Below the pieces are notes generated by a model that searched no databases, was not told the origin of the DNA, and saw only the letters and a list, made by a program, of their open reading frames with translations. A DNA stretch of 60,863 nt from Bacteroidota bacterium (GTDB lineage: Bacteria > Bacteroidota > Bacteroidia > Bacteroidales > Prolixibacteraceae). Every line of letters begins with the position of its first letter. The stretch's first letter is position 1. Of this stretch, positions 1-60,863 are shown in pieces. Location: NCBI GenBank assembly GCA_024278975.1, contig JAJRSD010000008.1:1-60863 (forward strand), read 5' to 3'. Position numbers and translations under genes: made by a program.

Positions 1-2
1 CA

Positions 3-1097
3 AAGTGGAATCCTGCTTATTTTGAACGGTTGAATGACTTTATATCTTTGGCAAACGAGTTAGATATTATTGTGGAGGTTACTTTTTTTAGTTCAACATA
101 TCAAGATGCTTCGTGGAAACGACATCCTTTTAATCCGGAAAATAATATAAACGGGTTACCCCAAAACTTAGATCGTAAAAAATCGAATACACTTGAAAAT
201 GGAATATTGACTAATTTTCAAAAAGAACTTGTCGGTAAACTTGTGACAGAATTAAATAGTTACGATAATGTTTTTTACGAAATTCAGAACGAACCCTGGT
301 CTGATGATCCACAAAAAGTGATGCGAACGCTGCGTACATTAAATCCCAATCCCGGTAAAGAGAACTGGTTTAAATGGGCTGAAAAAGCATCGGATGCTTC
401 GCTGGAATGGCAAAAACAGATGGCACAAGTTATTGTTGAAACTGAAAAACAACTTCCCCAAAAACATATTATAGCACAGAATTATACCAATTTTAAGTGT
501 TCGTTAGAAAAGATTGACCCAAATATTTCGATTTTGAATTTCCACTATGTTTGGCCCGAAGCTGTTTGGATGAATTATGGATGGAATCGGGTGGTTAGTT
601 TCGATGAATCGGGTTTTGCCGGAAGCGAATCGGATAATTATTTAAGACAGGCATGGCAATTTATTATTGCCGGTGGAGCAATTTTTAACAGTCTCGATTA
701 CTCATTTTTTGTGGGAAAGGAAAATGGTACTGGTGAAAATAATGCTCCCGGAACTGGAAACACAGAGTTCAGAAAACAGTTGAAATTTCTACGGAGTTTT
801 ATTGAGTCGTTTGATTTTGTGAAAATGCGCCCCGATTTTAATACTGTTACACATGCACCAGGTGTCGATTGGCAGTGTATTTCGGAACCCGGCAAACAAT
901 ATGCAATTGTTTTTACAGGCGTTGCAACCAATTGGATAAAATTAAATTTGCCAAAAGGAAAATATAACTACGAGTTTGTTTCGCCATACACCGGAAAAAC
1001 TCTGAAAAAAGGATTCTTCAATCAGAAAAAACATACTATTAAAAAAATGGGAATTCCTGATTTTAAAGAGATGGTTGTGTTGAAAATTGTCAGGTAG
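3..1097 (+). CDS. GH5-like (clan GH-A) glycoside hydrolase, 5' end outside window
   Basis: The frame is already open at base 3 and continues upstream, so the N-terminus is missing; the first internal start-like codon (TTG at 30) is not the real start. The protein looks like a retaining TIM-barrel hydrolase. FYEIQNEPW carries the Asn-Glu-Pro of the GH-A acid/base glutamate, and SFDESGF about 100 residues later is a good candidate for the nucleophile glutamate. The C-terminal 90 residues look like a small beta-sandwich (GVATNWIKLNLPKGKYNYEFVSPYTGK). Substrate cannot be told; such enzymes act on beta-linked polysaccharides in the periplasm or outside the cell. Family placement is from motifs only. 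Confidence 0.75.
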   Translation, partial: KWNPAYFERLNDFISLANELDIIVEVTFFSSTYQDASWKRHPFNPENNINGLPQNLDRKKSNTLENGILTNFQKELVGKLVTELNSYDNVFYEIQNEPWSDDPQKVMRTLRTLNPNPGKENWFKWAEKASDASLEWQKQMAQVIVETEKQLPQKHIIAQNYTNFKCSLEKIDPNISILNFHYVWPEAVWMNYGWNRVVSFDESGFAGSESDNYLRQAWQFIIAGGAIFNSLDYSFFVGKENGTGENNAPGTGNTEFRKQLKFLRSFIESFDFVKMRPDFNTVTHAPGVDWQCISEPGKQYAIVFTGVATNWIKLNLPKGKYNYEFVSPYTGKTLKKGFFNQKKHTIKKMGIPDFKEMVVLKIVR

Positions 1098-1303
1098 GTT
1101 AGTCATTATTACCCCAACTTTAATTCCTCTAATTATTAAATCAATATAATACTGTATTATTGTGACATTCAATTTCGACTATAACTATTTGTGTTACTGA
1201 CTATTGCCATGTTCGTTTTTGGTTAATTTAATATATTATCACTATTATCGATAAAAGATTAAAACCTATTTGCATTTTATTTGTTGCAAACTGTAAATAT
1301 AAA

Positions 1304-1531
1304 ATGAAGATTTTCTTGAAAAATAAGATGCTGCAAATTGTGTTCGCTCTGGTTGGAGCGTTGGGAGGATTCCTGTATTGGAACTTTGTGGGATGCGAAA
1401 GTGGAACGTGTGCAATTAAATCGGTTTGGTATTGGAGTACACTTTGGGGATCAGTTGTTGGATATCTGGTCGGAGATTTTATTTCCGATTTCGTTAATAA
1501 AAGAAAGAAGAGGAATAAGGAAAATGAGTAG
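1304..1531 (+). CDS. DUF6132-like small membrane protein
   Basis: A 75-residue protein with two predicted membrane segments (about residues 9-28 and 43-62) and a basic, charged C-terminus. Between the helices lies GCESGTC, a pair of cysteines four residues apart. I recognise the pattern as the Bacteroidota family DUF6132, of unknown function. The stop codon overlaps the start of the thioredoxin gene by 8 bp, so the two are very likely translationally coupled. The overlap and the cysteine pair suggest, as inference, a thiol or redox partnership. Confidence 0.75.
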   Translation: MKIFLKNKMLQIVFALVGALGGFLYWNFVGCESGTCAIKSVWYWSTLWGSVVGYLVGDFISDFVNKRKKRNKENE

Positions 1532-1829
1532 TGCTAAGTTTAACAATATTATTAATTCGAAAACTCCTGTTTTGGTAGATTTTTATGCCGATTGGTGTAC
1601 ACCTTGCAAACAAGTTACACCAATTTTAAAAGTGGTAAAAGAGTCGTTAAAAGAGAATGTGCGAATTATTAAAGTGAATGTTGACAAGAACCCCGAGATT
1701 GCAACGAAATATCAGATACGGAATATTCCTACTCTTATTGTTTTTAAAGAGGGTGCAGTAAAATGGAAAGTTGCCGGTGTTCGTCCCGAGAGTGAAATAA
1801 AGAGTATTATCAAACAATATATCGACTAA
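1524..1829 (+). CDS. trxA: Thioredoxin
   Basis: A 101-residue thioredoxin fold with the active site WCTPC near residue 25 and the cis-proline region RNIPTLIVF near residue 67. There is no signal peptide, so it should act in the cytoplasm as a dithiol reductant. I chose the ATG at 1524 because it gives normal thioredoxin length; the longer open frame only adds an out-of-frame translation of the preceding gene. It overlaps the DUF6132 gene by 8 bp (ATGAGTAG) and is followed by a hairpin terminator. Confidence 0.93.
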   Translation: MSSAKFNNIINSKTPVLVDFYADWCTPCKQVTPILKVVKESLKENVRIIKVNVDKNPEIATKYQIRNIPTLIVFKEGAVKWKVAGVRPESEIKSIIKQYID

Positions 1830-1830
1830 A

Positions 1831-1865
1831 AAAACCACTCCTTGTTTATTGCAGAGAGTGGTTTT
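1831..1865. terminator. Bidirectional hairpin terminator
   Basis: A 10-bp perfect stem (AAAACCACTC at 1831-1840 with GAGTGGTTTT at 1856-1865) separates the thioredoxin gene from the convergent M1 peptidase gene. A/T runs on both sides fit intrinsic termination in both directions. Confidence 0.75.
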
Positions 1866-1895
1866 AATAAATCGTTCTTACATTAAATTGTAGTT

Positions 1896-4220
1896 CTACT
1901 TTTCCACTTTCTTTTGCGCGTCTTTCATTGGGTTGGAACCTGAGATTATTCCACGGCGACCGGAGTATTTCGATTTGTAAAGTTTAAAACGTGAAGGCTG
2001 AATTTTTGCCGGCCACGAGTTATTATTTAAGTCAGTATCAGCAGTTTCGAAAAACGGGTCGAGTGTAATATTCGAAACCTTTTTATTAAACATAAATACT
2101 TTCGACACATTAAAATTATCTTTTCTCCATATTTCAGCAGGAATATATTGAACTTCTTTAGAACCATCTTCAAATTCAAACTGAAGAATAATTGGCATAA
2201 CCAACCCTCCAATATTTTCAAAATCAATTTGATAGAAATTATAATCCTCTGTTAAATATTTCTGTTCATCGTCAGAAAGATCAGCAATAATTTTATTGTA
2301 TGCTTCGCGATCGGCTTCAGTAACTTCGTATGGATCGTAGGTAGAGTAAAAATCTTCTGTTGCCGGATCTTTTTCATTAACTGTTTTTTCTATTGCAGTC
2401 TTATTCCTAATCTCCGAAATGGCGACTTTCCCTTCGCGCTCCTCTTTTGCGATAGGCTTTTCAATATCTGGATTCTGGGTATTTGGCTGATACCAACTAA
2501 CTTTTTTCATGGAAATATCTACATGGTCGGTGGTAAAAAACCAACCGCGCCAAAACCAATCCAAATCAACAGCCGAGGCATCTTCCATCGTTCTGAAAAA
2601 ATCGGCAGGTGTTGGGTGTTTAAACATCCAGCGTTGTGCATACTCTTTAAATGCGAAATCGAATAATTCGCGCCCCATAACAGTTTCGCGTAAAATATTA
2701 AGTGCAGTTGTTGGTTTGCTGTATGCGTTACTTCCGAGGTTCCAAACCGACTCCGAGTTGGTCATAATAGGTGAGATATAACTTACATCGCCTTTCATAT
2801 AATTTACAATTTTATATGCAGCTCCGGCGCGTGAAGGATAATCGCGTTCCCATTCCTGCTCGGTTAAATACTGGCAAAATGTATTTAAACCTTCGTCCAT
2901 CCATGTCCACTGGCGTTCGTCGGAGTTTACAATCATCGGGAAAAAGTTGTGTCCAACTTCGTGAGTAATAACTCCAATTAGTCCGTATTTTGCCCATTTA
3001 CTGTAAGTTCCATCTTTTTCTGGTCTGCCGCCATTAAAGCAAATCATTGGATATTCCATTCCAATTCGGTCGGTATGAACCGAAATAGCAACCGGATATG
3101 GATAGTCGAACGTAAATTTTGAATAGGTTTTTATTGTGTGTGCCACAACTTTTGTTGAATACTGTTCCCAAAGTGGATTCCCCTCTTTTGGATAGTACGA
3201 CATTGCCATTACTGTACGGTCGCCAAATTTAACGCCCATTGCATCCCAAATAAATTTACGCGAACTGGCAAAGGCAAAATCACGAACAAACTCAGCTTTG
3301 AAAATCCATGTTTTAGTCTTTGTCGATTTGTTCTTTTCGGCCTTCTCCGCTTCGTCTTGCGATACTATAATTACCGGACTGTCTGCACTTTTTGCTTTGT
3401 TAAAAAGCTTAATTTGTTTTGATGTTAAAACATCGTCGCTATTTTGTAAAATTCCAGTTGCACCTACAATATGATCAGCCGGAACAGTCAGACTCACTTC
3501 GAAATCGCCAAAAGGAAGTGTGAATTCTCCGGTTCCCAAAAACTGTTTATTTTGCCAGCCCTCAACTTCATTATAAACTGCCATGCGCGGATAAAACTGA
3601 GCAATTGTATATAAATAGTTATCCTCGTCTTCAAAATATTCGTATCCCGAGCGACCTCCGTCTTTCATTCTATCGTTAATATTGTACCACCACTTTACCG
3701 AAAATGTTACCGAACTTCCAGGTTCAAGTTGATTGGGCAAATCAATACGCATCATGGTTTTATTAACTGTAAAATGCAGGTCGTTCCCGTTTTCATCTTT
3801 CACCTCTTCCAGATTAAATCCACCATCAAATTCATGGTTCATCCTTTTAAGTTGCGAAAATGTAACTCGTTCACTTAATTTAGATGTTTGTGTTTTATAC
3901 GTGTCAGATTCTTTAGCCCGCATATTCTGATCCATTTGAAGCCATAGATATTTCAATACATCGGGACTTTGATTTTCGTAGGTTATGGTCTCTTCGCCAT
4001 GTATTTGTTGCTTCGTATCGTCTAATACAATCGCAATTTTATAATTGGCTTTTTGTTGCCAGTATTCGTGCCCGGGCGCACCCGATGCAGTTCTGTACAC
4101 GTTTGGTGTTGCCAACTCCTGTTTCAGTTGTTTAAATTTATTGTTATTTGTGTTCTCCTGTGCATTTACAGAGTAAACAGTAAAAAGCAATATTACAATC
4201 AGGGTAATAAAATTTCTCAT
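1896..4220 (-). CDS. M1 family zinc metallopeptidase (secreted)
   Basis: About 774 residues. A signal peptide starts at MRNFITLIVILLFTVYSVNAQ, so I prefer the ATG at 4220 to the upstream TTG at 4256. The gluzincin site is complete: HEVGH near residue 420, then 18 residues, then the Glu of WMDEGLN. The exopeptidase motif is a variant, GMEYP, where GAMEN is usual. The family removes N-terminal residues from peptides, here probably in the periplasm or at the outer membrane. Convergent with thioredoxin; followed upstream by the HupE-like gene on the same strand, a pairing I have seen in other Bacteroidota. Confidence 0.9.
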   Translation of the reverse strand: MRNFITLIVILLFTVYSVNAQENTNNNKFKQLKQELATPNVYRTASGAPGHEYWQQKANYKIAIVLDDTKQQIHGEETITYENQSPDVLKYLWLQMDQNMRAKESDTYKTQTSKLSERVTFSQLKRMNHEFDGGFNLEEVKDENGNDLHFTVNKTMMRIDLPNQLEPGSSVTFSVKWWYNINDRMKDGGRSGYEYFEDEDNYLYTIAQFYPRMAVYNEVEGWQNKQFLGTGEFTLPFGDFEVSLTVPADHIVGATGILQNSDDVLTSKQIKLFNKAKSADSPVIIVSQDEAEKAEKNKSTKTKTWIFKAEFVRDFAFASSRKFIWDAMGVKFGDRTVMAMSYYPKEGNPLWEQYSTKVVAHTIKTYSKFTFDYPYPVAISVHTDRIGMEYPMICFNGGRPEKDGTYSKWAKYGLIGVITHEVGHNFFPMIVNSDERQWTWMDEGLNTFCQYLTEQEWERDYPSRAGAAYKIVNYMKGDVSYISPIMTNSESVWNLGSNAYSKPTTALNILRETVMGRELFDFAFKEYAQRWMFKHPTPADFFRTMEDASAVDLDWFWRGWFFTTDHVDISMKKVSWYQPNTQNPDIEKPIAKEEREGKVAISEIRNKTAIEKTVNEKDPATEDFYSTYDPYEVTEADREAYNKIIADLSDDEQKYLTEDYNFYQIDFENIGGLVMPIILQFEFEDGSKEVQYIPAEIWRKDNFNVSKVFMFNKKVSNITLDPFFETADTDLNNNSWPAKIQPSRFKLYKSKYSGRRGIISGSNPMKDAQKKVEK

Positions 4221-4294
4221 AATGAGTAAATGTTTAATTCGTTCAAATTTTTTCAATCCGTAAAAATAACAATATGATTCAGAAAAAGTTTAGG

Positions 4295-4867
4295 TTACCA
4301 GATTTTATTATCAATAATTAGTATTACAGCAATACCGGCGGCAGCTCCCGAAATGAATATTTTCCAGCTTTTGTGATTTACCTTAAAAAAGGTGGTGGCG
4401 AGGTAGAGAATTAAAAAATGAGTGGCAATTATTAAAATCTGTCCAACTTCGAGACCGATATTAAATGCCAGAAGTGGCGAGACGATTGATGACTCTTTTC
4501 CCAATAACTCTTTTAGGTAGTTCGAAAATCCTAACCCGTGTATCAATCCAAAAAACAGCGTTAGCAAATAAATAAAATATCCTTTCTGTTTATTATTGTT
4601 GAAAAGGTTCGAAATTGCTGTGATTAAAATTGTTACAGGAATAAGAAATTCAATAATATTAGCACGAATGAAAACAATTTTTAGAGTTGAAAGAGCCAGT
4701 GTAACAGAATGTCCGATTGTAAAAGCCGTTACCAAAACCAGAACTTTTTTAAACTGCGAAAAACTGTATCCGGCACAGAGAGCTAAAACAAAAACAATGT
4801 GGTCGTACCCGTTAATATCGATAATATGTCGAAATCCCAATCGGAGGTACAGTTCGAATAAACTCAT
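4295..4867 (-). CDS. HupE/UreJ-type membrane protein
   Basis: A 190-residue polytopic membrane protein with about six hydrophobic helices. The first loop has FRHIIDINGYDHIVFVLAL and the third helix has TAFTIGHSVTLAL, the His/Asp-rich pattern of the HupE/UreJ_2 family. HupE and UreJ are linked to nickel or other metal uptake, but this branch in Bacteroidota has no proven substrate and no hydrogenase or urease gene is nearby. Divergent from the DUF6702 gene, with about 40 bp between starts. Confidence 0.8.
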   Translation of the reverse strand: MSLFELYLRLGFRHIIDINGYDHIVFVLALCAGYSFSQFKKVLVLVTAFTIGHSVTLALSTLKIVFIRANIIEFLIPVTILITAISNLFNNNKQKGYFIYLLTLFFGLIHGLGFSNYLKELLGKESSIVSPLLAFNIGLEVGQILIIATHFLILYLATTFFKVNHKSWKIFISGAAAGIAVILIIDNKIW

Positions 4868-4906
4868 TTAATTTTTTAATTTAGCATTTGTAAAAAATAT
4901 TAAGCG

Positions 4907-5413
4907 GTGAAAATAATTAAAAAATTGATTTTTGTCTTTAGTTTATTTTTGTTTTGGCAGGTAGCAGCAAATTCGCATCCTTTTTATGTAAGTATTTGTC
5001 AGATCGATTTTAATAAAGAGAATAAAACACTGGAGATCTCGGTAAAAACTTTTGTTAACGATCTCTTATTGGCTTTAAAAGAAGCTGGTAAACCGGAGTT
5101 ATTTTTGGGCGAAGATCGTGAAAATCCTAAAAGCAACGAATATATTTTTGATTATCTGAACTCGAATCTAAAAATAAAAGTTAATGGAAAACCTGTTACC
5201 TTTTTATTTGTCGGGAAAGAGTTGGAAGACGATGTTGTTTGGACTTATATGGAAATTGAAGGAATTTCGGAGTTAAATAAAATTGAAGTTGAGTGTTCTG
5301 TTTTAACAGAAGTATTCAGCTCGCAAAGCAATATTATTCAAATTAATAACGGAAGCGAAATTCGGAATTTACTCTTGAGTAAGCGGAAAAAGGTTGATTC
5401 GATAATTTTTTAA
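4907..5413 (+). CDS. DUF6702 family exported protein
   Basis: 168 residues with a signal peptide (IIKKLIFVFSLFLFWQVAANS) followed at once by HPFYVSICQIDFN, the hallmark opening of DUF6702. The start is GTG at 4907; no better ATG is in frame. Function is unknown. It lies head to head with the HupE-like gene, which hints at a shared role at the envelope, perhaps in metal handling (inference). A hairpin follows at 5448-5493. Confidence 0.75.
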   Translation: MKIIKKLIFVFSLFLFWQVAANSHPFYVSICQIDFNKENKTLEISVKTFVNDLLLALKEAGKPELFLGEDRENPKSNEYIFDYLNSNLKIKVNGKPVTFLFVGKELEDDVVWTYMEIEGISELNKIEVECSVLTEVFSSQSNIIQINNGSEIRNLLLSKRKKVDSIIF

Positions 5414-5447
5414 ATTACGACCTTGTTCTTGATGAATTATAATGTTT

Positions 5448-5493
5448 GAGTCCTCTCCTAAAAGTAAACAAATGGACTTTTCAGAGTGGACTC
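5448..5493. terminator. Imperfect hairpin after the DUF6702 gene
   Basis: GAGTCC at 5448-5453 pairs with GGACTC at 5488-5493, and inner segments AAAGT/ACTTT extend the stem. There is no strong T run after it, so terminator function is only plausible. Confidence 0.4.
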
Positions 5494-5602
5494 AATGTTA
5501 TGAATAGAAAATCAAATCTGTTGAGAGTGAATAAGTTTATGTAAAAATGATTTCGTTTTGGCTTTAAAATTATCTTTGCAATTGTAACTAAAATCTAGTA
5601 TC

Positions 5603-5983
5603 ATGAACCCAATTTCTATGATTGGAGCATTTCTTATCACATTTTCGTTATTAAGTTTTGGGTATGGGATTAACTTGCTGCAACGGTTTAAAAGAGCGAA
5701 AAAAGGGGTTTTATGGTTTCTAAGCATTGGATTATTATTAGACGTTTCTGCAATTTTCTGTATGATATTAGGTTCGAGAAACTCTCTTTTTACATTACAT
5801 GGATTGTTGGGATATTTAGCCGCTTTGTTAATGTTTATAGATTTAGTTTTAGTTTGGATGTTTTACCGGAAAAGAGGGGTTGGAATTCAGATAGATAAAT
5901 CTTTATATTGGTATTCCGGTCTCGCATATGGTTTTTGGGTGGTAGTGTATATTGTGGGACTTTTATTGGTAATTTTGAAATAG
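5603..5983 (+). CDS. Unknown four-helix membrane protein
   Basis: 126 residues, ATG at 5603. I do not recognise the family. Four hydrophobic segments are visible (about 5-25, 37-58, 66-88 and 102-124), the first two separated by the basic stretch LQRFKRAKKG. The gene ends 6 bp before the SUI1-like gene and is probably co-transcribed with it. Confidence 0.65.
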   Translation: MNPISMIGAFLITFSLLSFGYGINLLQRFKRAKKGVLWFLSIGLLLDVSAIFCMILGSRNSLFTLHGLLGYLAALLMFIDLVLVWMFYRKRGVGIQIDKSLYWYSGLAYGFWVVVYIVGLLLVILK

Positions 5984-5989
5984 TTAAAA

Positions 5990-6334
5990 ATGGCAAAAGA
6001 TTGGAAAGATAGATTGGGAACTGTGTATTCTACAAATCCCGATTTTCAGTATGAGAATGACAGCAACGAGGAGCAGGAAACGATTCCTCCGCAACAGCAA
6101 AATCTTAAAGTTAGTCTCGACCGCAAAAAGCGAAAAGGTAAAAGTGTAACACTTGTTACCGGATTTGTTGGTACAAACGACGACTTAAAAATGTTAGGAA
6201 AATTGTTAAAGTCGAAGTGTGGAGTTGGCGGAACTGTTAAGAATGGCGAAATTCTGATTCAAGGTGATTTCTGTAATAAGATTATCGAAATATTGAAGAA
6301 AGAGAATTATAAAGTAAAACGCTCGGGAGGGTGA
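5990..6334 (+). CDS. SUI1/eIF1-like translation factor (YciH family)
   Basis: 114 residues. The N-terminal 45 are polar and probably disordered. The rest is the SUI1 fold: [12 protein letters not shown], then [21 protein letters not shown], where the CGVGGTV loop is typical. In eukaryotes eIF1 guards start codon choice; bacterial YciH-like proteins are thought to affect initiation fidelity, and their role in Bacteroidota is not settled. Preceded at 6 bp by a membrane protein gene. Confidence 0.88.
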
Positions 6335-6416
6335 GAGAGTTTTTAGTTTCAGGGTTCCGGATTGTTGTGTGCTGAATATTAAATTGTAGTTCTTTTAAAA
6401 GGATATAAATTAAATA

Positions 6417-7358
6417 ATGAATCTTCAAAAAATATTAGTCGTTTTAATTGCTTCAGTTTTAGTATTGAATGTAAATGCTCAGCAAAAAGATGATGCTTAC
6501 CTTTTTTCATATTTTGTTGGAAATGGCGAAGATGGCTTGCATTTAGTTTACAGTTACGATGGTTTGAAATGGGAATCATTAAATAAAAACAGATCGTTTT
6601 TAAAACCTACGGCGGGTAGCGACAAACTGATGCGCGACCCTTGTATTACAATAGGACCCAACGATAAATTCCACATGGTTTGGACAGTTAGCTGGAACGA
6701 AAAAGGAATTGGTTATGCTTCGTCAGAAGATTTAATTAATTGGTCGGAACAAAAATATATTCCGGTTATGGAACACGAACCAAAAGCAAGAAACTGTTGG
6801 GCTCCGGAAGTTTTTTACGATGAGACTTCTGATAAATATCTTATCTTTTGGTCGACTACAATTCCGGGGCAATTTCCTGAAACAGAGAAATATGGTGACA
6901 ATAATTATAATCACAGAATGTATTTTGTCACAACAAAAGATTTTAAAACTTTCAGTAAAACCAAACTTCTGTATAATCAAGGATTTAATGTAATCGATGG
7001 AACTTTAATAAAGGAAAATGGAAAGTATGTTATGTTTTTGAAGGATGAAACACGTCATCCGGCAGAAAAAAATATTAGGATTGCCTCAAGTTCTGAGCTG
7101 ACAAAAAATTATGGTGAGCCGTCGGATCCAATCACGGGAAGATACTGGGCAGAAGGACCAACTCCTGTTAAAATTGGAGACTTTTGGATTGTTTATTTCG
7201 ACAAATATCAAAAAGGGAAAATGGGGGCTGTTCGCTCAAAAGATTTGGAGAACTGGGAAGATATTTCGGAACAAGTAAAATTTCCGAAAGGTACCCGGCA
7301 TGGGACTGTTTTTACAGTAAATAAGAAAATTGTAGAGAAATTAAAAACTATTAAATAA
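6417..7358 (+). CDS. Exported GH43-like beta-propeller glycosidase
   Basis: 313 residues with a signal peptide (MNLQKILVVLIASVLVLNVNAQ). Blade-like repeats are visible: DGLHLVYSYDGLKWESL, MRDPCITIGPNDKFHMVWTVSW, NCWAPEVFYDETSDKYLIFWS, VIDGTLIKENGKYVMFLKD and YWAEGPTPVKIGDFWIVYF. These match five-bladed GH43/GH32-like proteins, often arabinosidases or xylosidases. The Asp in RDPCI and the Glu in AEGP are candidate catalytic residues. Substrate unknown. The following CvfB-like gene starts 6 bp later. Confidence 0.78.
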   Translation: MNLQKILVVLIASVLVLNVNAQQKDDAYLFSYFVGNGEDGLHLVYSYDGLKWESLNKNRSFLKPTAGSDKLMRDPCITIGPNDKFHMVWTVSWNEKGIGYASSEDLINWSEQKYIPVMEHEPKARNCWAPEVFYDETSDKYLIFWSTTIPGQFPETEKYGDNNYNHRMYFVTTKDFKTFSKTKLLYNQGFNVIDGTLIKENGKYVMFLKDETRHPAEKNIRIASSSELTKNYGEPSDPITGRYWAEGPTPVKIGDFWIVYFDKYQKGKMGAVRSKDLENWEDISEQVKFPKGTRHGTVFTVNKKIVEKLKTIK

Positions 7359-7364
7359 TTTATA

Positions 7365-8198
7365 ATGTTAGAAATAGGTAAAATAAATACGCTTGATGTA
7401 AATCGTGAAACTGAAAATGGTGTCTATTTAGATGGGCTCGAACATGGCGAGATTCTAATGCCACAAAAGTTTGTAACAGACGAAGTAAAAGAGAGTGGGC
7501 ATGCAGACGTTTTTGTTTACACCGATTCGGAAGACCGACTGGTTGCAACCACCGAAACTCCAATTGCAATGGTTGGCGAGTTCGCAGTTTTAAAGGTTGT
7601 TGCAGTAAGCAAATTTGGTGCATTTCTCGATTGGGGGTTGCCAAAAGATTTACTTGTACCATTTCGCGAGCAAAAAGCTGATATGGTTGAGGGTCGAAAT
7701 TATTTGGTTTATATTTATCTCGATTTGCAAACCAACCGGATTGTGGCATCGGCAAAACTCGATAAATTTTTAGATAACACGCCGCCTGAATATGAAATCG
7801 GGCAAGAAGTGGATTTGGTTATTACCGATGAAACCGACCTCGGTTATAAAGCCATTGTAAATTACGAGCATTGGGGAATGTTGTACAAAAACCAAGTTTA
7901 TAAAATACTTTCCAGCGGGCAGAAATTGAAAGGTTATGTTAGCAAAGTTCGTGTTGATGAGAAAATTGACCTTCTACTTGAGAAACCGGGCTACGGAAAA
8001 GTTGACTCTATTTCAGAGAAAATTCTAAGTGAGCTAAAAAGTAACAATGGTTTTATGGCAGTTTCCGATAAAACTTCACCCGAAATGATTAAGGCGATGT
8101 TTGGAATTAGCAAAAAGAATTTCAAAAAAGCAATTGGCGGATTGTACAGGAAAAAAATTATTGTTTTTGAATCTGATGGAATTAAACTGGTTGAGTAG
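7365..8198 (+). CDS. CvfB/YitL-like S1 RNA-binding protein
   Basis: 277 residues matching the CvfB family: an N-terminal S1-like unit (MLEIGKINTLDVNRETENGVYL), a central canonical S1 (GEFAVLKVVAVSKFGAFLDWGLPKDLLVPF), a third S1-like unit, and a C-terminal winged helix of about 60 residues (FGISKKNFKKAIGGLYRKKIIV). Known members bind RNA and affect virulence gene expression in staphylococci; the role here is inferred to be RNA binding only. Followed by a structured repeat at 8264-8336 that may end transcription. Confidence 0.85.
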   Translation: MLEIGKINTLDVNRETENGVYLDGLEHGEILMPQKFVTDEVKESGHADVFVYTDSEDRLVATTETPIAMVGEFAVLKVVAVSKFGAFLDWGLPKDLLVPFREQKADMVEGRNYLVYIYLDLQTNRIVASAKLDKFLDNTPPEYEIGQEVDLVITDETDLGYKAIVNYEHWGMLYKNQVYKILSSGQKLKGYVSKVRVDEKIDLLLEKPGYGKVDSISEKILSELKSNNGFMAVSDKTSPEMIKAMFGISKKNFKKAIGGLYRKKIIVFESDGIKLVE

Positions 8199-8263
8199 TC
8201 TGTATTTACAATTATATTGAATTCTAATTTTTAGTATTGTATCTGCCCTGAACATCTCCCTGA

Positions 8264-8336
8264 ACGTCACCCTGAACTCGTTTCAGGGTCTTATATTTTT
8301 GAAAATAAAGATTCCGAAATAAATTCGGAATGACGT
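8264..8336. repeat. Two-hairpin palindromic element, copy 1
   Basis: ACGTCA (8264-8269) and TGACGT (8331-8336) form terminal inverted repeats. Inside are two hairpins: ACCCTGAA/TTCAGGGT (8269-8276, 8282-8289) with a CTCGT loop, and ATTCCGAA/TTCGGAAT (8311-8318, 8324-8331) with an ATAAA loop. A second copy with the same architecture lies at 44292-44371. It sits between convergent genes and could act as a terminator. Confidence 0.75.
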
Positions 8337-8363
8337 AAAAAGATACTGATAAGTTTAATGTTT

Positions 8364-9389
8364 TTAAATAACATTATTTAAGCGGTCGATATCTTTTTTA
8401 CGCTTAGCAAGTACTTTTTGGTATTTCTCAATCATTTTTATACTCTCTTTACTTTTGTACGATGTTGCCAGTTTATGCGCCGAATCTAACCACTTCCAGG
8501 CAGCCAAAACATCGTCTTTCATTTCGTATGCGAGAGCTAAATTGTAACGTGCCTCAATTGCCAACTTACCATTTTTATCGGGTGCATATTTCATCCATAT
8601 TTTTATCGCACTATCCCAATCGCCTTTTATTAGAAAGTTTGAAGCGTCGGTAAAATCTGATGGCGACGGTACAGAATACATCCTGCTTACAGTTTGCCAC
8701 GATGCAAAAAATCGTTTCGAATAATTTTCGCCAACCATTTGAGAAGCAACTTTCAACGCCATTTTCCGAGGTGGCAGTTTTGCACTTTTCTGATATTTCC
8801 CATTTTTATCGTAACTATTCCAAAACACCGTATCGATCATTGTTTTGCGTTCAATCACTTTTTCTGTAAATGGATCGTAAACCGCCCAAACTGCTGCTGT
8901 TATTACCTCTCTCGATTTTGGCACACCCTGATCTGCCGAGTATTGACTAAAGAAACAGGAGAATGTTTCCAACGAAATAAGTAAATCTGTTTCGGTATCG
9001 GAGGTTAATTTATTTACTAAATCGAAATTCAAAGCCGGAAGTTTTTTTCCTGTGTGTGGTTTAAATATGCCCGGAAATATATGAATGCGATCGAATGTAT
9101 TTTTACTTTTCAAATTAGAAGCCAACTCCTTTAGAGTATAACTCACCAAAATACTATCCATATTTCCAGGGTCGTTTTTCGATCTTTTAAGTCGGTTATC
9201 ATCTTTATAATAGTGCTGAAGTGTATCGCCCTGATATTTGAAATTACGATAAACCAATGCAACATTTTCCACGTTTGGTGGTACAGCAATTTCGCCTGGT
9301 TTATAAATGTCAATCGCGTATTCTTTGTAAACTGTACACGAAGAAATTGTTACAAACAGAATAATAGCAAATAAGATAATTCGTTTCAT
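8364..9389 (-). CDS. DUF6340 family lipoprotein
   Basis: 341 residues, opening with a lipoprotein signal (IILFAIILFVTISSC, lipobox Cys near residue 18). It matches the DUF6340 family as I know it: VENVALVYRNFKY near the N-terminus, a middle part with ITAAVWAVYDP, and a C-terminal TPR-like region (WDSAIKIWMKYA, IEARYNLALAYEMKDDVLAAWKWLDSA). Function unknown; the TPR part suggests protein contacts at a membrane. It overlaps the upstream paralogue by 4 bp (ATGA), so the two are coupled. Confidence 0.78.
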   Translation of the reverse strand: MKRIILFAIILFVTISSCTVYKEYAIDIYKPGEIAVPPNVENVALVYRNFKYQGDTLQHYYKDDNRLKRSKNDPGNMDSILVSYTLKELASNLKSKNTFDRIHIFPGIFKPHTGKKLPALNFDLVNKLTSDTETDLLISLETFSCFFSQYSADQGVPKSREVITAAVWAVYDPFTEKVIERKTMIDTVFWNSYDKNGKYQKSAKLPPRKMALKVASQMVGENYSKRFFASWQTVSRMYSVPSPSDFTDASNFLIKGDWDSAIKIWMKYAPDKNGKLAIEARYNLALAYEMKDDVLAAWKWLDSAHKLATSYKSKESIKMIEKYQKVLAKRKKDIDRLNNVI

Positions 9390-10444
9390 CGTGATTGTCT
9401 TTTAAGTGTATATTTTCTTCGTTTTAAAATTTCCAGATAATCGTAAGTAATCTGGCGGTACATTGTTTCGTACGATTTTAGTGCCCACGCAATTGCTTCG
9501 TCTATTTCGCCTTGTAATTCGTATGCAACTGCAATATTAAATTCGGCACGGCTTTTTACTGTTTTAGAACTTGTATTTTCCAAGGTCTCTTTCCAAAGTG
9601 CCATCGCAGTTTCCCATTCATTATTTTCGGCAAAAGGAGCAGCATTTTTTATGTTTTCGTCACCACTAACAAAAAGTTTTCTGTAAGAACGATGCCAGGT
9701 TGTACTAATTTTATCCGAAAAATCGAGTGCAATTGCAATTCCCACTTCGCTCAACGCCGTTTTTACAGGTGTAAATTGTTCGAACAGTTCGCTTGTTGTA
9801 CCGGCTACATCTTCCCATATAACAGTGTCTCTAATAAATTCTCGAATTATTACTTTTTCCTGAACCGGGTCGTACACTCTAAAAAGTGCTTCGTAACTAA
9901 TTTTCATTTCGGCAAACGATGCCCACGCAAAACCATCTCGACCAGCGTCGTAAAAACTCTCTTTTCTGTAATCGGTTGATACTAGAGTTCTAAAATAGTC
10001 TAGCGATAAAACTGCATCTGTATTATAAATATCGCATATTTCTTTTACTTCATTCCACGGCATCTCTTCATTCAGAAATAAATTCCTATTGAATTCTAAG
10101 AACCTGTTTTCAGGAATAACAAAGTCATATCGTCCCGACTCGAACAGCAGTTCTCCAAGTGCTTTTAGAGTTGTGTCAGACGCTTGTATATCGTTAATAA
10201 TTGTATCGTAATTAAAGTTTTGTAAGTAAAATAATTTCTGTAGCGAGTCTGTATCGAGGTTGCTAAAACTACTGTCAACAGTTCTGTTTACCAGTGTTAA
10301 GCTTTGAATAGATTGTGGAAGTTCGTTTTTAGATTGTTGTGGGATTTCTATTGTTAATGTTTTTGTTGTAATGCACGAAACTGAAATTGCAATTACAAAT
10401 ATTATAGTAGTGTAGTTTCTTATTTTGTTGAAAAATTGTGTCAT
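9386..10444 (-). CDS. DUF6340 family lipoprotein, paralogue
   Basis: 352 residues, with the same plan as its downstream neighbour: lipoprotein signal (TTIIFVIAISVSC), IQSLTLVNRTVD, MKISYEALFRVYDPVQEKV, and a C-terminal TPR-like region (WETAMALWKETLENTS, SRAEFNIAVAYELQGEIDEAIAWALKS). The two genes look like an old tandem duplication. It starts 7 bp after the BRO-like gene and ends in a 4-bp overlap with the next gene, so all three appear to be one transcription unit. Function unknown. Confidence 0.75.
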   Translation of the reverse strand: MTQFFNKIRNYTTIIFVIAISVSCITTKTLTIEIPQQSKNELPQSIQSLTLVNRTVDSSFSNLDTDSLQKLFYLQNFNYDTIINDIQASDTTLKALGELLFESGRYDFVIPENRFLEFNRNLFLNEEMPWNEVKEICDIYNTDAVLSLDYFRTLVSTDYRKESFYDAGRDGFAWASFAEMKISYEALFRVYDPVQEKVIIREFIRDTVIWEDVAGTTSELFEQFTPVKTALSEVGIAIALDFSDKISTTWHRSYRKLFVSGDENIKNAAPFAENNEWETAMALWKETLENTSSKTVKSRAEFNIAVAYELQGEIDEAIAWALKSYETMYRQITYDYLEILKRRKYTLKRQSR

Positions 10445-10451
10445 GTTTTAT

Positions 10452-11291
10452 TTATTCGTCCAGTTTTAATTTGTTGTTGTCAAGAAAATTCTTCTCCGAA
10501 ATAACACTTCTTTTTAGCTCTTTTTCAGTCTCTTTTCTTGCATTGCCGGCAACATTACCACCTCTTTTTGCTACACTCTTATTTTTTACGAATGTGTCAG
10601 GTTTTTCTTCTTTCGAAATTTCAGTAGTTACCCGCTCTCCCAGCATTGTAAATATTAACTCTAAATCGTCCATATTGTCGCGCAAATTAATATTCGATTT
10701 CGCCGGAATATTTTTCAACTCTTTATATTCGCCGTGTGTTATCCCAAATGTAGCTCTCGATATTTCTGCCGTTAAAATAGCATAATCTTTTTGCTCTTTT
10801 ATTCCCCGTTCTTTCCATTCGTCGGTTAGATTATGACGAATGGCAATCCCTCGTAATCTTTTATCAATCCAGTCTTTTGGATATCCTTTTTGCTCATAAA
10901 TTTCTTTCATTCGCTGCTGGGCAAGTTCAGGATTTTCAATTTCATCGAGACGCTCTTTGCCAACCTTTGCTAACCATCTTTTAAAAGGTTCTGCTTTTGG
11001 AGAAGGAATTGATTGGATTATTCTGAAAACACCTTCAGAATTTGCACAATCTGTATTATATTTTTTTCCATCAGCCGAGTCCAGTTTCAGTTGTCGACAA
11101 ATTGTCGACAACTCCATTTTTTCTTCATTGCCAACCCTCTTTTTTACATGATACCAATAATCGCGAGGATTCTTACTGTCGGTTAATGCACCACAAATGT
11201 CAACAACAGAATAATACCATTCTTTATCGAACCATATTCTTCGTATGTTTTTCGATTGAAATACTACTAATTTATTTTGTTGATTATCCAT
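10452..11291 (-). CDS. BRO-N/DinD-type DNA-binding protein
   Basis: 279 residues. Residues 8-115 form a Bro-N domain (IRRIWFDKEWYYSVVDICGAL, then NSEGVFRIIQSIPSPKAEPFKRWLA), as in phage antirepressors and baculovirus BRO proteins. The rest resembles the DinD/BRO-C type (GYPKDWIDKRLRGIAIRHNLTDEWKERG, EYKELKN) and ends in a Lys-rich tail. Relatives are DNA-binding and often of phage origin or damage-induced. It is wedged between a VWA-like gene and two DUF6340 genes with tight spacing and no other phage gene in sight, so it is probably now part of a chromosomal operon. Confidence 0.8.
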   Translation of the reverse strand: MDNQQNKLVVFQSKNIRRIWFDKEWYYSVVDICGALTDSKNPRDYWYHVKKRVGNEEKMELSTICRQLKLDSADGKKYNTDCANSEGVFRIIQSIPSPKAEPFKRWLAKVGKERLDEIENPELAQQRMKEIYEQKGYPKDWIDKRLRGIAIRHNLTDEWKERGIKEQKDYAILTAEISRATFGITHGEYKELKNIPAKSNINLRDNMDDLELIFTMLGERVTTEISKEEKPDTFVKNKSVAKRGGNVAGNARKETEKELKRSVISEKNFLDNNKLKLDE

Positions 11292-11332
11292 GCTTTATCT
11301 CACATCTAAAATCTAATAATCTAAAAGTCTTC

Positions 11333-13420
11333 TTAATAAATACCCCAGAACTTTCTCAAAAACCATTCCATACTTAACAGTAGTAACATAACAAAGAATA
11401 ACCATCGCAGGTTTAAAATCTCATGAACCATCTCCTGAAAGTAACTGGTTGCTTTTATTTGATTACTGCTTTTTAACTCCGACACTAACTTATTTACTTC
11501 ACCGGGAAGATAAAACTGGCCTCCACTTTGTTTTGCTAATTGATACAACATGTTGTGATTGGCGCGGGTTACAACATCCTCGAAGTTTACAGCAACAACC
11601 GTAAAACTGCCGTTTTCGTTAAATGTCTCTTTCCCAATTGTAACATTTGCCGAAAATGTATAATCGCCCGTTGGTAAATGTCCGGCATTCAAATAGTATT
11701 TCTCTCCTCTCACATCAAAAGTGAAATCAAATATATCGTCGTTTGTATTTTTAATTTCAATATTTATCTCTTCCGAAGTAACTCTTTCGAAAGCGTCGTT
11801 ATATAATTCGGCACTAAATATAACATCCTCAATTTCAGCATAAACCGGTTCGAATTCTAAAATAAAATTATCCTCATTTTCGCGTAACGCAAGATATTGA
11901 ACCAGTTGATTTATAAGCTCGTTAAATTGTACCTGACTTTGATTAACGTAATAATCGTACAAACGCCATCGCCAGATTCCTTCACCAAAAATAAATCCGG
12001 TTTTTCGCCCATTTTTATATCCCGTTGCAATAAGTGGTTTTGCAGTTTCAATATTTAATATTTTCTGGTAAAACAGAGGGGTGAATTCCGGCTCCAATTC
12101 ATAATCGGCATAAGCAACTTGCAGCGGTGGAAATTTTGGAAGCAACTCTTTAAAATCTTCACTCAGTTTAAAAGTTGCATAGGTTGGGTTTATTGTGGCC
12201 TGCGCCTCTTCTCCCGATCCGGCAAGTGGCGAAATTGTTGCACCCTGTGCAAGTGTATTTAGCTGAGGTAAAAAAGTTTTATTCCCCACAATAAAAAGAA
12301 TGGGCAACCTGTTTGTTTCCGAATCTTTAATTATTTTGGCAACCGATTTCCCTGACGTTGGCAACTGGTTCAGAATAAGTAAATTATAGTCCGAAATATT
12401 TGTAGGATAAGGTTCTTCAGTAAAAACCGAAACTTCGTAGGTTTTTTGTAAATCGAGGGTGTTTTTAATCGCTCCAATATCGGGGTGTACTCCATCAGAA
12501 ATTATCAATATTTTTTGTCTGTTCTCCAGAACATTTATAACAAAACCGGAACTGTTATTTTTTGTATTTCGTTCGTTTTCAACAGGTTCGATAATTGCCG
12601 AGAAATGTTTTAGCCCGGGTTTCCCTGCCTCCAGAATAAATTCGGTAGAATAAAAATAGTTCTCATTTGGAGGTGTAACAATTACACTGGCAAGTTCGTT
12701 GCCATTTTGTAAAACCGAAAGTTTTAGTGGCTTCCCTTTTAACTTCGAGAAATTAACATCAATTTCAACCGGAAAACGATTTCCGGAAAACGAAGTGCGA
12801 TTTACCTGGATCTTTTGAACTCTCGAATCTACAATTTTAGTGGTATCTCCAAAACCAATTGTATAAACAGGGAAGTTTATTTCGTTTAACAGGTTAACCG
12901 GATTTTTTCCCTGATTATAAATTCCATCGCCGGCAACTATCACAGCACCAATGTTTTCGTTAAAATGACTATTGGCAATAGACGAAATCACTTCACTATA
13001 ATCCGATTTCTTTTCGCTGAAGTTCAGACTTTTAAATACACTTGTATTTTCTCCAAAAGAGTATTCAACAATTGAATAACTACTTTCTAAATTGCCCGAT
13101 AAAGCATCTCTGACTTGTTTAATCTCATTGGCAGTTTTTATTGAATCGAGAGTAGAAACCATGGAGCTTGAATTGTCCCATGCCGTAATAATAATTGGGT
13201 TTTTAGTTATTTTTTTCAGATTGCGAATAAAGGGAGAAAGTAACAAAAATGCAATTGTGAAAACCGATAAAAACCGTAGTGCTGCTAAAATCCTGACCTG
13301 AGTTTTTGTGAGTTCCTTGTTGTCTCTATTTTTAAAATAAAGAAGCAATGCAAAACCTGCCGCAGCAATTGTAACAGCAAGTATAATTATAACCCAGTAT
13401 TTTGTTCCGAATGAAATCAA
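11333..13420 (-). CDS. Membrane protein with VWA-like and gatekeeper-like domains
   Basis: 695 residues. Two N-terminal helices (about 9-29 and 46-66) are followed by a von Willebrand A-like domain (IIITAWDNSSSMVSTLDS near residue 77, a near MIDAS DxSxS, and IGAVIVAGDGIYNQG). Beta-rich exported domains follow, including a Rossmann/amidotransferase-like stretch (ILIISDGVHPDIGAIKNTL), and a C-terminal helix (WLFFVMLLLLSMEWFLRKFWG). The plan resembles large membrane proteins near Bat/MoxR clusters in Bacteroidota, but none of those genes is next to it. The start is TTG at 13420; an in-frame stop lies just upstream. Confidence 0.68.
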   Translation of the reverse strand: MISFGTKYWVIIILAVTIAAAGFALLLYFKNRDNKELTKTQVRILAALRFLSVFTIAFLLLSPFIRNLKKITKNPIIITAWDNSSSMVSTLDSIKTANEIKQVRDALSGNLESSYSIVEYSFGENTSVFKSLNFSEKKSDYSEVISSIANSHFNENIGAVIVAGDGIYNQGKNPVNLLNEINFPVYTIGFGDTTKIVDSRVQKIQVNRTSFSGNRFPVEIDVNFSKLKGKPLKLSVLQNGNELASVIVTPPNENYFYSTEFILEAGKPGLKHFSAIIEPVENERNTKNNSSGFVINVLENRQKILIISDGVHPDIGAIKNTLDLQKTYEVSVFTEEPYPTNISDYNLLILNQLPTSGKSVAKIIKDSETNRLPILFIVGNKTFLPQLNTLAQGATISPLAGSGEEAQATINPTYATFKLSEDFKELLPKFPPLQVAYADYELEPEFTPLFYQKILNIETAKPLIATGYKNGRKTGFIFGEGIWRWRLYDYYVNQSQVQFNELINQLVQYLALRENEDNFILEFEPVYAEIEDVIFSAELYNDAFERVTSEEINIEIKNTNDDIFDFTFDVRGEKYYLNAGHLPTGDYTFSANVTIGKETFNENGSFTVVAVNFEDVVTRANHNMLYQLAKQSGGQFYLPGEVNKLVSELKSSNQIKATSYFQEMVHEILNLRWLFFVMLLLLSMEWFLRKFWGIY

Positions 13421-13575
13421 TCTGTTATATTTTTATGAGCCGGTAAATATACAAACTCCTTTTTTTTATATAACGATTAATACGTATTATTGCACTTTAT
13501 TTTTAAGACATTTATAATAGCTGATTTTAAACCCATTATGTTATTATTATTGTAAATTATTTAAAATATTAAGAA

Positions 13576-15342
13576 ATGAGGTTACTAGTTTTTATTGTAA
13601 TGGTGTTGTTTGTGGTTTCGTGTGGGAAAAAGTATAATCCCGAAATCACGGTTAAAGATTTAAGAGAAAGTGTTGAGTATTTGGCATCTGATTCGTTAAA
13701 AGGTCGTAAACCTGGTAAAGAAGGCGGTTTGCTGGCGGCAAAATTTATTCGTGATAAGTTCGAAAATGCCGGATTGGAATTGATGTTCGACAATGGGTTT
13801 CAGAAATTTAATCTAATTACATCGGCCGAAATTGGTGAAGGTAATTCGATGACTGTTAATGGAAAATCATTCGTGGTGGAAAACGATTTTTTACCTTATG
13901 CTTTTTCGTCGAATACAAAAGCTGAAGGAGATGTGGTTTTTGCAGGATACGGTTTGCAGATTAATGTGGAGAAAGCTAAGTGGGACGATTATAAAGATAT
14001 AGATGTTGCCGGAAAATGGGTTCTTGCTTTGCAGGGCGACCCTGATATGGAAAATGCTGAAAGCCCGTTTGTACAGTTTTCTACCGAGCGTGCAAAAGCA
14101 TTAAATGCCAGCGATAATAAAGCTGCCGGTTTAATTTTAGTTGCCGGACCAACGTTTAGTAAAACAGATAATCTTCCTAAACTGTTTTTCGATAAAGATA
14201 CGCGGCGCTATTCATTCCCGATAATTCAGGTTACACGCGAAGTTGCAAACGAGATGCTTACCGGAACTGGTGAGACAATTACTTCGCTCGAAGCTAAAAT
14301 GTTAGATAAAAAAGCTCCTGTAAGTTTAGCTGCAAATTCGAAAGTTGCTGTAAAAGTTCAGGTGGATTTAAAAGAGATTGAAACTCAAAACGTGGTTGCA
14401 ATGGTTCCCGGAAACGATGCTGTATTAAAAGATCAGTACGTGGTTGTTGGTGCACATTACGATCATCTTGGTATGGGCGGTCCCGGTTCGGGCTCACGCG
14501 CAGTTGATACAATTGCAGTACATAATGGTGCCGATGATAATGCTTCTGGCACAGCATCTGTTATTGAAATGGCTGAAAAAATGGCATCGGAAAAAAGTAA
14601 TAAAAGAAGTGTGATTTTTGTAGCTTTTGGAGCTGAGGAGATGGGATTGCTTGGCTCGAAAGCATTTACAGCAAATCCTCCGGTAGCAATAGAAAAAATT
14701 GTTACAATGTTTAATCTCGATATGGTTGGACGTTTAGATTCTGCTTCGAATGCATTGAGTGTTGGCGGAACAAAAACGGCAAAAGAGACCGAAGATATTT
14801 TGAATAAACTAAATCCCGGATTTTCACTTTCGTTATCAGGCGAAGGAGTTGGCCCATCAGATCACGCATCGTTTTATCTACAAGATATTCCTGTTATTTA
14901 CCTGAATACTGGTGCACATTCCGATTATCACACACCGATGGACGATGTGGAGTTTATCAATTTTGAAGGAGTTAAAAAAGTTAACGATTATTGTTACGCA
15001 TTGCTTACCGAAATTGCAACCCGCGACAGTGTACTTACATTTCAGGAAGCCGGCCCAAAATTTAAGCGCAGCAAAGGTGGCCGTTATAAAGTAACTTTAG
15101 GAATTATGCCCGATTTTGCTGGAATGGAAAAACGTGGATTACGTATTGATGCCGTTACTAAGGGAAAACCAGCATACAATGGAGGAATGAAAAAAGGTGA
15201 TATTATTACTGCTATCGAAGGTAAAAAAGTGGGCGGAATTCATGATTATATGAGCCGTTTACAAACACTCGAAGCAGGTAAAATTATTACTGTTGATATA
15301 ATTCGTAACGATGAACATACCGTGTTACTAATTCAGTTATAA
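13576..15342 (+). CDS. M28 family zinc peptidase with PA-like and PDZ domains (lipoprotein)
   Basis: 588 residues. Lipoprotein signal MRLLVFIVMVLFVVSC, a protease-associated-like insert (about 110-250), then the M28 catalytic domain. The ligands are visible: GAHYDHLG near 292, NGADDNASG near 317, FGAEEMGLLG near 355, NLDMVGR near 383 and HSDYHTP near 451. A PDZ domain ends the protein (RGLRIDAVTKGKPAYNGGMKKGDII). The family cleaves N-terminal residues from peptides; lipidation suggests envelope location. It ends 1 bp before the broken esterase gene. Confidence 0.92.
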   Translation: MRLLVFIVMVLFVVSCGKKYNPEITVKDLRESVEYLASDSLKGRKPGKEGGLLAAKFIRDKFENAGLELMFDNGFQKFNLITSAEIGEGNSMTVNGKSFVVENDFLPYAFSSNTKAEGDVVFAGYGLQINVEKAKWDDYKDIDVAGKWVLALQGDPDMENAESPFVQFSTERAKALNASDNKAAGLILVAGPTFSKTDNLPKLFFDKDTRRYSFPIIQVTREVANEMLTGTGETITSLEAKMLDKKAPVSLAANSKVAVKVQVDLKEIETQNVVAMVPGNDAVLKDQYVVVGAHYDHLGMGGPGSGSRAVDTIAVHNGADDNASGTASVIEMAEKMASEKSNKRSVIFVAFGAEEMGLLGSKAFTANPPVAIEKIVTMFNLDMVGRLDSASNALSVGGTKTAKETEDILNKLNPGFSLSLSGEGVGPSDHASFYLQDIPVIYLNTGAHSDYHTPMDDVEFINFEGVKKVNDYCYALLTEIATRDSVLTFQEAGPKFKRSKGGRYKVTLGIMPDFAGMEKRGLRIDAVTKGKPAYNGGMKKGDIITAIEGKKVGGIHDYMSRLQTLEAGKIITVDIIRNDEHTVLLIQL

Positions 15343-15343
15343 T

Positions 15344-16215
15344 ATGACGAAGGGACAAATTGCTCTTTTATTTTTCCTGATTTTTTCGGGTTCCCAAATT
15401 TTTGCTCAAAGTTATAATTTTGAAAAAAGCTCGTTTGTTTATAAACAAGTTGATGGCGACTCGTTGGAGATGACAATGTATTTTCCAGCAATTCCCGGAA
15501 GTTCAAAATTGCCTGCAATCGTATTTTTTTTGGTGGTGGCTGGGTAAGTGGAAATCCCAGTCATTTTCAAATGCAAGCTGAGTATTTGGCAACACGTGGA
15601 ATTATTGCAATTTGTCCTGATTATCGTACAAAAAAGCGTTTTGGTACAACACCTTTCGAAAGTGTAAAAGATGCAAAATCTGCCATGCGATATCTGAAAA
15701 TCAATGGTAGTAAAATGAGAATTGATACAAGCAAAATAGTTGCCGCCGGTGGTTCTGCCGGTGGCCATTTGGCTGCTTGCACTGCAATAATTAAAAATGT
15801 AAACGAGGAGACAGATAACTTGTCGGTTTCTCCGGTTCCGTTTGCATTAATACTTTTTAATCCGGTGGTCGACACTGGCAAGAGGGGTTATGGACAGACA
15901 AAAATGCAGGGGCGCGATTTCGATATTTCGCCCGTTCATCATATTACCCCGGGTATTCCGCCAACTTTAATTATGCATGGCAAAAACGATACAACTGTGC
16001 CTTATGAAAATGCAGTTCGGTTTAAACAGGTGATGAAACAGGCGGGGAATGAATGTGTTTTAAAAGGCTATAAAAAGCAAACTCATGGTTTTTTTAACTA
16101 CAATAAAAGTTCGAAGTGTTTTAAAAAGACTTTACAAAAAACTGAAAAATTTCTTGATAAATATGAGTTGTTAAGAGGAGAAAGTTGGGTGAAGAGATAT
16201 TGCAAAGAGTTGTAA
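15344..16215 (+). pseudogene. Exported alpha/beta-hydrolase (esterase/lipase), frameshifted
   Basis: The N-terminal part (15344-15547, with signal MTKGQIALLFFLIFSGSQIFAQ) reads into LPAIVFFLVVAG and stops. One more T in the run of eight T near 15524 would give FFFGGGWVSGNPSHF, which joins the frame that stays open to 16215. FGGGW is the oxyanion-hole motif of the HSL/esterase class, AGGSAGGHLAA holds the nucleophile Ser, HGKNDTTVP the acid and THGFF the His, so all catalytic parts survive in the second frame. Either a real frameshift or an error in a homopolymer. Codon phase before and after is otherwise intact. Confidence 0.8.
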
Positions 16216-16235
16216 TAATTTCAAAATATACTTTT

Positions 16236-16460
16236 ATGAAAATGAAAAAAACTGACATTTTAATGATTACTCTTATAAGTATTTCTGCTTTTGTAATTTT
16301 TGTTGGGGCTATTTTCAAATTGGAACATTGGATGTATGGAGATGTTATTCTGAAATGGGGAGTAATTACCAATTTATTGTTTGGAAGTATTGAGATTTGG
16401 CGATTAAGAAAGATTATTGCAAAGCTAAAAGGAGAGGACAATCACAGGAATCATGTATAA
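16236..16460 (+). CDS. Small two-helix membrane protein
   Basis: 74 residues from the ATG at 16236 (MKMKKTDILMITLI); a longer frame from 16185 would overlap the esterase. Two hydrophobic helices are visible (about 8-27 and 36-54), with FKLEHWMYGDVILKWG between them. This vaguely recalls the first part of GldL-type proteins (FK..HWP.G), but the match is too weak for a name. A basic C-terminal tail follows. Confidence 0.55.
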   Translation: MKMKKTDILMITLISISAFVIFVGAIFKLEHWMYGDVILKWGVITNLLFGSIEIWRLRKIIAKLKGEDNHRNHV

Positions 16461-16559
16461 AATTTGAGGAGAGCGATAATTCCCTCCTCGTATTAAGTTT
16501 CACTTTAAACACATCTTTTATAATAAAGTGCTGTTTCCCCTACAATAACAAAAACGTTA

Positions 16560-17975
16560 TTATCGTAAAATCACAACCTTTTGTTGCATCCGTTTTTCCC
16601 CATCATTTAAAACCAAAACGTAGGTTCCGTTTAAATATTTTTCTGCATTAAAAGTGTGTTCCACAGTTCCGGCAGATTCATTTTTATCAAGCAGCAAGTC
16701 AATTTTATTTCCTGCCAAATCGTACAGCTCTATTTTAATATGTTTCGAATTTTCAAGGTTGTACGAAACATTGATTTTGTCGCTCGTCGGGTTTGGAAAC
16801 ACCAAAATATTCTGTTTGTCTAATTCAATGGTTTCGGTATTTTGCAGTTCCGATTTGTAAACCACTACACTTGCACCTGATGCTGCAAATAATTTATGGT
16901 CGTAAATGATTGCCGTTCCTTGAATATTTGTATCTTCCATCACAACTTCTCCTGTTTTTTCATCTAAAACAATTAACTTTTCATAAAGGGAAACAGTATA
17001 AATAAATCCATTTGCAGCAATTGGAGGTGCAAAGTATGCTCTCTCTGTTGACGAATATTCCCAAAGCAGGTTGCCCGTAAACTTGTTTAATGCCACTATT
17101 TTACTCAATTCCGTAGTAGTTATCAGAGTTACGCACAAAACACTATCAGTCAGGCAACCGCTTCCTTCTACGTAATAAGCAACTTTGAAAGTATCCTGAG
17201 TTATGTATTCCCATTTCTCCGTACCATCTTTTGTACTAAAAGCCCTAATTTTATTTGAATTGTGACCTAAATGATAAATTGTGTTGTTGTCAACCGGCAT
17301 GTGTCGCGAAGGTGCATTGGAAATATCTTTTGTCCAAAAAATGTCACCGTTCAAACTATTTAAAGCATTTAGCGAAGTTGCAGAAGTAATAAACACAGTA
17401 TCATTTTTAATTGTTGGACTAACGAGTTGGGGAGTCTGGAAAGCCCAAATAGTTTCCCCGTTATCTATATTCAGGCAAAGCAAACTGTCGCCCGATGTAA
17501 TAAACACGTGTTGTTTATTATCCGTTATAGAGTTTTGTGCATACAGACTTTTAAAAGGTTTCATCCACTTTTGGGCACCTGTCGAAATATCAAGGGCATA
17601 AAGTCCTTTCCCTTTTTGCCCACTTACAAATACTGTGTTTCCCGAAATAGAAGGTGACATTCCCGTTGCCGCTACAGTTTCCGGTACCTCAAATTCCCAA
17701 ATAAATTTATTTGTATTAAGATTGTACGCTTTTAATAAATTTGGAGAGCCAGAGGCTGATATTAGTAAAATATCGTCTTTTGTTACCAGCATTGATGGTT
17801 TAACAGATATCTCGAAATCCAATTTAAAAGGTGGCTGCAGTTGTGTTTCGTCTGCAACATACGAAGTGCGGTTGCTGTTAGCATTTGCCATTGTCCAGTT
17901 AGTTTGGGCAAACAGAACGGAAGTGTAAAAAAACAGAAAAATAGAAATGATAATTTTGACTTTACTTTTTTTCAT
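16560..17975 (-). CDS. PQQ-like beta-propeller protein with T9SS type A sorting domain
   Basis: 471 residues. Signal peptide (IIISIFLFFYTSVLFAQ), then about seven PQQ-like blades (AYNLNTNKFIWEFEVPE, ALDISTGAQKWMKPF, CLNIDNGETIWAFQTP, ALNSLNGDIFWTKDI, FSTKDGTEKWEYIT, ALNKFTGNLLWEYSS and VLDEKTGEVVMEDT). The last 75 residues are a type A sorting domain (ILVFPNPTSDKINVSYN to YLNGTYVLVLNDGEKRMQQKVVILR). It should cross the outer membrane by T9SS. Ligand or enzymatic role unknown; PQQ-binding residues were not checked. Confidence 0.88.
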   Translation of the reverse strand: MKKSKVKIIISIFLFFYTSVLFAQTNWTMANANSNRTSYVADETQLQPPFKLDFEISVKPSMLVTKDDILLISASGSPNLLKAYNLNTNKFIWEFEVPETVAATGMSPSISGNTVFVSGQKGKGLYALDISTGAQKWMKPFKSLYAQNSITDNKQHVFITSGDSLLCLNIDNGETIWAFQTPQLVSPTIKNDTVFITSATSLNALNSLNGDIFWTKDISNAPSRHMPVDNNTIYHLGHNSNKIRAFSTKDGTEKWEYITQDTFKVAYYVEGSGCLTDSVLCVTLITTTELSKIVALNKFTGNLLWEYSSTERAYFAPPIAANGFIYTVSLYEKLIVLDEKTGEVVMEDTNIQGTAIIYDHKLFAASGASVVVYKSELQNTETIELDKQNILVFPNPTSDKINVSYNLENSKHIKIELYDLAGNKIDLLLDKNESAGTVEHTFNAEKYLNGTYVLVLNDGEKRMQQKVVILR

Positions 17976-18154
17976 AGTTTTAATTTTTAGTGTTTATAAT
18001 TGAAGACCAATGAAATCCTGTTGTAAAAATGCAGTTCCGATTTTTTTGACAAACTGAAAAAAATATCTCTTCTCTTTAAAGTTAAGACATTTAATTCAGA
18101 TTGTAAAGTGTACTGGAAAGAGTTTTTGTAAGAATAAATAAAGAGCGAACCCGA

Positions 18155-18877
18155 TTAAATCCAGCCCCGTATTTTATAATAAGTCAGTGCCACCATTTCG
18201 CGGGCAATCAAAATTTCATATTTTAGATGATTCCAAAGTTGGTAGCGCATATTAATATTTTCGCCAACATCGGGAACAAAAGTTTTATTTCCACCCAATT
18301 TATCATCATCAAACGATAAATCTGCTTCAACAGCATTTTCAAATGCGGGAAGTGCATTTACCTTTTCGAAACCTGCTTTTTGGAAACAGAGTACTGCGCG
18401 CCGCATGTGTTCGGGCGAGGTAATTAGTAAAACAGGTGTTTGCATTTTTACAATTCGCATGCTATTTAAAGCCTGTGCACGAGTGTTTGTCCCCGCGTTT
18501 TCAAACCGTATTTTATCAGAATTAATACCTCTGATTACCAACTCCTCTTTCATAAGTTGCGGAGTACTCAAACTATCTTCCAAATCGCCGGGCATGGCAA
18601 TTATTACCGTAGCAGCAGGAAACGATTTGACAGCTTTCTCAACATACCAACTTCGCATTAGTGCCGACTGGCTTGGCATTCCGCCGCCGCCCAGTAAAAT
18701 AATAAATTGTGGCTCCTCGTTTATCTCCGACTTACTTGTACCCAACCAATGATAACCCCAAAATGGTGCCGATGTTAAAGCGAGCAAAACACAAATCGAA
18801 AAGAAAACTCCAATCAATACAAATATATTTCGTAGTAGTCTGAAAAAATAGATACTTTTGATTTTTATTTTATTCAT
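18155..18877 (-). CDS. YdcF/SanA/ElyC-type DUF218 protein
   Basis: 240 residues from the ATG at 18877; the longer frame to 18925 would overlap the divergent kinase gene. One N-terminal membrane helix (about 16-36) anchors a DUF218 domain: FIILLGGGGMPSQSALMRSW, ATVIIAMPGDLEDS, FENAGTNTRAQALNSMRIV and VLLITSPEHMRRAVLCFQKAGF. Relatives act in envelope homeostasis, including lipid carrier and peptidoglycan precursor metabolism. It faces the kinase-RapZ gene across 38 bp. Confidence 0.85.
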   Translation of the reverse strand: MNKIKIKSIYFFRLLRNIFVLIGVFFSICVLLALTSAPFWGYHWLGTSKSEINEEPQFIILLGGGGMPSQSALMRSWYVEKAVKSFPAATVIIAMPGDLEDSLSTPQLMKEELVIRGINSDKIRFENAGTNTRAQALNSMRIVKMQTPVLLITSPEHMRRAVLCFQKAGFEKVNALPAFENAVEADLSFDDDKLGGNKTFVPDVGENINMRYQLWNHLKYEILIAREMVALTYYKIRGWI

Positions 18878-18915
18878 GGAGATAAAAGTACGTTTATTTT
18901 TAAAATATATACAAT

Positions 18916-20343
18916 TTGAACACAACAGAAAAAAACGAAATAATAGAGCTATTCGAGAATCATTTTAACGAGAAAGTTGAAACTTTTGAAATGCTGCCTC
19001 CATCGGGTTCGTATCGTCAATATTGCCGTATGCAAAATAATAACCGTTCGGTAATTGGAGCGGTAAATACCGATGTAAAAGAGAACACAGCGTTTCTGTC
19101 GTTTTCAAACCACTTCAAAACAAACGGGTTACCGGTTCCCGATGTTTTTGCGGTAAGTTCCGACCTTAAAAAGTATCTGCAAGAAGATTTGGGAGATACC
19201 ACGCTTTTTCGCTTCTTAAGCACAACCCGCGAAAAAGAGGGGTTTTCTGAAAATATTGTTTCTGAATATAAAAAGGTTTTAAAGGTACTCCCTAAAATTC
19301 AGGTGATTGCCGGAAAAGATATCGACTATTCGGTTTGCTACCCGCGTGCAGCATTCGATAAACAATCGATGATGTGGGATTTAAACTATTTTAAATATTA
19401 CTTCCTTAAACTGGCTAAAATTCATTTCGACGAACAGGCTCTCGAAGATGATTTTCAACTCTTTAGTAACTTCCTTTTAAGTGCAAATTCGGGGTTCTTT
19501 TTATACCGCGATTTTCAGTCGAGAAATGTGATGTTAAAAGATGGCGATGTTTATTTTATCGATTATCAGGGAGGACGGCAGGGTGCTTTGCAGTACGATT
19601 TGGCATCGCTGCTTTACGATGGAAAAGCTGATATCCCGCAGAGTGTACGCACTCAGTTATTCAACTTTTATTTAAATGAATTAAAAAAATATATGACAGT
19701 TGACGAGGAGAAGTTTACTGTATTTTTTAAAGGATTTGTTTTAATTCGAATTATGCAGGCGATGGGAGCGTACGGATTTCGTGGGTTTTACGAGAAAAAA
19801 GAGCACTTCCTAAAAAGTATTCCATACGCATTAAAAAATCTGGAATTCATTTTAAAAGATATAAAACTTCCGGTTAAAATGCCCGAGCTTTTAAGTGTAT
19901 TTCAACAACTTATTAACTCCGATGTTTTAAAAGAAATTGGTCAGGTTAAATCTAATCTCACGGTAACTGTTACCAGCTTTTCGTATAAAAAAGGTATTCC
20001 CGACGACCCATCGGGAAATGGTGGAGGCCATGTTTTTGATTGTCGCGCCATTAATAACCCTGGACGATATGCCGAGTACAAAGAGCTGACAGGAAAAGAT
20101 TTGGCAGTACAGGAATTTCTTGAACAAAAATCGGAGATAGGATTGTTTTTAAACTCGGTAAAAGCGCTTGTTAACCAATCTGTAAAAAACTATCTCGAAA
20201 GAGATTTTTCGCACCTTTCAGTAAGTTTTGGTTGTACCGGCGGACAACATCGCTCGGTCTATTCAGCCGAGAAAATAGCTAAACATTTAGAAAATAATTT
20301 TCCTGTCAATGTTGTTCTTGTTCATCGCGAACAGCAGTTTTAA
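18916..20343 (+). CDS. Phosphotransferase-RapZ C-terminal domain fusion
   Basis: 475 residues. Residues 1-330 are an aminoglycoside phosphotransferase-type kinase: YRDFQSRNVMLKDG near 196 and FIDYQGGRQGALQYDLASLLYD near 214 carry the catalytic and metal-binding Asp. Relatives include AmgK, which phosphorylates MurNAc/GlcNAc. Residues 353-475 match the C-terminal domain of RapZ (SFSYKKGIP, VFDCRAINNPGRYAEY, FGCTGGQHRSVYSAEKIA). In enterobacteria this domain senses glucosamine-6-P and binds RNA. The start is TTG: a stop lies 15 bp upstream and the next ATG is 25 codons in. The fusion suggests amino-sugar recycling tied to sensing (inference). Confidence 0.87.
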   Translation: MNTTEKNEIIELFENHFNEKVETFEMLPPSGSYRQYCRMQNNNRSVIGAVNTDVKENTAFLSFSNHFKTNGLPVPDVFAVSSDLKKYLQEDLGDTTLFRFLSTTREKEGFSENIVSEYKKVLKVLPKIQVIAGKDIDYSVCYPRAAFDKQSMMWDLNYFKYYFLKLAKIHFDEQALEDDFQLFSNFLLSANSGFFLYRDFQSRNVMLKDGDVYFIDYQGGRQGALQYDLASLLYDGKADIPQSVRTQLFNFYLNELKKYMTVDEEKFTVFFKGFVLIRIMQAMGAYGFRGFYEKKEHFLKSIPYALKNLEFILKDIKLPVKMPELLSVFQQLINSDVLKEIGQVKSNLTVTVTSFSYKKGIPDDPSGNGGGHVFDCRAINNPGRYAEYKELTGKDLAVQEFLEQKSEIGLFLNSVKALVNQSVKNYLERDFSHLSVSFGCTGGQHRSVYSAEKIAKHLENNFPVNVVLVHREQQF

Positions 20344-20565
20344 AAATAGGGAAAGCAGCTTGTCAAAAGAGGTTATTAATGCTAATAAAATATTCTTTGC
20401 CGTTGAATTTATCCAACGGATTAAAAGCATCAACCTACACTTGATTCTAACACTTTTTGGATCATAAGAGATTCTGGTTTTTTGTTTCGATACCGGGTAA
20501 AAAAACTATATGTTGGATAAATCTGTTTGTGATTTGTTTTGGATTTTTGAGATTTATCTTTTATA

Positions 20566-20600
20566 ATTTGTTATTTGTTTATTCAGTTTTTATATTTTCG
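20566..20600 (+). promoter_or_regulatory. Candidate promoter of yebC
   Basis: TTTG at 20567-20570 and TATATTTT at 20591-20598, 20 bp apart, resemble the Bacteroidota -33/-7 promoter (TTTG, TAnnTTTG), one base off in the -7 box. The ATG lies 28 bp further on. Confidence 0.4.
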
Positions 20601-20625
20601 CAATCTAAAATTAATAAAGAATTTT

Positions 20626-21339
20626 ATGGGACGAGCATTTGAATATCGTAAGGCTGCAAAGATGAAGCGCTGGGGGATGATGTCGAGGATATTTCCGAAA
20701 CTTGGTAAGAAGATAACTATTGCCGCAAAAGATGGAGGTCCCGATCCGGATATGAATCCTGCATTGCGTACAGCAATTTTAAATGCAAAGGCGCAAAATA
20801 TGCCTAAGGCGAATATCGATGCGGCAATAAAACGTGCAGCAGGAAAAGATGCAGCAAGCTATACCGAAGTTAACTACGAGGGAAAAGGTCCGCACGGAGT
20901 TTTAATTTTTGTGGAGTGTGCCACCGACAATACAACACGTACAATTGCAAATGTTAAAAGTTATTTCAATAAACTTAATTGCAGTTTGGTTCCTCATGGT
21001 GCGTTGGAATTTATGTTCTCGCGAAAAGCTGTTTTCGAATTCGAAGAGCTGCCCGAAGGAATGGAAATTGATGATTTGGAGATGGAGTTAATTGATGCCG
21101 GACTCGAGGAGATTGAAGAGAACGAAGGAACTTACTATGCGTACGCCGAATATACCAGCTTTGGCGAAATGGCAACTGCTTTCGAAAAGATGAATGTTGA
21201 TATTAAAAAAGCCGAATTAAAACGTTATGCCACAACTCCGGTAGAGTTTTCGGAAGAGCAATTAGAGGATATCGAAAAACTGCTGGATAAGCTGGAAGAG
21301 GACGATGATGTGCAGGGAGTTTATACAAATATTTTGTAG
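20626..21339 (+). CDS. YebC/PmpR family regulator/translation factor
   Basis: 237 residues from the ATG at 20626 ([21 protein letters not shown]); the longer frame upstream lacks family similarity. Typical stretches: [57 protein letters not shown] and [21 protein letters not shown] [14 protein letters not shown]. YebC proteins were long called transcription regulators; recent work links YebC-type proteins to ribosomes stalled on proline stretches. Acidic C-terminus. A single gene with its own likely promoter. Confidence 0.93.
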
Positions 21340-21459
21340 TTTTTTCATTCCTTGTTATAGTTTAGGATTTACCACGAAGGAATCAGTTTCTGAAAAATAT
21401 TAATACCATTTTATTTTGGTAACACTCATTCATAAAGCGATACCAAATAGCATCTTCTT

Positions 21460-23103
21460 TTACTGCGCTTTTCTTAAATAGAAAACAAACCCATTCTTCT
21501 CCCCTATTTTTTTCAAATCGTTATATTTTTCCATTAATGGGGCACGATGGATTTTAGTAACAAAATAAACATCTTTATCAATATCGCCGGTTAAAAGCCA
21601 CTCATCATCATAAAAATTATCGTTTTTAGGAATCTGGGTTTTCCCATAAAAATAGGTTGCATACGATTTAAAGTGTACATTTTTAATATAAACATCTTCG
21701 CTAGCCTTCGATTCGAAAAACTCGATTAACGCAAGTTGCGAATATCCTTCAATTTTAGGAACAATAAAAAGCATTACCGAAAGTGTAAAAAGTATTGTGG
21801 TTGTCCATAGAAAGATGGCACGCTCCAAAACTTGCTCCTTTTTCAGATAGATAAATATTAAAATTATCGCTATTAAAAACAGTGCTCCGGGTAAAAACTC
21901 AAAACCCGACCAATTAACTTTAGCTCCCAAATTGGCAACTGCAAATTCATCGTGAATCCAGTTTTTTGCAATTATCTCGTCTTTATATTTATCGACAAAC
22001 TGAAGTGCTACTGCCGGAAGTGCAATTATTACAGCAATAAAAATTGTTAGCGTAGTTTGCCATTTACTCCAAACATACTTTTTCGAAAGTGCATTAATAA
22101 CAAAGTTAGCTGCTAAAAAAGATATTGGGAAATATGCAAGCGACGAGTAATGGAGGATTTTTGTTTTTACAATTGTGAAAAGAATTAATACCACCCAAAA
22201 CAAAATTATCATCCACATTTTCATCAATTTATAAAATGGGTCTTGCAAGTTTTCTCGCTTAAATGATTTTAAAGCCAATATTGAAGTTGGAAAAACCCCA
22301 AATAAAAGTACAACAAAATGGTATCCGAAAAATCCACCGTGCCCGGCATCTTTAGTTTGAAACAGACGAACCTGATAAACGATAAATTCAACAACGGTAT
22401 CGTAATTACCGTTTAAAATTTGGATGATAAACCAAAAGCCGCCAACTAATCCTAGTACAACAAAAAAGGTAAGTACTTCGAAAAACTTCACCTTAATTTT
22501 AAAGCGAATTACAAGCAGAAAAATTCCACCGGTTAAAGCAACAAGTAGAAAACCAACCGGTCCTTTTGTCATCACTGCAAGACCGGCAAATAGTGCGGAA
22601 AGAATAATGCTTTTAATTTTATTATGATTTTCGGGAAAAGAGTAGAGCATTAAATAGTAGATGCTCAGGAAAATAAATAGGTTAAACCAGGGGTCGATTA
22701 TTCCAGATTTAAAATATAGAAATGGAAGAATTGAACCTGCGTACGCCAAAACCCAAATAACTCCAAATCTATTATCACGCAGTTTTCGCCCTATATTAAA
22801 GAGAACTAGCAGAGTAATAATTCCGCAAATAGCATTAGGAAAACGGGCGGCAAATTCGTTGATACCAAAAACTTTCATCGACAAAACCTGCATCCAGATA
22901 AATATTGGCGGCTTTTCCCAAAATGGCAGAAAGTTGATTTTAACGGTTAAGTAATCGCCCGTAACAATCATTTCGCGCGCCGATTCAGCAAAATTTATTT
23001 CATCCCAATCGAATAGATGAACACTACCAAGAAACGGAATAAAAATAATAGCTGCCAGCATAGCAATAATCAGCTCTATTTTTAAAGGATTTATTTTATT
23101 CAT
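21460..23103 (-). CDS. GT39/ArnT-like membrane glycosyltransferase
   Basis: 547 residues with about a dozen membrane helices. The first external loop has FDWDEINFAESAREM, the acidic pair typical of the PMT/ArnT fold, and YLTVKINFLPFWEKPPIFIWMQ. The C-terminal 100 residues are a soluble domain. Such enzymes move a sugar from an undecaprenyl- or dolichyl-type carrier onto lipid A or another acceptor at the periplasmic face. It overlaps the PAP2 phosphatase gene by 4 bp, so both probably serve lipid-linked sugar metabolism. Confidence 0.87.
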   Translation of the reverse strand: MNKINPLKIELIIAMLAAIIFIPFLGSVHLFDWDEINFAESAREMIVTGDYLTVKINFLPFWEKPPIFIWMQVLSMKVFGINEFAARFPNAICGIITLLVLFNIGRKLRDNRFGVIWVLAYAGSILPFLYFKSGIIDPWFNLFIFLSIYYLMLYSFPENHNKIKSIILSALFAGLAVMTKGPVGFLLVALTGGIFLLVIRFKIKVKFFEVLTFFVVLGLVGGFWFIIQILNGNYDTVVEFIVYQVRLFQTKDAGHGGFFGYHFVVLLFGVFPTSILALKSFKRENLQDPFYKLMKMWMIILFWVVLILFTIVKTKILHYSSLAYFPISFLAANFVINALSKKYVWSKWQTTLTIFIAVIIALPAVALQFVDKYKDEIIAKNWIHDEFAVANLGAKVNWSGFEFLPGALFLIAIILIFIYLKKEQVLERAIFLWTTTILFTLSVMLFIVPKIEGYSQLALIEFFESKASEDVYIKNVHFKSYATYFYGKTQIPKNDNFYDDEWLLTGDIDKDVYFVTKIHRAPLMEKYNDLKKIGEKNGFVFYLRKAQ

Positions 23104-23747
23104 TTTCTGCGAATTAAGGATTTATCTAACCATACTTTCTCAGGTTTGCTCATTAAAAAAAACATGAATAGAATTATGGTAACACCAATTATGGAACCCA
23201 CTGTAATATCGATTAAAAAATGTTGCGAAAGATAAACACGCGAATAACCGACAACCGCAGCCATAAAAAACCAAAATAGTTTTAACCATTTACCGGGCGA
23301 AATTAGTGCTAGCATAAAAAACAGATTAAAAGCCGTGCCGGTGTGCCCCGACGGAAAACTTTGCAGTGCATTTAATTTTACACCTTCAACAAAATGAAGT
23401 TGGTAAGTTTCGTATATCTCGAAATATTTCGATGGACGAAATACTTCGCCAAGCAAAACTTTTTTAATTAGATTTATAATTCCGGCGGTAAGCAAACTCC
23501 CTGATAAAAAAACAATGGCGTAACGATATTTTATAAAGAGAAGGATTATTGTCAGGATAGCAATAATTACTCCGTCGCCAAGGTTGGTGACGTATTTAAA
23601 GAAATAATCGAAGAAAATAGAATTTGCTTTGTTCGATAAAATATGCAGCTCGGGTTTAGAAAAAGTCAGTAGTAAAACTACACAAATAATAAGTGTGAAA
23701 ATATAAGGTATAAAGAAAAATCTGTTCTCTTTGAGAAGCTGTCTCAT
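23100..23747 (-). CDS. PAP2 family membrane phosphatase
   Basis: 215 residues, about six helices. The three phosphatase motifs are present: KKVLLGEVFRPSK near residue 91, PSGHT near 130 and SRVYLSQHFLIDITVG near 172. Likely substrates are undecaprenyl diphosphate or lipid A phosphates. Its stop codon overlaps the start of the GT39 gene (ATGA), a pairing that fits recycling of the lipid carrier or lipid A remodelling (inference). Confidence 0.9.
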   Translation of the reverse strand: MRQLLKENRFFFIPYIFTLIICVVLLLTFSKPELHILSNKANSIFFDYFFKYVTNLGDGVIIAILTIILLFIKYRYAIVFLSGSLLTAGIINLIKKVLLGEVFRPSKYFEIYETYQLHFVEGVKLNALQSFPSGHTGTAFNLFFMLALISPGKWLKLFWFFMAAVVGYSRVYLSQHFLIDITVGSIIGVTIILFMFFLMSKPEKVWLDKSLIRRK

Positions 23748-23817
23748 TTGAATAATATTCGTTTATTGAAAACGCAAAAATCAGAAAAAAAACTGAAACT
23801 ACAATTATTCAAAAAAA

Positions 23818-24726
23818 TTATCCCTCGTTTAAATCAATCAATGCTGATTTTATTCGTTCAATATAATTATCAATCTGTTGCTTTTCCTCAAAACCAACAA
23901 TCATCATGTTAACACTTTTCAAACCAAGAACAAACCTAAGAGAGTTGTCTATCTTTTTACTATCGTCGCGCAGTTTGCCATTTCCCACCAGTTTCATCCC
24001 AATTACTCCTTTCCCTGCATTGTGTAATTTGTGAATTACTTCAACCACTTCGGCGGGTTCCGGTTTGTCCATTACAATGCCGTACGGATTTATACGAACG
24101 TGAATTACATCTACCCACGGACAATTTACAGCATCTTTCATGGCATCTAACGAATGTACAGAAACGCCGTGTGCACGAATAATTCCACGGGCTTTTAAGT
24201 TTTCAAGAATATCCATTTGAGGTTTCATGGTTTCTGTCCAGTTCTCTTCAACCATGCAGTGTATCTGAACCAAATCGATATAATCGGTATTTAACTCTTT
24301 TCTGAAACGGTCGATAACTACATCGGCATCCGGGCGTTCGGGCTCGGGAATTCCACCTTCGCGAAACCATATTTTTGAAGTTAAAGTTAGTTTCTCGCGC
24401 TCCATATTCTGCAATGCCTCCTTCATAAAACCATGCGTTCCATAAGTATCGGCACAATCGAAATTCCTGATTCCTCTGTCGTAAGCGTGGCGAAGTAAAG
24501 CGATACTTTTTTGTCTGGCTTGTTTTGTAAGAAAACAGGTTCTGTTGCCGGCATGTACACCGGTACCAAAACCGAGCATTGTAGTTTCAATTCCCGAATT
24601 ACCCAACTTAATTGTTTGGAGCGGGTTAATCGAAACCGGTTTTGTATTACAAGAATATAAAGGAGCTGAGAGTAAAATATGAGCAGTTCCAAGTCCGAGA
24701 GCATTTACAAATTTCCGACGATTCAT
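23818..24726 (-). CDS. Aldo/keto reductase with twin-arginine signal
   Basis: About 302 residues. I chose the ATG at 24726 because MNRRKFVNALGLGTAHILLSAPLYSC is a twin-arginine signal, possibly a lipoprotein; ATG 24741 and GTG 24762 are alternatives. The catalytic tetrad is recognisable: Asp and Tyr in FDCADTYG, Lys in LTSKIW and His in VQIHCM. The C-terminal cofactor region ends in VNMMIVGFEEKQQIDNYI. Export in folded form suggests the NADP or other cofactor is loaded in the cytoplasm. Substrate unknown. Confidence 0.85.
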   Translation of the reverse strand: MNRRKFVNALGLGTAHILLSAPLYSCNTKPVSINPLQTIKLGNSGIETTMLGFGTGVHAGNRTCFLTKQARQKSIALLRHAYDRGIRNFDCADTYGTHGFMKEALQNMEREKLTLTSKIWFREGGIPEPERPDADVVIDRFRKELNTDYIDLVQIHCMVEENWTETMKPQMDILENLKARGIIRAHGVSVHSLDAMKDAVNCPWVDVIHVRINPYGIVMDKPEPAEVVEVIHKLHNAGKGVIGMKLVGNGKLRDDSKKIDNSLRFVLGLKSVNMMIVGFEEKQQIDNYIERIKSALIDLNEG

Positions 24727-24855
24727 ATTTAGTTTTACCATGCTGTGTAACTTAAAGTTCACCTAAAAATAGTAGAAAAAACCAATTAAAAAAATATTGG
24801 GCTTTTGAATACTTTTGGAGTTTACCGCAAATGTACTTGGTTATCTACTGTAATA

Positions 24856-26073
24856 TTATTTTATGGGTTTCAAAAAACCATCGTTTTCAATTTGAATAAG
24901 ATAGATACCGCGTGGCAAGCCTTCAACATTAATTGTCAAACTATTAAATCTATCTTGTAAATACACAGGTAATTTTTGTCCGTAAATATTTAACAATGAT
25001 ACTTTAAAACCGTTTATACCTTTATTTTTAACAGTAATTATGTTGGTAGCAGGATTAGGATAAACTTTAAAAATAACTTCCGATATTTCATCTATCGACA
25101 CAATATTCCCACAAAGTCCGGTTGTTGTAAAACCAAGTGCAGTAAATTTATTATGAATTGTTGTCAGCAAAGAGTATTCGTCAAATCTGTCCTGCCCGAG
25201 TTCCCAAATCATAATTCCACTTACTTCATTTGAGGCTAATTCAACTTTATTCTCTATTGTTGGTCTTCCGTTATAATATGCATTTTCAACATTATCAACA
25301 TCAGCATACGCAACATTCTTGTTTACCATTTCGGCGTATGTAAACGAATAAACGTTACTTGAGCTTACAAAATTATATCCGTAAAATGGCACTCCTATTA
25401 CCAGTTTATCCGAGTTTACATTTTGATTTTTCCAGAATTGAATACCCTTTTTTGCAAAATTATACGAGCTGTGTTGACCGGGCTTATTTGGCGACCACGG
25501 ACCGGTTGCATCATAAGCCATAATATTTATAAAATCGAAAACCTGAAGAGCCGCATTGGTTATTTGCGAATAACGATAAGTTGCCGGAAGTGCGGCTGTA
25601 AATAATTTATTATGTGCTTTAAGCGAGTCATTCAGCGCAATCACAAAATTACTGTAACCACTTGTTACGGCATTCCATTCGAGGTCGAAGTCAACTCCGT
25701 CAAGATTTTTTGATTCAACAAAATTTATAATTTTTGAAATAAATGCCGGACTGTTAGCGGGAATATCGATTAAGTTTTTCCAATTCTGCATTACCTCGGC
25801 CGACAAAGCACCGCCTCCCAGCGATATGCAAATTACAACGTTGGGGTTTTGTTGCCTGGCAGTATTCACAATATTAGTAAAACTTTTGATTTTAAGATTT
25901 CCATCTGAATCGGGATTGGCAAAACTCAAATTTAAATGGGTTACTTTACAATAGTCGATTGAGTTGTTTAAATCGAACCTGTAATAAGGTAAATAACCAA
26001 CAACTTTTGATGATTGCGCTGACACTAAAATTTGAGTGAACAGGAGAAATACTAAAATCAGTATCTTATTCAT
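24856..26073 (-). CDS. GH18 glycoside hydrolase (chitinase-like) with T9SS type A sorting domain
   Basis: 405 residues from the ATG at 26073. Signal peptide MNKILILVFLLFTQILVSAQ, then a GH18 barrel: VVGYLPYYRF, HLNLSFANPD, VVICISLGGG and the catalytic LDGVDFDLEW near residue 124 (DxxDxDxE complete). NIMAYDATGPW and WELGQD complete the site. The last 80 residues are a type A sorting domain (FKVYPNPATNIITVKN to GLPRGIYLIQIENDG). It should be released or anchored at the cell surface and cut chitin or related GlcNAc glycans. Confidence 0.92.
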   Translation of the reverse strand: MNKILILVFLLFTQILVSAQSSKVVGYLPYYRFDLNNSIDYCKVTHLNLSFANPDSDGNLKIKSFTNIVNTARQQNPNVVICISLGGGALSAEVMQNWKNLIDIPANSPAFISKIINFVESKNLDGVDFDLEWNAVTSGYSNFVIALNDSLKAHNKLFTAALPATYRYSQITNAALQVFDFINIMAYDATGPWSPNKPGQHSSYNFAKKGIQFWKNQNVNSDKLVIGVPFYGYNFVSSSNVYSFTYAEMVNKNVAYADVDNVENAYYNGRPTIENKVELASNEVSGIMIWELGQDRFDEYSLLTTIHNKFTALGFTTTGLCGNIVSIDEISEVIFKVYPNPATNIITVKNKGINGFKVSLLNIYGQKLPVYLQDRFNSLTINVEGLPRGIYLIQIENDGFLKPIK

Positions 26074-26332
26074 TTTTAACAATATTCGTAATTATTTAGC
26101 AGTCTAATAGAGACTCTACAAAGGCCTCAAAATTCAGTTTTTTGCAAAATGCTGTAATTAAGTGTGATACAAAATAAATTATGTTCTTTTTCTATGTAAA
26201 AAAAAGTATAGAATAAAGACGCAATCAGTTAATATATAAGTGATTGTGCTTGTTATATTTAGTTTTTTTCGTACTTTATAAATACAGGATACAAAAAAGG
26301 CTGAGAATTTACAATAAATAAAACAAAAATTG

Positions 26333-26340
26333 TAAATTTG
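26333..26340 (+). promoter_or_regulatory. -7 box of the broken lipoprotein gene
   Basis: TAAATTTG is an exact TAnnTTTG match ending 5 bp before the ATG at 26346, which supports that ATG as the old start. No clear -33 box. Confidence 0.4.
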
Positions 26341-26345
26341 CTTTA

Positions 26346-26610
26346 ATGGAAACTTAAACTTAAAACTATAAAACCAATCTACTCATTTCTTTTATTAACT
26401 ATTTTTATTGTATCAAGTTCATGTGATATACTTTTTCCTGATGAAGATAACATAAAAAAGGTGTATAAAACAACCGGAACTGATGTTTGTACTTATACAA
26501 CTAATTTTCAATACATTTACATAACAAGCAGTTATACCGAAACTATCTCAGATTGGAACAGATGCAAACCTGAGGGAAACAATAGTATTACTATTGAAGT
26601 TTGCAAATAA
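26346..26610 (+). pseudogene. Small lipoprotein with disrupted start codon
   Basis: From 26350 to the TAA at 26608 a frame reads KLKLKTIKPIYSFLLLTIF, then IVSSSCDILFPDEDN and on to ITIEVCK, about 86 codons. This is a clear lipoprotein signal with SSSC lipobox and a short mature part with three more Cys. No start codon is in frame. The ATG at 26346 is one base out of frame (ATGGAAACTTAA); removing one G gives ATGAAACTT and joins the frame. So a 1-base insertion, or an error, has cut off the start. Family not recognised. Confidence 0.55.
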
Positions 26611-26810
26611 TATCGGATACTAGAACTAAAAAACATTCTGTAAAACCCAACAGGCAAATAAAACATATTTGTGTTTATTGAATTTTACATATCTATTTAA
26701 TTTATGTAATGTGCAGATTGCAACTTGTTTTTTAACTCTTTTGTATCTTAATTTTCAGTTAACATTATATGATATTAATTAAAGAAATATTTCCTTAATA
26801 GCGATTTTAA

Positions 26811-26818
26811 TACTTTTG
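26811..26818 (+). promoter_or_regulatory. Candidate -7 box of rex
   Basis: TACTTTTG matches TAnnTTTG and lies 30 bp before the ATG of rex. The -33 region is poor. Confidence 0.4.
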
Positions 26819-26848
26819 AAGTAATATTTAAATCAAAAAAAAGGATTA

Positions 26849-27508
26849 ATGAATTCGTCGAAAAGCAATATTAAGAAACAGGTTTCGGAGCCAACATTAC
26901 GGAGGTTGCCGGTTTATCTATATTTTCTTGAAAAAGTAAGAGAAGATGGGATTATTAATATTTCGGCACCAACAATAGGTAAAAACCTAAAATGCGATTC
27001 AACTCAAGTTGTAAAAGATTTGGCAGTTACGGGAATAAAAGGAAAGCCACGGGTTGGATATAATACCTACGAGCTGATTCATGCTCTTGAAGATTATCTG
27101 GGATTTAACCGTACGAATGAGGCGTTTTTAGTGGGTACAGGTAATTTGGGTTCTGCATTAATGGCATATCAGGAAAATCAATCGCTGGGAATAAAAATTA
27201 TTGCAGCTTTCGATACCAACGAAAAAAAGATTGGAACTCATGTTGGAAACATCCATGTTTTAGAATATAAAAAGCTATTCCATCTTGCCGAGAGGTTAAA
27301 TGTAAAAATTGGTATAATTACTACTCCAAACGAGGTGGCGCAAGATGTTGCAGAAGATTTAATGAATTGTGGTGTAAAAGCAATTTGGAATTTTACAGCA
27401 ACAATATTGGATTTGCCGGGAAAAATAATAGTTCAAAATACGTCGTTAAGTACGAGCGTTGCGGTTATGCTTCGTCGCTTAAACGATTCCGAAAAAATAA
27501 CAAATTAA
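26849..27508 (+). CDS. rex: Redox-sensing transcriptional repressor Rex
   Basis: 219 residues. An N-terminal winged helix (LRRLPVYLYFLEKVREDG, ISAPTIGKNLKCDSTQVVKDLAVTG) is followed by a Rossmann domain (AFLVGTGNLGSALMAYQ, IIAAFDTNEKKIGTHVGNIHV) and the domain-swapping C-terminal helix (SVAVMLRRLND). Rex binds DNA when the NADH/NAD+ ratio is low and releases it when NADH rises, controlling fermentation and respiration genes. A small CxxC protein gene starts 10 bp downstream. Confidence 0.94.
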   Translation: MNSSKSNIKKQVSEPTLRRLPVYLYFLEKVREDGIINISAPTIGKNLKCDSTQVVKDLAVTGIKGKPRVGYNTYELIHALEDYLGFNRTNEAFLVGTGNLGSALMAYQENQSLGIKIIAAFDTNEKKIGTHVGNIHVLEYKKLFHLAERLNVKIGIITTPNEVAQDVAEDLMNCGVKAIWNFTATILDLPGKIIVQNTSLSTSVAVMLRRLNDSEKITN

Positions 27509-27518
27509 AATTTTTATC

Positions 27519-27716
27519 ATGAAAAAAGTATTATTTATTGTAAGCTGTTTAACGAAGGTAATAAAGAAAAATATCTTTAAATCGCAAAATACTGAGATTT
27601 GTCATGAGTGTGAAAGACTACTGAATTTAAAGGATAATTCTACTGACGAAGAGTTAATTAATACGGAAGAATACCTGAAGAATTATAGTGTGACTACCCG
27701 TTGGCAAACGTTATAA
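27519..27716 (+). CDS. Small protein with CxxC motif downstream of rex
   Basis: 65 residues, ATG 10 bp after rex, so probably in the same transcript. MKKVLFIVSCLTKVIKKNIF at the start is mildly hydrophobic; EICHECERLL gives a CxxC (CHEC) near residue 29. No family recognised. Its stop and that of the convergent mutS2 share the palindrome TTATAA (27711-27716). The position next to a redox regulator makes a redox or metal role possible, but this is inference. Confidence 0.5.
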   Translation: MKKVLFIVSCLTKVIKKNIFKSQNTEICHECERLLNLKDNSTDEELINTEEYLKNYSVTTRWQTL

Positions 27717-30203
27717 AGCCAGATTAACAACCGTTATTCCGGCGCCGCCAAAATCGACGTGCTCGTCTTTATAATTGCGAACCATCGGTTCGGATCGTAA
27801 ATACTCGCGAATTGATTGTTTAAGTATTCCGTGTCCTTTGCCATGCAGAATACGGAGTTGTGCGACTTCAAACATAATTGCTTCGTCGATAAACGCCTGG
27901 ATTTTAGAGATTGCCTCTTCAACCCGTTGCCCGCGAATATCAATTTCCGATTTAAACGCAAACCGTTTTTCAGTAAAATTAGCAGATAAAAGTGACGATT
28001 TTGAGTACCTGTTTTTGTCTATCTTTTTTGCTTCACTATTACTAAGTCGCTCAATATTTTTTCGAGGTACGGTAGTAATCAGTTGTCCGAATGCAACCAC
28101 AGCATTTTTGTTATTTAATTCTATTAAATCGCCAACTGTACTCTGTCCTTTAATCCGAACTTTATCACCATGCTTTAATTCAATTTCTTCCTTCTTTTCT
28201 TCGTTATAAACTGGTTTTTTATACTCTTCCGGACGGTGCTGATTACGCTTTTTCTCGCGCTGACGAAGTTTGTCTATTTTACTTGAAAGATTCTCGTCGT
28301 TACCTGAAACCTTTCTGTCGATATCTTTTTTTAGCTGAATAATATTTTCGCGGGCCTGCTTTGTTTTTTCCTTTTCTGCCTGCACCTTTTTTATCTCATC
28401 AATTGTATTTTCTATTCGTTTATTAACCCCTTTTAATAATAAATCGGCATCCTCTTTGGCTTTTTTCAGAATTGCTTTCCGTTGTTTTTGTGTCTCTTTT
28501 AATTCAGCTTCGTAATCTTCTGCTGTGTTATCCAGAATTTTTTCAACCTTTCTGATTTTTTTTCTCTTGGTTTCCCAATAATGTTTATCACGGTTTATCT
28601 GTCGTAAACTACGGTCGAAATCGATGTGGTCCTTCCCCACTTTCTCGGTAGCTTTTTCGAGAATATCTTCGGGCAACCCAATTTTTCGGGCAATTTCAAA
28701 AGCAAACGAACTTCCCGGCTTGCCAATTTCCAACTGAAAAAGCGGGTTCATATTTTGTGAATCGTAAAGCATCGCTCCATTTACAACTCCTTTGGCCGAT
28801 GAAGCATAATGTTTCAGATTTGTGTAGTGGGTTGTAATCACTCCAAAAGTTCGAAGTTGGTTCAGTTTATCTAAAATAGATTCGGCAATTGCACCGCCTA
28901 GCATCGGTTCGGTTCCGGTTCCAAATTCATCTATAAGCACAAGCGACTTTTCGTTACTGTATTTAACGAAATATTTCATATTCATTAAATGTGAACTGTA
29001 TGTACTCAGATCGTTTTCCATCGACTGCTCATCGCCAATATCTATAAAAAGCTGATTAAAAACACCTGCTTTGCTGGCTTCGCTCAGTGGGATTAAAAGT
29101 CCACACTGCAACATATACTGAAGTATTGCAACCGTTTTCAGACATACCGATTTACCACCTGCATTTGGTCCGGAAATAAGCAATATATGTTTCTCTGAAT
29201 TCAACCAAATATTTAACGGAACAATTTTTCGGCTCTCCTTTTTTAAGGTTCGCATTAATAGCGGATGAACAGCTTTTTGCCAGTCGATTACCGGCTCGTT
29301 TACCATCTCAGGTTTTATTGCATCAAAATCGACTGCCATCAAAGCTTTTGCACGAATAAAATCTATCTCACCCAAAAAATCATACGAGTAAAAAAGGTCT
29401 TCCAGATATGGACGAATATCATTCGAAAAATCGGTGAGAATACGAATTATCTCGCGATGCTCGGCATATTCCAGTTCACGAATTTCGTTATTCATTTCAA
29501 CTATTTCGTTGGGCTCAACATACGAAGTTTTTCCGGTTGCCGACTCATCATAAACAATACCTTTTAATTTACGTTTGTTGCCTGCCAAAACCGGAATTAC
29601 AGCTCGCCCGTCGCGAATAGTAACCGTTGCCTCGTCTTCAACCAAACCATCTTTTTGCGCCTGCTTTAAAATGGCATGCAACCGTTTCGACATATTCGAC
29701 TGTCGCGATAAAATATTTCTACGGATTTGAGCCAGTTCCGAAGTTGCATTATCGCGTATTTTTCCAAATTTATTGATAATGGTTTCAATGCGATCGTAGA
29801 TATACGGGAACACCTGAATGTTTGTGGTTTTCTTTTTCAGCAACGGAAAAATTTCCTCTTCCTGTTTATTGAAAAAAGTAACAATTGCCCGTACCGATTC
29901 AAGCGATCGTTTCAAGTCGAACAGTTCGGCAGCTTCCAGAAATCTACCTTCCAGTTCTATTTTATGAAGTGAACTGCGTAAATCGTAAAAATGGTTTGCC
30001 GGGAAATTATCAAATTCGCGAATAATCCTGCAAAACTCTGTGACCTCGCCAAGTTGTCCGGAGATGCTTTCAAATTTGGTTTGAAAGTGCATTTCGACAA
30101 CCCACTCGCTTCCCATTGCACTTAAACATTTGTTGTGCAGCATTTCGCGAATGCGATCGAAACCAATCTTAGTTTCAAAATTATTGGGATAGATATTTTG
30201 CAT
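27711..30203 (-). CDS. mutS2: MutS2 family ATPase/nuclease with Smr domain
   Basis: 830 residues from the ATG at 30203 (MQNIYPNNFETKIGFDRIREML). N-terminal core and lever domains, then the ABC ATPase: Walker A SGPNAGGKSVCLKT near residue 344 and Walker B LVLIDEFGTGTEPMLGG near 422. A long coiled coil (about 520-640) follows, then a KOW-like stretch and a C-terminal Smr domain (EIDIRGQRVEEAISKIQ, LRILHGKGHGILKQSIREYL). MutS2 proteins have been tied to limiting recombination and to rescue of collided ribosomes. Confidence 0.94.
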   Translation of the reverse strand: MQNIYPNNFETKIGFDRIREMLHNKCLSAMGSEWVVEMHFQTKFESISGQLGEVTEFCRIIREFDNFPANHFYDLRSSLHKIELEGRFLEAAELFDLKRSLESVRAIVTFFNKQEEEIFPLLKKKTTNIQVFPYIYDRIETIINKFGKIRDNATSELAQIRRNILSRQSNMSKRLHAILKQAQKDGLVEDEATVTIRDGRAVIPVLAGNKRKLKGIVYDESATGKTSYVEPNEIVEMNNEIRELEYAEHREIIRILTDFSNDIRPYLEDLFYSYDFLGEIDFIRAKALMAVDFDAIKPEMVNEPVIDWQKAVHPLLMRTLKKESRKIVPLNIWLNSEKHILLISGPNAGGKSVCLKTVAILQYMLQCGLLIPLSEASKAGVFNQLFIDIGDEQSMENDLSTYSSHLMNMKYFVKYSNEKSLVLIDEFGTGTEPMLGGAIAESILDKLNQLRTFGVITTHYTNLKHYASSAKGVVNGAMLYDSQNMNPLFQLEIGKPGSSFAFEIARKIGLPEDILEKATEKVGKDHIDFDRSLRQINRDKHYWETKRKKIRKVEKILDNTAEDYEAELKETQKQRKAILKKAKEDADLLLKGVNKRIENTIDEIKKVQAEKEKTKQARENIIQLKKDIDRKVSGNDENLSSKIDKLRQREKKRNQHRPEEYKKPVYNEEKKEEIELKHGDKVRIKGQSTVGDLIELNNKNAVVAFGQLITTVPRKNIERLSNSEAKKIDKNRYSKSSLLSANFTEKRFAFKSEIDIRGQRVEEAISKIQAFIDEAIMFEVAQLRILHGKGHGILKQSIREYLRSEPMVRNYKDEHVDFGGAGITVVNLAL

Positions 30204-30330
30204 ATTCTGTTTTAGAATTTGGCGCAAAAGTATAAAAGAAAGTTCAAAGATTTACCGTAATTGTCCACTTGTGAGAAGTTTCGTATTTCGAGTGGTTTTA
30301 GAACCCGAAACCCGAAACTACAAACCAACT

Positions 30331-32010
30331 CTACCCTTTGGGAACTTTCTCTCCCGGAAACCGTTTTGCATACTCTTTCCAGAAAAGTTTTACTTCGCTT
30401 TTCATCTCTTTCGAAAGGGCGAGAATTCCGAACAGATTGGGAATTGTCATCAGTGCGATTGTAATTCCCGATAGTGTCCAGATAATTGTTGTGTCGGCAA
30501 AAGATGCGAAGAAAAATGCGACAACATAAATAAGCCGGAAATATACCACACCTTTTATTCCAAACAGATAAGTAACGGCACGGTCGCCATAATACGACCA
30601 GCTAATTGCAGTAGAAAATGCAAACATCAGCAGACCGATTGAGACGATATATTTTCCGTATTCGCCAAACCAACTTCGGGTAAACGCAACTGTTGTAAGT
30701 GGTGCACTGTGCATTAACGATTTTCCGGAAAGTGTGAGCCCATCCTGAGCTACAAGTTTTCCGTTATTGAATTCAATTGCTCCGTTATAGGGTTGTTTGT
30801 TCACCCAAACTTTTACATCTTCGGCAACCGAGCGGTTATGAATTACAGTTGGTTGGTTTTGAATAATTCCATCAATAACAGATAATTTGCCTGTAAAATG
30901 TTTTAAATCTTTTTCGCCCGCCAGATAGTTGTACAATGTCCCTTTGTCAGCTTCATTTTGGTCTGAATAAGAATCTTCCAAAACTACGAGGTCAGTTTCC
31001 TGAAACTGATTCTCTATTTTTTCTGTCCAAACACCAGAAGAAAGCAGCACTAATCCGGTAACAGAGCAGATGATAATTGTGTCGATAAAAGGTTCAAGCA
31101 AAGCAACCAAACCTTCTGAAACCGGTTCGTGCGCGCGGGCTGCTGCGTGTGCAATTGGTGCCGAACCTTGTCCTGCCTCGTTCGAAAATAGTCCACGGTT
31201 TACACCACGGTTAAAAGCAAAAGCAATACTACCACCAAGAAAACCACCAGCCGCCGCCGACCCTGTAAATACGTTGCCAACAATTGCCATAATCGATGGA
31301 ATTACATTTTCGTAGTTGTAGGCAATTACGGCAGTTGCACCTATTAAATATACTGCTGCCATTAACGGAACCAGCGTCGATGTTACTTTTGCGATACGTT
31401 TAATACCTCCAATAATTACTAATCCTAGAATTACGGCAAGTACTGCCCCGGTTAGCATGTGGTTAATTCCAAAGGTTTCGAAAAGCGAATTTGAGATACT
31501 GTTTATTTGTGGCAAACTACCCGTTCCGAATGATGAAAGAATTGTGGCAACAGCAAAAATAGCAGCCAGCCATTTCATGTTCAAGCGGTTTTTCATGTAG
31601 TACATCGGACCACCTGAAATTGAACCGTCGGAAGCTTTTTCGCGATATTTGTGCGAAAGTGTAACTTCAACAAATTTGGTTGTCATTCCCACTGCGGCAG
31701 TTACTAGCATCCAGAAAAGTGCTGCCGGTCCGCCAAGGTGAATTGCAAGTGCAACACCAGCAATGTTACCTGTGCCAACAGTTCCCGAAAGTGCAGTTGT
31801 AAGTGCTTGAAAATGCGATGTATCGCCAACATCTCCCTCTTTATCGAACTTCCCACGTACAATTCGTAATGAATGTTTTAGGTAGCGAAACTGCGGAAAC
31901 TTCAGATAAATTGTGAAAAATATTCCGGTTCCGAGAAGTAGAAAAACGAACCATTGCGAGCCGCCAATATATCCGTCGATTAAGGAGAGAATGTCGTTTA
32001 CTTTGTTCAT
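30331..32010 (-). CDS. Alanine/sodium symporter (AGCS) family transporter
   Basis: 559 residues with about eleven helices. AGCS signatures: [68 protein letters not shown] and [22 protein letters not shown] soluble insert of about 110 residues (about 330-440, [16 protein letters not shown] to [12 protein letters not shown]) is longer than in the classic family and is the odd point here. Likely sodium-driven uptake of alanine or glycine. The region in front of it holds palindrome array A. Confidence 0.9.
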
Positions 32011-32397
32011 TTAAGACAGTATTTTAATTTAATTTGCTAAAAGTAGCAATCTCTTTTAAATTGTTGTTATTGTTGAAATAAAAAAAATGAATTTGGAAAG
32101 GAGGGAATCGGACTTTCTTAAGTCTGATAAAAATGTCTGACTTGGGAAAGTCAAAGTCCCGGGAGTTGGAGTTTCTAACTCCGATAATCTCCGACTTGGG
32201 AAAGTCAGAGTCCCGGGAGTTGGAGTTTCCAAGTCCAACAATCTCCGACTTGGGAAAGTCAGAGTCCCCGGGAGTATCAATTTTTATCAAGCGAAGCCAT
32301 CCATAAAACAATTTCTATAACTTGGCGACAACAATACTTATAACAATTTGCTGCTTTTTATTTATTATCTTAGCGGTTGAAACTAAATTATAATACT
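32011..32397. other. Divergent intergenic region with palindrome array A
   Basis: 387 bp between the AGCS symporter and the acidic small protein. The array at 32109-32275 fills the middle. The frames that read through it are open only because 54 bp is a multiple of three. I see no gene in it. Confidence 0.65.
32109..32275. repeat. REP-like palindrome array A (54-bp period)
   Basis: Copies of GACTTGGGAAAGTC at 32139, 32193 and 32247 lie exactly 54 bp apart, each followed by a GTCCCGGGAG spacer. Between them are GGAGTTTCTAACTCC (32168-32182) and the hybrid GGAGTTTCCAAGTCC (32222-32236). A degenerate copy starts at 32109. The consensus stem is GGASTT with AASTCC around a 3-4 nt loop. Same family as arrays around the RAYT gene 5.4 kb away. 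Confidence 0.85.
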
Positions 32398-32655
32398 ATG
32401 TTACCGAAATTTTTATTAGCCGACAATTCGTTGGAGACACCCGATACAATTTTTGTTGTTCATACAAAAACTCCTCGTTTTATTGTGGAAGCCGATTTGG
32501 AAGATTTCTGGAGCAATCAAATCATTCACTGGATTGACGGTGAACCCGGCGACGAAGAGATGATTTCGGATTTGATAGAAGCGGCTGAAGATTTCCTTGA
32601 AAAAGAGTTCGATAATGAAGATCTGCTCGAAGAGGAAGACAATGAGGAAGTATAA
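32398..32655 (+). CDS. Small acidic protein, conserved-looking hypothetical
   Basis: 85 residues from the ATG at 32398 (MLPKFLLADNSLETPDTIFVVHTKTPRF). The middle has DFWSNQIIHWIDGEPGDEEMISDLIEAAEDFLEKE, and the end is a run of Asp/Glu. I recognise it only as a hypothetical protein of the kind seen in Bacteroidota. It sits 2 bp before a PspC-domain gene and is probably co-transcribed. Confidence 0.65.
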   Translation: MLPKFLLADNSLETPDTIFVVHTKTPRFIVEADLEDFWSNQIIHWIDGEPGDEEMISDLIEAAEDFLEKEFDNEDLLEEEDNEEV

Positions 32656-32657
32656 AT

Positions 32658-32867
32658 ATGGCAAGTAATAAATTTTACCGTTCGCACGACCGTATGTTAG
32701 CAGGTGTATTATCTGGTTTTGCTGAACATATAAATTCAGATAAAAAGTTGGTGCGCCTTATTTATGTTTTAATATCAATTTTCTCAGCCGGATTTCCCGG
32801 GTTGCTGGTTTACATTATCTTTTGGATTGTTATACCTGAGAAACCGTTAAGAAATTTTAGATTATAG
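32658..32867 (+). CDS. PspC domain membrane protein
   Basis: 69 residues forming a lone PspC domain: FYRSHDRMLAGVLSGFAEHINSDKKLVRLIYVLISIF, then a second helix (FPGLLVYIIFWIVIP). In enterobacteria PspC is the membrane part of the phage shock response; single-domain forms in Bacteroidota are of unknown role. Two bp after the acidic small protein. Confidence 0.88.
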   Translation: MASNKFYRSHDRMLAGVLSGFAEHINSDKKLVRLIYVLISIFSAGFPGLLVYIIFWIVIPEKPLRNFRL

Positions 32868-32951
32868 CCTTTTCTGAGTAAGCTTAAGTTATTGGTGTAA
32901 ATGCAATAGTTATTCTTTTATAAAAATTATAGACCTAAAATCAATAGACAA

Positions 32952-34055
32952 ATGAGTGATTCAAGTAATTCAAGTCAATTAAAACAAGAGCAGAACAGGA
33001 TTTTTTCCATCGATGTTTTTCGAGGATTCACAATGTTTATGTTAGTTAGTGGGGTGTCGAGAATATTCGGAGAGATGGATGCCGTGAATATTGGTCCTGT
33101 TTCCGGGTTTTTTCAGCAGCAGTTTTCTCATGTTCCCTGGGAAGGACTTCGTGCCTGGGATCTGATTCAGCCATTTTTTATGTTTATAGTTGGTGTTTCC
33201 ATGCCTTTTTCGTTTTCGCGAAGATGGGAGCGAGGCGACAGTTGGAAACAAACATTTAAACATGTACTTACCCGCAGTTTTTTCTTGTTGGTAATTGGGT
33301 GGGCAATTAGTTCCAGCGCAACTACTTCTAATTTCAATAATGTGATGGCGCAGTTGTCGGTAACTTATCTTATTGCTTTTCTGATAATGCGCTATCAAAT
33401 AAAGTGGCAGTTAGTTGTCTCTTTTGCTCTAATTATTGTTTCTGATTTGTTGTACCGATATTGGCAGGTCGATGGATTTAACCAGCCATTTGTTGCGGGG
33501 CATAACTTTGGATCGTGGACCGATATGATGCTTACCGGAAGTTCCGACCACGGAAACTGGGTTCCTTTTAATGCAATTCCAACATCGGCACACACTATCT
33601 GGGGAGTGCTTGCAGGAACTATTCTTATGAAAAACTGGGCTCCCCGAAAAAAGATATTAGCGCTTTTAATTCCCGGAATTATTGGGATAATAGTTGGTTA
33701 TGCAATGCACCCTTTTATACCAATTATCAAACATATTTGTACAAGCTCGTTTATTATTGTGAGCGGTGGCTGGAGTTTAATCGGAATGGCGGTTTCGTTT
33801 TGGTTAATAGATATTTTGAATTTCAGAAAAATACCGATGTTTTTTGCGGTATTCGGAATGAATCCTCTGTTTATTTATTTGATGGCCGGATATTTTAAAC
33901 GTTTTTTTGGTAGCTTGATAAATCCTTTTCTTTTCAGAATTTTTGGCTGGACAAATGAAAGTACTATTGCAATAATATCGACAATAATTGTTGCAGGTAT
34001 GTTGTGGTACGTTTGCTATTTTCTATATAAAAAGAAAATATTTATTCGGTTGTAG
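32952..34055 (+). CDS. DUF5009/DUF1624-type acyltransferase-like membrane protein
   Basis: 367 residues, about ten helices. It opens with RIFSIDVFRGFTMFMLVSGV, the HGSNAT/DUF5009 signature, and has WEGLRAWDLIQPFFMFIVGVSMPFSF. Human HGSNAT acetylates glucosamine ends of heparan sulfate across the lysosomal membrane; bacterial relatives are thought to acylate sugars. Substrate unknown. An ordinary single gene, with the decayed adhesin downstream. Confidence 0.82.
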   Translation: MSDSSNSSQLKQEQNRIFSIDVFRGFTMFMLVSGVSRIFGEMDAVNIGPVSGFFQQQFSHVPWEGLRAWDLIQPFFMFIVGVSMPFSFSRRWERGDSWKQTFKHVLTRSFFLLVIGWAISSSATTSNFNNVMAQLSVTYLIAFLIMRYQIKWQLVVSFALIIVSDLLYRYWQVDGFNQPFVAGHNFGSWTDMMLTGSSDHGNWVPFNAIPTSAHTIWGVLAGTILMKNWAPRKKILALLIPGIIGIIVGYAMHPFIPIIKHICTSSFIIVSGGWSLIGMAVSFWLIDILNFRKIPMFFAVFGMNPLFIYLMAGYFKRFFGSLINPFLFRIFGWTNESTIAIISTIIVAGMLWYVCYFLYKKKIFIRL

Positions 34056-34168
34056 AATCATTCGAATCTCATATAACTATTTTGTTGTCTGTGCAGATAC
34101 TATTTCCCTATAGCAGAATATTTGCTGATAATCTATAAAAGTTTAACTTTAAACGAAAATCTCAATCA

Positions 34169-37100
34169 TTGAACAGGTTAGCCATTACATATTTTATTTT
34201 GCTGTTTTCGTTTTTATTTACTCTTACTGAAGTAGATAATGAATTATCTTTTGAGGTCAACACTTCAATTAGCCAAACCAATGATTTTAATATTACCATC
34301 GATGGTCAAATTGTTAACAAATTGGGCGAACCCAGTGTATCAATTGAGAACTTGCTGGTACAATACATTAGAAATGGTAGAATAAGAGGTGAGGTTTTCA
34401 CAGGCTTAAACGGATATTTTACAATCAATGGAGTAATTACAGGAATTGATGAACTGAATATCTCTAAAAATAAGATTGTAAATACAGGTGGTACTGTTTT
34501 CAGAAACACAACATCAATTGAAATCTACACAAATGCTCCGGGAGAAGTTATTGCATCAGATATTCACGGAAAAATCCTTGCAAACAAAAAACTTCAAAGT
34601 CCCGGAATATATAGATTTAAATATGATGGTAATAATACTAATGGTATTCATCTAATATCTGTTCAAACAAAATCGTGGCACGAATCTATTAAAATTATTG
34701 CCATTGGTAATGCAGGAACAACTGGGTTTGAATTAGAATCTTTCAAACCCTTAATAATTGGTTATAATTTAAAAAGTGCAGAACAGGATACATTAAAAAT
34801 TAGTGGTGAAAATATTAGTACTAAGTATATTGGTTTCTGGCATGAATGACGTAATGTTAACGTGGGGCAGAAATTTGTAAATCAGGGTTCTGAAATATCT
34901 GATATTCCAATATTAAACACCGGAGTTGGAGAGGAAGTATCTATAAATCTTGCTGATTACATTTACAATGATGACCAATGTATTTATACATCTCAAGACA
35001 CAAATTTTATTGTTGACGAATCTGTTATTAGGTTCATGTCATCAGCAGTTGGACAGTTTGCCGCCACAATAGATATTAATGATGGCGAAGATGAAAATCT
35101 CACAAAAGAAATAGAAATTCAAGTAAATGTTGTAGAACAAGAAGATGCCGTTCCACCAGAATTTAATTCAATTACTTTAAATGGTACAGAAGATGAAAGT
35201 TTAGTATTTAATGTAAATGGAGATTTTAATGAATTAGACGGTGAAAATCTAAGTTATAACATACCTGGTTTACCTGTTGGATGGAGTCAAACTTGGAATG
35301 GAGAACAAGTAACAATAATAGCACCACAAGATTACGAAGGCACTATTTCAAATTTAAGAGTAGAAGCAAGTGACCCACAAAATAATAAAATTGCAGGTAA
35401 TTATTTCAATATAACTAAAACAGTAGTACAACGATGCACCAGTTCAAAGTTCTACAATCGGAAATCAAAGTATAAATGAAAATACTTATTTTGAGTTCAA
35501 CTGGGAAAACAAAGTATCAGATGTAGATAATACTGATAATGAATTAACACCAAGTATTGAAACATTAACAAATGCGACTTATACAGTAAGCGGTGCAAAT
35601 TTAAGAATAACACCTAATACAGATTTTGTTGGAACTATAAATGATATTATTGTTAAAATTTCGGATCCTGACAATGCATATGTGAATATTGAAGCATTTG
35701 ATTTAATTGTTAATAATGTAAATCAAAATCCAATTGCTAATGATGATGTTACTAGTACTGCTTACGAAACAGTAAAAAATAATATTAATGTTGCAGCTAA
35801 TGATTCGGATGTGGATGATAATTTAGATGTTACAAGTACGGTTATTACTCAGAATCCAATTAATGGGATTGCAAGCGTTGATGCAAGTGGTTATATTGAT
35901 TACACTCCAAATAATGGTTTTAGTGGGATTGAAACTGTTAAATATACTATTAAAGATTTAGATGGTCTTGTTAGTAACGTAGCAAATTTAACAATTACAG
36001 TTGGTGCAGCTCCAAATCAAAAACCAGTTGCAAATGATGATAATTCAAGTACTAACGAAGATGTTGCTAAAACTTTAGATGTATTAGCAAACGATGTAGA
36101 TACTAATTTAGATGTTACAAGTGTATCAGTTATAGAAGCACCAGCACATGGAAGTACAAGCGTTAATGCAATTAATGGACAAATAACTTACACTCCTGCA
36201 TTAAATAATAATGATAATGTAACATTTAAATACAGCGTTTCCGACACCGAAGGATTAAAAGATACAGCAACAGTAAACATGGTTGTAAACCCAGTAAACG
36301 ACGCAGTACAAAGTACTGGAAGTATTGCAGATAAAGTTGTTGATAAAGGAAACAATGTAGTAATTGATTTAAAACCATTATTTTCAGATGTAGAAACAGC
36401 TGATGAAAATCTTACATATTTATTATCAGGTTTAGACTTAGGAACTTATTCAGTCGCAAATGGAATTGCAACAATTGCAGCAACAATTGCAGGAACAGAT
36501 ATAAATATTAGAGCAAGCGCAAGCGATGGAGAAACAAGTGCTAATAGTAACTATTTTACTATGACTGTAAATGATATTATAGAAACAAGTAATGTAACAT
36601 TCAAATTTAGAGGTGCAAGCACAGATGCAGATTTAACTAGTGGAACCAGTACTTTAAGATATAAGAAATCAGGCGATGCAAGTTACACAACCTTAACAAG
36701 TACAAATGGAAGTTTCACAGTGGAAATGGATAAAAACATCGCTTATGAAATTGACGGAAGCCATAGTGGAGACTTAGAAACTGCATTTGGAGCTCCAAGT
36801 GTATATCTAGCACTTAAAAGAACTGGTGATTTAGAAGCTTTTGAACAAAGAGCAGTAGATGATGAAAGTTCACCAGTAACATTCACAGGAACAAATGAAA
36901 CAGTTTATTTATACAAATTAATGAGTGACTTTCCATTAGGACCAATGCAAGAATACGCTTCGAAAGATGAAAATGGTAATACTGGAACTAGAAAGTTTGC
37001 AACAAGTGATAAAGATGCACCAATCTGGTGGGATAAAAATTACGATAATTATACAACAGAACAAAGAACATGGATAAGTGAAGTATGTAATGACTTAAAA

Positions 37101-37436
37101 TCATTACCTCATGTATATTTAACTCTACCATTCCAAGAAGGAACAGTAATACCTAGTTCATCATATAACGGAATATCAATGGATGCAAGTTTTCCATCAC
37201 CAGGAACCAATAGTACAACTTATAATAGTAATCACGAAATAACCTCAAGTTCAGCAGAATATCCAGATTCACCTGCTAAAAGCACTTTTTTTATTGAGAT
37301 ATTACAAGCAATTGGTGATTTAAATGATGTAGGAGGTAATAATCCTGCTATTTTAGGTAATGATTATAAATTAAATACAACTGGTCAGAAAATATTCTCT
37401 GTTATGTATTTATTTCAGCCTAAGACTAAGTTTTAG
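34169..37436 (+). pseudogene. Exported Ig/cadherin-like adhesin, broken by a stop and a frameshift
   Basis: Three open pieces belong to one gene. The first (TTG start at 34169, signal LAITYFILLFSFLFTLTE) ends at an in-frame TGA at 34847; the same frame continues as VGQKFVNQGSEISDIPILN. Near 35429 one extra base shifts the frame: removing it turns VVQRCTS into VVNDAPV and joins the piece open to 37436. The last piece has cadherin-like repeats (NQNPIANDDVTST, NQKPVANDDNSSTNED) and a tail with STFFIEILQAIGDLND, which aligns with HEIGHALG-type zincin motifs but lacks both His. It ends directly at palindrome array B and may be truncated. More AT-rich than its neighbours. Confidence 0.7.
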
Positions 37437-37593
37437 GGAGTCGGACTTTCCCAAGTGGGAGTTGGACTTTCCCAAGTCCAACATGATCTTTGAGTTGGGA
37501 AACTCAAAGTCCCGGGAGTCGGACTTTCCAAGTCCGACAATCTCCGACTTGGGAAACTCGAAGTCCCGAGAGTTGGACTTTCCCAAGTCCAAC
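37437..37593. repeat. REP-like palindrome array B
   Basis: Five dyads: GGACTTTCCCAAGTCC at 37464-37479 and 37575-37590, GAGTTGGGAAACTC at 37492-37505, CGGACTTTCCAAGTCCG at 37520-37536 and a mismatched GACTTGGGAAACTC at 37546-37559, joined by GTCCCGGGAG-type spacers. The array starts at the stop codon of the decayed adhesin and ends 69 bp before the RAYT gene. Confidence 0.85.
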
Positions 37594-37661
37594 AAAAACC
37601 AAAGAAAAAATACAGGCTAACATTAAATTCCATATCTTTAAACCAAACAAAAAAACCTTCG

Positions 37662-38537
37662 ATGAAACCAAGAAAAGAACATTATCGCGGAAAACTGCCA
37701 CACTTCCAACAACCCGGGCAATGGTATTTTATAACCTGCATTCTCGAAGGAGCAATGCCAAAAGGAGCAATGCAGAAATATTCTATTAATTTAGAAATTG
37801 CAAAAAATAAACTGCACAGTCTGGGAGTTGGACTTTCCCCGGGAGTTGGAGTTTCTAACTCCAACAATCCTCAGGGAGCCGGTGTTTCCAACTCCAACAA
37901 TCCTCAGGGAGTTGGACTTTCCAACTCCAACAATCCTCAAGGAGTTGGAGTTTCCAAGTCCAACAATCCTCAGGGAGCCGGTGTTTCCAACTCCAACAAA
38001 ATCTTTGACTTGGGAAAGTCAAAGTCCCGGGAGTCGGAGTCCCGAAAACTGGCAGAAGCAAAAAAAGATTATCAAATTGCTCTACGGAAATATCGCTTGG
38101 CTTACGATAAAATTCTCAACAATTCAAAAACACCTAAAATTTCATTATTGAAAGAAAACAACAAAGCTATAATAGAAGAGGTATTAAATTTCTGGGAAGG
38201 GAAGCGATTAAAGACTCACGCTTACTGTATTATGAGCAACCATTTTCATTGGGTGGTTTCGGTATTCGAGAAAGGTGAAAATGGCAAGCCGGTATATTTG
38301 CAAGATATTCTTCATTCGATAAAACTGTTCTCATCGCGACGGATAAATGAGAATGAAAACCAAAGCGGACAACTATGGGAACACGAAAGTTTTGATACTA
38401 CAATCAGAAATGAAAAACACTTTATTAGAGTAGTGGATTACACGATTAACAATCCTGTTTCAGCCGGATTGGTAAAAGATTGGAAAGAGTGGCCCGCCAC
38501 TTTTGTTGAGAAGGAATTAGGACACGGACTTTCCTAA
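37662..38537 (+). CDS. REP-associated tyrosine transposase (RAYT) with REP array inside its reading frame
   Basis: 291 residues. The N-terminus HYRGKLPHFQQPGQWYFITC and the HuH motif MSNHFHWVV (His194, His196) mark an IS200/RAYT Y1 transposase; Tyr260 in VVDYTINNPVSAGLV is the likely nucleophile. RAYTs are single-domain endonucleases thought to cut and spread REP palindromes. Residues 54-128, between the first strand and the HuH core, are coded by REP-like palindromes: five 11-residue units of the form PQGVGVSNSNN, then DLGKSKSRESESR. Another palindrome supplies the last codons and stop. Most RAYTs are much shorter (around 150-200 residues by recollection). No stop interrupts the repeat, so the gene looks intact. 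Confidence 0.87.
   Translation: MKPRKEHYRGKLPHFQQPGQWYFITCILEGAMPKGAMQKYSINLEIAKNKLHSLGVGLSPGVGVSNSNNPQGAGVSNSNNPQGVGLSNSNNPQGVGVSKSNNPQGAGVSNSNKIFDLGKSKSRESESRKLAEAKKDYQIALRKYRLAYDKILNNSKTPKISLLKENNKAIIEEVLNFWEGKRLKTHAYCIMSNHFHWVVSVFEKGENGKPVYLQDILHSIKLFSSRRINENENQSGQLWEHESFDTTIRNEKHFIRVVDYTINNPVSAGLVKDWKEWPATFVEKELGHGLS
37823..38043. repeat. REP-like palindrome array C inside the RAYT gene (33-bp period)
   Basis: Units start at 37841, 37874, 37907, 37940 and 37973, exactly 33 bp apart, each containing GGASTTTCCAASTCC-type dyads plus AACAATCCTCA. The outer ends have GTTGGACTTTCC (37827) and GACTTGGGAAAGTC (38008-38021) with the CCCGGGAG spacer of the other arrays. The period keeps the RAYT frame open. 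Confidence 0.88.
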
Positions 38538-38681
38538 GTCCGTGAAAATAGTAAGTCGGAATTTCCTTGGGAGTTGGAGTTTCCAACTCAGACATTTTCT
38601 TTGAGTTGGGAAACTCAAAGTCCCGGGAGTTGGACTTTCCAACTCCGACAAAACCTTCGACTTAGGAAAGTCGAAGTCCCC
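38525..38681. repeat. REP-like palindrome array D
   Basis: CGGACTTTCCTAAGTCCG (38525-38542) contains the RAYT stop TAA (38535-38537). Then GGAGTTTCCAACTC (38576-38589), GAGTTGGGAAACTC (38603-38616) and CGACTTAGGAAAGTCG (38658-38673) follow with GTCCCGGGAG spacers. The array ends 116 bp before higB. Confidence 0.85.
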
Positions 38682-38752
38682 GCTGTTAATCTTATTTCTG
38701 CAAAACCCTCTTTAACAAAAATAGATTTTTTTACTGATGAGCTGTAAAAAAA

Positions 38753-38769
38753 CTTACCAATTTGGTAAG
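38753..38769. promoter_or_regulatory. Likely HigA operator
   Basis: CTTACCAATTTGGTAAG is a perfect 8-bp inverted repeat around one T. Its right arm contains TTTG (38761-38764), which serves as -33 box 20 bp before the -7 box at 38785. HigA-type antitoxins bind such palindromes to repress their own operon. Confidence 0.65.
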
Positions 38770-38784
38770 TCTGTGTTGTTTTTG

Positions 38785-38792
38785 TACTTTTG
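38785..38792 (+). promoter_or_regulatory. -7 box of the higBA promoter
   Basis: TACTTTTG is an exact TAnnTTTG match, 20 bp after TTTG at 38761-38764, and ends only 4 bp before the higB ATG. The transcript should be nearly leaderless. Confidence 0.6.
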
Positions 38793-38796
38793 TCAA

Positions 38797-39096
38797 ATGA
38801 GAATAATTGCATTTCGGACACTACGAGAATTTTGGAAAAATCCAAAATATGGAGATTCTGAGGTGTCGTTACGCTCTTGGTATCACGATGTTAAAAATGC
38901 GGATTGGAAACATTCAAATGAATTAAAATTACAATATAAAAATGCGAGTATTGTTGGCGAAGGAAGAGTTGTTTTTAATATAAAGGGGAATTTGTACAGG
39001 CTGGTTGTATTGATAGATTACGAGTTTCAGGTTGTGTTTATTCGCTTTATTGGGACACATAAACAGTATGATAAAATTGATGTAAAAAGAGTTTAA
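38797..39096 (+). CDS. higB: HigB-type toxin (mRNA interferase)
   Basis: 99 residues from the ATG at 38797 (MRIIAFRTLREFWKNP). Family stretches are SLRSWYHDVKNADWKHSNELKLQYKNASIVGEGRVVFNI and FIGTHKQYDKIDVKRV, the pattern of the HigB toxin family (RelE fold). It should cut mRNA on the ribosome. The toxin gene comes first and the antitoxin starts 2 bp after its stop, the usual higBA order. A longer frame from 38737 would run through the operator and is rejected. Confidence 0.92.
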   Translation: MRIIAFRTLREFWKNPKYGDSEVSLRSWYHDVKNADWKHSNELKLQYKNASIVGEGRVVFNIKGNLYRLVVLIDYEFQVVFIRFIGTHKQYDKIDVKRV

Positions 39097-39098
39097 TT

Positions 39099-39449
39099 AT
39101 GTATATAAAACCAATAAAAACTGAGAGAGATTACACTGAATCAATAAAAAGGATTGAGGAATTGTGGGGGGCAGAGAAAGATACTCCGGAAGGTGATGAG
39201 TTTGATTTACTTATAACTTTGGTTGAGTTTTATGAAATAAAGCATTTCCCGATTGCACCACCAGATCCGATTGATGCCATTAAATTCAGGATGGAACAAA
39301 TGGGGATGACAAAAACTGATCTGGCAAAATATTTGGGGAGTCAAAGTCGTGTTAGTGAAGTGCTTGGCGGAAGACGAAAACTGACACTTAAAATGATAAA
39401 ATCTTTATACAAAGGGCTGAAAATTCCTGCAGAAATATTATTAGCATGA
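39099..39449 (+). CDS. higA: HigA-type antitoxin with XRE helix-turn-helix
   Basis: 116 residues. The N-terminal half (MYIKPIKTERDYTESIKRIEELW, TPEGDEFDLLITLVEFYE) is typical of HigA antitoxins paired with HigB. The helix-turn-helix is FRMEQMGMTKTDLAKYLGSQSRVSEVLGGRRKLTLKMI near residues 66-103. It should neutralise HigB and repress the operon through the palindrome at 38753-38769. Confidence 0.92.
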   Translation: MYIKPIKTERDYTESIKRIEELWGAEKDTPEGDEFDLLITLVEFYEIKHFPIAPPDPIDAIKFRMEQMGMTKTDLAKYLGSQSRVSEVLGGRRKLTLKMIKSLYKGLKIPAEILLA

Positions 39450-39492
39450 ATTCGATAAACCCAAAATGACAAACAGCAATTAAACAAAACTC

Positions 39493-41628
39493 TTATTTCT
39501 GAATAACTCCCTTTAACGAAAGCTGAATTCTTTTACGCGGAATATCAACTTCTTTTACTCGCACTTTTATATGCTGGTGCAGTTTTACAATTTCGTTGGG
39601 GTCGGAAATAAAACGGTCTGCCATCTCGGAAATATGTATTAACCCCGACTCTTTAATTCCCACATCGACAAAAGCCCCGAATTTGGTAATGTTATTTACA
39701 ATCCCCGGAAGTTCCATGCCAACCTGTAAATGTTCGATTGTTGTTATGCCCGGCGCAAATTCAAAAACTTTAATTGGTTTTCGCGGGTCGCGACCGGGTT
39801 TTAAAAGCTCGTTGTTTATATCTGTTAAAGTTGGCAGTCCAATTTCGGCTGTAACATATTTATTGAAATCAATTTTCGAAACCAACTCTTCGTTGCTAAT
39901 TAAATCTGTTATCTGGCAATTTAAATCTTTTGCAATTTGCCGAACTGTTTTATACGATTCGGGGTGAACACCGGAATTGTCCAGCGGATTTTCGGCATCG
40001 GATATTCGTAAAAAACCTGCTGCCTGTTCAAATGCTTTTGTTCCCATTCGCGGTGCTTTTTTCAACTCCTCGCGCGATTTGAAAGCACCGTTCTCTTTCC
40101 TGTAAATTGTTATATTTTCTGCCAATTGCGGTCCCAGTCCCGAAATGTAAGTTAGCAGATGTTTGCTGGCAGTATTCAGGTTTACACCCACCGAATTTAC
40201 GCTCGATTCAACAACAGTATCCAAACTGGTTTTAAGTTTTTTCTGATCAACATCGTGTTGATATTGTCCGACTCCGATACTTTTTGGGTCAATTTTAACG
40301 AGTTCGGCAAGCGGATCCATTAATCGTCGCCCGATTGAAACTGCACCACGAACTGTAACATCGTATTGAGGAAATTCCTGACGGGCAACACTCGATGCCG
40401 AATAAACCGAAGCACCATCTTCGCTAACAATATAAACACGTACTTCGCGATTATAATGAAGCTTTTTGATAAAGAATTCGGTCTCTCTGCCGGCAGTTCC
40501 GTTGCCAATTGCAATGGCTTCAATTTTATACATTTCAACCATCGACGATATTTTTTTTGCTGCCATTTTTCGCTCTTCCTGTGGTTTGTGTGGATAAATA
40601 TTTTCGTTATGAAGCAGGTTTCCCTGTTTGTCTAAACACACAACTTTACAACCGCTGCGATAGCCCGGATCGATTGCCAGCGTTCGCTTTTGGCCAAGTG
40701 GCGGCGCAAGCAGAAGTTGGCGCAGGTTTTCAGCAAAAACTCTAATCGATTCATCGTCGGCTTTCTCTTTCGAAAGGTTGGCAAACTCAGTTTCTATTGA
40801 AGGTTGAATTAATCGTTTCAAACTATCTTTTACAGCAAGCAAAACCTGTTCTGAACTTTTGTTGTTACCACGTACAAAAAAACGGTTTAGGTTTGCTAAA
40901 GTTCGCTCACTGTCGGTAGTAATCGAAACCCGTAAAAACCCTTCGTTTTCGCCCCGGCGCATTGCAAGCAGGCGGTGCGACGGGCATTTTTTAAGTGATT
41001 CGTTCCAATCGAAATAATCGTTATATTTTATGGCAGATTCCTCTTTCCCTTTAATTATTTTCGAAGAAATTATTGCCCCCATTTCAAAGCCGCGACGTAC
41101 AATATTTCTGGCTTTTGGATTCTCGCTAATCCATTCGGCAATAATATCGCGAGCTCCGGCAAGTGCTTCGTTTATGCTTTTTACATCATCATTTAAAAAC
41201 GAATTAGCACGAAATTTCGGATCGCGTTCCACCTGTTTCATAATAATTTTTGCAAGTCCCTCCAGCCCTTTTTCGCGTGCAATTGTTGCTTTTGTACGGC
41301 GTTTTGGTTTGTAAGGCAGATAGATATCTTCCAGTTCAACTGCATCGAAACAGTTTTCAATTTGCAGCTTTAATTCAGAAGTTAACTTTTCCTGTTCGTC
41401 GATGGTTTTTAAAACTGTCTCTTTGCGTTTTTCGAGTTCGGTAAATTTTTCGTTTAGCTCTTTAATTTGCTGAATTTGAACTTCGTCTAAACTCCCCGTT
41501 TGCTCTTTTCGGTAGCGCGAAATAAATGGAACAGTTGCACCTTCGTTAAATAGTTTTATTGTGTTTACAACTTGAGTTTCCCTGATGTTCAGGTTTTGCG
41601 ATATGATGGAGAGAATGGTTCTGTTCAT
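39493..41628 (-). CDS. tex: Tex family S1 RNA-binding transcription accessory protein
   Basis: 711 residues from the ATG at 41628 (MNRTILSIISQNLNIRETQV); the TTG at 41649 is less likely. Tex-N region with PFISRYRKEQTGSLDEVQIQQI, the RNase H/YqgF-like domain (RTLAIDPGYRSGCKVVCLD), helix-hairpin-helix (NTASKHLLTYISGLGPQLAENI) and a C-terminal S1 domain (PGIVNNITKFGAFVDVGIKESGLIHISEM). A nucleic acid-binding protein widely conserved in bacteria. Monocistronic in this window. Confidence 0.94.
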   Translation of the reverse strand: MNRTILSIISQNLNIRETQVVNTIKLFNEGATVPFISRYRKEQTGSLDEVQIQQIKELNEKFTELEKRKETVLKTIDEQEKLTSELKLQIENCFDAVELEDIYLPYKPKRRTKATIAREKGLEGLAKIIMKQVERDPKFRANSFLNDDVKSINEALAGARDIIAEWISENPKARNIVRRGFEMGAIISSKIIKGKEESAIKYNDYFDWNESLKKCPSHRLLAMRRGENEGFLRVSITTDSERTLANLNRFFVRGNNKSSEQVLLAVKDSLKRLIQPSIETEFANLSKEKADDESIRVFAENLRQLLLAPPLGQKRTLAIDPGYRSGCKVVCLDKQGNLLHNENIYPHKPQEERKMAAKKISSMVEMYKIEAIAIGNGTAGRETEFFIKKLHYNREVRVYIVSEDGASVYSASSVARQEFPQYDVTVRGAVSIGRRLMDPLAELVKIDPKSIGVGQYQHDVDQKKLKTSLDTVVESSVNSVGVNLNTASKHLLTYISGLGPQLAENITIYRKENGAFKSREELKKAPRMGTKAFEQAAGFLRISDAENPLDNSGVHPESYKTVRQIAKDLNCQITDLISNEELVSKIDFNKYVTAEIGLPTLTDINNELLKPGRDPRKPIKVFEFAPGITTIEHLQVGMELPGIVNNITKFGAFVDVGIKESGLIHISEMADRFISDPNEIVKLHQHIKVRVKEVDIPRKRIQLSLKGVIQK

Positions 41629-41689
41629 AGTAAAATTGTTGTGTGGCAAAGGTAAAACAATTGGTATAAAAAAACCAACGAGAGTTTTA

Positions 41690-41835
41690 CAATCCCGTAG
41701 GATTTTGGTTGCAGGGAGCGCGCGTGAGGGATTGAAACGGTTACCCCACAGAACGCACCGCTTTTGGGCGGTGCGGGCGAGGAGTATGAGTGGAAAGCCC
41801 GACCCCGCTTTTTCGGCGGGGGCACGCCCAAATAA
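41690..41835. repeat. GC-rich two-hairpin intergenic element
   Basis: The stretch has GAGGGATTGAAACGG, a hairpin GCACCGC/GCGGTGC (41755-41761, 41768-41774), then GAGTGGAAAGCCCGACC and a hairpin CCCCGC/GCGGGG (41803-41808, 41816-41821). From memory, elements with GGGATTGAAACGG and GTGGAAAGCCCGACC around variable hairpins occur in many copies in Bacteroidota genomes, mostly between genes. Only one copy is in this window. Function unknown. Confidence 0.55.
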
Positions 41836-41928
41836 TAGTTTTAATGATATTGTTTTTATGTAAAAAATTGTGATCTTTAAATCTTACAATATTTTCCATT
41901 TAAACTTTTCGCATTCAACTTTAAACTG

Positions 41929-41936
41929 TATTTTTG
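41929..41936 (+). promoter_or_regulatory. Candidate -7 box of ffh
   Basis: TATTTTTG matches TAnnTTTG and lies 28 bp before the ATG of ffh; a TTTTC about 20 bp upstream could be the -33 box. Confidence 0.4.
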
Positions 41937-41964
41937 CACCTCATTTTGAAAAGAGATAAAACGC

Positions 41965-43302
41965 ATGTTTGAGAATTTAAGTGAAAGACTGGATAAGTCG
42001 TTTAAATTGCTGAAAGGGCAGGGAAGAATAACCGAAATAAATGTTGCCGAAACGTTGAAAGATATCCGTCGGGCTTTGTTAGACGCCGATGTTAACTTTA
42101 AAATTGCCAAAAAATTTACCGACGATGTAAAAGTTAAGGCAATGGGACAGAATGTTTTAACGGCTGTTAAACCGTCACAGTTGATGGTTAAAATTGTGAA
42201 AGATGAGCTTGCCATGTTAATGGGCGGCACTTTTACCGACATCGAACTGAAAAGTAAACCTTCGGTGATTTTGATGTCTGGTTTGCAGGGGTCGGGTAAA
42301 ACCACTTTCTCGGGCAAACTGGCGAACATGTTAAAAACTAAAAAAGGTCGCAGCCCGCTGATGGTTGCCTGCGATGTTTATCGTCCGGCTGCCATTGAGC
42401 AGTTAAAAGTTTTGGGCGAGCAAATTGGCGTTCCTGTTTATTCTGAAGAGGGAAACATGGATCCGGTTAAAATTGCCAAAGCTGCAATTAAGGAGGCCAA
42501 AACAAAAGGTTACGATGTTGTAATTGTGGATACTGCAGGCCGGCTGGCAGTTGACGAGCAGATGATGAATGAGATTTCGGCAGTTAAAAAAGCTGTTGAG
42601 CCCGATGAAATTTTATTCGTAGTTGATTCAATGACCGGACAAGATGCGGTGAATACTGCCAAAGAGTTCAACGAACGCTTGAATTTTGACGGTGTTGTTC
42701 TTACAAAACTTGATGGTGATACTCGCGGTGGAGCAGCTCTCTCGATTCGTACGGTTGTTGATAAACCAATTAAATTTGTTGGTACGGGATAAAAAATGGA
42801 GGCGCTGGATGTTTTTCACCCCGATAGAATGGCCGACCGTATTTTGGGAATGGGCGATATTGTTACGCTGGTTGAAAAGGCACAGGAACAATTTGATGAG
42901 GTAGAGGCACGGAAACTTCAGAAAAAACTTGCAAAAAATACATTCAACTTTAACGATTTCCTGAAACAGATTAACCAGATTAAAAAAATGGGAAATCTGA
43001 AAGATGTTGTTGGAATGATTCCCGGAATGGGAAAGGCGATGAAAGATACTGAAATTGATGATGATGCGTTTAAATATATTGAAGCTATAATTTCTTCGAT
43101 GACACCGGCAGAACGTGAAAATCCTGCACTTATTAATGGCAGTCGCCGTAAAAGAATTGCATCCGGTTCGGGTACAAATATTCAGGAAGTTAACCGTTTG
43201 CTGAAACAATTTGGAGAGACTCGTAAAATGATGAAAATGGTTTCGCAGGGTAAAAACGTTCAGCGGATGATGAGCGGAATGCAGCAGGGGAGGAAGTTTT
43301 GA
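41965..43302 (+). CDS. ffh: Signal recognition particle protein Ffh, interrupted by an in-frame TAA
   Basis: Reading through the TAA at 42790-42792 gives a normal 445-residue Ffh: N domain (MFENLSERLDKSFKLLKGQGR), G domain with Walker A SGLQGSGKTTFSGKL, DTAGRLAVDEQMM and LTKLDGDTRGGAALS, and a Met-rich M domain ending in MMKMVSQGKNVQRMMSGMQQG. The stop falls in the conserved GTGEKMEAL motif, exactly at the Glu: GAA would become TAA by one change. No frame shift is involved. Ffh is essential for targeting nascent membrane proteins, so a sequence error is the simplest explanation; otherwise the gene makes two fragments. Confidence 0.9.
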
Positions 43303-43365
43303 GTTTAAAGTTTCGAGTTTAAGGTTTAAAGTTCCGAGTGTTAAAATCTAACTTATTCAAATATT

Positions 43366-44241
43366 ATGAAACTTATTGACGGAAAAAAAATAGCCACAGA
43401 AATTAAGCAGGAAATTGCTATTGAGGTAAATAAAATTATTGAGAATGGAGGAAGACAACCTCACTTGGCTGCAATTTTAGTTGGTCACGATGGTGGCAGC
43501 GAAACCTATGTAGCTTTTAAAATTAAAGATTGTGGCGAAGTTGGTTTTAAATCGTCGTTGATTCGGTTCGAAGATCATGTTACCGAGGAGGAGTTGCTGG
43601 CAAAAGTACACGAACTGAATAACGATGACGGTTTGGACGGATTTATTGTGCAGTTGCCGTTGCCAAAACATATCTCGGAGCAAAAAATTATAGAAGCAAT
43701 TAATCCTAAAAAAGACGTTGACGGGTTTCATCCCGAGAATGTTGGGCGCATGGTAATCGGTTTGCCGGCTTTTGTTTCTGCAACTCCATTTGGAATTGTT
43801 GAATTGCTGAAACGCTACAACATTGAAACCAGCGGAAAAAATTGTGTGGTACTCGGACGGAGCAATATTGTTGGTCGTCCGATGAGTATTTTAATGTCGC
43901 AGAAAGCTATTAATGCCACAGTAACAGTTGCACACAGTCGCACTAAAAACCTTAAGGAAGTTTGTAAAAATGCCGATATTCTGATTGTTGCAATGGGATT
44001 TCCGGAATTTATAAAAGGCGATATGGTAAAAGAGGGAGCAGTTGTAATCGACGTTGGTACAACTCGCGTAAAATCGGATAAAACAAAATCGGGCTGGAAA
44101 CTGAAAGGCGATGTTTTGTTTGATGAAGTTGCAGAAAAATGTTCGTATATAACTCCTGTTCCGGGAGGTGTTGGTCCGATGACACGCGTTTCGTTGTTGC
44201 TGAATACTTTGTTATCGGCTAAAAAAGAGATTTACAAATAA
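43366..44241 (+). CDS. folD: Methylenetetrahydrofolate dehydrogenase/cyclohydrolase
   Basis: 291 residues. FolD signatures: [16 protein letters not shown] with the catalytic Lys, [45 protein letters not shown] (NADP site) and [16 protein letters not shown]. It interconverts 5,10-methylene- and 10-formyl-tetrahydrofolate in the cytoplasm. It lies 63 bp after ffh and may be co-transcribed. A palindromic element follows at 44292-44371. Confidence 0.95.
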
Positions 44242-44291
44242 AAAATATTTCAACTTTATAAAATTAAGAAGCTTAATCAAAAGTAGTTTTT

Positions 44292-44371
44292 CGTCATTCT
44301 GAACTCGTTTCAGAATCTTGGGTATTTCTAATTATTGAAAAACAGACCCTGAAATAAATTCAGGGTGACGT
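44292..44371. repeat. Two-hairpin palindromic element, copy 2
   Basis: Same plan as the copy at 8264-8336: outer CGTCA and TGACG, left hairpin ATTCTGAA/TTCAGAAT with a CTCGT loop (44296-44316), right hairpin ACCCTGAA/TTCAGGGT with an ATAAA loop (44346-44366). Stem sequences differ from copy 1 in both arms at once, while the loops are the same. It lies downstream of folD. Confidence 0.75.
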
Positions 44372-44478
44372 AAATAATTGAATTCAATACTTTTGATACA
44401 ACTTCTTTTTGTGCATATTAGAATGATTTTAAATAGAGCTAAAATGAATCTATTTTTATATCAATCGAATTATTTTTC

Positions 44479-44486
44479 TATTTTTG
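44479..44486 (+). promoter_or_regulatory. Candidate -7 box of the PUR protein gene
   Basis: TATTTTTG matches TAnnTTTG, 38 bp before the ATG. The -33 region is unclear. Confidence 0.35.
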
Positions 44487-44524
44487 AAATACTAATCTAA
44501 TTACAAACAGGAAAATAATAGAGG

Positions 44525-44911
44525 ATGAAAAGTGTTGATAATAAGGGAGAGGCGAAAGGATTTGACAGCAAATTCAATCAGGAAATTCATTCAGAAATAG
44601 TACGCGCAGGAAAGAGGACCTATTTTTTCGATGTTAAAAGTACGCGTAACAACGAGTATTATTTAACCATTACTGAAAGCAAAAAACGGTTCGGAGATAA
44701 TGGGAAATTTCATTTTGAAAAGCATAAGTTGTTTTTGTATAAAGAAGATTTCGATAAGTTTGCTGATAGTTTGCAGGAAGTTGTGAATTTTATCAGGGAG
44801 AAGCAACCGGAACAAAATACTACTCAGGAAGTGGATAAACCGGAAGAAAAAACTGAGGTTGTTGCAGACCCGGTAAAAGATTTTTCTGATGTTGAGTTTG
44901 AGGATATTTAA
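44525..44911 (+). CDS. PUR-type single-stranded nucleic acid-binding protein (DUF3276)
   Basis: 128 residues. The PUR-alpha-like fold covers residues 18-92: IHSEIVRAGKRTYFFDVKSTRNNEYYLTITESKKRF and KHKLFLYKEDFDKFADSLQEVVNFI. A disordered acidic tail rich in Glu/Gln/Pro follows. Members in Bacteroidota and spirochaetes bind single-stranded DNA or RNA. Its stop overlaps the convergent ABC-F stop at TTAA (44908-44911). Confidence 0.88.
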   Translation: MKSVDNKGEAKGFDSKFNQEIHSEIVRAGKRTYFFDVKSTRNNEYYLTITESKKRFGDNGKFHFEKHKLFLYKEDFDKFADSLQEVVNFIREKQPEQNTTQEVDKPEEKTEVVADPVKDFSDVEFEDI

Positions 44912-46782
44912 CCAATCTCACTTAACTCCAGCCAGCGGAACTCTTTCTCATCGAGAAGAGTTTTTATTTTTTCTAATTCCATCGATTTCTGATACAACTC
45001 ATCGTGTGGTAAACTGCCTGAATTCAATAATTCTTCAAGTCTGTTTTTTTGTATTTCTAAGTCTGCAATATCAGTTTCGAGTTGTTCAAATTCTCGTTTT
45101 TCGCTAAATGTAAATTTACGTTTTACCGGCTGCGACGAGCTTTTATTGAGTTGTTTTTTTACCGGTTTTTGTGCTTTTTCCAGTGCTTGTTTTTTTGCTT
45201 GTTTATCCAGAAAATCATTTCGGTAAATGGTGTAATTTCCCGGAAAATCGGAAACTATTCCATCGCCTTCAAAAACAAAAAGGTGGTCAACAATTTTGTC
45301 CATAAAAAAGCGGTCGTGCGAAACCACAACTACGCAACCTGCGAACGATATTAAATACTCTTCCAGCACATTTAAAGTCATTATGTCGAGGTCGTTTGTG
45401 GGCTCATCCAAAATCAGGAAGTTCGGATTTTGCATTAAAACAGTACACAAATAAAGTCTGCGCTGCTCGCCACCACTAAGTTTTTCGATATAATTATACT
45501 GCGTTTCTGGTGGAAACAGAAAGTGGTTTAACATTTGTCCGGCACTCATTTTCGAGCCGTCTTCAAAAAATATATATTCTGCAATTTTCTGAACTGCCTC
45601 AATTACCCTTTCCTGCGGGTCGAATTCAATTCCGTCCTGGCGATAATATCCAAATTTTATGGTTTTCCCAATTTCAATTTTACCCGAGTCGGGTTGCATG
45701 GCACTTGTAACCAAATTTAAAAATGTTGTTTTGCCGGTTCCATTTTTTCCCACGATCCCAACTTTCTCGTATCGGGAAAATTTATAACTGAAGTTTTCTA
45801 TTAAATTAACTTCGGGAAACGATTTGGAAATATTCTCCATCTCTACAATTTTTTTTCCAAGTCGTGCTGATTTTACATTTAGCTGAACAGATTTATCGTT
45901 GAATTTTTGCGATGCCTTCTCTTTTAAATCCTGAAAAGCATCAACTCTGTATTTTGCTTTTGTGCCCCGCGCTTTTGGCATCCGGCGAATCCATTCAATT
46001 TCGGTTCGCATTAAATTTTTCGCCTTGGTTACCGATGCTTGCTGCATCTCAATTCGTTGAGCACGTTTCTCGAGAAAATAGGAATAATTACCCTGATATC
46101 GGTATATCTGATTATCCTCCATCTCAATTATTTCGTTGCACACCCGGTCTAGAAAATAGCGGTCGTGCGTAACCATTAAAAGTGTTGCTTTGGTTTTCGA
46201 CAAGTACGCTTCCAACCACTCAATCATCTCTAAATCTAAGTGGTTGGTTGGCTCGTCGAGAATAAGCAAATCAGGTTTGTTGATTAATATTTTTGCGAGT
46301 GCCAAACGCTTTTGCTGCCCTCCCGACAGTTCTGAAACCTTTTGTTCGAGTTGAGTTATTTTTAATTGGGTAAGAATTTGTTTAATTTCAACCTCAAAAT
46401 CCCATGCATTTAATTCGTCCATTTTTGCTGAAATTTCAGCAATATCCTCTTGGTTATTATGGGCAACGGCAAGTTCAAATGCTTTTACCGTTTTTAGCTT
46501 TTCGTTATCCGATTCAAAAATCTCTTCGATTACCGAATAAGTTGGATTTAATTTTGGAATCTGTTCAAAATAACCAATTTCAATATCGTTTGTAAGTGTA
46601 ACTTTTCCAGCTTCGGCAGTTTCTTTGCCTGCAAGAATGTCGAGCAGGGTAGATTTCCCAGTACCATTTTTCGCAATTAATGCTACTTTTTTTTCTTCAA
46701 AAATTGTAAAAGAGATATCCTCGAAGAGCATTAATTCACCCCATCTTTTCGATAGGTTTTCGGCTTGTAAAAAAGGTTTCAT
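44908..46782 (-). CDS. ABC-F family ATPase (Uup-like)
   Basis: 624 residues with two ABC cassettes and no membrane helices. Cassette 1: Walker A IAKNGTGKSTLL, signature LSGGQQKRLALAKIL, Walker B DLLILDEPTNHLD. The linker has WIRRMPKARGTKAKYRVDAFQ. Cassette 2: VGKNGTGKTTFLN, LSGGEQRRLYLC, FLILDEPTNDLD. A C-terminal coiled coil (EKREFEQLETDIADLEIQKNRLEELL) is typical of Uup. ABC-F proteins act on ribosomes; Uup-type members are not usually resistance determinants. Confidence 0.93.
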   Translation of the reverse strand: MKPFLQAENLSKRWGELMLFEDISFTIFEEKKVALIAKNGTGKSTLLDILAGKETAEAGKVTLTNDIEIGYFEQIPKLNPTYSVIEEIFESDNEKLKTVKAFELAVAHNNQEDIAEISAKMDELNAWDFEVEIKQILTQLKITQLEQKVSELSGGQQKRLALAKILINKPDLLILDEPTNHLDLEMIEWLEAYLSKTKATLLMVTHDRYFLDRVCNEIIEMEDNQIYRYQGNYSYFLEKRAQRIEMQQASVTKAKNLMRTEIEWIRRMPKARGTKAKYRVDAFQDLKEKASQKFNDKSVQLNVKSARLGKKIVEMENISKSFPEVNLIENFSYKFSRYEKVGIVGKNGTGKTTFLNLVTSAMQPDSGKIEIGKTIKFGYYRQDGIEFDPQERVIEAVQKIAEYIFFEDGSKMSAGQMLNHFLFPPETQYNYIEKLSGGEQRRLYLCTVLMQNPNFLILDEPTNDLDIMTLNVLEEYLISFAGCVVVVSHDRFFMDKIVDHLFVFEGDGIVSDFPGNYTIYRNDFLDKQAKKQALEKAQKPVKKQLNKSSSQPVKRKFTFSEKREFEQLETDIADLEIQKNRLEELLNSGSLPHDELYQKSMELEKIKTLLDEKEFRWLELSEIG

Positions 46783-46788
46783 CAGGAA

Positions 46789-48048
46789 TTATGGTTTGAC
46801 TTGCATTTCTGTTTCCGAACTATTTTCCAATGCCAGATTATCTTTATATTCGAACAACATATTTAAAAATGTTGGAATAGTTTTAGACGTTAAGTTATTT
46901 GGAGAATTGGTGAGAATTGCAATACCAATATCTTCTTTTTCGCAAAATGCAATTTCTGCTTTATATCCCGAAACAAAACCTCCGTGATATGCAACTTTTC
47001 GTCCTTTATAATCGATAAGTCTCCAGCCAATCGCATATTGTTTCGACTGCACTTTGTCCCAACTTCTGAAATACATTCTTTTAAGGGGCGAGTTTACTTG
47101 TGGTGTAAATACAGTTTCGCGCGCACTGTTTGAAAAACATTTCGAGCTGTCATCGGTGAGTGTAATCAGGAATTGACCTAAATCTGAAATACTTGCATTT
47201 ATTCCGGCGGCGGGTGATGTATTATAATATCTGTCGTTTAACCGCATTGATTTGTACCTGTTTTTTCCCTGATTAAAATGTGGGTATGCTTTATTATTAT
47301 CATTCTTAAACGCATCAAAACCGGTTGAAGCATCTTCCATCCCAAATGGGATAAAAACTTTTTCTTTCAATAATGTATTAAAACTTTTATCTGTTTCTGC
47401 TGATACAATTGGGCCGTAAATACTGTAAACAACATTTTGGTAACCATATAGTTTTCCCGGTGGCGCGGTAATGTCAACTTCGCATAAACGTGCAATTATT
47501 TTATCTAACGGAACGTGGTCTTCAACCATTAAATCGTATGCATGTGGAACTAAACCAGAGGTATGACTTAAAAGATTACGTACTAAAATATTGTTAGTGC
47601 TTTCGTCGTTTTTTAAATGAAATTCGGGAAGATAAGTAACAACTTTTTCATCTAAATCAACCATTTCCTCATCATCCAGAATTCCTGCTAATACTCCGGT
47701 TACAGTTTTCGAAACCGACGCCAGTCTGAAAATAGTATGTTTGTTAATTGTACTCTTTTCTCCTTTTTTACGAACCCCAAAGCACTTTAATAATGCAACC
47801 TCGTTTTTGTAGGTGATAACAATTGCTCCTCCAACTATTCCTGATTTCTTTATTTCGGAAGATATAATACTATCGTATGTAACTACAATGTTTTCTATCT
47901 CGTTCAAATGGCTTTGTTTTAGATGTTTAACCGGAGTCTCAATATTTTCCGTGGTTATTTCTTCAGGATTAATAAATGCCTGAAGTTTAATGGCAATTAT
48001 AACAAGTACAATAAATATGGGAATATAAAGATATTTTCGCTTTATCAT
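46789..48048 (-). CDS. Serine hydrolase of the beta-lactamase/class C PBP fold
   Basis: 419 residues. One N-terminal hydrophobic helix (YLYIPIFIVLVIIAIKLQAF), then the catalytic fold: FRLASVSKTVTGVLAG gives the SxxK motif near residue 111, YGYQNVVYSIYGPIVS holds the Tyr-x-Asn, and KVAYHGGFVSGYKAEI is the HGG/KTG-equivalent. Such proteins are esterases, D-aminopeptidases or DD-peptidases; drug resistance cannot be inferred. It starts upstream of and in the same direction as the ABC-F gene, 6 bp apart. Confidence 0.88.
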   Translation of the reverse strand: MIKRKYLYIPIFIVLVIIAIKLQAFINPEEITTENIETPVKHLKQSHLNEIENIVVTYDSIISSEIKKSGIVGGAIVITYKNEVALLKCFGVRKKGEKSTINKHTIFRLASVSKTVTGVLAGILDDEEMVDLDEKVVTYLPEFHLKNDESTNNILVRNLLSHTSGLVPHAYDLMVEDHVPLDKIIARLCEVDITAPPGKLYGYQNVVYSIYGPIVSAETDKSFNTLLKEKVFIPFGMEDASTGFDAFKNDNNKAYPHFNQGKNRYKSMRLNDRYYNTSPAAGINASISDLGQFLITLTDDSSKCFSNSARETVFTPQVNSPLKRMYFRSWDKVQSKQYAIGWRLIDYKGRKVAYHGGFVSGYKAEIAFCEKEDIGIAILTNSPNNLTSKTIPTFLNMLFEYKDNLALENSSETEMQVKP

Positions 48049-48382
48049 TTAAAACTTTGTTGAATTTTATGGCGCAAGATAATTATTCTGATTCTATAGT
48101 CTGAGCAAACCTTTTGTATTTTTCAATTATTAACAAACAAATTCATGTTTGTAAATTTACATTTTTATTATAGCTCTTTTTTTTGAGGGCTTTTTAGTAA
48201 CTATAAAAAGCCGATCAATACCGGCTTTTTATATCTGTTTAATTTGTTAATTTAAGACCATTTCCACAAAAGGGGGAGAAACGGGCACTGATTAACAACT
48301 ATTATACTAGACTGCATAATTTCTACTTTGTTACAGCAAGGTTGTAAATTTTTAAGTTATTTTTGAAAATAAAATATTACTT
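48049..48382. other. Divergent intergenic region in front of nth
   Basis: 334 bp between the serine hydrolase start and nth. It holds a strong hairpin (48204-48231) and a TATTTTTG box at 48358-48365, 17 bp before the nth ATG. I see no gene; the hairpin in a divergent region is unexpected. Confidence 0.55.
48204..48231. terminator. Intrinsic terminator-like hairpin
   Basis: TAAAAAGCCG (48204-48213) pairs perfectly with CGGCTTTTTA (48222-48231) around an 8-nt loop, with A and T runs on either side. A typical bidirectional terminator, yet no gene ends nearby, so it may end a small RNA or an upstream remnant. Confidence 0.6.
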
Positions 48383-49024
48383 ATGAAAAAAGCAGAATTA
48401 TTCGACTTTGTTATTCAGTATTTCGAGAAAACGATGGCTATTGCGGAGACCGAACTGGAATACGGAAATGCTTTTGAGTTAATAGTTGCGGTAGTTTTAT
48501 CGGCACAATGTACTGACAAAAGAGTAAACCAGATTACCCCCGAATTGTTGAAGCGTTTTCCTACTCCGCAAAAAATGGCTGAAGTAGAGTCGGCTGAAGT
48601 TTTTGACTATATAAAAAATTGTTCGTACCCAAATAATAAAGCTAAACATTTGGTGGGTTTGGCACAAAAACTAATCGAGTTATTCGATGGTGTTGTTCCG
48701 AGCGATGTTGATGATTTGCAGAAGTTGCCCGGCGTGGGTCGGAAAACTGCAAATGTAATTGCAGCGGTGGTTTATAATAAACCAACCATGGCGGTTGATA
48801 CTCATGTTTTCCGGGTTGCGGCTCGCATTGGTTTAAGTACAAATGCTAAAACTCCATTGGCAACCGAGTTGCAATTGGTAAAATATTTTCCCGAAGAGTT
48901 AATTTCGAAAGCACATCATTGGTTAATTTTGCATGGCAGATATACATGTTTAGCACGGAAACCAAAGTGCGAAAAGTGCGGTTTAACAGAAGTTTGTAAG
49001 TTTTATAAGAGAGAGAAGAAGTAA
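48383..49024 (+). CDS. nth: Endonuclease III (DNA glycosylase/AP lyase)
   Basis: 213 residues. Helix-hairpin-helix LPGVGRKTANVIAAVVYN with the catalytic Lys near residue 119, the Asp in MAVDTHVFRVAARIGL near 138, and a 4Fe-4S cluster Cys set near the C-terminus (CLARKPKCEKCGLTEVC, spacing 6-2-5). It removes oxidised pyrimidines in base excision repair. Preceded by a TATTTTTG box. Confidence 0.95.
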   Translation: MKKAELFDFVIQYFEKTMAIAETELEYGNAFELIVAVVLSAQCTDKRVNQITPELLKRFPTPQKMAEVESAEVFDYIKNCSYPNNKAKHLVGLAQKLIELFDGVVPSDVDDLQKLPGVGRKTANVIAAVVYNKPTMAVDTHVFRVAARIGLSTNAKTPLATELQLVKYFPEELISKAHHWLILHGRYTCLARKPKCEKCGLTEVCKFYKREKK

Positions 49025-49086
49025 TTGAGTGAATGAGTGAGTGAAAAAAGAGTAATTAATAGTTTGTTGGATAATTTTTAATTAGA

Positions 49087-49152
49087 GTCGTAAACTGAAA
49101 CTGAATACTGAAACTGCGACTGAGACTGCGACTGAGACTGAAACTGCGACTA
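49087..49152. repeat. Hexanucleotide-like repeat (ACTGAG/ACTGCG)
   Basis: About ten copies of variants of RACTGM (AACTGA, GACTGA, AACTGC, GACTGC) run in tandem between nth and zupT. Simple-sequence spacer; no function seen. Confidence 0.6.
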
Positions 49153-49156
49153 TTCT

Positions 49157-49981
49157 TTAAGTCAACAACAACAAACTCACCGCCATTATTCCCATTCCTC
49201 CAATAAGTCCGTAAATTGCAATGTGGTGTTCGCCATATTCTTCGGCTGATGGCAGAAGTTCATCCATCGAAATAAACACCATTATTCCTGCAATACCTGC
49301 CATAATTGCCCCGAAAAAAACCTCTGAATTCTCAGAATTCAGAAATGGCATTAAAACAAGATATGCTATAAATGCACCAACCGGCTCAGCTACCCCCGAA
49401 AGAAACGAGTAGAAAAATGCCTTTTTCCGACTTCCGGTGGCATAATAAATAGGCACCGAAACTGCAATTCCTTCCGGAATATTATGAATGGCAATAGCAA
49501 TGGCAATAGCAACACCAAGAGCCGGGTTGTTAATTGCCGACATAAAAGTTGCAATCCCCTCGGGGAAGTTGTGAATGGCAACCGCAACTGCGGTAAGAAT
49601 TCCCATTCTGTAAAGTTTTTTGAATCGTGCGGCTTCGGCAACGTCATCCATCGCTTCAACCGAGCGAATTTCGTGTGGGTTTTCAAAAGTTGGGATAAAT
49701 TTGTCGATAAGAGCAATAATAAGCATTCCTCCAAAAAATGAAACTATTGTATATAAATACCCAGTAAAATCACCAAAATGATTTATAAAACTCTTTTTTG
49801 CCTCGGGAAATATTTCAACGAAAGAGATGTAAATCATCACGCCGGCAGAAAAACCCAAAGAGAATGTGAGCAGTTTTGTATTAGTTCGTTTGGCAACAAA
49901 TGCAATAGCACTGCCAATACCGGTCGACAGCCCTGCAAAGGTGGTTAATAGTAATGCATATATTATTCTCGATGTTTCCAT
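49157..49981 (-). CDS. zupT: ZIP family divalent metal transporter (ZupT-like)
   Basis: 274 residues, eight helices. The two ZIP metal-binding helices are clear: VAIHNFPEGIATFMSAI near residue 138 and IAIHNIPEGIAVSVPIYYATGSRKKAF near 167, plus GVAEPVGAFIAYLVL. E. coli ZupT imports zinc and other divalent metals. Convergent with nth; no metal regulator nearby. Confidence 0.93.
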   Translation of the reverse strand: METSRIIYALLLTTFAGLSTGIGSAIAFVAKRTNTKLLTFSLGFSAGVMIYISFVEIFPEAKKSFINHFGDFTGYLYTIVSFFGGMLIIALIDKFIPTFENPHEIRSVEAMDDVAEAARFKKLYRMGILTAVAVAIHNFPEGIATFMSAINNPALGVAIAIAIAIHNIPEGIAVSVPIYYATGSRKKAFFYSFLSGVAEPVGAFIAYLVLMPFLNSENSEVFFGAIMAGIAGIMVFISMDELLPSAEEYGEHHIAIYGLIGGMGIMAVSLLLLT

Positions 49982-50138
49982 TAATCAATTTTAAGAGCAT
50001 AAAAATAACAAAAGTAGTTTAATTAATTATTAACAAAGCAAAATTGGTTAAGCATCTGTAAATAAGCAATGTAAGCTACACACGAATGAATCGTCATATT
50101 TTTTTTAATTATGAACTTTGATTTTTTGTTAAACTTAG

Positions 50139-50351
<213 letters not shown>

Positions 50352-50374
50352 AACCGACAAAACAAAAACATTTC

Positions 50375-50402
50375 AGCCTGTTCATCATTTGATGAGCAGG
50401 CT
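50375..50402. terminator. Terminator between ferredoxin and LacI genes
   Basis: AGCCTGTTCATCA (50375-50387) pairs with TGATGAGCAGGCT (50390-50402) with one G-T pair, followed by TTTTATTATTTTTATTTTT. A strong intrinsic terminator for the plus strand; it may also serve the convergent LacI gene. Confidence 0.8.
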
Positions 50403-50418
50403 TTTATTATTTTTATTT

Positions 50419-51432
50419 TTATTTCCGTCTTGATGATTCCCTGATTATCAGTTCGGTGGGCATTGTTATTGTCTCGAATTCAGGTTTTATTTCTTTATTA
50501 TTTATTTGATGAATAATCAGATTAGCAGCTTTTTCGCCCATTAGGAACCCGGGTTGTTTAATTGTGCTTATTGATGGCGTAACTACCTCAGAAAATGGTT
50601 CGTTACTAAAACCTACAACCATAATGTCTTCAGGTACTTTTATTCCTTTTTCTTTTAAATAAATAATTACACTTAAAGCAGTTGTGTCGTTAGCGCAAAA
50701 AATAGCATCGGGTAATTTTTTATTTTGCATGAGTTTTTTTATTGCTAAAGTTCCATCAACTCGTGTAAGACTATTGTTTAAAATAAGCGATTTTTCTATT
50801 TCTAATCCCGACTCTGTTATCGCTTTCAAATAACCATCTTGCCTGTTTTTATATATCTTCAGGTTTAATGGTCCTCCAATGTGTGCCACCCTTTTTGCAC
50901 CTTGTTTAATTAAGTGTTTTGTTGCCCGGTATCCTCCGCCAAAATCATCGATTACTATTTTATGAGCTTCAATTTCATCAACAACTCTATCGAAAAACAC
51001 CAATGGAATATTCCTGTCAGTAAATAATTTTAGATGACTAAAATCTGCAGTATTCATCCCAATCGAAAGTATTAAGCCGTCAACCCGGTTCGAAAAAAGA
51101 GTGTGTACAATTTTATATTCTTTTTCAAAATTATCTTTCGACTGAGAAATAGTAACAGTAAAACCTCGCTTGTATGCAACTTCCTCAATTCCACTAATTA
51201 CCGATGCAAAAAAGTGACGATTTATTAGAGGAACAACCACCCCGATTGTATTTGTTCTTTTGGTTCGAAAACTTGCTGCCAAAATATTCGGACGATATCC
51301 CATTTCGGCAGCAGTTTTTTTTATCAACTTTCGTGAAGCCTCGCTAATAGTAAGATTGTTATTGAGTGCTCTAGAAATTGTTGAAGCCGAAAAATTCAGC
51401 TTTTTTGCTATGTCGTGAATTGTAACTTCCAA
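50419..51432 (-). CDS. LacI family transcriptional regulator of the kdu genes
   Basis: 337 residues. The helix-turn-helix VTIHDIAKKLNFSASTISRALNN opens the protein, with the hinge EMGYRPNILAASFRTKRTNTIGVVVPLI, then a periplasmic-binding-like sensor domain (DGLILSIGMN, IPLVFFDRVVDEI, DAIFCANDTTALSVIIYLKEKGIKVPEDI). It faces kduI across 130 bp that contain a LacI-type operator, so it very likely controls kduI-kduD in response to a uronate breakdown product. Confidence 0.92.
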   Translation of the reverse strand: MEVTIHDIAKKLNFSASTISRALNNNLTISEASRKLIKKTAAEMGYRPNILAASFRTKRTNTIGVVVPLINRHFFASVISGIEEVAYKRGFTVTISQSKDNFEKEYKIVHTLFSNRVDGLILSIGMNTADFSHLKLFTDRNIPLVFFDRVVDEIEAHKIVIDDFGGGYRATKHLIKQGAKRVAHIGGPLNLKIYKNRQDGYLKAITESGLEIEKSLILNNSLTRVDGTLAIKKLMQNKKLPDAIFCANDTTALSVIIYLKEKGIKVPEDIMVVGFSNEPFSEVVTPSISTIKQPGFLMGEKAANLIIHQINNKEIKPEFETITMPTELIIRESSRRK

Positions 51433-51484
51433 TTGATTAAGAATATTTGTTTATTGTGTAAAGTTAATAAATATTATTATTTGT

Positions 51485-51496
51485 GCAATCGATTGC
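51485..51496. promoter_or_regulatory. LacI-family operator upstream of kduI
   Basis: GCAATCGATTGC is a perfect 12-bp palindrome with the central CG typical of LacI-family operators (TGCAATCGATTGCG in context). Its right half contains ATTG (51492-51495), placed 20 bp before the -7 box at 51516, so a bound repressor would block the -33 element. Confidence 0.65.
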
Positions 51497-51515
51497 GAAT
51501 TTGAGCAAATGTTAT

Positions 51516-51523
51516 TATTTTTG
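51516..51523 (+). promoter_or_regulatory. -7 box of the kduI-kduD promoter
   Basis: TATTTTTG matches TAnnTTTG. It lies 20 bp after TTG at 51493-51495 inside the operator and 39 bp before the kduI ATG. Confidence 0.55.
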
Positions 51524-51562
51524 CTGAATAATAATTGTTAAACAATTTCAAAATAAAATATT

Positions 51563-52405
51563 ATGGCAACAATTTACGAAGAGAGGTACAGTTATCATCC
51601 CGAGGATTTTAAATCGTATGATACACAGAGAATTAGAAAAGAATTTTTGATTGAAAAGTTAATGGATACAGGAAATATCCGTTTGGTTTATTCTTTGGCT
51701 GAACGCTATATTGTTGGTGGTGCAGTACCTGTTGATAACGGGTTATTACTAGAAACCATAGACCCGTTAAAGGCAGAATATTTTTGTGAACGCCGCGAAG
51801 TTGGTGTTATAAATGTTGCCGGAGCCGGTTCGATTGTAGTTGATGGTACTGAGTATAAACTAAATTTTAAGGATGCACTTTATATTGGGAAAGGAAGCAA
51901 AGAGGTAATTTTCAAATCTGATGATGTTTCAAATCCTGCACATTTTTATATTAACTCGGCACCTGCACACAGAGAGTTTCCAACGAAACATGTTACAATG
52001 GGAGATGCAAATGTTATACATCTGGGAGCATTAGAAACTTCGAACGAAAGAGATATTAATCAGCTTCTTATTAACGGTGTGGTTGAAACCTGCCAGTTGC
52101 AAATGGGAATGACTGAATTAAATACAGGGAGTGTATGGAATACAATGCCACCACATTTACACAGTCGTCGTAACGAGGTTTATTTTTATTTTGATGTTCA
52201 GGACGGGCAAACTGTTTGCCATTTTATGGGTGAGCCCGACGAAACACGTCATATCTGGCTACAAAATGAACAGGCTGTAATTTCGCCAAGTTGGTCTATT
52301 CATTCTGCTGCCGGAACTTCAAACTATATTTTTATTTGGGGGATGGCTGGCGAAAATCTCGATTATACTGATATGGATATTATTCAACCAACGGAGTTGA
52401 AGTAG
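51563..52405 (+). CDS. kduI: 5-dehydro-4-deoxy-D-glucuronate isomerase
   Basis: 280 residues, the usual length of KduI. Cupin metal site in [21 protein letters not shown] (His, His, Glu) and a later His in [22 protein letters not shown]. It turns 4-deoxy-L-threo-5-hexosulose uronate into 3-deoxy-D-glycero-2,5-hexodiulosonate, in pectin, alginate-like or glycosaminoglycan uronate breakdown. kduD follows after 65 bp. No lyase or transporter for uronates is in the window. Confidence 0.95.
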
Positions 52406-52470
52406 TTAGTAATGAGTATAAAAAACTAGTACTTAATAATCTTTCAACAATAATAAATAATAAATACAAA

Positions 52471-53274
52471 ATGATAAACGAATTATTCAACTTAAACGGA
52501 AAAGTAACACTTATTACCGGAGGAACACACGGTATTGGAATGGCAATTGGAAAAGTACTCGGACAGGCAGGAGCAAAAATTTGTGTAAACGATATTTCGG
52601 AGGAGAAACTGGAAGAATGCAAAGCCGAATATGAAAAAGTTGGTGTAAACGTTTACACACTGAAATTTGATGTAACCAGTGAAGAAGATGTTGACCGTGG
52701 AATTTCGCAGATTGAAAAAGAAATAGGTGACATTGAAATATTAGTAAATAATGCGGGTATCATAAAACGTATTCCAATTTTGGATATGGCAATCTCAGAC
52801 TTTAAACAAGTTATTGATGTTGATTTGGTTGCTCCACTGATTGTTGCAAAACGAGTTGCACCAAAAATGATTGCAAAACGAGAAGGTAAAATAATTAATA
52901 TGTGTTCGATGATGAGTGTTTACGGGCGGAATTCAGTTTCGGCTTATGCATCAGCAAAAGGTGGGTTAAAATTATTAACTGCAAACATGACTTGCGAGTG
53001 GGCAAAATATAATCTTCAGATAAATGGAATTGGACCGGGTTACATAGCGACGTCGCAGACCGCTGCAATTCGCGAGGGCAACCATCCGTTTAACGATTTG
53101 GTGATGACCCGCACTCCTGCAAACCGTTGGGGAGAGCCCGAAGATGTAGGCAACGCGGCTCTGTTTTTGGCATCAAAAGCCAGCAATTTTGTTAACGGAA
53201 TTGTACTTTATGTAGATGGTGGAATTCTTGCTAATTTCGGTTACGTTCAAGGCGAAAATGATATTCCTGAATAA
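52471..53274 (+). CDS. kduD: 2-dehydro-3-deoxy-D-gluconate 5-dehydrogenase (SDR)
   Basis: 267 residues. Short-chain dehydrogenase: nucleotide site TLITGGTHGIGMAIGKVLG near residue 13, VNNAGI near 90, catalytic Ser in INMCSMMSVYG and YASAKGG with Tyr and Lys near 160. The end SNFVNGIVLYVDGG is typical. With KduI it makes 2-keto-3-deoxygluconate. A gluconate 5-dehydrogenase label fits the same family, but the kduI neighbour decides the name. Confidence 0.92.
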   Translation: MINELFNLNGKVTLITGGTHGIGMAIGKVLGQAGAKICVNDISEEKLEECKAEYEKVGVNVYTLKFDVTSEEDVDRGISQIEKEIGDIEILVNNAGIIKRIPILDMAISDFKQVIDVDLVAPLIVAKRVAPKMIAKREGKIINMCSMMSVYGRNSVSAYASAKGGLKLLTANMTCEWAKYNLQINGIGPGYIATSQTAAIREGNHPFNDLVMTRTPANRWGEPEDVGNAALFLASKASNFVNGIVLYVDGGILANFGYVQGENDIPE

Positions 53275-53409
53275 AAGAAATCCTTACAATTTTTCACCTC
53301 CCCTAAAATGTAAATTGAATATTTTTAAAACTTAATTTGCAAAATATTGGAATGGTAGCTATTAGTACTTATATTTAGTGCAAATTATTTGTAATTAAAT
53401 ATTCAAAAT

Positions 53410-55248
53410 ATGGCTACTTCAAAGAGAAAGAAAGCGAAACAAGATATCGGTATTCCTGAAAATACTTTTTTGTTTGAAAGTGCCTGGGAAGTATGTAATC
53501 AGGTTGGAGGTATTTATACTGTAATTCGTTCTAAGGTTCCATCGGTAATAGAAAAATGGGGTAAGGATAATTACTGTTTAATTGGGCCATATTTTCAGGA
53601 TCAGGCAGATGCACATTTTGATGCGGCGACAGATTATTCAACTCCTATTGGTAAGGCAGTACTTACGTTACAGGAGCGTGGGTTCGATATTCATTATGGG
53701 CAGTGGATTATTTCGGGGCGACCAAACGTTGTACTTTTTAATCCATATTCTGTTTTTGATAAATTGGGTGAAATCAGAAATAACCTCTGGGAAAACTATC
53801 ACATTTCGATACCCGAAAACGATGACTTATTAAATCAGGTAACCGCTTTTGGATATCAGGTTCTGGAGTTCTTCCACTATTTGAATCATTCAGGTTTTTG
53901 TGATAATAGTGTAATAGCCCATTTTCATGAGTGGATGGCAGGCTTGCCGATACCGGGAATCAGAAAGAATAATTTGAAAATTAAAACGGTTTTTACAACT
54001 CACGCCACCCTGCTTGGCCGATATTTGGCAATGAACGACCCTGAGTTCTACGACCACCTGCCTTTTTACAACTGGGAGGATGAAGCAAATAGATTTAATG
54101 TAAAACCAATTGCCGAAATTGAGCGGGCATCTGCACACGGCTCACATGTTTTTACAACAGTTAGCGAAATTACAGGTTTGGAATGTACACATTTGCTGGG
54201 GCGAACGCCTGATTTATTACTTCCCAACGGATTAAATATTGTTCGGTACGAAGCGCTGCATCAAATTCAAAACCAACATGTTCAGATAAAAGAACAGATT
54301 AATAATTTTGTTCGGGGACACTTTTTTCAGAGTTACTCTTTTGATTTGGATAAAACACTTTATTTCTTTACCTCAGGAAGATACGAATATCAAAATAAAG
54401 GTTACGACCTGACTCTTGAGGCTTTGGCGAGGTTGAACTATAAAATGCAGCAGGCAGATATTGATATGACCATTGTTACATTTTTTATTACCCGCCAGCC
54501 ATTTTATTCATTTAATCCCGAGGTACTACAATCGAAAGCACAAATAGAAGATGTTAGATTGGTTTGCGAAGAGATTAAAGAACAAGTTGGAAAACGATTG
54601 TATAATCATATTGTTTCGGCAGATGGTCCATACGAATTTCCAGATTTAAGAGAGATGGTTGATGATTATTTGCGTTTAAAGTTAAGGCGAAATATACAAA
54701 GTTGGAAAACGCATCAGCTTCCAAAAATCGTAACTCATACTTTAAAAGATGATAAAAAAGATGATATCCTGAATTTCTTACGCACATCGAATTTGGTGAA
54801 TAACCGACACGATAAAGTTAAAATTGTCTATCATCCCGATTTTATTTCAACTGCAAATCCGTTGTTTAAAATGGATTACACACAATTTGTGCGTGGTTGC
54901 CATTTGGGAATTTTCCCAAGTATGTACGAACCCTGGGGTTACACACCGTTGGAATGTTTGGCCAGCGGGTTACCCTCGATAACCAGTGACATGGCAGGAT
55001 TTGGCGACTATGTAGTTAACGAAATAGATGACTACGAAGAAAAAGGAATGTATATAATAAAACGCCGCCAGAGAGATTTTGGTGAAACAGCAGAAGACCT
55101 TGCCAATATTATGTTCGAATTTGTGAAATATTCGCGCCGCGATAGAATTGCATTGAGATATAAATGTGAGGAGTCGTCGTTGCATTTCGATTGGTCGAAT
55201 TTGGGACGATATTACGATGACGCATATAGAATGGTTGTTGAACGATAA
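53410..55248 (+). CDS. Glycogen synthase, GT3 (eukaryotic-like) family
   Basis: 612 residues. The start FLFESAWEVCNQVGGIYTVIRSKVPSV is the GT3 donor-loop region; EWMAGLPIPGI and FTTHATLLGRYLA follow, and the C-terminal Rossmann half has GIFPSMYEPWGYTPLECLASGLPSITSDMAGFGDYV with the catalytic ExxxxxxxE pair. GT3 enzymes resemble animal and yeast glycogen synthases and use UDP-glucose, unlike bacterial GlgA (GT5). The murI gene starts 11 bp later. Confidence 0.92.
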   Translation: MATSKRKKAKQDIGIPENTFLFESAWEVCNQVGGIYTVIRSKVPSVIEKWGKDNYCLIGPYFQDQADAHFDAATDYSTPIGKAVLTLQERGFDIHYGQWIISGRPNVVLFNPYSVFDKLGEIRNNLWENYHISIPENDDLLNQVTAFGYQVLEFFHYLNHSGFCDNSVIAHFHEWMAGLPIPGIRKNNLKIKTVFTTHATLLGRYLAMNDPEFYDHLPFYNWEDEANRFNVKPIAEIERASAHGSHVFTTVSEITGLECTHLLGRTPDLLLPNGLNIVRYEALHQIQNQHVQIKEQINNFVRGHFFQSYSFDLDKTLYFFTSGRYEYQNKGYDLTLEALARLNYKMQQADIDMTIVTFFITRQPFYSFNPEVLQSKAQIEDVRLVCEEIKEQVGKRLYNHIVSADGPYEFPDLREMVDDYLRLKLRRNIQSWKTHQLPKIVTHTLKDDKKDDILNFLRTSNLVNNRHDKVKIVYHPDFISTANPLFKMDYTQFVRGCHLGIFPSMYEPWGYTPLECLASGLPSITSDMAGFGDYVVNEIDDYEEKGMYIIKRRQRDFGETAEDLANIMFEFVKYSRRDRIALRYKCEESSLHFDWSNLGRYYDDAYRMVVER

Positions 55249-55259
55249 TTATATAGTTT

Positions 55260-56084
55260 ATGAGTGCTCCGATCGGTGTTTTCGATTCAGGATATGGCGG
55301 GCTGACTGTTTTAAAGGCTTTGGAAAAAGCATTGCCTGAATACGATTTTTTGTATTTGGGAGATAATGCCAGAACACCTTACGGAACACGTTCTTTCGAC
55401 GTGGTATATGAATATACTTTGCAGGCAGTAAAATATCTTTTTAGCCATAATTGCCCATTGGTAATAATTGCTTGTAATACTGCGTCTGCAAAAGCGCTTC
55501 GTAGTATCCAGCAGCTTAATTTACCAAATATTGCACCCGAAAAAAGGGTTCTTGGAGTAATTCGCCCAAGTGTTGAGAAGGTTGCTGAGATTACAAAAAA
55601 TGGTCATGTGGGAATACTGGGGACCGTGGGAACTGTGATTTCCGAATCGTATCCAATAGAGTTAAAGAAATGGTCGGGTGGAAGAGTAAAATCAACTGTT
55701 CAGGAATCGTGCCCAATGTGGGTGCCAATTGTGGAAAATAACGACATTGAAACAGAAGGAGCTGAGTTTTTTATAAAAAGGAATATTGGAAATATTCTTC
55801 AAAAAGATAAAAATCTGGATACTTTGATTTTAGGTTGCACACACTATCCGCTGCTTTCTAAAATTATTCGGAAATTTGTTCCCGATAAAATTAGGATTTT
55901 AGAACAGGGCGAAATTGTTGCTGAAAAATTAGTTGATTATTTGCAACGGCATCCGGAGATAGAAGACAAACTTTCTAAGACAGGTAATGTTAGTTTTCAA
56001 ACTACAGAATCAGAAAAGATATTTGAAAGTAAGGCTTCACTTTTTCTCGGCAGAGAGGTAAAAGCTCAGCATATCCGTTTCTGA
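55260..56084 (+). CDS. murI: Glutamate racemase
   Basis: 274 residues. Catalytic Cys pair in VIIACNTASAKAL (near residue 74) and LILGCTHYPLL (near 193); the opening IGVFDSGYGGLTVLKAL and LGDNARTPYG are typical. It supplies D-glutamate for peptidoglycan. Close spacing to the glycogen synthase gene (11 bp) suggests co-transcription. Confidence 0.95.
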   Translation: MSAPIGVFDSGYGGLTVLKALEKALPEYDFLYLGDNARTPYGTRSFDVVYEYTLQAVKYLFSHNCPLVIIACNTASAKALRSIQQLNLPNIAPEKRVLGVIRPSVEKVAEITKNGHVGILGTVGTVISESYPIELKKWSGGRVKSTVQESCPMWVPIVENNDIETEGAEFFIKRNIGNILQKDKNLDTLILGCTHYPLLSKIIRKFVPDKIRILEQGEIVAEKLVDYLQRHPEIEDKLSKTGNVSFQTTESEKIFESKASLFLGREVKAQHIRF

Positions 56085-56141
56085 TTATTCATTTAAATTA
56101 GTAATCTATTGTTTATTTCAATTATAAATATATCATAAATA

Positions 56142-56354
56142 ATGACAAGCAGATTGGTTTGTTTGTGCAATTTAGTTGATGAAAAAGAGATCCTTTCTGC
56201 TCTAAAAAAGGGGGCGAATTCAACTTCAGACATACAGCGGTTAACACGAGCAGGAACTTCTTGTGGTAAATGCCTACCTGTTATTGATGAAATTGTTAAT
56301 GTGTATAAAAAAGAAAAACCCAAAGACCAGCAAACAGAGTTGGACTTTGGGTAA
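56142..56354 (+). CDS. BFD-like [2Fe-2S] protein
   Basis: 70 residues. Cysteines in LVCLCNLVDEKEIL (CxC) and GTSCGKCLPVI (CxxC) make the four-Cys helix-turn-helix cluster fold of bacterioferritin-associated ferredoxin and of the NirB/GltB-type BFD domains. Known BFD releases iron from bacterioferritin, but no bacterioferritin gene is here. ACCCAAAG/CTTTGGGT (56318-56325, 56345-56352) forms a dyad in the last codons. Confidence 0.85.
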   Translation: MTSRLVCLCNLVDEKEILSALKKGANSTSDIQRLTRAGTSCGKCLPVIDEIVNVYKKEKPKDQQTELDFG

Positions 56355-56376
56355 TTATATGTGTATCAACCAAATA

Positions 56377-57330
56377 CTAGAAGTAACGCGGAGAAACAAT
56401 TTTCTCTTTCAGTAATCTTATTTCGTACGAAACCATTATTTCGTGAGAACCACTACTAACGTTCTGTAAGTTAGTAGTTGAGTAATCATAGGCATATCCA
56501 ATTCGTAAATCATTATTAAAAATCCATTGTGCAATAAATCCAACAGCATCCTGACTTCTCCACATTGCCCCAAACCAAACCTTCTCTTTTATCAGGAAGT
56601 TGGCGGTTAAGTCAAGTTGAACAGGTGCTCCAGTCTCAGAACTAAATGTAGCCTTTGTAAGCATTGTAGGTTTAAACTTTATATTTTCACCTAAATTGAA
56701 AACAAGACCAGCCATTAAATAGTAGTGGCGTAATTCGGACTCAACTGAATGAGTTTCCAAATCGTTCTCGAATTTATTATGAATTATTTTTGGTACTGAT
56801 AATCCTACATAATATCTTTTGCTTGATAAAAATGCACCTACCCCAAAGTTTGGCATAAACTGTTTATTAATTACGCCCTGAAACGATGGATCAGTTAAAC
56901 CACTATCATACGTTTGATATGCATTAAGGTCGTTTGAATAATTTGTGAAACCTCCCTTTAATCCTAATCGTAAGTTGCTTTTTTCTCCAACAGGTACAAG
57001 GTAAGAGTAGTCGGCAAACATATAGAAACGTTTTTCTAAACCCACTTTGTCGCTAATTAAATTAAGCCCTAAAGCTACTCTCTCATTTTTAAGAGGTGCC
57101 TGCATACTAAAAGAATAGGTTTGTGGAGCACCATCTAAACCAACCCACTGCTGGCGGGCGAGTACCATAAAACTTAGAGACTCCCATGTTCCTGCATAAG
57201 CAGGGTTTATACTTTGTGTATTGAACATGTATTGCGTGTACATTGGGTCCTGCTGTGCATTTGACGTTAAACTTGCAGCTACTATTAACAGAATCCCTAA
57301 TCCTTTGATAATATTTAATTTGATTTTCAT
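56377..57330 (-). CDS. PorP/SprF family outer membrane protein of T9SS
   Basis: About 317 residues from the ATG at 57330 (MKIKLNIIKGLGILLIVAASL); the in-frame ATG at 57357 is an alternative. After the signal peptide, QQDPMYTQYMFNTQSINPAYAGTWESLS is the PorP/SprF hallmark; a beta-barrel follows. In Flavobacterium SprF is needed for secretion of the giant adhesin SprB. Here it is next to a T9SS type B adhesin gene and transcribed after it, the same sprB-sprF-like arrangement, so it probably serves that protein. Confidence 0.93.
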   Translation of the reverse strand: MKIKLNIIKGLGILLIVAASLTSNAQQDPMYTQYMFNTQSINPAYAGTWESLSFMVLARQQWVGLDGAPQTYSFSMQAPLKNERVALGLNLISDKVGLEKRFYMFADYSYLVPVGEKSNLRLGLKGGFTNYSNDLNAYQTYDSGLTDPSFQGVINKQFMPNFGVGAFLSSKRYYVGLSVPKIIHNKFENDLETHSVESELRHYYLMAGLVFNLGENIKFKPTMLTKATFSSETGAPVQLDLTANFLIKEKVWFGAMWRSQDAVGFIAQWIFNNDLRIGYAYDYSTTNLQNVSSGSHEIMVSYEIRLLKEKIVSPRYF

Positions 57331-57360
57331 TTTTTCTATTTTTTTCAGATTAAACATTTA

Positions 57361-60300
57361 TTATTTATTAAGGAAAATTGATCCAGCTTTCGGCTCATTT
57401 CCATTATCTAAGTATAGGATGTAGAAGTAGGTTCCAGGTGGTAGCCTGTCTTTACCTACCGTCCATCCACTCGAAGAGCGTCCGTCCCACCATGCGGATA
57501 TTGCACCCCATTGGTCGACATTTCCGTAGTTCTCTTTTTCGTAAACTAAGTTACCCCAGCGGTTGAAGATTTCAATTTTTAAGCTAAACAGGTCGCATAA
57601 ATCCATTTCGAAATAGTCATTAATACCATCGTCGTTAGGCGAGAATCCATTCGGTATGAAGAATTCACAATCATCTTCAGGAGAAGCTGGATTGAAAAAT
57701 TCGTAATAGTCTCTCCAGTCACGTTCTCCGTCATTATCTGAATCCTGAATTGGAGCATTACTTCCAATTGCATTTTTACCATTTAGCCACTCAGAACTGG
57801 TGTCGTAATTATCGTAACGATCATCTAATCCATCATTGTCCGAATCCACAAAATCTCCATCAATTGGATATGTATCAGCAATACTGTCCAGATTTGCATC
57901 GTGTCCCTCTAGCCAGTCAGGAATACCATCTCCGTCGGTATCGAGATCGAGGTAGTCAGGTGTATCATCTCCGTCAGTATCGACAGCTTCGTAATATGTT
58001 CCACCGGCTGAACCATCGTAAGCGTCATCCCAACCATCTCCGTTTGTATCGGTACCTGTTGGTACTATATAATCAATGTTATCATCAAAACCACCTTCAC
58101 TAAGTGTTAATTGCCACTCAACATTGTCAGAAATACCATCGTTATCCGAGTCGATATCTAATCTGTCAACTATCCCATCGCCATCTGAATCCAGAGTTTC
58201 CTGATTTAATGCGTTGGCTTCTTCGTCAACGTCGAGTATTCCATCGTCATCATCGTCAATATCGTCAACATCAGGTACACCGTCGCAATCAGAGTCGAGT
58301 AACAACTGTATAGTAACTTCTGCTTCAGAACAGTTTTCAGTATTTACTTTATGACATATTGTATATGTAAATGTTATCACTGCCTCAGAGGCATCGTCGC
58401 TTATATAATTTAAAGTGCCATCTGTAATATTAACTGAAACTAAGTCTGGCAATTGCGATGTAGTTATCGATACTCCTTCATTTCCAACACCAATATCGTT
58501 TGCAAGCAAATTGATATCGCCTGCAACTTTCCCTCCTGGGCAAACTATTAGAGTAAGAATATCAGGAACTGCTCTTAGTTCTATTTTACCACAATCGGCA
58601 TCGCCTTGTTCTATAGTAACTATTGCTGTGCAGGTTCCAACATTTCCACTAACGTCAATAACAGTAAGTGTTACTTCGTTTTCGCCTAAATTGTCGCAAG
58701 AGAAATCTTCTTTGTCAATATACATTGTGTCTATTTCGCAATTATCAGTTGAGCCGTTATTAATGTCTTCAACTGTTATTGTGAAATTTCTATTAGCATC
58801 TAACTGTCCGGTAATATCGGTACAGTTTACAACTGGCGAAATAGTATCGACTACAGTAATTCCTGTTTCGCAAGTTGTGCTGTTTCCACATAAATCGGTA
58901 GCAGTAATTGTTACAAATACACCATCAGTTGAGCCGGTTAAAGTACAATCAAATGTGGTTTTAGATATTTGAATATCTATCTCATCGTTCGGTGTACAGT
59001 TGTCGGTTACAGTTCCGGTAATTGTTGCAATTTCCTGTTCATTTAATTCATATCCACCGTTTTCATTCAGATAAATAGTAAATGCGTTGCAATTCATAAC
59101 TGGTGGAGCAGTATCTTCGATAGTAAATGTTGCTGATGTGCTGCTTGTGTTTCCGCATTCGTCGGTAGCAGTAAATATTACTGTTGCGCTTCCTGTTGCT
59201 CCGCAGTCATCAGATAATATTTCAAAGTCGTTACTCCATACTATTACATCTCCACAATTGTCGTTTGCAACAGCAGTTCCTCCGTTGCTTGCTATCCAAG
59301 CTGCTAATTCGTCCGCATTTCCGTTACCGTCGCATTCAACAGTTTTGTTAGAAGCTTCAGTTACAATTTGTGGTGGAGTGGTATCTTCGATTGTGAATAT
59401 TGCTGTTGTGGTTGATGTATTTCCACAGGCATCGGTTGCAGTAAATATTACTGTAACGTTTCCGGTAGCACCACAATCGTCAGTTAAACTTTCGAAATCA
59501 TTACTCCACTCAACTCCGCTGCATTCATCGGATGCAGTTGCACCTCCATTAGAATTAAGCCATGCAGCTAATTCATCAGCGTTTCCGTTTCCGTCGCACT
59601 CAACAGTTTTGTTTGAAGCTTCGGTCTCAATTGATGGTGGAGTTGTATCTTCAATAGTGAATACTGCTGTTGTGGTTGATGTATTTCCACAGGCATCGGT
59701 TGCAGTAAATATAACAGTTGCTGCACCAGTAGCACCACAGTCGTCAGACAAGCTCTCAAAATCGTTAGTCCACTCAACACTGCTGCAATCATCAGAAGCA
59801 GAAGCATTACCGTTTGCATCTAACCAAGCATTAAGTTCGGTAACATTTCCGTTTCCGTCGCATTCAACAGTTTTGTTTGAAGCTTCGGTTTGAATTGCCG
59901 GAGCAGAATTATTTGGTACAGTAAATACAGCAGAAGCTGTAACTGGATCAGGACAGTTATTAGTGGCAGTCCATGTTACAGTAACAAAACCTCCACAAAT
60001 TTCAGGAGCACTACCTGAATTATTTGTAATTACAAGATTACTTCCACCACTTGCTTTAACACTTAAAAGCCACTGTTCGAATGCATCATCAACTTCTGAT
60101 TGATTTAGGCATGCATCAATTGTTTTGTTATCCGGTGCAATAAGAATTACCTCATTTGGCTGTTTTATTGTAACGTTACAAGAAGTAGTAGCGCCGTTAT
60201 TGTCAGTTACTGTTACGCTGTGTGTTCCGTCATTAAGCATTGAAGCAATTTTTGTAGTTTCCCCGTTATCCCAAAGATATGAGTATGGAGAAATCCCTCC

Positions 60301-60863
60301 TGTTGCAACCACTTCTGAAGAACCATTTGCAAGTCCGAAGCAATCAACATCACTAATCCATTCTATATTGCAGGTAAGTTCGCCGGGTTCAGAGATTGTA
60401 ACAGAGCATTCTGTTTCACAACCTTTAGCATCTGTAATGGTTACTGAATGATATCCAGTTCCCAGAGTATCGGCGGTAGCCCTTGTGTCTCCATTATCCC
60501 AAAGATATGTGTAAGGTGCAGTTCCACCTTTTATATATATTGTTGCAATACCATCTTTATTTCCAAAAACAGTAACCGGTTTATCCTGTTGTATTGTACA
60601 AGTTAATAGTTCAGGTTCTGTAACTTCAACCGAGCAAGTAGTAGTACATCCTTCTATATCAGTAACAGTTACTTCGTATGTACCTGCTATTAATCCTGAA
60701 ATATCTTTTGTATCAGCAGAAAAACTTTCTGGTCCTGGCCAACTGTAAGAGTATGTTTCCCAACCTCCTGGTGGGTTTACTGTTGCGGCACCGTCGTTAC
60801 CATCTTTACATGTTACAACATTTGTTTCTTCAGCAGAGCATAAAAGATCTTCAGCAGGTTCTG
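57361..60863 (-). CDS. Giant T9SS type B adhesin (SprB-like repeats), 5' end outside window
   Basis: The frame stays open to base 60863, so 1167 residues of the C-terminal part are seen and the N-terminus is missing. In order: SprB-type repeats (PYTYLWDNGDTRATADTLGTGYHSVTITDAKGC and two more), three HYR-like tandem units of about 88 residues (TEASNKTVECDGNGN, DDCGATG, VIFTATD), further Cys-rich Ig-like domains, Asp-rich thrombospondin type 3 calcium repeats (DSDCDGVPDVDDIDDDDDG), and a gliding-type C-terminal domain (IPNGFSPNDDGINDYFEMDL, FNRWGNLVYE, PPGTYFYILYL). Likely exported by T9SS and displayed on the surface. No start codon is inside the window. Confidence 0.92.
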   Translation of the reverse strand, partial: EPAEDLLCSAEETNVVTCKDGNDGAATVNPPGGWETYSYSWPGPESFSADTKDISGLIAGTYEVTVTDIEGCTTTCSVEVTEPELLTCTIQQDKPVTVFGNKDGIATIYIKGGTAPYTYLWDNGDTRATADTLGTGYHSVTITDAKGCETECSVTISEPGELTCNIEWISDVDCFGLANGSSEVVATGGISPYSYLWDNGETTKIASMLNDGTHSVTVTDNNGATTSCNVTIKQPNEVILIAPDNKTIDACLNQSEVDDAFEQWLLSVKASGGSNLVITNNSGSAPEICGGFVTVTWTATNNCPDPVTASAVFTVPNNSAPAIQTEASNKTVECDGNGNVTELNAWLDANGNASASDDCSSVEWTNDFESLSDDCGATGAATVIFTATDACGNTSTTTAVFTIEDTTPPSIETEASNKTVECDGNGNADELAAWLNSNGGATASDECSGVEWSNDFESLTDDCGATGNVTVIFTATDACGNTSTTTAIFTIEDTTPPQIVTEASNKTVECDGNGNADELAAWIASNGGTAVANDNCGDVIVWSNDFEILSDDCGATGSATVIFTATDECGNTSSTSATFTIEDTAPPVMNCNAFTIYLNENGGYELNEQEIATITGTVTDNCTPNDEIDIQISKTTFDCTLTGSTDGVFVTITATDLCGNSTTCETGITVVDTISPVVNCTDITGQLDANRNFTITVEDINNGSTDNCEIDTMYIDKEDFSCDNLGENEVTLTVIDVSGNVGTCTAIVTIEQGDADCGKIELRAVPDILTLIVCPGGKVAGDINLLANDIGVGNEGVSITTSQLPDLVSVNITDGTLNYISDDASEAVITFTYTICHKVNTENCSEAEVTIQLLLDSDCDGVPDVDDIDDDDDGILDVDEEANALNQETLDSDGDGIVDRLDIDSDNDGISDNVEWQLTLSEGGFDDNIDYIVPTGTDTNGDGWDDAYDGSAGGTYYEAVDTDGDDTPDYLDLDTDGDGIPDWLEGHDANLDSIADTYPIDGDFVDSDNDGLDDRYDNYDTSSEWLNGKNAIGSNAPIQDSDNDGERDWRDYYEFFNPASPEDDCEFFIPNGFSPNDDGINDYFEMDLCDLFSLKIEIFNRWGNLVYEKENYGNVDQWGAISAWWDGRSSSGWTVGKDRLPPGTYFYILYLDNGNEPKAGSIFLNK
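59098..59890 (-). repeat. Three tandem 264-bp repeats within the adhesin
   Basis: Units start near 59890, 59626 and 59362 (minus strand) and code for TEASNKTVECDGNGN-type domains of about 88 residues. Units 1 and 2 are the most alike, which suggests recent duplication or conversion. Confidence 0.8.

Follow-up and report, generated by a model that had tools for sequence, protein, structure and literature searches.

In-frame insertion of REPs into the genes of REP-associated transposases was described by Quentin et al. (2018; PMC6006769), whose passages on TnpA-REP subclass 2.4 state that tnpA-REP genes of this subclass contain inserted REPs which leave the reading frame unbroken. According to the same passages, the insertions generally lie between the HuH motif and the tyrosine (beta-3/alpha-C), in a variable region that was modelled as peripheral, and the subclass, which corresponds to RAYT group 4 of Bertels, is abundant in Bacteroidetes and Cyanobacteria. 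Its motifs are given in Table 1 of that paper as NH[IFV]H, WQ and YIxNNP, and its REPs are described there as either of the canonical long type with three G-C foot pairs or of the double-foot type with GT[AG]G at both ends.

Two further reports concern palindromic repeats in genes and the amplification of REP arrays. We take the first to be the work of Di Nocera and colleagues and the second that of Nunvar and colleagues. The first (PMC3733652) deals, in the sections on this point, with GTAG/CGTC REPs within genes and with Rickettsia palindromic elements; in Thauera and R. conorii, such repeats form clusters with a coding length of 43 to 82 residues. In the pertinent section of the second (PMC2817692), a RAYT-driven rolling-circle scheme was proposed for REP-array amplification. 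Two REP systems of Marinomonas are likewise reported, in PMC8266576, to have their REPs concentrated close to their gene.

Here, we analysed a RAYT gene that carries REPs within its own reading frame. The gene lies in a window of 60,863 nucleotides, this being the whole stretch of DNA under study.

The RAYT gene and its product

The open reading frame at positions 37662..38537 of the forward strand is open throughout and encodes 291 amino acids. It barely exceeded the cut-off of the NCBIfam model NF047646 REP_Tyr_transpos (80.1 bits against 80) and fell slightly below that of Pfam Y1_Tnp (22.7 bits against 23). An alignment of 51 sequences showed no variation at N193, H194, H196, Y260, N264 and P265, which indicates that the HuH motif (H194-F-H196; 38241..38249, forward strand) and the downstream tyrosine of catalytic type with its NP pair (Y260 in YTINNP, codon 38439..38441, forward strand) are both present. 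The initial annotation, made from the sequence alone, had likewise taken the HuH site and the C-terminal tyrosine to be intact. The motifs of the product are NHFH, WE and YTINNP, the first of which agrees with NH[IFV]H of subclass 2.4. Upon searching with the predicted structure, the top Foldseek match was E. coli TnpA-REP (4ER8; E 3.8e-6), with 18% identity and a TM-score of 0.36 (by query length). The same entry was the sole PDB sequence match of the RAYT profile at the E 0.001 threshold (E 7.5e-7), and the significant sequence alignment spans the HuH-to-Y part only. On the basis of family models, invariant residues and Foldseek, we assign the product to the REP-associated tyrosine transposases (RAYTs) of HuH/Y1 type; binding and cleavage of REPs are predicted for it.

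HuH/Y1 domains were also seen in frame within long ORFs, namely two in the same genome (L005, C105:56640-56828, and L006, C21:10417-10629) and one at G054:C282 (L113). The host ORFs comprise 1195, 1290 and 1454 aa and, judged by their motifs, presumably encode restriction-modification methylases. In L113, the RAYT lies inside the long frame with EASSFGI-type coding repeats on either side.

REPs around the gene

When 21 REPs from the window were aligned, 18 of them distinct, the consensus consisted of a GGGA head, a 9-nt arm, TCC(C) and a complementary arm. The arms paired in 93.8% of cells compared with a mean of 80.3% upon shuffling, and they co-varied with a score of 0.375 compared with 0.145 for shuffled alignments; neither value was equalled in any of 500 shuffles. 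REPs in both orientations stand on either side of the RAYT gene, in an upstream array at 37436..37593 and in a downstream array with a period of 56 bp at 38569..38680. A further array is situated about 5 kb upstream of the gene (32103..32268). One REP (38519..38544, forward strand) crosses the 3' end of the ORF, with the TAA stop falling partly in its loop and partly in its second arm, so that the final codons of the RAYT are also REP-derived. REP-like 3' gene ends were recognized by eye in five of 12 loci inspected (L114, L116, L117, L120 and L124).

On the upstream side, the first REP is preceded by an ORF for a cadherin/Ig-domain protein (35682-37436), and the G of the TAG stop of this ORF is also part of the GGGA head of that REP (37434-37439). 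This ORF is the last of three consecutive ORFs on the same strand (34169-37436), which may be pieces of one protein and possibly represent a broken gene; it has bacterial Ig/cadherin-like domains, and the first two ORFs are without a Pfam match. Beyond the downstream REP array, positions 38794-39449 hold two genes, one for a toxin of the HigB type (PF09907, 109.1 bits) and one resembling HTH_3 antitoxin genes.

REPs within the reading frame

Residues 54-128 are encoded by palindromes of the kind that also flank the gene (37823..38045, forward strand), as the initial annotation had read them. A truncated unit beginning at 37823 is followed by five head-to-tail units of 33 bp (37841..37999, forward strand) and by an inverted REP (38003..38028, reverse strand) with a perfect 9-bp stem, the coding strand of which reads FDLGKSKS. 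The 33-bp period is exact (unit starts at 37841, 37874, 37907, 37940 and 37973), each unit corresponds to 11 codons giving PQGVGVSNSNN-type repeats, and the frame stays open. TRF reported the array at 37841-37999 with 4.8 copies and a score of 234; the exact copy number could have been influenced by the assembly. When the loop was aligned to the flanks of its own gene, the score was 81, whereas 20 loop shuffles gave at most 26 and a control coding segment reached 22. Judged by this alignment, the internal repeats are cognate REPs that match far above chance, which is in line with the earlier reading of them as the transposase's own targets.

The last part of the loop (two REPs with the linker between them, and the head of a further REP) aligned to the upstream array over 67 columns with the inter-REP linker included and hence resembles a copied flanking REP pair. 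In a search of positions 36000-40000, the full 33-bp unit was confined to the ORF, which suggests later tandem amplification. The likeness of internal and flanking repeats could also be explained if the stretch were an assembly chimera of the flanking arrays, and in one draft genome (G008) a single gene is indeed split over two contigs (L016 and L027), both ending in the tandem array of the loop, here with a 12-residue unit. We consider such a chimera extremely improbable and rejected it, because the 33-bp unit is missing from the nearby flanks and because the complete genome of Draconibacterium orientale FH5T (L122, NZ_CP007451.1) has in-frame REPs at the same site, with an own-flank score of 102 and rank 1; the uninterrupted frame of the window gene speaks against it as well.

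The perfect 9-bp stem and the GGGA head are kept by two internal copies (37841 and 38003). Unit 37907 pairs perfectly in a different register only, and the remaining internal copies are mismatched. The array folds strongly, the z value being -5.56 for the RNA and -7.17 for the minus-strand ssDNA. The retained stems and the strong folding would suit a self-limiting loop, an idea raised in the initial annotation. On this view, REPs in the gene, single-stranded in replication, or in its mRNA would be bound or cut by the RAYT, the activity of which would thus destroy or repress its own source.

A REP covariance model was also run against the whole genome and gave 41 matches at E <=1, 22 at the RAYT locus and 19 at 13 other places, counts that may be low since the model was built from locus copies (21 of the 22 locus matches were in it) and 150 of 3215 first-look candidates were scored. 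Among the copies found, none of the other 19 lay in the interior of an ORF of at least 100 aa, with ORFs counted from the first ATG and no gene finder applied, and the RAYT gene is the only gene with interior REPs. General tolerance of REPs inside the genes of this genome was thus considered and not seen among the copies found. On C26, a 350-aa ORF ends in a REP, of which all but one of 25 bases fall within the final codons, and a further REP covers the last 7 bases of an ORF, so that REPs at gene ends are not peculiar to the RAYT; two more share bases with short ORFs (79 and 62 aa). Low-copy inverted REP pairs resembling REPINs were noted at C26:3261-3315, C86:23673-23725, C68:66078-66136, C23:122828-122882 and C23:5353-5409; the pair on C26 is the one that provides the end of the 350-aa ORF.

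The insertion site in the predicted structure

For the window protein, AlphaFold predicted a helix at residues 38-53, a segment without structure at 54-117 (pLDDT < 50 at 63-102) and a second helix at 118-153. The predicted structure of a REP-free relative from Mariniphaga sediminis (L163) has helices at 32-55 and 59-86 with a turn of 3 residues between them. Taken together, the two models indicate that the array opens the turn of a helical hairpin. As modelled, the array site is located upstream of HuH, in the helical-hairpin turn after beta-1, with a tip that is predicted to be disordered. Structure prediction had been proposed as a check on whether the repeat forms a loop, and the disordered hairpin tip answers to this description.

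REP-coded loops among relatives

The window protein was matched in 16 of the 37 genomes of its genus, own genome and weak matches counted, and the RAYT profile in 40 of the 140 genomes of the family. A pattern scan with one genome per species (84,980 species) found 105 relatives, with 80 loci listed; the closer relatives listed are nearly all Bacteroidota, many of them labelled Prolixibacteraceae. Exclusion of 17 loci without an anchor from a total of 81 left a set of 64, which overlaps heavily with a set of 42 loci that was also used, and the two sets are not independent. The palindromes vary by species, with a GGGA head in the window clade and GGGT-type heads in many others.

At the array site, the commonest state among the 64 complete loci is a turn of exactly 26 residues (78 nt; 32/64), and the other loci have 18 to 102 residues, with 92 in the window. 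A comparison proposed in the initial annotation, namely whether the closest relatives lack residues 54-128, thus had a divided outcome: the plain turn in 32 loci agrees with such an absence, and the remaining loci include REP-coded loops. In the window clade, internal REPs are read in three of the six possible phases, giving mostly small or hydrophilic residues, and the inverted-REP peptide FD[FL]GKSKS was found in four genes, in one case at a different site. These observations could mean that the disordered REP-coded loop is of use to the enzyme, be it as a flexible linker or in contacts within a REP complex. The biased phase use fits filtering for tolerated peptides, however, and simple tolerance predicts such a bias as well; the wide range of loop lengths and the prevalence of the 26-residue turn also argue against a required peptide, and a function of this kind appears very unlikely to us.

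To assess whether the internal copies are cognate, each loop was aligned to its own flanks (up to 600 bp per side) and to the flanks of all other loci. Loci with an own-flank score of at least 32, a threshold chosen after the scores were seen, were called REP-positive. Own flanks ranked first in 16 of the 20 REP-positive loci of the 42-locus set and in 15 of the 19 of the 64-locus set, with own-flank scores of 32-231, and in L128 the loop and its downstream flank aligned over 158 columns. The four REP-positive loops of the 64-locus set that were not best matched by their own flanks (L115, L117, L134 and L148) imply that some internal REPs are older than, or unlike, the present flanks. The exact 26-residue turns (32/64) reached own-flank scores of 15-30, at or near shuffle level, yet in one of them (L154) own flanks came first with a score of 30. 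In L081, L089 and L098, the loops exceed 26 residues and a REP was not detected.

The control coding segment from the loop end to HuH scored 16-27 in all 64 loci, and the segment following HuH scored 12-24 in 63. The exception was L117 (1534-2313; same gene as L112), in which in-frame REPs are present both at the N-terminal hairpin turn and in the published beta-3/alpha-C loop. A second insertion has brought its beta-3/alpha-C segment to 186 nt instead of 57, with a score of 51, and this is the one locus among the 64 with an insertion there. The cognate scores together with the flat controls indicate that REPs enter coding sequence at the hairpin turn and, in L117, also in the beta-3/alpha-C loop.

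History and selection

On a tree built from the core after removal of the loop (45 rows), at least nine changes between REP-bearing and REP-free states were counted, four of them forced by well-supported branches, with labels given partly by eye, L081, L089 and L098 treated as free, and weak support on many branches (14 of the 42 inner branches starred). Under strict labels, which omit these three loci and cover 27 of the 45 rows, at least five changes were required and two were forced. This suggests that the REP state changed repeatedly. A single ancient insertion is disfavoured by the tree, though many branches are weak and strict labels force only two changes.

Among the 19 REP-positive loci, a single open frame is present in 15 and the loop length is a multiple of three in 18. 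Core dN/dS amounted to 0.127 and 0.115 in the two closest intact REP-positive pairs, values that show purifying selection on the enzyme core in these two pairs of relatives. The window gene has no dN/dS value of its own since dS against its four nearest kin was infinite or saturated, or 1.65-2.95, at a dN of 0.20-0.31. In the window clade, the codons of unchanged residues agreed more often within the inverted REP (5/7 to 8/8) than in the core (0.43-0.53), and between the window gene and L115 one pair of changes, identified by eye, preserves the hairpin pairing. Codon likeness and paired change could reflect upkeep of DNA structure rather than passive decay, and repeat insertion would look alike. 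Selection for the palindromes was dropped as an explanation, since the codon excess depends on just 7-8 codons.

Broken genes were somewhat more frequent among REP-positive loci (4/19) than among the others (2/45; p = 0.059), so the insertions may carry a cost. Such an excess, like the stems and folding described above, would also fit a self-limiting loop. Against it stand relatives with the plain turn. In ten loci with the 78-nt turn, at least one flank hairpin was present in eight and at least three in six, as counted by our own script with a requirement for 7 or more perfect pairs, by which mismatched stems are missed; the background of such hairpins is about 0.3 per kb of the window outside REP arrays (17 in about 60 kb). 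A locus of the window's own genus (L019) combines the plain turn with 7 flank hairpins, and L160 and L163 (the genes of L099 and L102) have the plain 26-residue turn, flanking hairpins and open frames. The existence of these relatives indicates that internal REP copies are dispensable and renders a self-limiting loop unnecessary; furthermore, flanking REPs would give the enzyme equal substrate with the coding frame untouched. We therefore regard the self-limiting loop, which these data leave unsupported, as unlikely. It also seems improbable that the internal REPs are a cis-acting brake on their own gene or transcript that a Bacteroidota clade re-acquires at one site and that limits REP spread.

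Proposed origin of the internal copies

We consider it probable that REPs spread locally, entered a tolerant loop and stayed in frame, and that the internal copies are by-products of this spread, which selection on the enzyme has filtered and which the enzyme does not require. Cognate REPs are concentrated in the neighbourhood of the RAYT gene; a flanking-type REP pair would at some time in the past have entered the N-terminal hairpin at its turn, and a single unit of REP plus linker would then have been amplified in tandem at 33 bp. An insertion would survive only with the frame kept and only where its peptide does no harm; the disordered loop at the hairpin tip would be such a place, as would the beta-3/alpha-C loop of one relative. 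The need for an intact enzyme would keep the REPs in frame. The RAYT itself presumably made the insertions, the 33-bp units probably arose by tandem duplication, and the REP-coded loop is likely to be without function.

Comparison with known systems

The initial annotation knew of no described RAYT built in this way. This does not hold, as the passages of PMC6006769 on subclass 2.4 report in-frame REPs inside tnpA-REP genes, and like the members described there the window gene is a REP-flanked HuH/Y1 RAYT with in-frame REPs inside the gene. Unlike the usual site between HuH and Y given in those passages, the window array lies upstream of HuH, in the hairpin turn after beta-1. No account of an N-terminal insertion site was found in the literature searched, the supplement of PMC6006769 (Figure S10) being outside the search. 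The window gene also departs from the motif table of that paper in having WE instead of WQ and YTINNP instead of YIxNNP. The head of its REPs, GGGA (GGGT in many relatives), differs from the GT[AG]G stated in PMC6006769 for the double-foot type, so that the window REPs are not of this type.

The systems treated in the relevant sections of PMC3733652 resemble the window RAYT in that palindromic repeats reside within coding genes, whereas the hosts named there are other genes, for example for DNA repair or replication, and the host in the window is the RAYT itself. The rolling-circle scheme put forward in PMC2817692 could yield tandem units like those of 33 bp.

In-frame REPs inside RAYT genes were thus already described in 2018, and it is in its N-terminal position that the present array differs most clearly from the published account. 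What is added here is the insertion site, the cross-species cognate test and evidence that the REP state changed more than once. A brief statement in earlier work is thereby extended into a natural series of related transposases with and without in-frame target sites at one hairpin turn, a series that allows RAYT-driven spread of REPs in cis, the tolerance of different loops for REPs and any effect of an in-gene target on the activity or survival of the enzyme to be tested.
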